Shown here: positions 1-38,741 of the stretch, piece by piece
Layout: each line of letters starts with the position of its first letter
How positions within the stretch are numbered: position 1 is the first letter of the stretch
IMG/VR virus record: IMGVR_UViG_3300031514_000050
Coordinates: 1-38,741 of that record
Strand: one strand, 5' to 3'
Origin: a virus
Length of the DNA: 38,741 nt
Made by a program: the position numbers and the translations under genes
Notes under the pieces: generated by a model
The model's input: only the letters and a program-made list of their open reading frames with translations
Databases searched by the model: none
Told to the model about the DNA's origin: nothing

Positions 1-38
1 ATCCCGTGGCACTTGCACCTAATTGCATCATGAGGTGA
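1..38 (+). CDS. 3' end of an upstream gene (partial)
   Basis: The 42 bases before the tail fibre start probably contain the end of a preceding structural gene. Two frames are compatible: one closes with TGA at 31-33 and one with TGA at 36-38, either leaving only a few bases before the next ATG, the tight spacing seen elsewhere in this operon. Too little is present to choose or to identify the product. Confidence 0.3.
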   Translation, partial: PVALAPNCIMR

Positions 39-42
39 GCAG

Positions 43-1710
43 ATGGCCACACGTGGCGTATCAATGACGATTCATTATGTTGCTGTGGACGCCACCACCA
101 ACATGGGCAAGACCGGCGACGCGGCGAATCATACTTTGCGCTGGATTAAAGACGGGACTCCTCTTGTGCCCACGAACTCACCAGTAGAGGTCGATGCAAC
201 GAATTGTCCTGGAATCTACAAGCTGACACTTACTGCAAGTGAAACCGATTGCAATATTGGGACGTTGGGCGGCAAATCGTCGACGGCGAACGTGTCAATA
301 ATCCCAAAAACGATTGAGTTCGAGAGGCTTCCAGACGCTGCTCCTGGGGCCAGTGGCGGTGTGCCTGTAATCGGCCAGCCACCGCTTACTAATCTTGATG
401 CCGCCGTTAGCTCGCGCGCGGATGCAACATACTACACTTCAGCGCGTGCTGCGAAGCTCGACAATCTGGACGCCGCTGTGAGTACGCGTGCTACTGCAAG
501 CAGCGTCTGGGGCCACAGCAGCCGGTCGCTAACAACTGCCGTAGATGTAAACATGAGCCAGAGCCTGCCGAGCTCTCCGGGCGCCAATACGGTGGGCGAA
601 GCCTTAAAGTTTGCCGATACACGACTAGATGCTACGGTAAGCTCGCGGGCCACGGCTGCCAATGTGTGGGGGTACACTACGCGCGAACTTACTGGGCCTG
701 TCAACCTCAACATGGGCCAAGAGGCTCCTCCAAACCCGACAGCCAATACCGTCGGCGACGCAATCAAGTCTGCGGCACGGATGAGGTTTACTGAATCGGA
801 TGATGTTTATGCCTGGGCCGTGAATGCGTCAGGAGGTGGTGGCGGTACGGTTAACATTAACATGGATCAACTGCTTCCCACCAGCCCGACAAGTGGTACG
901 GTGGGCGAGGCTTTGAAGTTTGCAGATACACGGCTGGATGCTACGGTAGGCTCAAGAGCTACGGAGGCAGGAGTTTGGAATTATACGACCCGTACACTTA
1001 CCGGGACTGTAAACCTGAACATGAATCAGTCCGTCCCAGCAAGTCCGACAGCCAACACCGTTGGCGATTCTATGAAATCTGCGGCGCGGATTAGGTTTAC
1101 CGATTCAGATGATGTGTATGCCTGGGCTGTCAACGAGTCTGGCGGCGGTGGTGGAGGTGGCGGCAATGGTCCATATGCTGTTACCATTACAGTATATGAA
1201 GGCCAGACACCATTAGAGGGCGCCAGTGTACGATTGATGCTCGGTGCAGAAGATTATTCACTTGTGACAAATGCGTCTGGTCGGTGTACGTTTTATGTGG
1301 GGGCAGGAACCTGGCGATGGCGCGTTGCCAAGCCTGGATACATGGGCCAAAGCGCTACCGTTGCTATCAGTGAAGACAAACAGTTGAACGTTTCATTGGA
1401 GAAAGTGATTGTGTCGCCGAGTCCACCTGGTCAGACCACCGGTTATGCGATTGTTTATGACGAGCAAGGGGCAGTGGAGCCTGGTGTTACTGTTTACTGT
1501 CGCCTGGTACAGTTGAACGTTTATGGCGTTGTGGGAGATACGCAGCAGCGCAGCGCTCAATCGAATCAGCAAGGTGTTGTGGAGTTTCCTGGATTGGTCA
1601 AGGGAGCGACATATGCGTTTCGGCGTAGCAATGGAGTCGAGCGCATGTTGCGCGTGCCTCTGGATGCTGGGGACACAATTGAATTGCCGCCTTTGATGGG
1701 AGAGGAGTAG
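43..1710 (+). CDS. Tail fibre / baseplate-type structural protein with internal duplication
   Basis: A 555-residue modular virion protein, probably a tail fibre or appendage that contacts the host surface. Residues 1-90 look like the N-terminal beta domain common in phage tail proteins (a WIKDG...PGIYKLTLTA pattern). Residues 115-165 carry repeated LDAAVS(S/T)RA units. Residues about 167-264 and 270-367 are two near-identical copies of a module of about 103 residues, each with GEALKFADTRLDATV, an AAR.RFT.SDDVYAWAVN segment and a terminal poly-Gly linker. Residues 378-455 resemble a carboxypeptidase-regulatory-like beta-sandwich (GASVRL, NASGRCTFYV, AKPGYMG), and 466-550 may be a second one. 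The start follows GAGGTGAG with good spacing. The small downstream genes follow by 3 bp or less. The fibre role is inferred from architecture and position; receptor binding is not shown. Confidence 0.75.
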   Translation: MATRGVSMTIHYVAVDATTNMGKTGDAANHTLRWIKDGTPLVPTNSPVEVDATNCPGIYKLTLTASETDCNIGTLGGKSSTANVSIIPKTIEFERLPDAAPGASGGVPVIGQPPLTNLDAAVSSRADATYYTSARAAKLDNLDAAVSTRATASSVWGHSSRSLTTAVDVNMSQSLPSSPGANTVGEALKFADTRLDATVSSRATAANVWGYTTRELTGPVNLNMGQEAPPNPTANTVGDAIKSAARMRFTESDDVYAWAVNASGGGGGTVNINMDQLLPTSPTSGTVGEALKFADTRLDATVGSRATEAGVWNYTTRTLTGTVNLNMNQSVPASPTANTVGDSMKSAARIRFTDSDDVYAWAVNESGGGGGGGGNGPYAVTITVYEGQTPLEGASVRLMLGAEDYSLVTNASGRCTFYVGAGTWRWRVAKPGYMGQSATVAISEDKQLNVSLEKVIVSPSPPGQTTGYAIVYDEQGAVEPGVTVYCRLVQLNVYGVVGDTQQRSAQSNQQGVVEFPGLVKGATYAFRRSNGVERMLRVPLDAGDTIELPPLMGEE

Positions 1711-1713
1711 CAC

Positions 1714-1929
1714 ATGCCACTAGTTGATGGGCGATTGGTGAAGGCTGTAGGCGAAGCACGTGTATCCACGATTACGCCTAGCAATGCTTTGGCAGACCTC
1801 AGAACGGATTACGTGGCTGGGGATGTGGACACCCCTGCCGAGGTAGCAGCGGCTATCAATGCGACCAACACGCGGATAAATCAAGTGCTTGCGGTATTGC
1901 GCGAGCACAAAATCATACAGGAGTCTTGA
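1714..1929 (+). CDS. Small conserved phage structural-module protein
   Basis: A 71-residue protein of unknown function between the fibre gene and the next virion gene. GAGGAG lies just upstream of the ATG and overlaps the end of the fibre gene, so translation is likely coupled. The C-terminal part (AAAINATNTRINQVLAVLREHKII) reads as a helix and possible short coiled coil, as in small trimeric appendage or chaperone-like proteins beside fibre genes. No catalytic residue or membrane segment is visible. Confidence 0.65.
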   Translation: MPLVDGRLVKAVGEARVSTITPSNALADLRTDYVAGDVDTPAEVAAAINATNTRINQVLAVLREHKIIQES

Positions 1930-1931
1930 AG

Positions 1932-2657
1932 ATGAGAATAAGGAGCTATGCCGACCTCGACCTCATTCGGGGCGAGCAGCGAATGGCCCAGTTGCAGGCG
2001 GAAGAAGAAGCCAGGCGTCGGCAGACGACTCCGTGGCTTTATCCTTCACCGCCCACCACTTTGCCTGGTGGTGTACCGAATCCGGCGGTTTACAGGACTC
2101 CCGGCGCGTTTGCCCAGGCGCTGTTTACACATGCGGCACAGAAGCAGGAAGAGGCCCGGCAGGCCAATTTGCAGCGTTACCAGGAGATTCTGAGCGGCTA
2201 TCAGGGGCTTAAACAGGAGGCGATGGGGCTTGTGCAAGGGCTGGGGGCCGCCCAGCAGGCAGAATTGGCCCGGCGGTTTGGTGGGATTGAAAGCCAGGCA
2301 TACCAGGAGCTTGTAAATCGAGGGCTAGCGAAGTCCACTGTGTGGCCGACGGTTCAGGCGGGAATCGGCAGGCAGTACGGATACGCACTGGCCAATCTGG
2401 CTGAGCAGATGGCGCGTGAAAGGCTGGGGGTGTTGACTGGACTGGGGGGTGCACAGCTTCAGTTCATGGAGCGTAGGGCAGATGAGTATCCCGACATCAA
2501 CACGCTGTTGCAACTGGCGCAGATGTTGGGGTTCGGCCAGGGTGCGTTGGGTGGTGGCCCGGTAATGGGGCGTCCAATATGGATGGCTCCGCAGCAGATT
2601 GGTATGCAAGTACCGGCCTTGGCATGGGGGCCGTTTGGAATGATGCAGAGGTGCTGA
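1932..2657 (+). CDS. Small virion-associated protein (possible internal virion protein)
   Basis: A 241-residue protein. An upstream TTG at 1926 is possible, but the ATG at 1932 is preferred because AGGAG at 1919-1923 sits 8 bases before it. Residues 1-40 are charged and helical; 40-65 are Pro-rich; 70-175 are Ala/Gln-rich helices (AQKQEEARQANLQRY, GLGAAQQAELARRFGG); the C-terminus is Gly/Met/Pro-rich with several short hydrophobic stretches. It sits directly before the coiled-coil and giant proteins, the place where podoviruses encode small internal core proteins such as the T7 gp14 type. That role is inferred from position and composition only. Confidence 0.65.
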   Translation: MRIRSYADLDLIRGEQRMAQLQAEEEARRRQTTPWLYPSPPTTLPGGVPNPAVYRTPGAFAQALFTHAAQKQEEARQANLQRYQEILSGYQGLKQEAMGLVQGLGAAQQAELARRFGGIESQAYQELVNRGLAKSTVWPTVQAGIGRQYGYALANLAEQMARERLGVLTGLGGAQLQFMERRADEYPDINTLLQLAQMLGFGQGALGGGPVMGRPIWMAPQQIGMQVPALAWGPFGMMQRC

Positions 2658-2660
2658 GCG

Positions 2661-4910
2661 ATGCCTATAGTTGTGCGACATGATGTTTCGCCGTTGTTTG
2701 CTGGTTATGCGGCTTATCGGGCCGGTGAAGCGCGCGGTGCTGTGGAGATGGCACAGCACATGCAACGGATGGCATTGGAGCGCGAAAAGCTTGAGAGGGC
2801 CAATGCGCTTGAGATGCTGCGGTTGGCGATGGAACATCAAATGCAGCAGCAGATGATGCCGCTGCGATTTATGGAGGCGATGCAGCGCAACATTGCACTT
2901 GAGCAAGCGCAGCGACGGCTTGGGCTGCAAGAGAAAGAACATGAGTTGAGGGTTGCGGCTTTTGAGCGTGCCCCGGAATTGATGGAAAGGGAGCACCAGC
3001 AGCGGCTGGAACTGTCGGAGAGGGAGCACCAACAGCGACTGGAATTACAGAGAGCGAAAGAGGCGTGGGAGCGGGAACAGCTTCGCAGGCGGCAGGAATG
3101 GGAGTTCATATCCGAACAGCACAAGCGGATCAGCCAATGGGCACTTGACAAATTGAATCGGCTTATCCCTGAACATCAGACCCAGGCAAGGAGCAGGCTT
3201 GCGAGGCTTGACCAAGTGGTGGCGAGAGGAGACTTGTCAGCCGAGCAGAAGGTGCAGCTCATGAATCAGATTGTGGCCGAAATAGATGCTTTGCCGGAGA
3301 TTGACCCGCGACAATTGGCTCAACGAGCGCTTGAGAATAACACTGCTGTTGACCCGGATACTGAACAAAAGTACTTCGTTACAGAGCGGAACGGCCGTCC
3401 GTATGTGCAACCGCTTTCTCCGAATATTGAGGCAGAAGCTAAAACATACGAGGCGCGTCTCAAGCAGTGGGAGGCTATGGAGAGAGCCTTGAGAGCACAA
3501 ATAGAGCATCGAAGAAAAATGATACAGGATGCAACGAGGGAAGGCGAAGACACGACTGCGTTGAAAGCGGCCTTGGAAGAACTGGAAGTTAAGTGGTTTG
3601 ACCATTTCAGTAACATTCCAGAGTCACCAGAGTTTACTAGGTTTAAGGAGGCTCAGCGACGGTCTGAACAACCGCAGCCGTCGCCCAAGCCGACCGAATC
3701 CAGGCCGCCTGTAGAGCAACCCACACCGCCGCCGCCACCACCAGAGCCAGAATTGTCGCTAGAAGAGAAGGTTAAGGCGGCATACGAGGCGATAAAGTCT
3801 AGTCCAGTTCAGATACCAGATGCACCCACTGAGCAGCAGTTGGCTGCTATGTCGCCTGGCGAATTGAGCAATGCAATGCAACCGCTGGCAGATGCTATAG
3901 GGAAACTGGTGGACCAGAAAAAGGCGCTCAATAAGGCCGAGCTTGAGAGGGACATCTACAATGCAGGTTTTAAAGACGTAGAAGCTCGCGCCAGTGCTGT
4001 GGAGGAGCAGTATCGGAAAATACAAAGGCACTTGGACATTGCAAGCGAGATGGAACGCGCGCGCAAGCAGGCTATGGAAGCGCGAAATAGAGGGGACACG
4101 CGGCAGGCGGCCAACTACATGACGCAGTTTTACGCTTTGGCTCAAAGGCGGAATCAGTCGCTTCTTGAGCCGAGGCTTTCACCGGATGCTTCGGTGCGCG
4201 AATTCGCCGAAGCCCATTTGAGAGGTTTGATAGCTGGCCGAATGCCGACCAGCATCAAGGAGTTCGCGCAAAAGAAGTATTGGGAACATTTGCAAAAGGC
4301 GGATATTCCTTCGCACTATGAGAAAGACGCTTACAACCTGCTTACAGGGAATGTCGAATCACTGAGGCGTAGCGATGCAGCAGAGCTATTGCAGTGGGCG
4401 AATAAGCAACGACGAGATACTGGTGGACGTACAAGAGAAGCGCTGGAAGCTTTGGCTGCTGCGGCTCGCAATTTTCTGTCTACTATTGATTCTTATGCGG
4501 ACGTATCTGACCTTGCGAAAAAGCCTTCTTCTTGGACGCCTGCGGATTATGCAAAAGTAGCAATAGCTGTTGACAATTTGCGACTAGACGAAAATGACCC
4601 CCGTCGGCGGGCTGTGGCCGATTATGAGGCTAAGCGCATCATTCCTTCTTTGGAAAAGCTTGCGAAGGTTGCGCCAGCCGCAGGGGAATCAGCAGACGTG
4701 GAAAGGTCTTTGAAGCGTCTTGCTGATTGTCTCATGTATCGAGTTGCAATGCCGGAACCAGAATTGGAGTTGCTGCGCAGCTACAACAAGAGGCTGTTGC
4801 GTTTTGCACATCAGTCGGCCCAAGAGTATTTACCTGACGTACATGCCTTGCAGGCGGCTATCAACGTGGTGGGAGACCTCGCGCGATGGCAATGGGCAGT
4901 AATGAGATAG
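2661..4910 (+). CDS. Coiled-coil internal virion protein
   Basis: A 749-residue, strongly helical, Glu/Gln/Arg-rich protein. Residues about 25-170 form a long coiled-coil-like stretch with internal repeats (two successive REHQQRLEL units). Residues 335-365 are a Pro/Gln-rich linker, and 370-749 are again alpha-helical with heptad-like patterns. The start follows GAGG about 9 bases upstream. The end overlaps the giant gene by 25 bp, suggesting translational coupling and matched stoichiometry. By position and composition it resembles the middle member of a podoviral ejection-protein set (14/15/16 type). No enzymatic motif was seen. Confidence 0.7.
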   Translation: MPIVVRHDVSPLFAGYAAYRAGEARGAVEMAQHMQRMALEREKLERANALEMLRLAMEHQMQQQMMPLRFMEAMQRNIALEQAQRRLGLQEKEHELRVAAFERAPELMEREHQQRLELSEREHQQRLELQRAKEAWEREQLRRRQEWEFISEQHKRISQWALDKLNRLIPEHQTQARSRLARLDQVVARGDLSAEQKVQLMNQIVAEIDALPEIDPRQLAQRALENNTAVDPDTEQKYFVTERNGRPYVQPLSPNIEAEAKTYEARLKQWEAMERALRAQIEHRRKMIQDATREGEDTTALKAALEELEVKWFDHFSNIPESPEFTRFKEAQRRSEQPQPSPKPTESRPPVEQPTPPPPPPEPELSLEEKVKAAYEAIKSSPVQIPDAPTEQQLAAMSPGELSNAMQPLADAIGKLVDQKKALNKAELERDIYNAGFKDVEARASAVEEQYRKIQRHLDIASEMERARKQAMEARNRGDTRQAANYMTQFYALAQRRNQSLLEPRLSPDASVREFAEAHLRGLIAGRMPTSIKEFAQKKYWEHLQKADIPSHYEKDAYNLLTGNVESLRRSDAAELLQWANKQRRDTGGRTREALEALAAAARNFLSTIDSYADVSDLAKKPSSWTPADYAKVAIAVDNLRLDENDPRRRAVADYEAKRIIPSLEKLAKVAPAAGESADVERSLKRLADCLMYRVAMPEPELELLRSYNKRLLRFAHQSAQEYLPDVHALQAAINVVGDLARWQWAVMR

Positions 4911-7900
4911 AGCGGTTGTTCGAGTCATTCAAAGCGATTGAGCCTATACGGCACGACGATTGGCTTTATGAAGCCGAGATGCCGGAACCCTTTGCCGAAG
5001 AGCCGAAGCCCGCGCGGGAGACTGAGTTTGACTTGTCTCGATATGGGTTAGGCCGGATTCGCGTTCCGCTGCCGGAACCAGACCCCTCTTTGAGGCATCA
5101 ATTGCCCAAGCTTCCCACCCTGAGTCCATACAAGCTTTCTGAAGAAGAGGTGCGAAGCTGGGTATCGGAAAGGGCCAAATACGAGCCAAATGCAGGCGGA
5201 TTGCAAAATGCGTTGATTGCTCATTTGGAAGCGCAAAGGGAGGGAGAGCAGCGGCGATGGAAAGGTCCACGGGGCGAGAAGCTGCCTGAAACCCCGGAAG
5301 AGTTGAGCAGGCAGATTGGTACTTTTCTTTTCGATACTGCCGCTCGGTCTTCGCCGGAACACTTGCACGGGATGGATATAGACCGGCTAGTCGCCGAGAG
5401 ATTTGCCCCGGCAATCGACTATGTGGCACGGAAGCACAACTTGCAATTGGGTGAAATGAAGTTTTCGTCGAAGGAGTTGCGGCAGCGCCTTCGGCAATTG
5501 TCTCTGTATGGCTACCGCGGGCGGTTGTTTGCGCAGGAAGTCATAAATACTGCCAACACGACTGCCCGTCGGCGTCTGGCGGAAAATGCTGCTGACCTGC
5601 TGCGCGAGGCTACCGATGAAGCGCGGGCCGCATTCTGGATGGGGGTTCAGTTTGGTGCTGAGAGTTACTACCGAAAAGATGATGTGGCAGGCGAGCTGAA
5701 GGAACTGTACATTGGGCCTTGGGAAGCAATAAGCAGGTCTGGCTACAACCTTCTGTGGGGGCGCTCAGACGACCAGTTGTCTGCGCAGTTGAAACAGGCA
5801 GCCGACTATCTTTACAAGTCCAAAAGTGTAGAGGGGTTGCCCTGGTGGGGCACCTTTGCGTGGCAATCACAACAAGTGCTGTCAGACTTGATTCCGATAA
5901 CTTTGGCCGTTTACGCCGGTGGAGCAGCCGGGGCCGCTGTAGGCGAATCCCTTGCTGGCGGTGGGGCCGCTTTGACGGTCGCAAAAGGAGCACCGCTTGC
6001 GGTCAGGGCTGCAACAACAGCAGGCCAATTTCTCGGTTTGCGGCTTACGACGGGTCTAGTCCAGCAAGAAGACGTAGCGCGGGGGTTGATTGCCGAGGGC
6101 GTAGACCAGCGAACTGCGTTCTGGGCGGGGGCGGCAGCAGCAACGCTGGATTCTGTCATTGAGTTGTGGTTGCCGTTGCCTGGGTCGGAGCGACTGGCTG
6201 TTGCGAAGACTATAAAGGGTGCGTTTCTCAACGGAGTGAAACAGTTTGGAGTGGATTTCGCGACAGAGTCTGCGGAAGAATTGCTGCAAGGCATTTCGCA
6301 AACCATTGCCGAGCACTTTGCGCGCAGATTGAGCGGTGTACCCGACCGTGGGCTTGCTACTGAGTTGTATGAGTCGGTGCGTGATACGACAAAGGTACTG
6401 CCGTCATTGGCTTTTGCGATACTGCCTACGCAAGTTCCTCGCCTTGTTGGCGATGCAGCATTGCAGCGCGCGGTTCTCAAACACCGTCAAGCATGGCAGT
6501 GGTTTACTGACCAGTCAGTGATGCCGACGGTCGAAGAGGTCAGAGCGAAAGGCATTCCTGTCGAAAATGAAGCCCAAGTTGCAGAGCTTTGGCAGAAGCG
6601 CGAACTGATTGGGCACCTTATCAACAGTCCAGAAAGCTTCCAGAATGTTGCCGTTCCGATGAAGCTTGATGCGCCGGTGGAGTATCGGCGCAATGGCAAG
6701 GTCGAAAAGCATCGACTTGGAGACCTGGCGCAGCAAGTCTGGGATAGTCTTCCTGTGCCAGACCGAGGCTGGTACGCGCCGACGGAATACATTTCCAAGT
6801 CATGGAATGACCTGCCCAAGGATATTCAACAGCGGCTTGCGTGGGTATTTTTCCCCGCGTTGAGGGGCAATGCCGATTACATGGTGATGCCGGGCGAAGA
6901 AGCGGCGGAGGCACCTGCTGAAGCAGCGCCAGAAGCGCCGCAACCACCGGCGCCGCAACAGCCACAGGAGGTGCCGCAGCAACCACCAACTCAGCCAGTA
7001 CCAGTTGAGGAGCAACCGCCGGCTCAGCCGGTACCAGTCGGGGAAGCGCCACCGCAGCAACCACCAGCCCAGCCGGTCGAGCCGATTACCGAAGAAGAGG
7101 CCAAGGGTACGCAAATCGACCCTGACTTTGTGTCCCCCGTACAGCCGCCGCCTGCCCAACCTGTAGAGCCGCAAGAGCAGCGATGGGTGCTCACGGCTCA
7201 CGGCCCGTTCACACAGGAGCAGATGAACTGGTTTCAGGAACACCAATATTCACTGAGAGACGTTCCTGCCCTGGTGGAGTTGGCCAAAAAGACCGTTGTG
7301 TTCCAAGGCCCATCTCTGGTCAGCTTGTATGACTATGCTCGCCAGAACCTGGCTGCCGGTGTAGAAACAGGCCGGATAGCCAGGAACTGGGTTTCCAAAT
7401 CGCCATTGCGTGACCTTGAACTTCCAACTGTGGAAGCGTATGTCCGTGCGGTGCAGTGGGATATTGATACGAAGCCCTGGCAAGAGTGGAAACTGAGCCG
7501 TTACGTTGCAGTGCAGAACGTGGCTGGCTGGGCGGCTGACGTGCCAGTCAGCGGCCCGCACGACAACCTTTTCGGCCTTATCCGTGCCGTCTATGAGGAA
7601 ACCCCAGAGCGCTTTCGCACCCCGGAATCCCTTGTACACAATCCGCAAATTGTGGAAGTGGCGCGAACGTATCCCATTCCGTTTAAATACCTCGAACCCG
7701 TTGTCAGAGCCAGCGTGGCTGCCCTGGAAGCCAAGTGGGCGGTTGCTGCTGGAAAGCCATACCGGAAAGAAGACTTTGGCGAGGGCGGTAAGGCCATAAA
7801 AGATTTGGAGGACAGGCTTACCGAGCAAGCACACGACCTAATTGTACCCAAAGAAGCCGTCCATTCGCTTCTGGCGATGGATATGGTGTTTGCCATTTTA

Positions 7901-10900
7901 GAGGAATCATTGCCAGGATTCTGGAAGGCTGTTAAAGAAGCCGTAGCAGAGGCTCCGCTGGACTTGTCTGTACAAGAACTTGCCCAACACATTCAAGGTC
8001 GAATCGCAGAAAACAACCAATTGGCCCCATTCTTCGAGGGCGAACCTGATTTGCTCGAAAGGGTTGCGAGGTTCGCTGCGGACGTACCTCTGCATTTGGC
8101 GCTCTCGCCAGAGATGCGGGTGCGAAAGCCCTTGTGGCTTGAAGCGGATCAGGCGCTCACGTTGTTGCGCACTATGCTTGGCAGCGCAGCGAAGGCGAAC
8201 AATCCTGCATTTCAGCCACTATCGGTTCGCCACGAATCGCTGACGACTTTGAATCGTGTGATTGGCGCGGTCAGACTTTCAGAGCCTGTTAAGACCGCGA
8301 CAGTGTTGACGACAGTTCTGAACAGCGCTTACCAGGACACGAAGGAGGCCAAAAAAGCTGTCAATGCTGCGCTCAGTGAAATGTCCCCGAAAGACCGGGA
8401 GGCCCTGGAACCGGTTCGCAACGTGCTGGTGGCGGCTTTTCCTTACTTGGTGAAGACCCAGGAGCCACCTAAACAAACCGTTTTCGTCGAGCCGTTGAAA
8501 ACCCTGCCATTGGAGAATGTTTCGCCCGCGCTGATTCAACGGGAATTGTCATATTGGGCGTACTGGGCAGGCATTATGTCAGAGAAACCCCCTGCCGCAC
8601 CTGAGGCCCCGCCCCCTGCTGCGCCACCGTCTGCCCCTGCGCCGCCTGCCCCCCCCCCTACTCCGCCTGCTGCGCCGGAGGCCTCCGCTGCTCCGCCTGC
8701 TGCCCCCCCACAGCAATCGCTGACGGTTCCGGAGCCGGTGAGCGACCCGGCGGATATGAACTCTTACACTGACCCATCTTCTCGGCGTGTACGGTTGCCC
8801 AATGGGGGAAAACAACTTGAGGTATTGGATACGATTGAGCAATGCCAGGCAGTTCGCGGACCAGCAATAGTCAAGACAGAGTTGTTGAGCATCGACCCAG
8901 GGAAGTTCCAGTACAAGCGCGAAGCCAACAAAGTCACGGGGATTGTCAATACGAATGTGCTGGACTTGTCTTGGAACGAGGCCCTGGCCGGGATTATCCA
9001 CGTCTGGTTCGATCCGCAGTCCAACAAGGTTTATGTGATAAACGGCCATCATCGTTACCAAATAGCCTTGAAAAGTGGAGTTCCCCATGTAACGTGCTAT
9101 TTCCTGGACGCCGCTAATGAACAAGAGGCACGCCAGTCCGGGGCGCTGGTAAACATCGCAGAGGGCCACGGCGACGTAATGGATGCCGCCGTGTTCTTGC
9201 GGGAGATGCGTAGAGGGAACGAAGACCTGCGGGAGCTGCTGGCCAAACACAACGTGTCTGTGAAGGAGGAGGAGAAGCTGGCCTACTTGGGGCTGGGCCT
9301 GGCAATGCTTGCGGAGCCGCTGTGGAAACGATACGTTGACGGGGAAATCAGCGCTACGTTGGGTGGAATTGTTGGCAATGAGCTATCCGATGACCCGGAG
9401 TTGCAAAAGGACGCGATACACTACGGCAAGCAATTCAGATCGGAAGAAGAGATTAGGGAGTTATGCAAACTTGTTCGGGACACAAAAACCAAGCACAAGG
9501 AAAGGACGCTATTTGGCGAAGTGGAAATTGCCGACAGTTTGCTTCCCTGGATTATCAGGGTGCGCAGTGCGGTGCGCAAGGAGTTGAACGATCGCATCAA
9601 GGCTTTAAGGGTTGCCAGCAAGGAGAAGTTGGCAGAACCTCTCGAACAACTTGGGAACGTGATATTTACCGACAAGAACCTGAGTGAACTTCAAAAATTG
9701 ATTGGGATTCGGGAGTATTTTCTTCAGTTTCAGAACTACAAAGGGAAGGTGGCAGATGCAATCAAAGAACTCGCGGAGCAGGCGGAAAAAACAAAACGCA
9801 TTGATGCGAAGAAGGCGTTTGAAACGATTCAAGAGGCGATATTGCAAGAACTTGATTTCCAATCGGGACAAGCTACTGCGCGACTTGGGGAATTACCAAA
9901 AAGTCCTGATGGAACTCTACCTTCCTCCAACACACTTCTCTCTGTGAATCCTGGGCAGTTAGGGCCGGTTTTTCCAAATCCGATTGCCACCTATGTGCAA
10001 CCAGCGTCGCGTCAAGAGTTTTTGAAGCGGATCAGGCTGCCAGAGTTCCGCCAGGCGGCCAAAGATTGCTGGGAAGGCCGCAACGGCGTTTGGCGATTGA
10101 TGAGGGCGATTCAGGAATACACGGGGGCGGAATTGCTCATCAGCAGAACGCAACTGTCCAGAGTAAGAGAAGGTCGCAAGCCGGCAGCGGGGATGTACAA
10201 GCCGCACCTGGCTATCAGTGCAGGGTATGAACCTGACAGCATCCACGAGCAAGTGCATGCGCTATTTGAGATTATGCTTTCTTCCCTGCCTTATAATGCA
10301 GAAGTGGAGGTAATGAGCATTCTTGCCGAACACGGGCCAGGAGTGCTTGACGCGATAAACCGAAAAATCAACGATTCAGAAAAGATTCGCTTGGAAGCCA
10401 TTGCTGAGGTAGCAACCGCTTTTATCACTGGACGTTTGCGAAGCAAGGAGTTCTGGAAACATGCCGGGAACATAATTAGAAGACTTCAAGCGGTAGACCA
10501 CCCTTACGTCAAGCAAATGCTGGACGTGATGTTTGATTCCTGGAACATCTACCACTACCTGGCGCGACTGTCGAACGACACCAAGATGGAATTGGTGCGA
10601 AAAGACGAGCGTCGGCCCTCCGACTGGCGAAAGGCGGCCTGGACGGCCTTGATGAATGTGGTCGGCCGGCGTGTAGGGTACATATACTATCTGCGTCGGC
10701 TGAAACAAGTAGTTTACAATTCTCGGCGGTGGGCATCGACCGAGGAAACTGCCAGACAGTTGTGGAAGAGAGTACATGCCTTCATCGACAGCCTTCATGG
10801 CACAGAAGCGGATGTGAAGCTGACGACGCAGTTGACCAGTTATGCCCCCCACATGGCTGGCAGGTGGATGGTGGAATCAGGCCCGATTGCCCTCTACCTG

Positions 10901-13783
10901 CCTTTTCTGCTTTCCAAAAAAGATGCTCAGTTCATCAAAACAGGATTGCGCCAACTGTCGCACTATCAATCGCAGTTGGAGCAGTGGGATGCTTTTATTG
11001 ATGCGATTTCCGACCCGAAAAATCGCAACATGAGGATTGCTTTCTTCCCACAGAGCGTCCGAGATGTGCTTGATGAACTGGTCAAGCAAGGCGGCAGCGA
11101 AGCGGTCTTCTGGGAGTACGCCCAACTCCGGGCGATTCTACATCGAGGCGATGTGTGGGGCCAGCAGACGTTGACCACTGAGGAAGACGTTGACGAGCGG
11201 CAGAAGGTCACCAAGCTGATAGAGGACATCGAGAACTCGCCCACTGGCCAGGCGTACAAGGACGCAGCGGCCAAGATGCAGACGATATTCGACCGTCTGC
11301 TGCTGTTGTCGGTAATAAACGGCGAAAAGACTGCGCCAGAAGCGTTGGCCATGATGGCGGCACAGTTTGTGTACTGGCCGTTGCGTGTGGACTTCGACGC
11401 GCCTGCCAGGAATCGGGCGATGGGCGAAACGCCCCGGTCTGACATCTACTATGCACAGGGTGGGCTGGGGGGCCGCCACGAAAGTGCCAGGGCTGTCGAA
11501 ACGAAGATGCGGCGTGCTGTCGTGGCGTACTACGATCAATCCCATATCAAGTCGGTCATCAGGCAGCTTCAGGCCATAAAGAACAATCCCGAAATGCCGG
11601 GGGAACTGCGAACGATGGTTTCCGGGCTGATGGTGAAGTTTTACGAGGACGTAAAGCCAGCTTCAGTGCGAATCTCCAAGAAGCGCATGGCCGAGTTGAT
11701 TAAAGAGGTTACAGGCCGGGAAGTTGACCCGGATTCGCTGTTACTGAACGAGGACTTCTACACCTATGAGTTTTTCCTGTCTACCAGGCCCAAAGCCCCA
11801 AATATAGTGGAAGACTACAAAAACGGCGTGCGGGAGTATTACTTCCTTCCCGACCCCGTAATGTTCCACTGGCTTGGCTCGACAAACATTTCGGAATGGC
11901 CACCGTGGATACGCAAGGTGATCCGCTATGCTGGAAAGATAGTTCGCCCGATTGAATTGCCGTATGTGCGAAACATCGGCTTCGCACTTACCAACATGTT
12001 CAGGGATGAGGCCTTCGCTGCTGCGATGGGCACAGGGATAAAAGACGCGCTGGTTCCGTTTTACTATCACCTGCATGGACTGGCAGCGCTGATAACGAAC
12101 AAAGAGTTGGCCGACAAACTTACATTTGAACTGCTGGGCACGCATGGGAAGGCGATCGGTACTTGGACTTCGGTGGCTCAACTGCCGGAGCTTTACGTGC
12201 AAAGGCTGAAAGAAACTGCCACAAGCGGGTTTGAACCACTTACCAGCAAAGAATTGCGCTGGTGGGAGAAGGCCATTGCGTTGCCTGCTGTGTTCTTTGT
12301 CAATGCCCGCACCAAGCCGGTACAACTGGTGATTGAAGCCACCGGGCAGGGCCTGGTGGCCGAAGGTCTTGAAAGCCTGCCGCGCCTCGGAGCTGCCAAA
12401 CTAGCCCAGGAGAAAGGGTTGACAGACGCCGAAGTGCAGATGGCTGCAAGCATGATTACTGGCAATTTCTCTCAGCGCACGAAAAACCAGGCTGTCAGCG
12501 ACATGATGAGCATGAGCATGTTTGTCAACCCAATGGTTCAGATAATGTGGCAGATATTGGAGGCAGCTGCGCTCGATCCCACTCCTGGGCGCAGGGCGAC
12601 GTTCTGGCTGCGGCTGCCGCTGTTCGGCTTGAAGGGAGCGATGCTTGCCGGTACGGTCGCATTGCTGGGGCCGGTGATATACAGGCTCATGGGCCGTGAT
12701 GAAGACGAGTGGATTAAAGATGAAATGGAACGGTCTGCCGGCGACAGGGCGCGGTATGTCCGTCTCGGGCCGTTCAGATTGCCACGCCCGGAATCGGTGT
12801 GGGGGCTGGTGCAGCATCTTGTCTACAACGTTACGATGGACTTGATTGCGTCGCGTGGGCCAGACTGGAAGGTTGCCGCCAAAACCGTAGTGGATGAGCT
12901 TTATGATGTTGTGGGACGCACCATGTTCAAGAGCGAACCTTGGATATGGGCAGAGCTTCATCAGTTGGCATCAAACTGGAACTTCTTCAAGGAGAAGGAA
13001 ATCGTAGGAGGGCTTTTGCGAGAGCTTTACCCAAACAATCCAGAATTGCAGTACTGGCCGGACACGCCGAAGACGTACCGCGCAATGTCGCGGGCGCTCA
13101 GTAGCGTGGGAATTGGCATCAGCCCGTTGAAAATCGAACATTTCGTCAACGCTTATCTGACGCGGCATACCCATGACCTGATACGGTTTGCCGAACACAT
13201 GACAGGCTGGCACCCGACGCTTCGAGAGGTGGCCGACTTGCCGTTCATTGGTCGAGTCATGGCCCGCACTCCGCGCGGATATGCTTCCAGAAGCGTGCAG
13301 GATGTGCGTGACCTTGCAGCTGATTACAGGGCTTTAGTGGCCAGAATGAAAGCGGAGGTCAAAGAAGGCAACGTGCCATCACAGGATGCCAATACGTTTC
13401 TTGAAGAGGCGTCCAAGCTGGTAATATATGACGTTATGAAGTTTGAGATAGACAAACTAGGACGCGAGAGCCGGGAGTTGCGGCTCCAGGGGAAAATCCA
13501 GGAGGCCGCGAAGATTGACGAGCAGATGACTCTGATGGCCGCTGCGATTTTCAACAGTGCCAACAAGCGGTTGACGGTAGACGTACTGCGGAAGCTGCAC
13601 AAGCGGCTGTATCAACGGGCCTCCGAAAGCTTGCCCGCTGGCAGTACAGAACAGGAAAGAATCCAGTACAATCTCAAGCGACAAGCAGCGCGTTTGGGCA
13701 TGAGGCATATCCGAGAAGAGATTAAGAGACTGGAGAGCAATGATGATTCAAGCGCTAAGCGGCCCGTTTCGGTTGGGCCTTAA
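4886..13783 (+). CDS. Giant polyvalent / internal virion protein (ParB-like, zincin, LPD38-like)
   Basis: A 2965-residue protein covering nearly a quarter of the window. ATG 4886 or 4892 both fit an upstream GGAG. Visible parts in order: a helical N-terminal region; a Gly/Ala-rich hydrophobic segment near 335-375; an ESAEELLQG helix near 455-480; Pro/Gln/Glu-rich linkers at 670-766 and 1233-1278; a ParB/sulfiredoxin-like domain near 1325-1440 with NGHHR at 1386-1390; a zincin-type HEQVH (HExxH) at 1787-1791; a long helical region; a P-x-RN...N-x-FRD motif near 2360-2380; and an LPD38-like region near 2470-2700 (NFSQRTKNQ, FVNPMVQIMWQ) with a hydrophobic segment near 2580-2605. This matches the polyvalent-protein theme described by Iyer, Aravind and colleagues: multidomain proteins carried in with phage DNA. 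Ejection and catalysis are inferred. The N4-type virion RNA polymerase, also huge, was considered but no polymerase motif was recognised. Confidence 0.85.
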   Translation: MAMGSNEIERLFESFKAIEPIRHDDWLYEAEMPEPFAEEPKPARETEFDLSRYGLGRIRVPLPEPDPSLRHQLPKLPTLSPYKLSEEEVRSWVSERAKYEPNAGGLQNALIAHLEAQREGEQRRWKGPRGEKLPETPEELSRQIGTFLFDTAARSSPEHLHGMDIDRLVAERFAPAIDYVARKHNLQLGEMKFSSKELRQRLRQLSLYGYRGRLFAQEVINTANTTARRRLAENAADLLREATDEARAAFWMGVQFGAESYYRKDDVAGELKELYIGPWEAISRSGYNLLWGRSDDQLSAQLKQAADYLYKSKSVEGLPWWGTFAWQSQQVLSDLIPITLAVYAGGAAGAAVGESLAGGGAALTVAKGAPLAVRAATTAGQFLGLRLTTGLVQQEDVARGLIAEGVDQRTAFWAGAAAATLDSVIELWLPLPGSERLAVAKTIKGAFLNGVKQFGVDFATESAEELLQGISQTIAEHFARRLSGVPDRGLATELYESVRDTTKVLPSLAFAILPTQVPRLVGDAALQRAVLKHRQAWQWFTDQSVMPTVEEVRAKGIPVENEAQVAELWQKRELIGHLINSPESFQNVAVPMKLDAPVEYRRNGKVEKHRLGDLAQQVWDSLPVPDRGWYAPTEYISKSWNDLPKDIQQRLAWVFFPALRGNADYMVMPGEEAAEAPAEAAPEAPQPPAPQQPQEVPQQPPTQPVPVEEQPPAQPVPVGEAPPQQPPAQPVEPITEEEAKGTQIDPDFVSPVQPPPAQPVEPQEQRWVLTAHGPFTQEQMNWFQEHQYSLRDVPALVELAKKTVVFQGPSLVSLYDYARQNLAAGVETGRIARNWVSKSPLRDLELPTVEAYVRAVQWDIDTKPWQEWKLSRYVAVQNVAGWAADVPVSGPHDNLFGLIRAVYEETPERFRTPESLVHNPQIVEVARTYPIPFKYLEPVVRASVAALEAKWAVAAGKPYRKEDFGEGGKAIKDLEDRLTEQAHDLIVPKEAVHSLLAMDMVFAILEESLPGFWKAVKEAVAEAPLDLSVQELAQHIQGRIAENNQLAPFFEGEPDLLERVARFAADVPLHLALSPEMRVRKPLWLEADQALTLLRTMLGSAAKANNPAFQPLSVRHESLTTLNRVIGAVRLSEPVKTATVLTTVLNSAYQDTKEAKKAVNAALSEMSPKDREALEPVRNVLVAAFPYLVKTQEPPKQTVFVEPLKTLPLENVSPALIQRELSYWAYWAGIMSEKPPAAPEAPPPAAPPSAPAPPAPPPTPPAAPEASAAPPAAPPQQSLTVPEPVSDPADMNSYTDPSSRRVRLPNGGKQLEVLDTIEQCQAVRGPAIVKTELLSIDPGKFQYKREANKVTGIVNTNVLDLSWNEALAGIIHVWFDPQSNKVYVINGHHRYQIALKSGVPHVTCYFLDAANEQEARQSGALVNIAEGHGDVMDAAVFLREMRRGNEDLRELLAKHNVSVKEEEKLAYLGLGLAMLAEPLWKRYVDGEISATLGGIVGNELSDDPELQKDAIHYGKQFRSEEEIRELCKLVRDTKTKHKERTLFGEVEIADSLLPWIIRVRSAVRKELNDRIKALRVASKEKLAEPLEQLGNVIFTDKNLSELQKLIGIREYFLQFQNYKGKVADAIKELAEQAEKTKRIDAKKAFETIQEAILQELDFQSGQATARLGELPKSPDGTLPSSNTLLSVNPGQLGPVFPNPIATYVQPASRQEFLKRIRLPEFRQAAKDCWEGRNGVWRLMRAIQEYTGAELLISRTQLSRVREGRKPAAGMYKPHLAISAGYEPDSIHEQVHALFEIMLSSLPYNAEVEVMSILAEHGPGVLDAINRKINDSEKIRLEAIAEVATAFITGRLRSKEFWKHAGNIIRRLQAVDHPYVKQMLDVMFDSWNIYHYLARLSNDTKMELVRKDERRPSDWRKAAWTALMNVVGRRVGYIYYLRRLKQVVYNSRRWASTEETARQLWKRVHAFIDSLHGTEADVKLTTQLTSYAPHMAGRWMVESGPIALYLPFLLSKKDAQFIKTGLRQLSHYQSQLEQWDAFIDAISDPKNRNMRIAFFPQSVRDVLDELVKQGGSEAVFWEYAQLRAILHRGDVWGQQTLTTEEDVDERQKVTKLIEDIENSPTGQAYKDAAAKMQTIFDRLLLLSVINGEKTAPEALAMMAAQFVYWPLRVDFDAPARNRAMGETPRSDIYYAQGGLGGRHESARAVETKMRRAVVAYYDQSHIKSVIRQLQAIKNNPEMPGELRTMVSGLMVKFYEDVKPASVRISKKRMAELIKEVTGREVDPDSLLLNEDFYTYEFFLSTRPKAPNIVEDYKNGVREYYFLPDPVMFHWLGSTNISEWPPWIRKVIRYAGKIVRPIELPYVRNIGFALTNMFRDEAFAAAMGTGIKDALVPFYYHLHGLAALITNKELADKLTFELLGTHGKAIGTWTSVAQLPELYVQRLKETATSGFEPLTSKELRWWEKAIALPAVFFVNARTKPVQLVIEATGQGLVAEGLESLPRLGAAKLAQEKGLTDAEVQMAASMITGNFSQRTKNQAVSDMMSMSMFVNPMVQIMWQILEAAALDPTPGRRATFWLRLPLFGLKGAMLAGTVALLGPVIYRLMGRDEDEWIKDEMERSAGDRARYVRLGPFRLPRPESVWGLVQHLVYNVTMDLIASRGPDWKVAAKTVVDELYDVVGRTMFKSEPWIWAELHQLASNWNFFKEKEIVGGLLRELYPNNPELQYWPDTPKTYRAMSRALSSVGIGISPLKIEHFVNAYLTRHTHDLIRFAEHMTGWHPTLREVADLPFIGRVMARTPRGYASRSVQDVRDLAADYRALVARMKAEVKEGNVPSQDANTFLEEASKLVIYDVMKFEIDKLGRESRELRLQGKIQEAAKIDEQMTLMAAAIFNSANKRLTVDVLRKLHKRLYQRASESLPAGSTEQERIQYNLKRQAARLGMRHIREEIKRLESNDDSSAKRPVSVGP

Positions 13784-14594
13784 CGTTCCTGGTCATTACC
13801 AGGGCTGGCTGGGACATGAGGCAGAGGCTGCCGACAGGAAGCACCTTGTCCCGTATTTGCTGGACAAGCAGCCGGAAAAGTTGACGCCCACGGTCGCGTG
13901 GAAAGGGGCCAATCTGTATTTGCCGGGCCAGGTCGGCGACGAAGACTGCGCGGTTGCCGTGGCTGCTGTGCTGTGGGCGGCTACCTGGACGCCGCAAAGT
14001 CGGCACCAGAAGCTGCCAAACGCAGCGTTGTTGTATGCCTTGTCGCGGAATCACTTGCCGCCACGTCCAGAGCAGCCGGGGACGACGATTGCCCGTGTAA
14101 TCGCTGCCGCCAATTTGTTTGGCGTGCTATGGCAAGAGGCGCCGTACACGGTTTTGGAATATCGCCGTATGGCGCAAGAGCAAGAGACCGACCCGCAGAA
14201 GTGCTGTTATGCCAACTTGCTGCCGATGACCAGCAAATGTAATCTGACTGTTGTAGAATTGAAGGAAGGCAAAGAGGTGGTCGATTGGCTGCGGCGCGGT
14301 GGCCAGGCCGTTATTGGCGGCTACTGGGCTTACCGAATGGTGCCAAGCGTTGAGAATGGCCACCACTATTGGGTACAGTACGGGCGATGGCAGCATGTTA
14401 CACCCATCCTGGGATGGGATGATGAGTTGAAGGCGGCATATCGGCTAAGCACGTGGGGCTTTGACGCTCACGGATTTCCGTGCCAAAATATGCTTCCAGG
14501 TGGGGCATGGAACAAGCAAAGCGATCTTGTCAGAGAAATCGAAGAGGGTGGTTCGGTTTGTTATGGGCTTGTCTTGAAAGGAGCACAGAAATGA
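13740..14594 (+). CDS. Papain-fold protein, catalytic Asn apparently replaced
   Basis: A 284-residue protein overlapping the giant gene by 44 bp; ATG 13740 or 13743 follow GGAG. The papain-like signature is Q64 and C70, six residues apart as papain Q19 and C25 are, then H219 in WQHVTPILGWDDE, and a STWG motif at 237-240 where papains have NSWG. The third active-site residue, normally Asn, therefore appears to be Ser237. It may be a cysteine peptidase or amidase with an altered triad, or an inactive binding version. A second papain-fold gene with an intact triad lies 0.8 kb downstream. Placed after the injected proteins and before a membrane-anchored protein, it may act in wall entry or lysis. 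No signal peptide was seen. Confidence 0.6.
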   Translation: MMIQALSGPFRLGLNVPGHYQGWLGHEAEAADRKHLVPYLLDKQPEKLTPTVAWKGANLYLPGQVGDEDCAVAVAAVLWAATWTPQSRHQKLPNAALLYALSRNHLPPRPEQPGTTIARVIAAANLFGVLWQEAPYTVLEYRRMAQEQETDPQKCCYANLLPMTSKCNLTVVELKEGKEVVDWLRRGGQAVIGGYWAYRMVPSVENGHHYWVQYGRWQHVTPILGWDDELKAAYRLSTWGFDAHGFPCQNMLPGGAWNKQSDLVREIEEGGSVCYGLVLKGAQK

Positions 14595-14911
14595 ACCTTC
14601 AGGCCGTGTTGTGTCGGGTGTTCGCCAGGGCGAGTTGGTCGCAAGCTGGTTTGCGTGACCGTATTCGGCTGGCCCGGTTGCTGCGGAACTGGGATCAGCC
14701 ATGCGGTACAGGAAAGACCTGTGGCGAGGAGGTGGCTGAGCAGATTGCCTTGCTGGCCATCGCTGATGGCAGTTTACAGCCGCAAGAGCTACGAGCGGTG
14801 CAGTCAATCGACTGGAGCAAGTTGATTGAACTGATTGTCAGGTATCTGCCGGTCGTCCTGGAGATAATTCGGGCGATTCTCGACCTGTTTACTAGTCGAG
14901 AAAGTGTGTGA
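14591..14911 (+). CDS. Small protein with hydrophobic C-terminal helix
   Basis: A 106-residue protein whose start overlaps the previous stop (ATGA) behind AAAGGAGC. The N-terminal half is basic. There are two cysteines in a short Gly-containing loop near residues 38-44. The C-terminal 30 residues (WSKLIELIVRYLPVVLEIIRAILDLF) form a very hydrophobic, amphipathic helix ending in a charged tail. It lies between two papain-fold genes and beside a membrane-anchored protein. A holin or membrane-disrupting role is conceivable, but only one candidate membrane helix is present. Confidence 0.65.
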   Translation: MNLQAVLCRVFARASWSQAGLRDRIRLARLLRNWDQPCGTGKTCGEEVAEQIALLAIADGSLQPQELRAVQSIDWSKLIELIVRYLPVVLEIIRAILDLFTSRESV

Positions 14912-14921
14912 AAGGTACACC

Positions 14922-15353
14922 ATGAGCAATGCCGATTTCCGCTGGAATGTTGCTTTCGTAGTGGCAGTGGCGTTGCTGGCCACTATCGTAGTAATCCTGG
15001 CCGCGCGGGGATGTCCGCCGCAGCCAGCCCCGAATCCGCCGCCGCCGCCGCCGCAGCGCCAAGTGATAGCCGTCGTGACGGAGACGGCCAATTTGCCAAA
15101 ACTGACACCTGGCCAGCAGGCGATTGCTGCCAGCGCTGTGCTGCGGGAAAGGCTGACGCAAAAGGGGGTGGTACATCGGGGCACCTTTGACATAGATGCG
15201 GTAGGGGTCGATTCGCCTGCCGATGTTCAGGAAGCTGTGCGAAACCTATCTCGCCAGGCCTTGCCAGCGTTGCTGGTATGGCGCGACGGCAAGCTGTCCA
15301 TTTATCCTTTACCTTCTGATGAAACGGCCTTGCTGAAATTACTGGGGCTTTGA
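14922..15353 (+). CDS. Membrane-anchored thioredoxin-fold-like protein
   Basis: A 143-residue protein; the start at ATG 14922 follows AAAGG by 6 bases. Residues 9-27 are one strong membrane segment or uncleaved signal anchor, followed by ARGC and a Pro-rich stalk at 33-45. Residues 50-143 look like a thioredoxin-type fold: a long helix with R/E residues, FDIDAV, a helix, then ALPALLVWRDGKLSIYPL with the cis-proline position, and a terminal helix. The CxxC redox pair is absent, so redox catalysis is unlikely. The topology suggests export to the periplasmic face. The ARGC is a poor match to a lipobox. It may be a spanin-like or scaffold component of the adjacent cassette. Confidence 0.6.
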   Translation: MSNADFRWNVAFVVAVALLATIVVILAARGCPPQPAPNPPPPPPQRQVIAVVTETANLPKLTPGQQAIAASAVLRERLTQKGVVHRGTFDIDAVGVDSPADVQEAVRNLSRQALPALLVWRDGKLSIYPLPSDETALLKLLGL

Positions 15354-15354
15354 C

Positions 15355-16185
15355 ATGATTCGAGAAGACGGAGTGACTGTTTTCTACGACGACGATTTTG
15401 TCGGCGACCGGATTCCACCGCAGTTGGAGTATGCGCCTCAAACTGAAGACGGCTCGCCGGAGGTGCTGCCCCGCTCGGCCGCATACGGTTCGGATGAAGC
15501 GATGCGGATGGGCATCCTCCCTTTTGCCGAGTATGCCCCGGCGGTTCCACCCGACCGCTGGAAAGAGGTGATTGAGTACTGCCATACCCAGCAGATTTTC
15601 CCGGTCTATCACCAGAAGCGTGCCGGGCTGATGCCCCCGTGGGATCAGGACGGGTATGGGTTTTGCTGGGCCTACGGGCTTACCGCCGCACTGATGAACG
15701 TGCGCGAACGGGAAGGTCAAGCCAGGGTGCGCTTATCGCCGTTTTCGCTGGGCTGGCTAACCAATTGGCGCAATGCTGGGTTTTTTATGGACAGGGCTAT
15801 CGCCGGCGCGCGGCAGCGTGGCATCGCCCCCGTCGAATACGTGCCCGAATATAACCTGCGGCCCAGCACCTTCAAGCCCGGCTGGGAACAGGAAGCGTTG
15901 CGGTACCGGCCTTCAGAATGGTGGGACGTGCGAACTGGCAGGGGGGCCGAAACCGTCGGCGAATGCCTTGCCATCCTTAGTTGTGGCACGCCGCTCTACG
16001 TAGGGTACGATTGGTGGCGGCACGCCTTGACGCTGGTAGCCCTCGAATGGGATGAGAGGGCGGCTTACAAAGTGACCTTCGTTCTGTGGAACTCTCACAA
16101 CGGCGGAGAGTTTGTGCGAATAGGAAGTGCCCGTGGGGTGCCTGATGAAGCCTACGGACTGCGGGCCAGCCTGTTGACTTCGTGA
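15355..16185 (+). CDS. Papain-like (C1-type) cysteine peptidase, candidate lytic enzyme
   Basis: A 276-residue protein starting 1 bp after the previous stop. The active-site set is complete: Q98 and C104 (DQDGYGFCWAY, papain spacing of six), H223 in WWRHALTLVALEWD and N246 in LWNSHNG. Residues 1-70 are a poorly conserved leader that could act as a propeptide or targeting region. No signal peptide is visible, so export would need a holin or packaging into the virion. It is the last gene of the rightward late block, where phages often keep lysis genes, and no lysozyme or amidase was recognised in the window. Peptidase fold is well supported; the substrate (peptide cross-bridge, host protein or virion protein) is unknown. 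Confidence 0.75.
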   Translation: MIREDGVTVFYDDDFVGDRIPPQLEYAPQTEDGSPEVLPRSAAYGSDEAMRMGILPFAEYAPAVPPDRWKEVIEYCHTQQIFPVYHQKRAGLMPPWDQDGYGFCWAYGLTAALMNVREREGQARVRLSPFSLGWLTNWRNAGFFMDRAIAGARQRGIAPVEYVPEYNLRPSTFKPGWEQEALRYRPSEWWDVRTGRGAETVGECLAILSCGTPLYVGYDWWRHALTLVALEWDERAAYKVTFVLWNSHNGGEFVRIGSARGVPDEAYGLRASLLTS

Positions 16186-16202
16186 CGCCAATTACGTGGC
16201 GT
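16185..16202. terminator. Hairpin between convergent operons
   Basis: A perfect 6-bp inverted repeat, ACGCCA then TGGCGT with a 6-base loop, sits between the stop of the rightward papain gene and the stop of the leftward RusA gene. It overlaps both gene ends and is followed on the + side by a moderately T-rich stretch. It could terminate transcription from both sides. The stem is short, so this is tentative. Confidence 0.4.
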
Positions 16203-16695
16203 TCTGTTGTGTCGGGGGCTGCTCTGCCATAGCCTTTTCCATATCGACGATAGCCACGGTAACGCCGGGCGGCTTGGCGGTGTAAGTCTTGTTGGCAAGC
16301 GATACCACTACCAGACTATCGTCGCCTATCACGATTCCCGCTAACGCATCAAACACTGCGCGTTGCAATTTGTCGACGTCTGGCCGTTTTGTCATAAACT
16401 GCGCCGCGCTTGGCCGCAGCTTTCCGCTTTCGGGCTTTCCCCCTCGGTAATGAGACTTCGGGCGGGGGAATCGAAACTGCATTAGCACGCCCACCGGCCC
16501 GTGGTGCGGCTCCCGTTTTCCCCAGGCGTCCGCTGCCACTTTGCGTATTGTGGCAATCCACTCACCCACGCCCTGGGCTTCGGTAACACGAAGGCCACGT
16601 GTTCCATCTCGCTTGCGGATAGGAACCGCACGCATGTTGCCTTTTGGTTTCGGTAGGCCGGGCACTGTGAAAGACACAAGCACTTCATCTACCAT
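16192..16695 (-). CDS. rusA: RusA-family Holliday junction resolvase
   Basis: A 167-residue endonuclease expected to cut four-way DNA junctions by paired nicks and clear branched DNA before packaging. The RusA core is clear: PDVDKLQRAVFDALAG followed by IGDDS, giving acidic residues D106, D108, D116, D125 and D126, plus K109. A longer reading from 16743 exists, but the ATG at 16695 has GGAG seven bases upstream and begins at the usual RusA N-terminus (VSFTVPGLPKPKGN). It is the last gene of the leftward early operon, behind SSB-like, Sak4-like and exonuclease genes, completing a recombination cassette. Confidence 0.9.
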   Translation of the reverse strand: MVDEVLVSFTVPGLPKPKGNMRAVPIRKRDGTRGLRVTEAQGVGEWIATIRKVAADAWGKREPHHGPVGVLMQFRFPRPKSHYRGGKPESGKLRPSAAQFMTKRPDVDKLQRAVFDALAGIVIGDDSLVVVSLANKTYTAKPPGVTVAIVDMEKAMAEQPPTQQNAT

Positions 16696-16776
16696 GGCGT
16701 TTCTCCACGAAAAACCCTGGCCGGGCAGACCAAAGTCTGCCACGGCCAGGCAGCGCGCCGCAACAGGCGAAGCGTT

Positions 16777-17223
16777 TCAGAATGGAACACCCTCGTCATC
16801 TGACGGAGCATTTTCCTCGGCAACCGGCGGCAAGGCTTCCCCGCGCCGGCGGCGACGCTCTCTCGACTTGGCGTTGCGAATCAACTGCGTGAGCACCATG
16901 AGTTCATCGTTGTCGATTGGTGCTGGCTCCGGAATGAAACGGTCAATCACGTACTCGCCGTTTTCTTCGCGTAGTTGGCAGAAAACCGTTCTGCCGATTA
17001 GCTCGAAGTTTCCGTTGGTCAAATCAACAAGGCTGTATGTGTCGGGGTCGAACCCGCAAGCCTTCAGTTGCTGCCTGGCGAATCCCGGGTGGGATTTGGA
17101 AAGCCAGATCGTGCCTGTAAGCGCGCCGTATGGCGTCTGTACGGTTAACTCCAAACCTGGAGTTCCTTTATTGGGACTCCGCCGCCAGTCGACGTTTCGT
17201 ATGACGCCCTCTACTACTTGCAT
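16777..17223 (-). CDS. SSB-like single-stranded DNA-binding protein
   Basis: A 148-residue protein. Residues 1-100 are beta-rich (GVIRNVDWRRSP, GLELTVQTPYGALTGTIWL), compatible with an OB fold. A basic RERRRRRGE stretch follows, and the protein ends in an acidic tail finishing DDEGVPF. An acidic tip with a terminal Phe is the hallmark of bacterial SSB and functional analogues such as T7 gp2.5, used to recruit partner proteins. Its start overlaps the end of the Sak4-like gene by 10 bp, and SSB plus Sak4 is a known phage pairing. The specific family is not certain, as the fold is inferred. Confidence 0.7.
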   Translation of the reverse strand: MQVVEGVIRNVDWRRSPNKGTPGLELTVQTPYGALTGTIWLSKSHPGFARQQLKACGFDPDTYSLVDLTNGNFELIGRTVFCQLREENGEYVIDRFIPEPAPIDNDELMVLTQLIRNAKSRERRRRRGEALPPVAEENAPSDDEGVPF

Positions 17224-18188
17224 GTTCCGTTTCCTTTCTTCTGAAGAAGTGCTTGTTTGATTTTATAGCATCGCTGTAGTTCTGCGATGTCGGCATTGTG
17301 CATCAACGCTTTGGACTCCGCTATTTGACGACCAGCGTACTGTAACTCCTCCAGTGTGGTAGCGCTTTCAATCGCCTGGCGGCCTTGCTGGAATAGCCGT
17401 GACGCTTGTTGCTGCCGTTCCAGTTCTTCCGCGGCAAGCCGTTCGGCGTCCCGTATCCCAACTTCTTCGTCGTCAGCAATCTGCGCCTGGCTGCCACCGC
17501 CAAGTGCTCTTGACAGGGGGACGCAGATGTTCTCGTAACTGGGCCACTCAATCGTTTGCCCTGCCAAAATCCCGGTTCTGTCCTTTTCGACGGCGGCCCG
17601 AACCACGCCACCGTCATTGGTCAACCGGAGCAAAATGTGTGGTTCATAGGGAGTTTCTCTCTCAGCCCTCATGGTCACGCCGGTGACCACCAGTTCGCCG
17701 CTCCCATCCTGAGCGTATTCGTATTTTTCTCTACCACAGATGATAACGTGTGCACTGGAATTGAGAAGCGCTAACATGAGTTGACGGTAGGGACGCTTTA
17801 TCGCATCCCATGCGTGGAGGGGGATCGTGTCGATTTTTGTCCGGCGGCCAGTGTAGGCCGCAACGGCTGCATCCCATAGGTGGGTAATGGAATCGACGAC
17901 AACCACCCCATACTTGGGGTCAAGCGTACGGATAGCCGTAAGCGCGTCGACTAGACTTCGGCTGTGGAGCACGTCGAACTTGAAGCCTTGCGGATGTATC
18001 GACCGCTCAGCAATGTCTTTGGCGTAAAAGTCGGTGCCGTGTTCTGTATCGATAACGGCGACCGACTTTCCAGTTTCGTTGGCTAGCCCCTCCGCTAGCA
18101 GCAGGGCCGTGAAGGTTTTCCCGGCCCCGGTTCGACCATACAGGCCGAGCTTCAGCACTATCTGTTGCGGGCGCGCTGGCGTGAACAT
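17214..18188 (-). CDS. RecA-fold ATPase, Sak4-like recombinase
   Basis: A 324-residue P-loop ATPase. Walker A GRTGAGKT is at 18-25 and Walker B VVVVDS at 95-100, with CGREKYEY near 151-158 in the AAA_24/Sak4-type context. Such phage proteins bind single-stranded DNA and anneal or exchange strands together with SSB. Residues beyond about 225 are a helical, Gln/Ala/Glu-rich C-terminal extension (AERLAAEELERQQQASRLF) that may mediate oligomerisation. It lies between an unknown 143-residue gene (3 bp gap) and the SSB-like gene (10 bp overlap). Assignment as a recombination ATPase is firm by motif and context; Sak4 itself is an inference. Confidence 0.8.
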   Translation of the reverse strand: MFTPARPQQIVLKLGLYGRTGAGKTFTALLLAEGLANETGKSVAVIDTEHGTDFYAKDIAERSIHPQGFKFDVLHSRSLVDALTAIRTLDPKYGVVVVDSITHLWDAAVAAYTGRRTKIDTIPLHAWDAIKRPYRQLMLALLNSSAHVIICGREKYEYAQDGSGELVVTGVTMRAERETPYEPHILLRLTNDGGVVRAAVEKDRTGILAGQTIEWPSYENICVPLSRALGGGSQAQIADDEEVGIRDAERLAAEELERQQQASRLFQQGRQAIESATTLEELQYAGRQIAESKALMHNADIAELQRCYKIKQALLQKKGNGTCK

Positions 18189-18191
18189 GGA

Positions 18192-18623
18192 TCAACACCT
18201 CCGTAAAAGGTTGCAAAGGTAAAGGAAAGGTTTCTCAACGCTGCCTACTACAAGTAAGCATCGCTGTGGAACAACGTCACTTTCTGGGGCGTCCAGTGGT
18301 TCGCCGAACTGTTCAACGGCCCATTGCTGCCACTGTGGACCATCGAAGCGGCAGTGCCATTTTCTCAGCAGCACCTTTGCTGTCGGAATGGTTATCCCTT
18401 TCAGCAGGTAATAGCCATCTGACAGCCGGTCGGTCAACAATTGCACGCCTTCTTCGGCGGCGTCGATAAGTTGGCGGGAAACACCCGCCGCCACCCAGGC
18501 TCTTGTGATTGCTGCGCGGGCCAGCCGGGCCGTTTCGGGCTCGACCACCGGCGACACAAACGGTACCCCATTGAGGTCGAACTCAACACCCGGTGTTCCC
18601 TTGAGAGAGTCGAAGTGGTTCAT
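18192..18623 (-). CDS. Conserved hypothetical protein of the recombination cassette
   Basis: A 143-residue protein of unknown function. The ATG at 18623, behind GAGGA, overlaps the stop of the preceding gene, and a longer reading to 18743 lacks support. The N-terminus is beta-like (GVEFDLNGVPFVSPVVEP); residues 30-130 are mostly helical. It lies between a short coiled protein and the Sak4-like ATPase, so a recombination or replication accessory role is plausible. No catalytic motif was found. Confidence 0.65.
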   Translation of the reverse strand: MNHFDSLKGTPGVEFDLNGVPFVSPVVEPETARLARAAITRAWVAAGVSRQLIDAAEEGVQLLTDRLSDGYYLLKGITIPTAKVLLRKWHCRFDGPQWQQWAVEQFGEPLDAPESDVVPQRCLLVVGSVEKPFLYLCNLLRRC

Positions 18624-18802
18624 TCTGCCGCTTCCTCTTCGGCGTCCATTTCGTCTGCTTTTGCCCGCAGGCGGTTCGCTTCGATTTCGCGTCCGATACC
18701 GTCCCATACGGACGCCAGCGACCTCAGATGCGCGGCCTGCCACCTGGACAGCCGCAAGAGAGTTTCCTGCAATTCCGCGAGGACTTCAAGTTCTTCGTTC
18801 AT
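18620..18802 (-). CDS. Short helical protein
   Basis: A 60-residue, acidic, wholly helical protein. The start is the ATG at 18802, which overlaps the exonuclease stop by one base and has GGAG six bases upstream; a GTG three bases earlier is less likely. The leucine pattern (ELEVLAELQETLLRLSRW) suggests coiled-coil dimerisation. Tight coupling with the YqaJ-type exonuclease suggests an accessory role. Function unknown. Confidence 0.6.
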   Translation of the reverse strand: MNEELEVLAELQETLLRLSRWQAAHLRSLASVWDGIGREIEANRLRAKADEMDAEEEAAE

Positions 18803-19626
18803 CACTTTCTCCTTGTTACTTTGAGGGTTCGGAATCGGCTCTCTGGAACCGTATACGCCTTTCGCACAGTTTCGATGTAGGTGATGAGCCGGCCGTCTGG
18901 TAGTTCGGCTGCTTCGGCATCACCGAGATAGCTGACGATTTCGTTTTTGAGTCTGTTGATTTCGGCCTCCAGTTCCTTCTGCTGGGTCAGCAACTGTTCC
19001 CGCCGATCAATCAGTTCGACTATGTGTGGGTCAGTAAGCGTGACCCTCTCTCCCCGAAACATATCCTTTTCGGGCGTCGCATCTTGTTCCGGGGGCAGGT
19101 CGGCCAGGACGTGCCGCTGCCACCACTGGCACAGCTTCTCGACCAGCGCCTGTTGGAGGGTTGGCCGGGCGGGAACCTGGAACATGCAAACGCCCCGTCC
19201 AGCTATCAGTGCGGGCACAAATGCCACATCGGCACCAGTCGCAGCCAGTTGTATGTGAACCTGGCATCGGTAGTATTCCGGGATCAAATCGGTTCCCTCT
19301 TCTCCCCAGGGGTCGTGATTGTTGCTTGTCAATCCCGCTGTCTTGGCCTCAACGGGCTGACCGCCAACCGTAATCCCGTCGGGGTGAACGATGAGCGTGT
19401 TGTCGATGATAAACTCTTTTCCCCTCTCCAGTGGGCCGAGCCGTTGCTCTGCCCACTCAAGCAGGAAGCTCTCAAGATAGCTTCCAAGTCGCATTGCAAT
19501 GGTTTCCGGCTGTGGGCCACTGCGTCCGGTCTTTTCCAGCCACACTTGATATGGGGTGCGCCAAGGGCAGAGACCGAGCACAGCGGCGGCTTCGGACGCG
19601 CCCAAGTAAGAACTGCGGTTTTGCAT
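18802..19626 (-). CDS. YqaJ-type (lambda-exonuclease fold) recombinase exonuclease
   Basis: A 274-residue nuclease expected to resect double-stranded ends 5' to 3' so that the recombination ATPase and SSB can act. The YqaJ pattern is visible: GASEAAAVLG near 9-18, an early acidic position E52 (GSYLES), the catalytic D83 (HPDG), the E93-x-K95 pair (VEAKT) and Q122 (RCQVHIQLA). The C-terminal third (190-274) is a coiled-coil-like extension (REQLLTQQKELEAEINRLKN). GGAG precedes the ATG. It starts the block exonuclease, small proteins, Sak4-like, SSB-like, RusA. Confidence 0.88.
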   Translation of the reverse strand: MQNRSSYLGASEAAAVLGLCPWRTPYQVWLEKTGRSGPQPETIAMRLGSYLESFLLEWAEQRLGPLERGKEFIIDNTLIVHPDGITVGGQPVEAKTAGLTSNNHDPWGEEGTDLIPEYYRCQVHIQLAATGADVAFVPALIAGRGVCMFQVPARPTLQQALVEKLCQWWQRHVLADLPPEQDATPEKDMFRGERVTLTDPHIVELIDRREQLLTQQKELEAEINRLKNEIVSYLGDAEAAELPDGRLITYIETVRKAYTVPESRFRTLKVTRRK

Positions 19627-19657
19627 GGCGTTTCTCCTTTCTTGCTAGGCAATTCTA

Positions 19658-19858
19658 TCAGAAATATCTTAGTCGTGTCAAAAGGTAATCTAATTCTTCG
19701 CGTATCTGTTTGAACTTCGCCTGGTAGAAAGCAGCGTCATATGAAGCCGCGGCGGCGTTTGCCCGCTCGGCTTTCAAGGCTTCCCGCGCGGCTTTCAAGT
19801 CCTCCCGCTCAGCCCGGAGAAGCTGGATCAGTCTTTTGCAAAGCTTCCTGTAGTTCAT
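19658..19858 (-). CDS. Short coiled-coil protein
   Basis: A 66-residue, highly charged helical protein (REDLKAAREALKAERANAAAA) starting at an ATG behind AAAGGG. Its leader holds one copy of the recurring CTGTAACGGC motif (19887-19900). No family was recognised. Confidence 0.55.
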   Translation of the reverse strand: MNYRKLCKRLIQLLRAEREDLKAAREALKAERANAAAASYDAAFYQAKFKQIREELDYLLTRLRYF

Positions 19859-19886
19859 TTATTTTCCCTTTCAGTCTGAAGCCGAA

Positions 19887-19900
19887 CCTGGCCGTTACAG
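19887..19900 (-). promoter_or_regulatory. Recurring leader motif, copy 1
   Basis: On the minus strand this reads CTGTAACGGCCAGG followed by a TTCGGCTTCAG block and AAGGGAAA, about 30 bases before the ATG at 19858. Copy 2 at 20449 matches across about 25 positions, including the CGG(C/T)TTCAG part and the GGGAAA beyond it. It may be an operator, a protein-binding leader or a recombination remnant. Confidence 0.45.
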
Positions 19901-20119
19901 TCTTGAGGCCCAGGGCGGCTGCCGGTCCAAGTGCTTTTTGCCGAGCCGTTCCACATGGTCGGCTATCTGTTCAGCCTGAGAAAGAGCGAGGAGCCGCTCA
20001 TCGATAGCCCATTGGAGTACACTGGCGATTGCCCGCCGCCAGTCATGGTAGTGGAAAGAGATAGCGAAAAGTTGTCCATTCGCTTCGGCGACCACGATTG
20101 CAAAGTTGTTTGGGCACAT
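19895..20119 (-). CDS. Small hypothetical protein
   Basis: A 74-residue protein of unknown function with AAGGA before its ATG. Residues 5-25 are beta-like (FAIVVAEANGQLFAISFHYHDW), followed by a helix (AIASVLQWAIDERLLALSQAEQIADHVERL). Its end overlaps the first leader-motif copy. It is one of several small accessory genes filling this part of the early operon. Confidence 0.5.
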   Translation of the reverse strand: MCPNNFAIVVAEANGQLFAISFHYHDWRRAIASVLQWAIDERLLALSQAEQIADHVERLGKKHLDRQPPWASRL

Positions 20120-20138
20120 GTCGTTTTTCCTTTTTGCC

Positions 20139-20393
20139 TCATGAGAAGAGTGTTGGCGTTTCCAAGGTTTTCAAAAACTCGTCAACCCGTTTCTCGTATC
20201 GTCGGGATTCACACAGTGCCGCCTGGCTGCGGGTTTCAAAGTACTGCCGCTGGCAAAAGCGCAGGTAGCCTACTAGACGGCGAAACGCCTCCAGTGATTC
20301 CACGCGCTGTTGGAGCTTCTCATATCGGCAGCGATAGCAACCGCCGCCACATTCTCCTGCGGTGCAAATCTGAATCGTCTTCGGTTCCACCAT
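20139..20393 (-). CDS. Small zinc-binding-like protein with GECG-CYRC motif
   Basis: An 84-residue protein. The N-terminus holds C10-x4-C15-x3-C19-x2-C22 (IC.AGECGGGCYRC), followed by a helix. The same N-terminal motif with x2 rather than x3 between the middle cysteines begins the 186-residue gene at 29312-29872, so the two are probably diverged copies of a mobile zinc-binding module. AGGAG precedes the ATG and a leader-motif copy lies about 55 bases upstream. The metal is inferred. Confidence 0.6.
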   Translation of the reverse strand: MVEPKTIQICTAGECGGGCYRCRYEKLQQRVESLEAFRRLVGYLRFCQRQYFETRSQAALCESRRYEKRVDEFLKTLETPTLFS

Positions 20394-20448
20394 GACGTCT
20401 CCTGTGCCTTTGAGGGTTAGGATACTTTCCCTCTTTGCTGAAACCGCA

Positions 20449-20462
20449 CCTAGCCGTTACAG
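20449..20462 (-). promoter_or_regulatory. Recurring leader motif, copy 2
   Basis: The minus strand reads CTGTAACGGCTAGG, continuing TGCGGTTTCAG and then GAGGGAAAG. It sits in the leader of the gene that starts at 20393 and is the best match to copy 1. Confidence 0.45.
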
Positions 20463-20497
20463 TTTTCGTTTCCGGGGCTGCCGCCCCGGCCACCGCC

Positions 20498-20558
20498 GCC
20501 CAGGGCACCGACGCCCAGGGCACTGACGGCCAGGGCACTGACGGCCAGGGCCACCGAC
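20498..20558. repeat. Four tandem 15-16 bp GC-rich repeats
   Basis: Units on the + strand start at 20498, 20513, 20528 and 20543, with consensus GSCCAGGGCACYGAC; the last is one base longer. They lie in the 190-bp spacer between two small genes, together with a leader-motif copy. No ORF with coding character was seen there. Confidence 0.8.
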
Positions 20559-20582
20559 GCCCCGCGCGCTGCCGTCAGCTTT

Positions 20583-21008
20583 TCACAGACCATGCTCTAT
20601 TCGCATTTTGCGGAAGTAACGCGCTTCAGCACCGCGCTCGTGCTTTTCTTCCGCGACCACCTTGCGCGCTTCTTCATCTGCCCACAGCAAGCGCTGTATG
20701 CCGTTGCGGTACAGTGTGCGGCCTTTGCGAAGGATTAGTTGGCTGGGTTCGGGCGCCTCATCGCCTTCGCTGTGTATCACTCGCAGGGAGAAAGTGTGCT
20801 GCTGTTTTCGTACACCGTAGTTCTCGTTCTCTACGATGGCGACGATAGTTCTCCAGCCAATTGGACGGGCGGGTTTACGCCCCCACCGCTTGCGTGACCA
20901 AGCGTTGGCGGGCCAAACGGGCTCCGTCCAGCGAACTGTGTCGCCCTCGACCACATCATAGGTGGGCATCCAGTCCTTTTCCAGGGCAGTCAATTCTTCG
21001 CTGTGCAT
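20583..21008 (-). CDS. Conserved hypothetical phage protein
   Basis: A 141-residue protein. The ATG at 21008 has GGAG eight bases upstream; a TTG two codons earlier is less likely. Residues 15-90 look beta-rich (DTVRWTEPVWP, GWRTIVAIVENENYG, HTFSLRVIHSEG), with a charged helical C-terminus (LLWADEEARKVVAEEKHERGAEARYF). No catalytic signature was identified. It lies among small accessory genes each preceded by long repeat-rich leaders. Confidence 0.6.
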   Translation of the reverse strand: MHSEELTALEKDWMPTYDVVEGDTVRWTEPVWPANAWSRKRWGRKPARPIGWRTIVAIVENENYGVRKQQHTFSLRVIHSEGDEAPEPSQLILRKGRTLYRNGIQRLLWADEEARKVVAEEKHERGAEARYFRKMRIEHGL

Positions 21009-21064
21009 AGTCAAGTCTCCTTTAGCGGTTGAGATAGCCGTTTCGATAGCCGTAAAAATCCGAG

Positions 21065-21077
21065 CCTAGCCGTTAGC
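21065..21077 (-). promoter_or_regulatory. Recurring leader motif, copy 3
   Basis: The minus strand reads GCTAACGGCTAGG followed by CTCGG. Two further ACGGCTAT half-copies lie between it and the start at 21008. The remainder of the 238-bp spacer (21009-21246) is pyrimidine-rich with no supported gene. Confidence 0.4.
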
Positions 21078-21246
21078 TTCAGCAATGACTTTCCATAGGG
21101 CAGAAAGCCCCTAGCTTCACCGCCTTGCCTACTTTCCCTATTCTTTCCTAGCTTCTCTACTTTCCTATGTTCCGTAGTTTCGCTAGTGTAAGCGGTCTGC
21201 CTAATTTAACCCCCCCCTCCCCACCCCCTATGCTGCCGCTATTGCA

Positions 21247-21600
21247 TTAGCAATAGGAATAGGTCAATTCGGAATTGGGAACAGTTATTTGTTCCGGTTT
21301 CGACCGTTTGTACTGAAACTTTATGATGAGACTTTTTCTTTCATCGGTAATGCTGACGTCGACCAATTCAACATCGGGGATTTTGGCAAGCGCGCGTTGC
21401 AGACACGCGGCGCAAACCAGTACGTCGCGTTTGCGGCCGTTTTTCGTGACGTATCCGTCCACGATCGGCCAATCCCCATTTAGTGCGTTGCTGATGAGAA
21501 TTAGACAATCGTAATTCATATCAACCCTAACATTACTGTCCGGCGGCACTTTCTTTGCCGCTTCAACCAGCTCCTTTAACGGTACTCGCAAAGTTAACAT
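21247..21600 (-). CDS. Small hypothetical protein
   Basis: A 117-residue protein. The ATG at 21600 has AAAGGG eight bases before it and begins MLTLRVPLKELVEAAKK; a longer reading to 21654 would cover leader-motif copies and is rejected. The protein alternates helices and strands (DCLILISNAL, VELVDVSITDERKSLIIKFQYK) with a CAAC pair near 70-73. No family was recognised. Confidence 0.55.
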   Translation of the reverse strand: MLTLRVPLKELVEAAKKVPPDSNVRVDMNYDCLILISNALNGDWPIVDGYVTKNGRKRDVLVCAACLQRALAKIPDVELVDVSITDERKSLIIKFQYKRSKPEQITVPNSELTYSYC

Positions 21601-21639
21601 AGCCGTAACCCTTTCTTTAAAAGAGAAAACGAACACAAG

Positions 21640-21669
21640 CCTAGCCGTTTCCACAGCCTAGCCGTTACA
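21640..21669 (-). promoter_or_regulatory. Recurring leader motif, tandem copies 4 and 5
   Basis: Two copies of ACGGCTAGG lie 17 bases apart on the minus strand, the distal one as TGTAACGGCTAGG, upstream of the start at 21600. A partial GGTTACGGCTATG copy overlaps the start codon itself. Confidence 0.45.
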
Positions 21670-21812
21670 AAATGCCTAGTTTCCCTAGGCTGCCTACCTT
21701 GCCTATTCCCCCTACCTTGCCTATCCCCCCCTATCTTTCCTATCCCTCCTATCTTTCCTATCTCCCCTGCTGCTTCCCTCTAGGGTCAGGGGCAGGGGCT
21801 TCTGCCCCCTGT

Positions 21813-21941
21813 GCTCCCGTCCAGGGGCAAGGGGCATTGGCCAGCGCCCCCTGCTGCTCCCGTCCAGGGGCAAGGGGCATTGGCCAGCGCCCCCTGCTGC
21901 TCCCGTCCAGGGGCAAGGGGCATTGGCCAGCGCCCCCTGCT
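21813..21941. repeat. Three perfect 43-bp tandem repeats
   Basis: Units start at 21813, 21856 and 21899 on the + strand with GCTCCCGTCCAGGGG and continue identically for 43 bp. Each unit contains the palindrome TGGCCA between GGGGC and GCCCC arms, so it can fold. They fill a 387-bp spacer (21601-21987) whose remainder is pyrimidine-rich short-repeat sequence with no supported gene. Confidence 0.9.
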
Positions 21942-21987
21942 TTCCCTATCCCTCTGCTGTCGAGGGGCAGGGGCAGGGGGGCGGGGG

Positions 21988-22188
21988 TCATTGTTCTTCA
22001 AACAAGGTAGTGGGCAAGCCAGTAACGATGGCGTGCTGTGCGGTAATGGCTTCGTATTCGGCCCCGCACCCTGGACACAAGCCAAAGCAATGCTCGAACT
22101 TGACGGTGTTCCGGCAGTAGACGCAGACGCCCCAAGCGTATTCGGCCGGGTCGCCATTTACGGCAATGCGTACGTCGGCGTTTTTCAT
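21988..22188 (-). CDS. Small zinc-ribbon protein
   Basis: A 66-residue protein with two CxxC knuckles: CVYC at 22-25 and CPGCG at 38-41, the usual zinc-ribbon arrangement. GAAGGAG precedes the ATG. The C-terminal 25 residues are helical. It may bind nucleic acid or act as a transcription modulator, as many early phage zinc ribbons do, but no partner is suggested by sequence. Confidence 0.65.
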   Translation of the reverse strand: MKNADVRIAVNGDPAEYAWGVCVYCRNTVKFEHCFGLCPGCGAEYEAITAQHAIVTGLPTTLFEEQ

Positions 22189-22213
22189 TTTTCTGGCTCC
22201 TTCGCGTTATCGG

Positions 22214-22918
22214 CTAGGTCAGCTTTTCTTCGTACCAGATTTCTTCCGGACGGACGGCGTATTTTGTCAATTCCCTATTCAATTCTTCTTCGATTTCATC
22301 AATCGCGTGGTGGTTGAAGGGTATCGGCAAATAAATATCTGTGTACCAATGTGGCTTGTTGCCGACCGTAATTTCGAGCAGAGGGAAGTGAGAAAGTGTC
22401 TCTGCGACCCATCTAGATGGGCTATCGGCAATTCGTATGTAGCCCCCCTGCTCCAGGGTGAAGTAGATAGCGGGGTAATCTGGCGAGCAATCTGGCGAGT
22501 AATAAGGCGGGACTTGCACATAGCTTCGCACTAGGTTAGCGATGTACTCGACCGCAATCTTTTTCATTGTGGTTTTTATCTTTTCGCAGCGCTTGTAATC
22601 CGTTAGGTAGCCATAAGCTTTGGCAAGCGCTACCAACGCTTCCTTGTCGCCCAGACAAGAAGCGACGCGGCAAAGCTCATCAACAACAGCGTCTTCAAGT
22701 CGGTCGATGACTCGAAAGAGTTCATCCCAATTCCACTTGCGGACTTGCTGCGGGATTTCCTCTTCCGCGTACCCGAGGGCTTCGAAGACTTGAAGGACCA
22801 CGCCCTGGACTTGTGTGTCGGGGTGTTGGTACTTTTCGTGCCACCAAAAGACCATGCCTAGATAGTCCAAGCATTGGTCCAGAGCTCTGTGCTGGATTCT
22901 GATTAGCACTTGTTCCAT
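22214..22918 (-). CDS. Hypothetical helical protein
   Basis: A 234-residue acidic protein of unknown function. GAAGGGG lies just before the ATG. Residues 1-125 are mostly helical (HRALDQCLDYLGMVFWW, AVVDELCRVASCLGDKEALVALAKAYG) and 130-234 mixed. It follows the 55-residue gene by 12 bp, so both are probably read from the promoter at 23.16 kb. No recognisable domain. Confidence 0.6.
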   Translation of the reverse strand: MEQVLIRIQHRALDQCLDYLGMVFWWHEKYQHPDTQVQGVVLQVFEALGYAEEEIPQQVRKWNWDELFRVIDRLEDAVVDELCRVASCLGDKEALVALAKAYGYLTDYKRCEKIKTTMKKIAVEYIANLVRSYVQVPPYYSPDCSPDYPAIYFTLEQGGYIRIADSPSRWVAETLSHFPLLEITVGNKPHWYTDIYLPIPFNHHAIDEIEEELNRELTKYAVRPEEIWYEEKLT

Positions 22919-22930
22919 TGTTCTACCCCT

Positions 22931-23098
22931 TCATTGAAAGAGTAAGTCTTTCTCTTCTGTGCAACCAATTTGCACAGATACTTCCAATTCTTCAATCTGC
23001 GGGGTTTCGATTTCGACCGGAAACCCCTGGACTTCGGGGCGAGGGAAAAGTAATCGGTCAATTGTTTCTCTGACCCAATTGAGCACAGACGCGACCAT
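22931..23098 (-). CDS. Small protein, first gene after the second leftward promoter
   Basis: A 55-residue protein starting at the ATG at 23098 behind AGGGG. A longer reading to 23215 runs through the promoter and is rejected. The N-terminal third is helical (SVLNWVRETIDRLLF); the rest is acidic and strand-like. As the promoter-proximal gene beside the iteron array it could be an early regulator, but the sequence shows no DNA-binding motif. Confidence 0.5.
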   Translation of the reverse strand: MVASVLNWVRETIDRLLFPRPEVQGFPVEIETPQIEELEVSVQIGCTEEKDLLFQ

Positions 23099-23144
23099 TG
23101 CTTGATCCCCTTTACTTGTGTCTTGCTTGCTTGCTTCTATTCTT

Positions 23145-23172
23145 ATTATACGGTAGTTCCGACGCTTGTCAA
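23145..23172 (-). promoter_or_regulatory. Leftward sigma70-type promoter
   Basis: The minus strand shows TTGACA (23172-23167), a 16-bp spacer and TATAAT (23150-23145), both perfect consensus hexamers. The first gene, 22931-23098, starts about 47 bases downstream of the -10. The spacing is identical to that of the promoter at 30.15 kb. An 11-copy iteron array begins 27 bp upstream of the -35. Confidence 0.85.
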
Positions 23173-23198
23173 CAGCATTTTCCAAAAAAACTTTCCTA

Positions 23199-23478
23199 TG
23201 CAAATGCCATGCCAAAATGGGTTACTGCAAATTGCGTGCCAAACTACTCTGTGCAAATCCCATGCCAATTTCGATAGTGCAAATCCTATGCCAAACTAGT
23301 CTCTGCAAATACTGTGCCAATTCCAGCTACTGCAAATCCCATGCCAAACCAATTGCTGCAAATTGCATACCAATTGTGCTACTGCAAATACCGTACCAAT
23401 TGGGGTTAGTGCAAATACCATGCCAATTTTCATAGTGCAAATCCCATGCCAAATTGCTTACTGCAAATACCATGCCAA
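23199..23478. repeat. Eleven-copy 17-bp iteron array, period 26-27 bp
   Basis: Consensus on the + strand is TGCAAATNCCATGCCAA. Copies start at 23199, 23226, 23252, 23278, 23304, 23331, 23357, 23383, 23410, 23436 and 23462. The mean period is 26.3 bp, 2.5 turns of B-DNA. Each copy contains two direct TGCMAA hexamers 11 bp apart. The 9-10 bp between copies are not conserved. A lone TGCAAAT follows at 23532. Candidate binding array for an initiator, partition or regulatory protein. Confidence 0.9.
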
Positions 23479-23539
23479 TTGAACAATGGTTATTGGGTAG
23501 GTGGTGATTAGGGGTAGTGTTACCTAGTCTGTGCAAATT

Positions 23540-23598
23540 CCCCAAAACCCCAATTTCCCCCAGAACCCCCTATATCCCCCTATTCCCCCGTTTTCCCC
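23540..23598 (-). other. G-quadruplex motif of seven G-tracts
   Basis: The minus strand carries seven runs of four or five G within 59 bases, with loops of 4-5 bases, including GGGGTTTTGGGG. C-runs on the + strand start at 23540, 23548, 23557, 23566, 23576, 23585 and 23595. Any leftward transcript would carry the G-rich strand. Further C-rich runs extend to about 23660. Confidence 0.75.
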
Positions 23599-23668
23599 TA
23601 TTACCCAGTTTTGGAAGTTTGCCCAAATCCCCTAACCCCCCCCAACCCCCCCCACCCCCGTGCTTTGG

Positions 23669-23706
23669 TCTCTTTGGTGCTCTTTGGTCTCTTTGGTGCT
23701 CTTTGG
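23669..23706. repeat. Two 19-bp tandem repeats
   Basis: TCTCTTTGGTGCTCTTTGG occurs at 23669-23687 and again at 23688-23706, each made of two CTCTTTGG half-units. It is followed by GGGCAATTT units at 23715, 23724 and 23733, and by GGAATAGGCAATGC units near 23782 and 23836. The stretch 23480-24020 is otherwise low-complexity with no supported gene. Confidence 0.75.
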
Positions 23707-24023
23707 TGGCACGTGGGCAATTTGGGCAATTTGGGCAATCTTGGGGGACCAGCACAGATGGGCACAATGGGCAGCCTATCCGGAATAGGCAATGCCGGTA
23801 GTCTGGGCAGCAGTAGGCGATTGGGAAAGCTAGGGGGAATAGGCAATGCTGGTGGGATAAGCAAAATGGGCAAGCGGAGGGGTCCCCATGGGCCGACCCC
23901 AAAAGCCCCCCAAGGCTTGCCGATAGCCGCCGCCGCGTTTGTTAACCCCCTCCCCCTCCCCCCACCAATTTCCACAATCCCCACTTCACTCATCACCTTT
24001 GTACATTTTCCCCCACAAGATAG

Positions 24024-24349
24024 TGGCATGCCCAGGAAGGCCTCTAGAATCGCGTATAATGCGTGGTTGTCTTGGGGGTATGAAAGTACGGGTTGGGTGT
24101 TTCCGACGCAACAGGCGCAAAGCTAGGGGCCTTAAAATCGATTTTGGGGCTTGGGGTGGATGGAACGGGGGAAAAGTGCCTGGAAGGTTTCCAGAAACCA
24201 CACTAACTGGTGGCATGGTAGGGAAAGTCCCTAGCTTTGCGTGTAATGCGTGGTTGCTGAGGGGTATCAGAAGTACGCATCCCGTGTTTGGACGCAATAT
24301 GCGCAAAGCTAGGGGCCTTGGTGGGCTTATTCTGGCGTTGGGGTGGATT
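24024..24349. repeat. Duplicated structured element (two copies about 187 bp apart)
   Basis: Copies of about 139 bp begin TGGCATG at 24024 and 24211. Copy B has a 15-bp outer stem (24227-24241 with 24302-24316, one G-T pair). Copy A has a 9-bp outer stem (24039-24047 with 24123-24131). Both keep an inner TGCGT/ACGCA stem and two small hairpins. In the last hairpin the loop GTGTTT is constant while the closing pairs swap from GG/CC to CC/GG. This resembles a structured RNA or a mobile hairpin element. Copy B runs into the 3' end of the adjacent gene. Confidence 0.6.
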
Positions 24350-24713
24350 CCAGGGTTGGGTCGAGGGGGTGAAAGGGTGAGTAGCCTTTGGATACTCTGT
24401 TGGCCATGACTTGGATTTTCTCTGTGGTACCTGGCAGTGCGGTGGTTGGGGAGGGGGGTGTTATAGCGTAGTAACAATCTGATTTGGTGGAGCACATGAT
24501 TCGGAACTTGCGTTGGCATGGGGTGGAGCATGTGATTTTTCGTGTCTCAGTGGGTTTGAAGTGTTTGCGGCATACTGGGCATACACGGGTGTCCCCGTGG
24601 AGATTGCGTTTGTGTGCCAGGTAACATGCCCGTGAGCAGAAGCGTTTGGGGAATCTGGTATTGGGTTGCTTGGAGTATTGCGAACCGCAATGTGCACAGA
24701 CTCTGTTTAGCAT
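24327..24713 (-). CDS. Double zinc-finger protein
   Basis: A 128-residue protein with two similar metal-binding units: C6-x2-C9 with C26-x3-C30, and C45-x2-C48 with C62-x3-C66 (CAHC...FCSRAC, CPVC...CSTPC). This CxxC/CxxxC spacing recalls small phage zinc-ribbon and HNH-associated fingers, but no HNH catalytic residues follow. The C-terminal 45 residues are Pro/Thr-rich and their coding DNA partly belongs to the duplicated element. It follows the 223-residue gene by 3 bp. Confidence 0.65.
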   Translation of the reverse strand: MLNRVCAHCGSQYSKQPNTRFPKRFCSRACYLAHKRNLHGDTRVCPVCRKHFKPTETRKITCSTPCQRKFRIMCSTKSDCYYAITPPSPTTALPGTTEKIQVMANRVSKGYSPFHPLDPTLESTPTPE

Positions 24714-24716
24714 TGT

Positions 24717-25388
24717 TCACTTCTTTACGGGTTCCCATAGTGGAGAGCGGATTTCTGCGTAGCATGGGGGTTTGAGGTTGGGGGGTTGTTTTACTGGTGC
24801 TTCTCTGAGTGTGTCCAGTTCGGCGTATGACAGGGGACGCCATTTCATGAGGGCGTCAATGGCTTTTCCGCGTGCTATCTCGATAGTGTGTCCATAGCCA
24901 TGAATTGGGGTTTGGGGTTTGTTGGTGTAGTGCCATGACAGGGACAGGATTTTGCCCATATTGGCCTGGTACTGTTCAAGGGCAAGGTGAAGTCTGGGGA
25001 GGGTTTTTGCACACAAGAGCATGTGGGCCGTGAAGCAGTTGTCTGAGGCGAAGCGTATCCACGTTTCGTGGGCCGCACACAGCCAGATGCTGCCAAAGTC
25101 GCATGGATCGTCCGCGTCTTTGCGACGGTAAGCCACATAGAATCCCGGTGGCGCGTATGTACTGAACCTTATGTCCGCCGGGCAAATGGAAACTTGTCTA
25201 ACGTGTTCCTCAAACGATGTTTCAGAGAGCAACAAAGCATTGTCAAGCTTGGTTACTCGGTACTGGTAATCCAGTATACATGTAGCATAGCAGTTGCAGT
25301 GCTCGTCTGTGAAGATGTTTTTGTACCCGTACACCCATCTGGGGGCGAGTGTCCGGACTTTGGCTTTGACGGTCAGTAGGTCACACAT
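24717..25388 (-). CDS. Hypothetical protein following the helicase loader
   Basis: A 223-residue protein. The ATG at 25388 has AAGGAG eight bases upstream and overlaps the stop of the DnaC-like gene. Eight cysteines are scattered (HCNCYATC near 30-37), with alternating beta and helical segments and a basic C-terminus. No family was recognised. Coupling to the helicase loader suggests a replication or early role. Confidence 0.6.
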   Translation of the reverse strand: MCDLLTVKAKVRTLAPRWVYGYKNIFTDEHCNCYATCILDYQYRVTKLDNALLLSETSFEEHVRQVSICPADIRFSTYAPPGFYVAYRRKDADDPCDFGSIWLCAAHETWIRFASDNCFTAHMLLCAKTLPRLHLALEQYQANMGKILSLSWHYTNKPQTPIHGYGHTIEIARGKAIDALMKWRPLSYAELDTLREAPVKQPPNLKPPCYAEIRSPLWEPVKK

Positions 25389-25968
25389 GGTCGATTCTCC
25401 TTGCAAACCTCTGATCTGGGCCAGTCACTTCTACCACTGTGCCACAGCACAGCCGAGAAAAAATCCGGTCGTCGAATGTAGCCTTTAGTTGCTCCGGCGA
25501 CAGGTTCGATAGCCACAAAGTCGGCATGTTCGCCCGTATGTCGGCCATTTTCTTCAGCCCAAGCCAGTCGCGGTCACTGGTACCAGTACCCACTTCGTCA
25601 ACTATGACCAATGGCATCACTTTTGCCTGCCGCCAGACCACGTGCTCTGGCTGCCAGCAGCAAGCTGCTAGCTGGGCGGCATCGCACCACATGGCGACGT
25701 ACTCGTCGAAAACCAGCAGTGCGGCACAGGTCTTTCCAGTACCAGTGCCCCCGAAGATGTAGGCAGGCCACGGCAATTTACCCGTCAGCAAGCCTTCCAG
25801 AGCCTGCCGGAGCTTCGCTGGAACTCTCTTCCAGCAGCGGTAGATGTCCCGCCTCACCTTCGGCGTCGTGTCCGTCCGCTCCCGCTTGGGAATCGTCGCT
25901 AGTGAAGTAGTAGAGACAACGTTCGGCTCCATCGTAAACGCGAGTAATGTACTTTCCAATGACGGCAT
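25381..25968 (-). CDS. DnaC-like helicase-loader ATPase
   Basis: A 195-residue AAA+ ATPase expected to load the replicative helicase. Walker A GGTGTGKT is at 73-80, Walker B VIVDE at 121-125, a sensor-like WLSN at 152-155, and a C-terminal DDRIFSRL...GPDQR region typical of DnaC/DnaI/IstB proteins. The ATG at 25968 has a very strong AAAGGAGG seven bases upstream; a start nine codons earlier is less likely. The first 191 bp overlap the initiator gene in another frame. No host-type helicase gene is seen, so it probably recruits the host enzyme, as lambda P does. Confidence 0.85.
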   Translation of the reverse strand: MPSLESTLLAFTMEPNVVSTTSLATIPKRERTDTTPKVRRDIYRCWKRVPAKLRQALEGLLTGKLPWPAYIFGGTGTGKTCAALLVFDEYVAMWCDAAQLAACCWQPEHVVWRQAKVMPLVIVDEVGTGTSDRDWLGLKKMADIRANMPTLWLSNLSPEQLKATFDDRIFSRLCCGTVVEVTGPDQRFARRIDHV

Positions 25969-26755
25969 TATCGGCCCTCCTTTGTGTTCTCGCACGCTCC
26001 CAGGTTCGCACAGCCGCTTTCCAGTCCTTCATTGGGTTTTTGCCTACCATCCAGCCCTTGCTCTGGTAGAAGTCCCAAAAGACTTGCGGATCGACGTTGT
26101 TGCCCCTCTGCTTGCAGTAGGCGGCTACCTGCTCAACGCTCGGCTTGACGAACCGCTTCGGGGCTTTGTTTTCTTCCGAACATTGGTTTTCCCCCCTATA
26201 ACCCCCCTTTCCATGTGTTGTTTGTATTGCTTCTTGAGAGACTTTAGATTCTCCTGAAGAGATTCCAGGAAGATAGGGAACAGGGGTTTTTTCTTTTCTT
26301 TTGATTCTTTTCTTTTCTTTTTTGGCATCGTTTTCTTTTACTAGGTTCCCTGGTGGCACAAGGGTAGGTGTTCCCGTGGCACAAGGGTTGGCGCTCTGGT
26401 GGCACAAGGGTTGGTGCTCTGGTGGCACAAGGGGAGCCTGCTCATACCAGGGCAACCGAAGCTCGTAGATGGTGGATTGGTTGCCTTCGGCTGGCCCCCT
26501 GCGGCGTATCCGTTTGATGAACCCGCTGCGTTCCAGCCAGGCCAGTGCCCGTACCGTGCTTCGCTTGGATATGCCGCCCAAGCGTCCTATGGTTGCGATC
26601 GATAGACAGGCTCGCCCCTGGTCATCGGCGTATCGCAGCAGCACAAGAATCGCAAGCACCGCCGATTTCGGCATCGCGTGCATCTGGTCGATGAGCGCAT
26701 TGGGCGCCCGAAACCAACCGTTTTGCGATTGCGATTCAGCCACTGCCACTGCCAC
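25778..26755 (-). CDS. Lambda-O-like replication initiator with internal repeats
   Basis: A 325-residue protein. Residues 20-85 form a winged helix-turn-helix (SIATIGRLGGISKRSTVRALAWLERSGFIKRI). Residues 107-137 are encoded by the 23-bp repeats, and 140-157 are a Lys-rich stretch encoded by the T-rich tract. Residues 201-257 carry the conserved phage replication-protein end (GWMVGKNPMKDWKAAVRTWER). The start is GTG at 26755, first of three GTGs in a GTGGCA repeat, behind AGGTAGGGG. The last 63 residues have no recognisable conservation and overlap the DnaC-like gene. Together these two genes form an O/P-type initiation pair. Confidence 0.8.
   Translation of the reverse strand: MAVAVAESQSQNGWFRAPNALIDQMHAMPKSAVLAILVLLRYADDQGRACLSIATIGRLGGISKRSTVRALAWLERSGFIKRIRRRGPAEGNQSTIYELRLPWYEQAPLVPPEHQPLCHQSANPCATGTPTLVPPGNLVKENDAKKEKKRIKRKEKTPVPYLPGISSGESKVSQEAIQTTHGKGGYRGENQCSEENKAPKRFVKPSVEQVAAYCKQRGNNVDPQVFWDFYQSKGWMVGKNPMKDWKAAVRTWERARTQRRADNAVIGKYITRVYDGAERCLYYFTSDDSQAGADGHDAEGEAGHLPLLEESSSEAPAGSGRLADG
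26281..26433. other. Candidate lambda-like replication origin within the initiator gene
   Basis: Four direct repeats of GTGGCACAAGGG start at 26353, 26376, 26399 and 26422, with a fixed period of 23 bp; the central two extend to a near-perfect 23-mer. On the initiator's downstream side is a TTTTCTTTTCTTTT-type tract (26287-26340). Iterons followed by an AT-rich tract inside the initiator gene is the layout of lambda ori in gene O. Because 23 is not a multiple of three, the repeats are read in rotating frames, so selection acts on the DNA. Confidence 0.75.
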
Positions 26756-26804
26756 TGTTGGTGTCCCCTACCTCGACGCCTTCGGCCTGCTGCCGGGCCG
26801 CCGC

Positions 26805-27176
26805 CTATAGTATGGGCTGTTCTTGCGGTGCAAACTCACCGCAATGGTCTCGGCAACTCGTGATCGGCCAACCCCAAACGCTGTGTGTCGGTGTTTCTTC
26901 AGGCGGCACGACTTTCGGTGGAAAGCGCCTACATTCACCTTCCCAGTCCACCTCATAGTAAAGCGTCGAGAAGTAAGAGATTTTGCCGTCATACCATTTC
27001 CAGAAATGCACTTCTCGCGCGGGCCATTCTGGACCGCCAAGTTCTTCCCAGTGTTTGCACTTGGCACAGCAACAATCTGGCAGCATCCGCACTAGCAATG
27101 CGCAGTCATTTCCAGTCAGATATTGGCCGTCGAGTTCGAGAGTCGGCGCTTTGTGTTGTTCATTTTCTGTGCTCAT
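26805..27176 (-). CDS. Small phage zinc-binding protein (CRRFPP/CGEF type)
   Basis: A 123-residue protein. C37-x2-C40 with KHW, then ECRRFPP around C82, then WPITSCRDHCGEF with C108 and C112: a CxxC...CRR.PP...W..P...CGEF pattern recurrent in phage early regions, likely binding one zinc ion. The ATG at 27176 has AAAGG nine bases upstream and a longer reading to 27365 is rejected. It sits between a helical protein gene and the initiator. Biochemical function unknown. Confidence 0.7.
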   Translation of the reverse strand: MSTENEQHKAPTLELDGQYLTGNDCALLVRMLPDCCCAKCKHWEELGGPEWPAREVHFWKWYDGKISYFSTLYYEVDWEGECRRFPPKVVPPEETPTHSVWGWPITSCRDHCGEFAPQEQPIL

Positions 27177-27195
27177 CGTTAGCAACCTTTGCATC

Positions 27196-27657
27196 TCAGT
27201 GGTTAGTGGTGGTTTGTGCTCTACGTTTTTTAGCCTTTTCAGGTGCCATTCTGGCCCGCTCGCGCTCGCGTCGGGTGACAGCCCTGAGCAGGGTTCGCAC
27301 CGCTTGTTGTTCCGCGGCAAGCTCTGCAAGCCGCCGCCGCAATTGCTCACTGTCCAGCTTTTCAAGAAGTCGCGTCGCGTCTATGCCGCCAGCATGGCAC
27401 ATTTCCTCCGGCGTTGCTGGCGGCGGGTGAAAGGTTGTGCTCCAGTCGATTTCCCCTGCCGCCTTTTCCCCGGCCCGCATTGCGACTTCAATCCAGTTTT
27501 TCAGGGATTCACCTACCTCCCGCACCTCGGCAGCCAGCACTCGCAACTTCTCCGCAGCCTGATGTAGCTGCGAGGAAACGGCGTCAAGGCCGTCGGCGAT
27601 CCGCTCTGGCGTGCCGGGTTCAGGGGAAAAATTGGAGATAGGTGTACGGCTCTCCAT
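27196..27657 (-). CDS. Helical coiled-coil protein
   Basis: A 153-residue protein with two long helices: 20-60 (ADGLDAVSSQLHQAAEKLRVLAAE) and 95-135 (LLEKLDSEQLRRRLAELAAEQQ), then a basic tail (RRERERARMAPEKAKKRR). GAGG precedes the ATG. It lies immediately downstream, in transcription order, of the long NNGCC array. The basic tail could contact nucleic acid. No family was recognised. Confidence 0.6.
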   Translation of the reverse strand: MESRTPISNFSPEPGTPERIADGLDAVSSQLHQAAEKLRVLAAEVREVGESLKNWIEVAMRAGEKAAGEIDWSTTFHPPPATPEEMCHAGGIDATRLLEKLDSEQLRRRLAELAAEQQAVRTLLRAVTRRERERARMAPEKAKKRRAQTTTNH

Positions 27658-27676
27658 CGTGATGCTGTTCCCTCAA

Positions 27677-28086
27677 ACGCCTCGCCTTGCCTGCCATGCC
27701 TTGCCCTGCCTGCCATGCCCCGCCAAGCCGTGCCTTGCCTAGCCTCGCCGCGCCCCGCCCAGCCGCGCCGGGCCCAGCCACGCCGTGCCAAGCCAAGCCC
27801 TGCCCCGCCTGCCAAGCCCTGCCCTGCCCTGCCTGGCCGAGCCGGGCCCCGCCACGCCGAGCCTTGCCGCGCCGCGCCATGCCCAGCCAAGCCACGCCGA
27901 GCCCAGCCGCGCCTGCCAAGCCATGCCTTGCCTTGCCCCGCCGGGCCGAGCCCTGCCATGCCATGCCTTGCCGCGCCGCGCCATGCCATGCCACGCCGAG
28001 CCGCGCCATGCCACGCCTCGCCTGCCAAGCCTCGCCATGCCTCGCCCAGCCAAGCCTTGCCTTGCCCAGCCGAGCCAGGCCTTGCC
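27677..28086. repeat. 83-unit NNGCC pentanucleotide array
   Basis: The 410 bp are made of 78 five-base NNGCC units and 5 four-base TGCC units, with nothing else. GCC is invariant in all 83 units, while the leading dinucleotide takes 15 of 16 forms. The first N is almost even (A25 T17 C17 G19). The second N is T28 C24 A21 but G only 5. The TGCC units from the second onward recur every 20-22 units. Long ORFs cross the array in several frames only because it lacks stops. It fills the whole 432-bp spacer between two leftward genes; the leftward transcript would carry GGCNN. Confidence 0.95.
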
Positions 28087-28089
28087 CAA

Positions 28090-28575
28090 CTAATGCCCGG
28101 CTTCAGATAATGCGAAGCGGTCGATTACCGCAAATAAATCCGCGAACTCAACTAGAGCCGCGTACTTCCGCCGCCACCACTGGAGTTCGCGGTAGGCCTT
28201 CTCAAGAATCTGCTGCCGCGTTGTCTCGTCTCGCATCGCAGCACACACGTGCGAATACGCCTTGCTGTCGCTTTCACGCTCCAGACAGACAAACGCCCGC
28301 ACCGGCTCGAACTTGTGCTCGCCTTCTTCGGGGCGGACCACCACGGCTCGAATCAAATAGTCAGCCTGGCGAAGCCTGTACTGATGTGCTGCCTTGCCGT
28401 CATCCCACTCGAAGTACCGATGCAAGGGATGATTCTTCTTCGCGGCTTCTCTCACTACTGCTTCGGCCTGGAGCCAGCCCCCGTTCTTTTGCCGGATTTC
28501 CTCCAGGCATTCCCCGACCACTTGCGGGTCGCCGCAAAGACGGAAGCCGCTGCGGAAGTCGTACCTATACCTCAT
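28090..28575 (-). CDS. Conserved phage protein with LHRYFEWDD motif
   Basis: A 161-residue protein. The ATG at 28575 follows AAAGGA; a longer reading to 28767 lacks support. The central segment (NHPLHRYFEWDDGKAAHQYR, then LRQADYLIRAVVV) belongs to a motif I recall from hypothetical proteins of many phage early operons. The C-terminal half is helical (TRQQILEKAYRELQWWRRKY). The stop lies only 3 bases from the NNGCC array. No catalytic role is known to me. Confidence 0.7.
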   Translation of the reverse strand: MRYRYDFRSGFRLCGDPQVVGECLEEIRQKNGGWLQAEAVVREAAKKNHPLHRYFEWDDGKAAHQYRLRQADYLIRAVVVRPEEGEHKFEPVRAFVCLERESDSKAYSHVCAAMRDETTRQQILEKAYRELQWWRRKYAALVEFADLFAVIDRFALSEAGH

Positions 28576-29261
28576 GTGCTTTTCCTTTCCTGCTGCAAGG
28601 CCACTATTTCTTCTTGCGATGCCACATGGAACAATCCCCATTGGCCGCCGCGCTCTGGACGTCCTTCGCCTACCCCTATTCCGAATCCGGCCACCTGGAA
28701 AAGGTTCACGATTTGATCGAGGCTGAGGACGTTGGCGTTGTAGCGAATCGTCAGACACGTGTGCCACGGCCAGAACTCAGCGCGAAAGCGTATATCGGCC
28801 ACGCCCGTGGGTAGCCGCACAAAATCTCGTCGCGGCTTCGGTTTCCCCTCGATCTTCACATACTCGCCCACGATGTGCATTGCGGCCCGCGCTTTGGTTT
28901 TGGCTACGCCATCGACCTGTGGGCAGGCCTCGACAGCCGCCGCCTTGAAGGCAATTGAGGGAAAGCCGAACGCACCTTTCTCAATGTCTTCCTCTGTGGG
29001 CGATTCCGGGCACTCTGTGAGGATATACTGCGGCGGGCACCCGGTGAGCCAGTAGAGGGAATTGCAGAAGTCTTCCCAGGGATTTTTCGCTTGCTTTGCG
29101 TGCCGCGCTTTTTTCATTTGCTTGCCGAGAATCTGTTGCTCGGCCTTTGCGTTCCAGGCGTGGCAGATAAGCGGGCTATCGCCCACCAGATAAAGTTGAC
29201 ACGTTTCGATAGGGAGTGGGGGAATCGGAACATCTACCTCGGTTCTTCTTCTGCGTGCCAT
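28572..29261 (-). CDS. Conserved phage early protein
   Basis: A 229-residue protein. The ATG at 29261 has AGGAG eight bases upstream; a start 18 codons earlier is less likely. The N-terminus is very basic (MARRRRTEV). Residues 25-80 contain SPLICHAWNAKAE; the C-terminal part includes GFGIGVGEGRPERGGQWGLFHV, a Gly-rich ending I recall from conserved phage proteins near replication genes. The beta-rich core with a Gly-rich loop is compatible with a ferredoxin-like nucleic-acid-binding fold, but that is speculative. Its stop overlaps the next start by 4 bp. Confidence 0.65.
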   Translation of the reverse strand: MARRRRTEVDVPIPPLPIETCQLYLVGDSPLICHAWNAKAEQQILGKQMKKARHAKQAKNPWEDFCNSLYWLTGCPPQYILTECPESPTEEDIEKGAFGFPSIAFKAAAVEACPQVDGVAKTKARAAMHIVGEYVKIEGKPKPRRDFVRLPTGVADIRFRAEFWPWHTCLTIRYNANVLSLDQIVNLFQVAGFGIGVGEGRPERGGQWGLFHVASQEEIVALQQERKST

Positions 29262-29311
29262 AGATTCTGCTCCTTTTGTGAGGGAAAAGCCCGAAATGGG
29301 CGTTGTCTCGC

Positions 29312-29872
29312 TCATTGATGTGTATCACCGAACAGCAAATGCAGACGCCGCCGATACTCGACCGCCCGACGCCAGGCTTCCCGCATCGCCCAACAGGTTG
29401 TTGCGGGAAAACGGGAGTTGGTTTCGACCGGCCCACTCTGTCGAGCCAATTGGTCGGCTTGCTCGTCGGCAGCGTCGGCCAGGGCCGGTAGCGTCGCGTG
29501 ACAATATCTCACGATGTATGCAGTGTCTTCGCCGCCCATTTGCAACTGCCAGGCAATTTGATGAGCGAGCCTTGTTCGGGCCTCGCTGCTGGACACATCC
29601 AGCCGGTCGCGGAATATCTCGTGCTGACCATGATGAACAAGCACTAGTCTGGAATCGCAGCCGTCCCACGGCGCGACTGCGAAGGTGACCTTGGTCTGCT
29701 GTTGGTCAAGCATTGCATGACCTCCTTTAGCTCTCCCACAAGCGCGGATGTGTCGTTTCAACTCATAGTTCTGCTTTGCTAGCTCAATCGCCTGACACCG
29801 GTAGCATTGCCCACACTCGCCTGTCAGGCACACCACGGTTTCCATTCGGTCGTCAGGCGTTCTGGTACTCAT
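29312..29872 (-). CDS. GECG-CYRC zinc-motif protein with a probable internal start
   Basis: A 186-residue protein. The N-terminus holds C15-x4-C20-x2-C23-x2-C26 (CLTGECGQCYRC), close to the motif of the 84-residue gene at 20139-20393. The C-terminal 133 residues (LDQQQTKVTFAVAPW onward) are a separate alpha/beta region with HHGQHEIFRDRL and a helical end. The ATG at 29713 (codon 54, in frame) is preceded by a strong AAAGGAGG seven bases upstream, better than the signal before the first ATG, so two in-frame products are likely. The first ATG overlaps the previous gene by 20 bp. Function unknown. Confidence 0.65.
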   Translation of the reverse strand: MSTRTPDDRMETVVCLTGECGQCYRCQAIELAKQNYELKRHIRACGRAKGGHAMLDQQQTKVTFAVAPWDGCDSRLVLVHHGQHEIFRDRLDVSSSEARTRLAHQIAWQLQMGGEDTAYIVRYCHATLPALADAADEQADQLARQSGPVETNSRFPATTCWAMREAWRRAVEYRRRLHLLFGDTHQ

Positions 29873-30095
29873 GGCTCTGGTACCTGGCGTCTTCAGATGA
29901 CAGTATGTTCATCAATGCCTGACGAAGTGGACTGATACGCTTGCGAGGGGCAAACTTGACGGCCAGCTTGTAGCTCTCAAGCTGCTGCCATGTCAGTTCA
30001 CCCATCTTGACCATTCTCGACGCAACTTGATAGCATGACCTACAAAGTCCGCGAGAAACCGCTTCACGCTTGCAGTTTGGAACAACGCATTTCAT
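29853..30095 (-). CDS. Small zinc-finger protein, first gene of the early operon
   Basis: An 80-residue protein with C3-x4-C8-x9-C18-x2-C21 (CVVPNCKREAVSRGLCRSCY), a finger type I recall from phage early proteins, followed by a basic helical region (KFAPRKRISPLRQALMNIL). AGGGG precedes the ATG. As the promoter-proximal gene of the leftward operon it is well placed to be an early regulator or nucleic-acid-binding factor. Confidence 0.7.
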   Translation of the reverse strand: MKCVVPNCKREAVSRGLCRSCYQVASRMVKMGELTWQQLESYKLAVKFAPRKRISPLRQALMNILSSEDARYQSHEYQNA

Positions 30096-30142
30096 GGAAC
30101 GAATCCCCTGTGATAGAAAACAACAACGTTACGTTACAGTGC

Positions 30143-30170
30143 ATTATACAGTTGTTTTCGGCGTTGTCAA
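30143..30170 (-). promoter_or_regulatory. Main leftward early promoter (sigma70 consensus)
   Basis: The minus strand shows TTGACA (30170-30165), a 16-bp spacer and TATAAT (30148-30143), both perfect. Transcription would begin near 30136, about 40 bases before the ATG at 30095. Tandem CGTTA units and an AACGTT palindrome at 30126-30139 overlap the expected start and could be an operator. It lies in the 91-bp divergent gap; I see no convincing rightward promoter there. Confidence 0.88.
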
Positions 30171-30186
30171 GTAGGGGGAAAGAAAG

Positions 30187-30333
30187 ATGCCAAAGAAAAT
30201 TGGTGGTAAGAAGCTGACGCAAAAAGAGCATAGGATGTGGAAGCACATATATGAGTCGCAACGTGAGAGGGGATTGTCAAAAGAACGTGCAGCCGCATCA
30301 GCCACTGCACAAGTGAAAAAGCGTCGTAAATAA
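30187..30333 (+). CDS. 48-residue basic protein
   Basis: A short ORF with a strong AGGGGG leader and a TAATG overlap with the next start, which supports real translation. The protein begins MPKKIGGKKLTQKEH and ends ATAQVKKRRK, with the helical SKERAAASATAQV segment found in many small phage proteins. It is very Lys/Arg-rich, so DNA or RNA contact is plausible. Function unknown. Confidence 0.7.
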   Translation: MPKKIGGKKLTQKEHRMWKHIYESQRERGLSKERAAASATAQVKKRRK

Positions 30334-31853
30334 TGCCAACTTGTGTTGTCGATAATCAATCGGTGGAGCAGACGGTTTACGCCGTCATCGGCGGCAGGCG
30401 TATCGATATGTGCCTGTGGCACTGGGCCGCCTGGGCCAGACGCGGCGAAACGGCGTATTCTGGTATTTTACGCTGGCTTAATTGGCAAAAACCTGTCTGG
30501 AAGCACGGCGACGCGAATTATCAGCTTGTCTGGGAGGGGGGGCAGGTTGTCGGAAAGCACTGGCCAAGCGGGCAACTCATCAGGGCCAGCAACAATGCCA
30601 GTGAAGTGCTTGCGCACATATTTGCCTTGTCGCCAGGAACTATCCGGGTCGAACCGATAGGCAATAATCCGCCTTATCCTTTGTATGGAACGGTTACGTA
30701 TGGCAACGGCTTCAAGATGCTGGGGTATGGACGGCAGTCGGCCTTCCAGGCTTCGCCGCAAGGCAATTTTTCCGACGGGCTGTTCTTCTTCGGGGAATCG
30801 ACGGAAACTGGCGACGCTCTCATAGCGGATATCCGCATCATCGGGGCACGCGGCAAGTTCGATAGTTGGGCTTTTCATGGACGCCCAGCCCGCAATGTTC
30901 ACTTGAAGAACCTGGAAATCTACAACTTCGGCTGGCAACCGAGAAGCGCATATGATCCTCCTGCTCCGGTTCACAGTTCGGATTTGACAGGAAAAGGGCG
31001 CGGCTGGAAGTGTATCGACTGTTCCATCTATGACTGCGATTACGATGGAGTTATGGTTGCCGGAGCACATGACTTGGAGATACGTAATTGCGTGTTCGCC
31101 CATAATGCCCAGAAGCATGGCGAGGGGCTGCTGAATTACGAGAGCGGTGACGTGCGCACCTGGGTAGTGCATAACGTGCTGGCTGTCGGCTGTGTTAGTC
31201 GCTACTGTGGAGCGGGTGCCCCGGCTGAACGATACAACATCGCCGGACTGCTCCTGCGCGATGGCTCGGCCCCCCTGGTAGACGACTACCTGTCCGAAGG
31301 CGGTGGTTCCCAGGGTTTGCTGCTGTTCAACTCTCGCGGCGCGGTGACGAGGAACTCTATCATTCGCAACGTGGAGCGATATGTTGGTCTATGGTATGAG
31401 GGCTGCCCGGAAGGATTGATAGACAACGTGCTGGTTGAGAATATCAGCGGGGATGCCGGTATTGTCGTGGGTACGTGGGAGCAATACCGTTCTCATGGCA
31501 CAGTAGTCCAGCGCTCGCGCGTTCGGAATACTGGGTCAACTGGAATAGTCACCGATTGCAGTCGCGTGACCATCGTCGAGTGCGAAGCAGACAGATGCGG
31601 CTTGGCGTCCGACGTGCCAGATTACGAAAAAGCTGGTTTTATGATTTGCGGCTGGCTGGATAGAGACTCCAAGTTGCTGCGCAGCCGTGCCCGCAATTGC
31701 AAGTATGGGTTTTCGGATACACGGCGTGGCTCACGTACAGGACGCAAGGCGATAGTTCTCGACTGCGATTTCAGGGGATGCCAGTCTGGAATGTATATCG
31801 GCCAGAACGATCCCCAGTGGGGACATATTTTGGGTCGTAATCTCTTACCATGA
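30333..31853 (+). CDS. Right-handed beta-helix protein (tail spike / polysaccharide-binding type)
   Basis: A 506-residue protein. From about residue 188 to 490 it shows parallel beta-helix rungs: LKNLEIYNFGW, CIDCSIYDCDYDGVMVAGAHDLEIRNC, GLLLFNSRGAVTRNSIIRN, GLIDNVLVENISGDAGIVV, GIVTDCSRVTIVECEADRC, AIVLDCDFRGCQSGMYIG. This fold is shared by pectate lyases and phage tail spikes that bind or cut polysaccharide. Residues 1-180 are a mixed N-terminal domain with no obvious signal peptide. It lies just upstream of the terminase genes, away from the fibre gene, so it may be a second adsorption or depolymerase protein. No catalytic residues can be assigned by eye. Confidence 0.75.
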   Translation: MPTCVVDNQSVEQTVYAVIGGRRIDMCLWHWAAWARRGETAYSGILRWLNWQKPVWKHGDANYQLVWEGGQVVGKHWPSGQLIRASNNASEVLAHIFALSPGTIRVEPIGNNPPYPLYGTVTYGNGFKMLGYGRQSAFQASPQGNFSDGLFFFGESTETGDALIADIRIIGARGKFDSWAFHGRPARNVHLKNLEIYNFGWQPRSAYDPPAPVHSSDLTGKGRGWKCIDCSIYDCDYDGVMVAGAHDLEIRNCVFAHNAQKHGEGLLNYESGDVRTWVVHNVLAVGCVSRYCGAGAPAERYNIAGLLLRDGSAPLVDDYLSEGGGSQGLLLFNSRGAVTRNSIIRNVERYVGLWYEGCPEGLIDNVLVENISGDAGIVVGTWEQYRSHGTVVQRSRVRNTGSTGIVTDCSRVTIVECEADRCGLASDVPDYEKAGFMICGWLDRDSKLLRSRARNCKYGFSDTRRGSRTGRKAIVLDCDFRGCQSGMYIGQNDPQWGHILGRNLLP

Positions 31854-32176
31854 TAAGCCGTGAAGCATTAGAATGGGTGTGGCGGGCGCTGGACGAAAAC
31901 ATCAAGACCGGCAAACCGATTGTCCTTGCCAGTGCGCCGCCGGGGGGAGCCGTCTTGTACCGGTGGGCGCAAAAAGATTACGACAAGTTTGTTGCTTTTT
32001 ACGTGAAGATGGCAGAGAGGGATTTGGTGGCTGGCGAGAAAATGCAAGACGATGTTGGCACAAAGATGAGCTTGAAGGAAATAGAGGGGCTGTTGCAAGA
32101 GTATGTCGGTCGAGCTTTGGGCGAAAGTTCCTCAGAACCTGCGGGAGAATCTGCTGCTGCGCAGGGAAGTTCTTAA
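31850..32176 (+). CDS. terS: Putative small terminase subunit
   Basis: A 108-residue protein overlapping the previous stop by 4 bp and the large terminase by 74 bp. Residues 1-70 are helical (REALEWVWRALDENIKTGKPIVLASAPPG, RWAQKDYDKFVAFYVKMAERD); 70-95 form another helix; the end is a flexible Ser/Ala tail. Size, helical content and position immediately before the large subunit fit a DNA-recognition small terminase. No helix-turn-helix is certain, so the call rests mainly on context. Confidence 0.5.
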   Translation: MISREALEWVWRALDENIKTGKPIVLASAPPGGAVLYRWAQKDYDKFVAFYVKMAERDLVAGEKMQDDVGTKMSLKEIEGLLQEYVGRALGESSSEPAGESAAAQGSS

Positions 32177-33956
32177 GGCAGCCAGCAAAAGCAATCGCAC
32201 GCGGGTTGCCTTGCGGGAAGCTTGTCGCCACGACCCGATCCTGTTCTGCAATCTCTTGCTGTGGACGTATGACCCTCGGCGTCAGGGACGCAAAGTCATT
32301 CCTTTTGTGCTGTACGATTACCAGCGTCGTGGCTTGACTGAACTGATAGAGGCGATTCGCCTTGGCGAAGATGTCGGTATCGAAAAAAGCCGCGACATGG
32401 GGGCCACCTGGCTGTGTCTGGCAGCCATCTTCTGGTACTGGATGTTCGAGTCCAGGTGCAGCTTTCTGCTGGTCAGCCGCGTGGAAGGCCTGGTGGATGC
32501 ACCCAATGACCCCGATACCCTGTTCTGGAAGCTGGATCACTTTCTTCAGATGCTTCCGGGATGGTTTGCACCCAAGACGAGAAGACTGTCCCTGCATCTG
32601 GAAAACGAGTCCAACAAGTCGGTCATCGACGGGGCCAGTACCAGTTCTGACACCGGACGTGGTGGCCGACGCACCGCCATCATGCTGGATGAGTTGGCGG
32701 CAGTGAAGGCGGGCTTCGCTTTGCTGCGCGCCACGCGCGATAACTCTCCATGCCGTATCGTCAACAGCACTCCCCAGGGCGCAGGCGGTGCGTATTGGTC
32801 GTTCATGCAGGGAGTTGGTCGAAAGCTGTGCTTCCACTGGAGTCTGCACCCGTCAAAGGGCATTGGTTTGTATACCACCCGCAATGGAAAGCATATCGCC
32901 CTGGACGACCGCTTCTGGACGGCGTTCGGAGATGAAGAAGCTGCCGTCGCCGAGATGCAGCGTCTGGATCGCATCATTCTTTCCAGGGGGGTGAGCCTTT
33001 ACGACGGCAAGCCGCGCAGCCCGTGGTATGCCCAGCAATGTGCCCGTGCGGCGGTGGCAGCCGAGATTGCCCAAGAGCTTGACATCGACTATCAGGCATC
33101 GCGGCAGCAATTCTTTTCGCCGATGTCCATTGAGGCTTACATCAACAAGCATTGTTTTCCGCCGCTGATGGTGGGGCTGCTTGAGCACACGGGGGACACT
33201 GCCGAACCGATAAGATTTGTGCCAGGGCAGCCCGGCCCGACGGCCCAAGCGCGGTTGGCGTTGTGGCATCAGTTCGGCCTGAACAATGCGCCGCCGCCCG
33301 GCGAGTACGTCATAGGGGCAGACGTGGCTGCGGGCACTGGGGCGAGCAATTCGGTGCTGGCGGTTTACGATGCCAGTACACGGGTCAAGGTGGCCGAATA
33401 CGTCGATCCGTACATTCGCCCAGAAGCCTTTGCCCGCTTTGCGGTTGCGGTGGCCCGCTGGTACCATGATGCGGAGATAGCATGGGAGCAAATCGGTGCA
33501 GGGCGTCAATTTGGCGACGCTTTGCTGGAAACCGGGTATCGGAGAGTCTATCGAAGGCAATTGGAAGACCGTGCTGCGCGCTTCATCATTTCGCCACTGA
33601 TAGGCTACGTGCCAACCAAAGAAGGCAAGCTCCGATTGCTGGGCGAGTACCGCGACGCATTGGAAGAGGAAAAAATCATCAATCGTTCGGCGGATGCGGT
33701 TCGTGAAACTCTGGAATATGTGTTCACTGAAGGTGGAGTCGAGCATTCTGCCGAATTAGCAGCGGTCGATCCCAGTGGTGCTCGACTGAATCACGGCGAC
33801 CGCGTTATCGCTGATGCACTGGCCTGGCAGATGATGCTGCGCCGTGGAGCTTCGCAGCAATTGCTGGCCAGGGGCCGCCAGCCTGCCCAGCCGCCGGTGG
33901 GTAGTTTTGCATGGCGCAGACAGCAAAGTCGGGAGAAAGACGGATGGCAAGTGTAG
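32103..33956 (+). CDS. terL: Large terminase subunit (packaging ATPase-nuclease)
   Basis: A 617-residue motor that pumps DNA into the prohead and cuts it. ATPase: Walker-A-like KSRDMGATW at 95-103, Walker B AIMLDE at 192-197, coupling motif NSTPQG at 221-226. RNase-H-like nuclease: D407 in GADVAAG, E462 in AWEQIG and D571 in HGDRVIAD. It is a normal length for the family. ATG 32103 is the only early start, forcing a 74-bp overlap with the preceding gene. The end overlaps the portal start by 13 bp. Confidence 0.93.
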   Translation: MSVELWAKVPQNLRENLLLRREVLKAASKSNRTRVALREACRHDPILFCNLLLWTYDPRRQGRKVIPFVLYDYQRRGLTELIEAIRLGEDVGIEKSRDMGATWLCLAAIFWYWMFESRCSFLLVSRVEGLVDAPNDPDTLFWKLDHFLQMLPGWFAPKTRRLSLHLENESNKSVIDGASTSSDTGRGGRRTAIMLDELAAVKAGFALLRATRDNSPCRIVNSTPQGAGGAYWSFMQGVGRKLCFHWSLHPSKGIGLYTTRNGKHIALDDRFWTAFGDEEAAVAEMQRLDRIILSRGVSLYDGKPRSPWYAQQCARAAVAAEIAQELDIDYQASRQQFFSPMSIEAYINKHCFPPLMVGLLEHTGDTAEPIRFVPGQPGPTAQARLALWHQFGLNNAPPPGEYVIGADVAAGTGASNSVLAVYDASTRVKVAEYVDPYIRPEAFARFAVAVARWYHDAEIAWEQIGAGRQFGDALLETGYRRVYRRQLEDRAARFIISPLIGYVPTKEGKLRLLGEYRDALEEEKIINRSADAVRETLEYVFTEGGVEHSAELAAVDPSGARLNHGDRVIADALAWQMMLRRGASQQLLARGRQPAQPPVGSFAWRRQQSREKDGWQV

Positions 33957-35608
33957 ACTATCCAAAGTTGTTCAAGGCTGTGGAAGACAGCTATGCCAGA
34001 CTGGAACCGTTTCGTCGTCAGCGCAACGAGGCCATCAAACAGTATGTGGGCTATCGTTATCAACAGGAAGGATGCGAACAGGAAAAACCGCTTGGCGGCC
34101 TTGAACAAGTTATCACTACTTATACGCAACAGCTTGTAGGCGGGCAGCCGCGCGCACTAGTCCGGGCCAATCGGCCAGAATTGAGTCCTACGGCTGCCGA
34201 CCTGGAGGTGGCCTTGAACTGGCTGGTCAAGAAGCTCAATCTCTACGAAGCCTTGTGGGAGGTTGTGCTGAATGCACATTTCGGACTGGGAATTGCACAA
34301 GTCGGTATGGTGGAGGCCGAAGCGGCTGAAAGCTGGTGGCATGTACTAGGCCGTCCAGCGGTCAACGTGATTGACCAGGATGACTGGGTACACGACGTGC
34401 GGGCCAAGCGCTGGGAACACACCTATTTCATGGGACACTACTATCGCTGGCCCTTCGATGTGGCAGAGAAGTTCGCCTTGTTCGATTCGGAGGCTCGCAG
34501 CCAATTGAAGCCTACTACGGGGTCATTTGTCGCCCGCCGCAGCGGAATACACACCCCTGAAACGCTGGTCGAGCCTGTGGAACCACAGGTGGAATTGCTT
34601 GACTTGTGGCTGCCCAAACATGGGCTGTTGTTGACTTTGTGCCCGGAACAGCGCCTGGTGTTGCGTGAAGCCCAGTGGGTCGGCGACAGACAGGGGCCTT
34701 ACCACTTGCTGTATTTCAATCCGGTGCCCGGAAAGCTGATGCCGCTGACAACGGCCATGACGCTGGGGCCTCTTGACGAGTTGTGCGACCGTGTGTTTCG
34801 CAAACTTCACGAGCAAGCTGTTGCGCAAAAATCGGTATTGCCTTTCCGCGGCGGGAGCGATGATGACATCAGGCGGCTGAAGGAAGCGGCCAATGGCGAT
34901 GCTTTCCGTTGCGACGGCGACTTGCCGCAGGAGGTCAGATACGGCGGCCCGGATAAGGTGAACCTGGATTTTCTGATGGCTTGCGTACAACTGCTGTCCA
35001 GGCGGGCTGGCAATCTGGAACAGTTGGCTGGGCTGGGGATACAGGCTACGACTCTTGGTCAAGAGCAGATATTGCAGTTCAATGCTTCATTGCGAATCAG
35101 CTTTATGCGCCAGCGTGTCTACGATTTCGTAGCACGCATATTCCGGGCACTGGCCTTCTACTTGCTGACCGACAGGCTGGTGCAATTGCATTTGATACGT
35201 CCGTTGCCCGATATTGGTATGGAGTTGCCACTGGTTTGGGATGCTGAGCGGCAGCAGGGCGACATAGAGGACTACCTTATCGAGGTTGACGTTTACAGTT
35301 TGCATCACCGTAGTGCCCAGGCACAACTTGAAAGTATTTTGAGTTTGCTCAATAATTTTGTTGGACCATTGGTTCCCACGCTTGCGCAGCAGGGATACCA
35401 GTTCCGGCCAGAGCGGGTGTTGGAATTGATTTCCCGTTATCTGGGCATCCCGGAGTTGCATTACCTGTTCGAGCCTGGCGAACCGATGCCGGCGCAGTTG
35501 CCGGTGGCGGGCGCTGCCCAACAAGCTTCCGAGATGCTTGGGACAGAAGCCAGCCAGTACAGACAGACTGTCCCACGAGTTGACGTACAAGATTTGGTGG
35601 CTCGATGA
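33944..35608 (+). CDS. Portal protein
   Basis: A 554-residue protein. The ATG at 33944 (MASVDYPKLF) has GGAG eight bases upstream and is preferred over the ATG at 33911. The opening (AVEDSYARLEPFRRQRNEAIKQYVGYRY) and the following helical/beta pattern, with a long central helix region near 370-440, are typical of podoviral dodecameric portals. It lies directly after terL and before scaffold and capsid genes, the standard packaging and head order. It forms the DNA channel at the head vertex. Confidence 0.85.
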   Translation: MASVDYPKLFKAVEDSYARLEPFRRQRNEAIKQYVGYRYQQEGCEQEKPLGGLEQVITTYTQQLVGGQPRALVRANRPELSPTAADLEVALNWLVKKLNLYEALWEVVLNAHFGLGIAQVGMVEAEAAESWWHVLGRPAVNVIDQDDWVHDVRAKRWEHTYFMGHYYRWPFDVAEKFALFDSEARSQLKPTTGSFVARRSGIHTPETLVEPVEPQVELLDLWLPKHGLLLTLCPEQRLVLREAQWVGDRQGPYHLLYFNPVPGKLMPLTTAMTLGPLDELCDRVFRKLHEQAVAQKSVLPFRGGSDDDIRRLKEAANGDAFRCDGDLPQEVRYGGPDKVNLDFLMACVQLLSRRAGNLEQLAGLGIQATTLGQEQILQFNASLRISFMRQRVYDFVARIFRALAFYLLTDRLVQLHLIRPLPDIGMELPLVWDAERQQGDIEDYLIEVDVYSLHHRSAQAQLESILSLLNNFVGPLVPTLAQQGYQFRPERVLELISRYLGIPELHYLFEPGEPMPAQLPVAGAAQQASEMLGTEASQYRQTVPRVDVQDLVAR

Positions 35609-35919
35609 CTACGCTGCGGATCGTGTACGACAAGTGTGGAAGGCCCTTGAAATACTATCTTGACGGTAGGCGCATCAGTGCTGCCAAGGCGCGGCGTCTG
35701 GGACGCCGCAAACCGGTCTTCCCCGCCTTTTGTCGTTCGCGTTATCCGTTTTCCAGCGTGTCTGCCGGGGTGCATCCCGAACAAGTTCCGGCGCTTCGAG
35801 AAGCGTTGCGAAAAGCGGGCATTCCGACAGAGTTTACGCCAGATGGCGACCCGATTTATTCGGGGCCGAGACACCGAGCCAGGTACCTCAAGTTCATGGG
35901 ATTTATCGAAACGAAGTAG
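35605..35919 (+). CDS. Conserved small protein between portal and scaffold
   Basis: A 104-residue basic protein starting in an ATGA overlap with the portal gene. The N-terminus is rich in Arg/Lys (KCGRPLKYYLDGRRISAAKARRLGRR). The C-terminal half holds AGVHPEQVPALREALRKAGIPTEFTPDGDPIYSGPRHR, a motif I recall beside portal genes in other phages. Possibly a head-assembly accessory factor. No catalytic motif. Confidence 0.7.
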   Translation: MTTLRIVYDKCGRPLKYYLDGRRISAAKARRLGRRKPVFPAFCRSRYPFSSVSAGVHPEQVPALREALRKAGIPTEFTPDGDPIYSGPRHRARYLKFMGFIETK

Positions 35920-35928
35920 GAGGTGGCA

Positions 35929-36708
35929 ATGTCGAGCGCACCGGAGCCACAATTGGCACAAGCTCAGACGGCGACGGCTGACCAGCAGCAAGCTGGCACG
36001 CTGCCACAGCCGGAACCGCAACCGGACAGCCGTTTTGCGGCCTACGGGTGGACGCCTGAGCAGGTAGAAGCATTGCGAGAAGCAGGCGTGCTGGATGCAG
36101 CCGTTGCGGCTGCGGAACGCGCTATGCTTGTCGCTGCCGAGCGGATGCTTGGAAGTCAATCCTCGACGGCTTCTACTCCGCCGCCGACTGCGCAACAGCC
36201 AGTCCAGCAGCAACAGCAGCAGCAGGACGACTTCTCATTGCCAAGGCTGACAAAATCGGAGCTGCGCAAGCAGTTGCAGCGGCTCAATCAGGAATTGGCG
36301 TATGTGAAGTCCCAGGTGGCTTATGAGCAGAGTCGGCGCTTATCGGAGCAGATCGACGAGTACTTTTCCAGGCTGGGCGACGAGTGGAGCGATGTTTACG
36401 GCAAAGGGAGATATGACAGGCTCCCGCCTGAACACAAGCAGGCTCGCGACGAGGTGGTTCGGGCGGCCTCAGTGCTGCTGAGGCTCTATCCCGATTCGCC
36501 AATCGAGGACTTGCTGGAACGGGCGCGCTATGCCCAACACGGGCACATGCTCTACCGGAAAGCTGCCAAGGCTGCTGCTGCCGACATTGCCAAGGCCAGG
36601 GAAGGACAGTATTTGAGTGCAGTGTCGGATCGCCGTAAATCGCCTTCCCAAGTCGATAAGGCGATCCAGATAGCAGACCAGTTGATTAAGAAACTAAAAA
36701 CCGAGTAA
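35929..36708 (+). CDS. Scaffolding-like head assembly protein
   Basis: A 259-residue protein. The ATG at 35929 follows AGGAGG by five bases; a GTG at 35923 lies within that Shine-Dalgarno. The first 115 residues are Gln/Pro/Ala-rich and disordered-looking, then come a poly-Gln run (QQQQQQDD), a coiled-coil segment (SELRKQLQRLNQELAYVKSQ) and a basic helical end. Acidic, elongated, helical proteins just before the capsid gene are usually scaffolds that guide shell assembly and leave the head. No protease domain was found. Confidence 0.7.
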   Translation: MSSAPEPQLAQAQTATADQQQAGTLPQPEPQPDSRFAAYGWTPEQVEALREAGVLDAAVAAAERAMLVAAERMLGSQSSTASTPPPTAQQPVQQQQQQQDDFSLPRLTKSELRKQLQRLNQELAYVKSQVAYEQSRRLSEQIDEYFSRLGDEWSDVYGKGRYDRLPPEHKQARDEVVRAASVLLRLYPDSPIEDLLERARYAQHGHMLYRKAAKAAAADIAKAREGQYLSAVSDRRKSPSQVDKAIQIADQLIKKLKTE

Positions 36709-36765
36709 CAATCGCGCGCAGCAATGGCGTGCGCTCCGATTGTGGCTCGGTGGAGGTGAACTAAC

Positions 36766-37836
36766 ATGGCCATTGTCAGAGCGCAAGACATTGCTGATCT
36801 TGTCAATGCTACTTTGCGCGAGCTTGGCCCGCCGACCTTCCAGCAAATTGCCCAGCGACTCCAGGACTACCCGATTATGGGGCGCTGGCTCAAAGAAGAC
36901 AAAATCATGTTGTCTGGCGGGTACGGTATTCAGCGCGTGTTGATGATTAACATCAGCGCCCAGGCTCGCCACGTTTCTCTGTTCCAGGTTGACAACGTTG
37001 ACGTTCCTGACCTGCTGGCGACTATTTCGGTGCCGTGGTGCCATGCAGAAACCAAGTATGCATTCGAGCGGCGCGAAGTGTTGATGAACAACAGCGGTCG
37101 GGAAATGATTGTCAACATCTTGCAGCCGCGTCGTCTGGACGCACTGATAAGCCTCGCGGAAGAACTGGAAGTTCGGGCATGGTCTCTTCCGGCGGCTGGC
37201 ACCGACGAACAAAAACTGCTGCCGTTGGGGATTCCGTACTGGGTTGTTCCGAACGCCAGCGAGGGATTCAACGGCGGTGCGCCGAGCGGTTACACCGACG
37301 TGGGTGGCATCAACCCTGCCACGCAAGCCGAAGGGCGCTGGCGGAATTACACGTTCACCTACGCTGCGGCCACCAAGGGCGACCTGGTACGCAAATGGCG
37401 AACGGCATTCCGGCGTTGCCAGTGGCGCAGTCCGGTTCCGCATACTGGATTGACTGGCAGCGAAGAGAACCGCTATGGCTGGTACGTCAACGACGTGACC
37501 TACGAACAGTTGGTCGATATTGCCGAGTCTCAGTTGGAGAACATCGGCAGGGACATCAACGCTGTCCAGGGCAGTGTTACGTTCAAAGGGATTCCGATCA
37601 CGTGGATTCCGCAATTGGACAGTTGGACGACTACCAGCGGTTTCCGTCGGCCCTTCCCGGTGTTCGGAATTGACCACAATAGCTTCTTCGCCTACGTGTT
37701 GGAGGGCGACTATCTCCAGGAGCGTGGCGTGCAGCCGAGTCCGAGGATGCACAACGCTTTCGAGAACTTTATCGACTTGACTTACCAGTATGTCTGTGTC
37801 GATCGCCGACGGCAGATTGTTGGGTATCAAGCCTAA
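36766..37836 (+). CDS. Major capsid protein (HK97-fold expected)
   Basis: A 356-residue protein with GGAGG before its ATG, placed between the scaffold-like and jelly-roll genes. Length and pattern fit a capsid: a helical N-arm (QQIAQRLQDYPIMGRWLKEDKIML), mixed strands, a long helix (RREVLMNNSGREMIVNILQPRRLDALISLAEELE), a Gly-rich loop near 165-185, and a C-terminal beta region (GIPITWIPQLD, FFAYVLEGDYLQERGVQPS). The HK97 fold is inferred from position and size, as this fold has few readable motifs. Abundance would suit the isolated strong ribosome site after a 57-bp gap. Confidence 0.8.
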   Translation: MAIVRAQDIADLVNATLRELGPPTFQQIAQRLQDYPIMGRWLKEDKIMLSGGYGIQRVLMINISAQARHVSLFQVDNVDVPDLLATISVPWCHAETKYAFERREVLMNNSGREMIVNILQPRRLDALISLAEELEVRAWSLPAAGTDEQKLLPLGIPYWVVPNASEGFNGGAPSGYTDVGGINPATQAEGRWRNYTFTYAAATKGDLVRKWRTAFRRCQWRSPVPHTGLTGSEENRYGWYVNDVTYEQLVDIAESQLENIGRDINAVQGSVTFKGIPITWIPQLDSWTTTSGFRRPFPVFGIDHNSFFAYVLEGDYLQERGVQPSPRMHNAFENFIDLTYQYVCVDRRRQIVGYQA

Positions 37837-37850
37837 TAGGAGAGAAGAAC

Positions 37851-38660
37851 ATGTACGATCATCCGAAAGTTTTGGGCGTGCCGGGCCGGGGGCTGTCCGG
37901 CAATTTATGGCAGCCGTGTCCGATTAGTCGTTTGCGCGAAGACCCGGCAGCGGGGCTGTTCTACTTTGATGATTTTGTTGATGTGCCGGTCGCCCCATAC
38001 AACACTACGATTAGCTTCCAAGGCAGGTACCGCGTAGCCACTTCCAACAATAACGGAACTAGTATTACTGACGGTGCCTCGCCTACGGGGGTGATGCGGA
38101 TTGACCTGGCTGCTGCGGACGGAACTGGCGTTGTGGTCGGCGCCGGCGGCGGCATGGCGCGTTTCAATCCAGCGCAGTTGGAAAGCGTGTTCTTTGAAGC
38201 CCGCTTTCAAGTAAGCACGGTTGCCGACGACCGCTCCAATGTGTTTCTGGGCCTCTGCGCTGGCCCGGTAAGCCTTAGCAATCCTTGGGGAGGCAAAGAC
38301 AGTCTGGCCAGCTCCAACATGGTAGGAATTGCGCGTCGGACTGCTACTGGCAAGGGCAACAAGTTGGCGCTGGCCTACAAAAAATATAACCAGATAGGGC
38401 AATTTGTTGACCTCGAAAACTTCACGCTGGCGGCAGATACCTGGGTTACTGCCGGTTTTGCTTTCATGCCGCGTCGCCAGCGGATGGATTTGTATGTCAA
38501 CAACGTGCGAACGCAAAGCCTGCCGTGGGACTCTGTTTTGGCCGATACCTGGCCTAGCGGCGATATAGGGCTGTGCCCTGTGATTGCAGTGCGAAACGGA
38601 AGCGCGAACGCCAATTCTGTTCTGGTGGATTGGATTGCAGCGGCTTACTCTCTGCTGTAG
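37851..38660 (+). CDS. Jelly-roll (lectin-like) capsid-associated protein
   Basis: A 269-residue, beta-rich protein with AGGAG before its ATG, following the capsid by 14 bp. The strand pattern from about 40 to 265 (FFEARFQVST, NVFLGLCAG, NKLALAYKKY, WVTAGFAFMPRRQRMDLYVNN, SVLVDWIAAAYSLL) matches a concanavalin/LamG-type sandwich. Its place suggests a head decoration or head-fibre protein that stabilises the shell or binds glycans on surfaces. Catalytic residues were not seen. Confidence 0.7.
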   Translation: MYDHPKVLGVPGRGLSGNLWQPCPISRLREDPAAGLFYFDDFVDVPVAPYNTTISFQGRYRVATSNNNGTSITDGASPTGVMRIDLAAADGTGVVVGAGGGMARFNPAQLESVFFEARFQVSTVADDRSNVFLGLCAGPVSLSNPWGGKDSLASSNMVGIARRTATGKGNKLALAYKKYNQIGQFVDLENFTLAADTWVTAGFAFMPRRQRMDLYVNNVRTQSLPWDSVLADTWPSGDIGLCPVIAVRNGSANANSVLVDWIAAAYSLL

Positions 38661-38675
38661 TAGGGAGTGGATGCC

Positions 38676-38741
38676 GTGGCAGAACAGATTTGGAACGTCG
38701 TCGTTCAAGGCGGTTTTGCCGGTTTTGCGGTCGCTCTGCTG
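38676..38741 (+). CDS. Partial gene: hydrophobic N-terminus, runs off the window
   Basis: A GTG start eight bases after GGGAG opens MAEQIWNVVVQGGFAGFAVALL, 22 codons before the edge. The hydrophobic Gly-rich start suggests a membrane segment, as in a holin or small virion membrane protein. An ATG at 38671 in another frame gives a poorer-looking product. Full length and identity lie outside the window. Confidence 0.5.
   Translation, partial: MAEQIWNVVVQGGFAGFAVALL

What the first reader, a model, noticed from the sequence alone, without database searches (positions are those of the whole stretch)
27677..28086. An 83-unit NNGCC array with invariant GCC and nearly free NN
Seen: every one of 83 consecutive units ends in GCC, yet the leading dinucleotide takes 15 of 16 values. 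Neutral decay after slippage would hit GCC as often as NN, so something constrains GCC at 5-bp spacing or builds the array unit by unit. The 5-bp period is not a codon multiple, so protein coding cannot be the constraint. G at the second N is rare (5 of 78), which lowers the number of GGCC palindromes. TGCC interruptions recur about every 21 units (roughly 104 bp). Inference: a binding array touched every half helical turn, a recombination or packaging signal, or a templated-extension product. I know of no described phage element like it.
Basis: partly seen in the sequence, partly recalled or inferred. Interest (0 to 1): 0.8.

Follow-up and report, generated by a model that had tools for sequence, protein, structure and literature searches.

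The report
Phage VIPR guide-RNA repeat array
The strange 83-unit repeat is almost certainly the guide-RNA array of a VIPR system, a recently described relative of CRISPR carried by phages, in which the two variable letters of each unit spell out the DNA of a rival element to be silenced.

Summary
In detail: 83 GCC triplets, 77 of 82 spacings exactly 5 nt. On the strand of the flanking genes the array reads GGCNN. Of 111 loci with such degenerate arrays (window included), 86 encode one protein family, phrog_4652, which matches the solved 'SUSP1 Vipr protein' (PDB 36pp, E 1.9e-29). Its predicted structure matches CRISPR RAMP subunits. A 2026 preprint (PMC13142463) describes VIPR: a RAMP-like Vipr protein plus vrRNAs of alternating GGY/NN, whose NN pairs recognise DNA with a one-base skip and repress competing phages. 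The window holds the whole cassette: vipr (28572-29315-), a phrog_15946 gene (28090-28575-) and the array (27679-28086-). So it is a known kind. Added here: the 'TGCC interruptions' are GGCA units, the dominant 4-nt punctuation of such arrays (119 of 134); they concentrate in a Vipr clade (support 0.999) that also carries phrog_15946 and includes cultured mycobacterial and Gordonia phages. Close relatives keep GGC while NN turns over. No secure target was found; one guide matches 11 of 12 dinucleotides in a viral gene (suggestive only).

The parts
27679..28086 (-). vrRNA array: 83 GGC units in sense orientation, 77 GGCNN and five GGCA
   Evidence: chance excluded
28023..28086 (-). first guide segment: 12 NN (AA CT TC TG AA AA TT TG GA AT GA TT) then GGCA
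27914..28022 (-). second segment: 21 NN then GGCA
27810..27913 (-). third segment: 20 NN then GGCA
27711..27809 (-). fourth segment: 19 NN then GGCA
27679..27710 (-). short 3' end of the array: 3 NN, GGCA, then the last GGC units before the ribosome-binding site of the next gene
28572..29315 (-). vipr gene (RAMP-like, phrog_4652), 247 aa as called; the conserved part starts near residue 30, so the true start may be internal
28090..28575 (-). phrog_15946 gene, candidate vipr accessory protein (vap); overlaps the vipr stop by 4 bp (ATGA) and its stop lies 4 bp before the array
   Evidence: the start at 28575 is read from the first Met of the conserved region

Best explanation
The array is the guide-RNA array (vrRNAs) of a VIPR system encoded by this phage. 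The minus strand is transcribed, in the same direction as vipr and the accessory gene, into RNA of GGCNN repeats. Vipr, a small RAMP protein related to Cas7, is inferred to coat the RNA, one subunit per 5-nt unit, holding GGC. This exposes the NN pairs, which base-pair with double-stranded DNA at two of every three bases (one-base skip). Binding represses genes of competing phages, satellites or prophages. GGC is fixed because the protein reads it; NN is free because it is the address. GGCA units, which break the 5-nt register, most likely mark guide boundaries. Shown here: array, gene neighbourhood, homology, fold, strand bias, GGC versus NN turnover, clade. From the preprint, for other VIPRs: RNA expression, Vipr-RNA binding, skip rule, repression. 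Inferred: that these apply to this locus, and the role of GGCA.
For: Arrays with free NN are common in viral contigs, while most genome-contig hits to a similar pattern are low-complexity microsatellites. The commonest gene family at such loci lies a median 35 bp from the array, in 60 of 111 loci, and 59 of 60 copies point the same way relative to GGCNN. With an HMM it is in 86 of 111. All 24 aligned members match phrog_4652; the profile matches PDB 36pp 'SUSP1 Vipr protein' at E 1.9e-29. The AF2 model of the window protein (pLDDT 84.8) has 26 PDB hits at E<=0.001, all CRISPR complex subunits, mostly Csm and type VII. The preprint defines vrRNAs as GGY alternating with hypervariable NN. Close pairs show the core conserved and NN changed between conserved flanks.
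Against: No RNA data for this phage. No secure target: six 8- or 9-NN probes with the one-base skip in viral contigs gave none or hits that mostly stop at chance level. Three segments hold 19-21 NN, more than the 9-16 repeats the preprint reports. No non-repeat 3' tail was seen between segments. 25 of 111 loci lack a detectable vipr in the DNA held, some because the contig or stored stretch ends close by.
Confidence: 0.93

Rival explanations
1. An RNA array bound by the Vipr-like protein for regulation of the phage's own genes (TRAP-like: a triplet plus two free bases wound round a protein assembly), without guiding to DNA.
For: The spacing resembles TRAP sites (GAG/UAG plus two bases; own knowledge). 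The array sits just upstream of a gene on the same strand.
Against: The partner is a RAMP homologue, not TRAP. The homologous SUSP1 system is shown to target DNA (PMC13142463). NN turns over fast between close relatives while GGC stays, as expected of guides, though relaxed spacers could also vary.
Confidence: 0.04
2. A DNA-level element: protein-binding array on half helical turns, recombination or packaging site.
For: 5-bp spacing is about half a helical turn.
Against: Consistent orientation relative to genes (59 of 60) and location next to vipr; the 4-nt GGCA units break any helical phase.
Confidence: 0.02
3. A decayed microsatellite or an assembly artefact.
For: There are some internal near-copies at 104-bp period.
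Against: 83 of 83 GCC intact with 15 NN types; many independent contigs and cultured phage genomes (Saal, Pipp) have the same design.
Confidence: 0.01

Closest known systems
VIPR (Viral Interference Programmable Repeat) systems, PMC13142463 (bioRxiv 2026.04.26.720920)
   Same: Phage-encoded; Vipr RAMP protein homologous to SUSP1 Vipr (PDB 36pp); adjacent small gene; intergenic GGY/NN repeat array in sense orientation with hypervariable NN.
   Different: One contiguous 83-unit array without visible tails, segments of 12, 21, 20 and 19 NN divided by GGCA, GGC only (no GGT). [quoted passage not shown] S18), which may be this layout; the supplement could not be read.
VIPR-like loci of Mycobacterium phage Saal and Gordonia phage Pipp (annotated as hypothetical proteins)
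   Same: Vipr homologue at about 35% identity, phrog_15946 gene, GGCA-punctuated arrays.
   Different: In Saal the array lies upstream of vipr and its guides are about 11 NN, shorter than most segments here.
Class 1 CRISPR RAMP effectors (Csm3/Cas7-like)
   Same: Fold of the predicted Vipr.
   Different: No CRISPR repeats or cas operon noticed; one small protein; the free letters are dinucleotides within 5-nt units.
TRAP (trp RNA-binding attenuation protein) sites
   Same: Triplet plus two free bases on RNA (own knowledge).
   Different: Unrelated protein; about 11 units; no guide function (own knowledge).

Membership tests
VIPR | Vipr protein: RAMP homologue with G-rich loop | tested here: met
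   Profile hit to PDB 36pp E 1.9e-29; window protein itself hits phrog_4652 E 3.7e-15; RAMP fold
VIPR | Tandem GGY/NN repeats with conserved GGY and hypervariable NN near vipr | tested here: met
   83 GGC units, NN 15 types; GGC held and NN changed between close relatives
VIPR | 9-16 repeats per vrRNA | tested here: inconclusive
   First segment 12 NN; the next three 19-21 NN between GGCA units; RNA ends unknown
VIPR | Structured 3' tail after the repeats | tested here: inconclusive
   None seen between segments; Rfam has no hit in the window, but Rfam need not hold such a family
VIPR | Accessory vap gene, in some types a predicted DNA-binding protein | tested here: inconclusive
VIPR | vrRNA expressed and bound by Vipr | not testable with these tools
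   needs RNA sequencing and pull-down
VIPR | NN read DNA with one-base skip; targets in competing elements | tested here: inconclusive
   Best case 11 of 12 NN in L479, inside a 631-aa ORF with skip bases at wobble positions; chance level about 0.05 by my estimate
TRAP-regulated leader | TRAP protein as partner | tested here: not met
   Partner is a RAMP homologue

The most novel reading that the evidence does not exclude
The window represents a distinct VIPR architecture, in which GGCA register-breaking units punctuate long tail-less arrays and define guides, tied to one Vipr clade and to the phrog_15946 partner; GGCA may be the processing or termination mark recognised with that partner.
Probability: 0.4. 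Interest if true: 0.6.

Novelty: new member of a known kind. Interest (0 to 1): 0.5.

Why it matters
VIPR is a new way to read DNA with RNA and a proposed forerunner of CRISPR. This locus supplies a complete cassette in an uncultivated phage. The comparison adds a testable rule (GGCA as guide punctuation) and points to cultured mycobacteriophages and Gordonia phages where it can be tested. It also shows that such arrays can be spotted by reading raw sequence alone.

Tried and rejected
Coding constraint: rejected (intergenic, frame broken by GGCA). G-quadruplex (GG tracts): considered; it would not explain the fixed C, not tested further. The strong predicted RNA fold (z -4.5) is not read as a functional structure, because shuffles destroy the 5-nt period that lets the repeat pair with itself. 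Target search: the first seg2 probe hits mostly one conserved viral motif (DVIMAAKMMS) and the seg3 probe mostly another (MAANSVGPSQ), each one family counted many times, so not significant. A local test of skip lengths over 4.2 Mb is biased, because many of the loci were fetched with one-base-skip probes from this array; not used. Two Saal guides in 401 family-level genomes gave 0 and 13 sites, all 13 with two mismatches: no target. A paper search for 'NNGCC' gave nothing relevant.

Full report
Observation. On the + strand it reads NNGCC, on the - strand GGCNN. It has 83 units, 77 spacings of 5 nt and five of 4 nt; shuffles of the same bases reach at most 12 five-base links. It fills the gap between the end of a minus-strand gene at 28090 and the ribosome-binding site of the next minus-strand gene (ATG at 27657).

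Recurrence. Nearly all have free NN. A scan of bacterial and archaeal genomes for twelve units also hit its limit, but most of those are perfect or near-perfect microsatellites. The two scans used patterns of different length, so the contrast is qualitative. Arrays with free NN (entropy 2.6 bits or more) occur in 111 of the loci, window included, at GC contents from 0.39 to 0.76.

Partner gene. Clustering all ORFs near these arrays gave one dominant family: 60 of 111 loci, median distance 35 bp, 59 of 60 copies in the same direction as GGCNN. With an iterated HMM it is found in 86 of 111, and in 9 of 129 other loci. It is phrog_4652 (24 of 24 aligned members). The profile matches PDB entry 36pp, 'SUSP1 Vipr protein', at E 1.9e-29, aligned over nearly its whole length. 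The AlphaFold2 model of the window's own protein (pLDDT 84.8) finds 26 PDB chains at E 0.001 or better, all from CRISPR complexes, chiefly Csm and type VII.

What is known. The preprint PMC13142463 reports VIPR: a phage-encoded RAMP protein and guide RNAs of alternating GGY/NN. The NN pairs read double-stranded DNA with one skipped base. The system represses competing phages and satellites. Seven types and six accessory genes are named; some have 'staggered arrays with overlapping vrRNAs'. The features that could be tested in the window agree, apart from guide length and tail, which stay open. The window therefore holds a VIPR locus: vipr 28572-29315(-), a phrog_15946 gene 28090-28575(-), and the array 27679-28086(-).

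Constraint. L102 and L106 have Vipr proteins 97% identical; their array cores agree in 107 of 108 bases, NN in 43 of 69, and the flanks in 148 of 156. The arrays differ in length (36 and 67 units) between the same flanking sequence. Aligning repeats inflates NN identity. One caution the other way: units were chosen by their GGY core in one of the two sequences, which favours the core somewhat.

Punctuation. Across 87 vipr loci, 119 of 134 four-base units are GGCA. They are far denser in loci with phrog_15946 (5.5 per 100 units) than without (0.7). Segments between GGCA are mostly 8-13 units; in this window the long ones are 20-22. On a tree of 92 Vipr proteins, 33 of 34 phrog_15946 loci fall in one clade of 38 (support 0.999), and 26 of the 38 have GGCA; changes of the phrog_15946 label number 6 against a mean of 28 in shuffles. 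Several array ends read GGCAGGCA. I infer that GGCA marks guide ends. Cultured members of the clade include Mycobacterium phage Saal and Gordonia phage Pipp.

Targets. Six probes with one-base skip were scanned in viral contigs and the hits extended to the whole segment. The first guide (12 NN) matches 11 of 12 in contig IMGVR_UViG_3300002925_000022 (L479), on the strand opposite to a 631-aa ORF, with skipped bases at wobble positions. My rough estimate of chance for the set of probes is about 0.05, so it is a lead only; the ORF has no PHROG. Other hits stop at chance level.

Verdict. Real, and strongly supported as a member of a system described only in 2026. The clade-wide GGCA punctuation and its link to phrog_15946 may be new, but the preprint's supplement was not readable here, so I do not claim it as new.

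Noticed in passing
window 23199-23481: Degenerate 26-bp repeats (TGCAAATNCCATGCCAA...) in a gene-poor stretch about 2.3 kb from a replication-initiation O-like gene (25778-26755-); could be origin iterons.
   Followed up: no
window 21633-21941: Several short repeat arrays (TGCCTACCTTGCCTA..., 43-bp units with 4.2 copies) close together.
   Followed up: no
window 17214-18188 and 18802-19626, minus strand: Sak4-like ssDNA annealing protein and YqaJ-like recombinase: recombination genes on the same strand as vipr.
   Followed up: partly
window 4886-13783: A single ORF of 2965 aa, nearly a quarter of the contig; not annotated here.
   Followed up: no
87 vipr loci, 4016 NN units: The first N is biased (G 36%, A 31%, T 20%, C 13%) while the second is even, perhaps to avoid GGCC self-pairing or because guides copy first codon positions.
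   Followed up: partly
L077, L112, L052: GGCA-punctuated arrays without phrog_15946, outside the main clade; L077 and L052 share another small gene family near the array (family 7), possibly a different accessory gene.
   Followed up: no
L232 158-583, L109 7072-7356, and other loci without vipr: Degenerate arrays with no detectable Vipr in the held DNA; L232 has 71 units. Either vipr lies beyond the stretch or a different partner is used.
   Followed up: no
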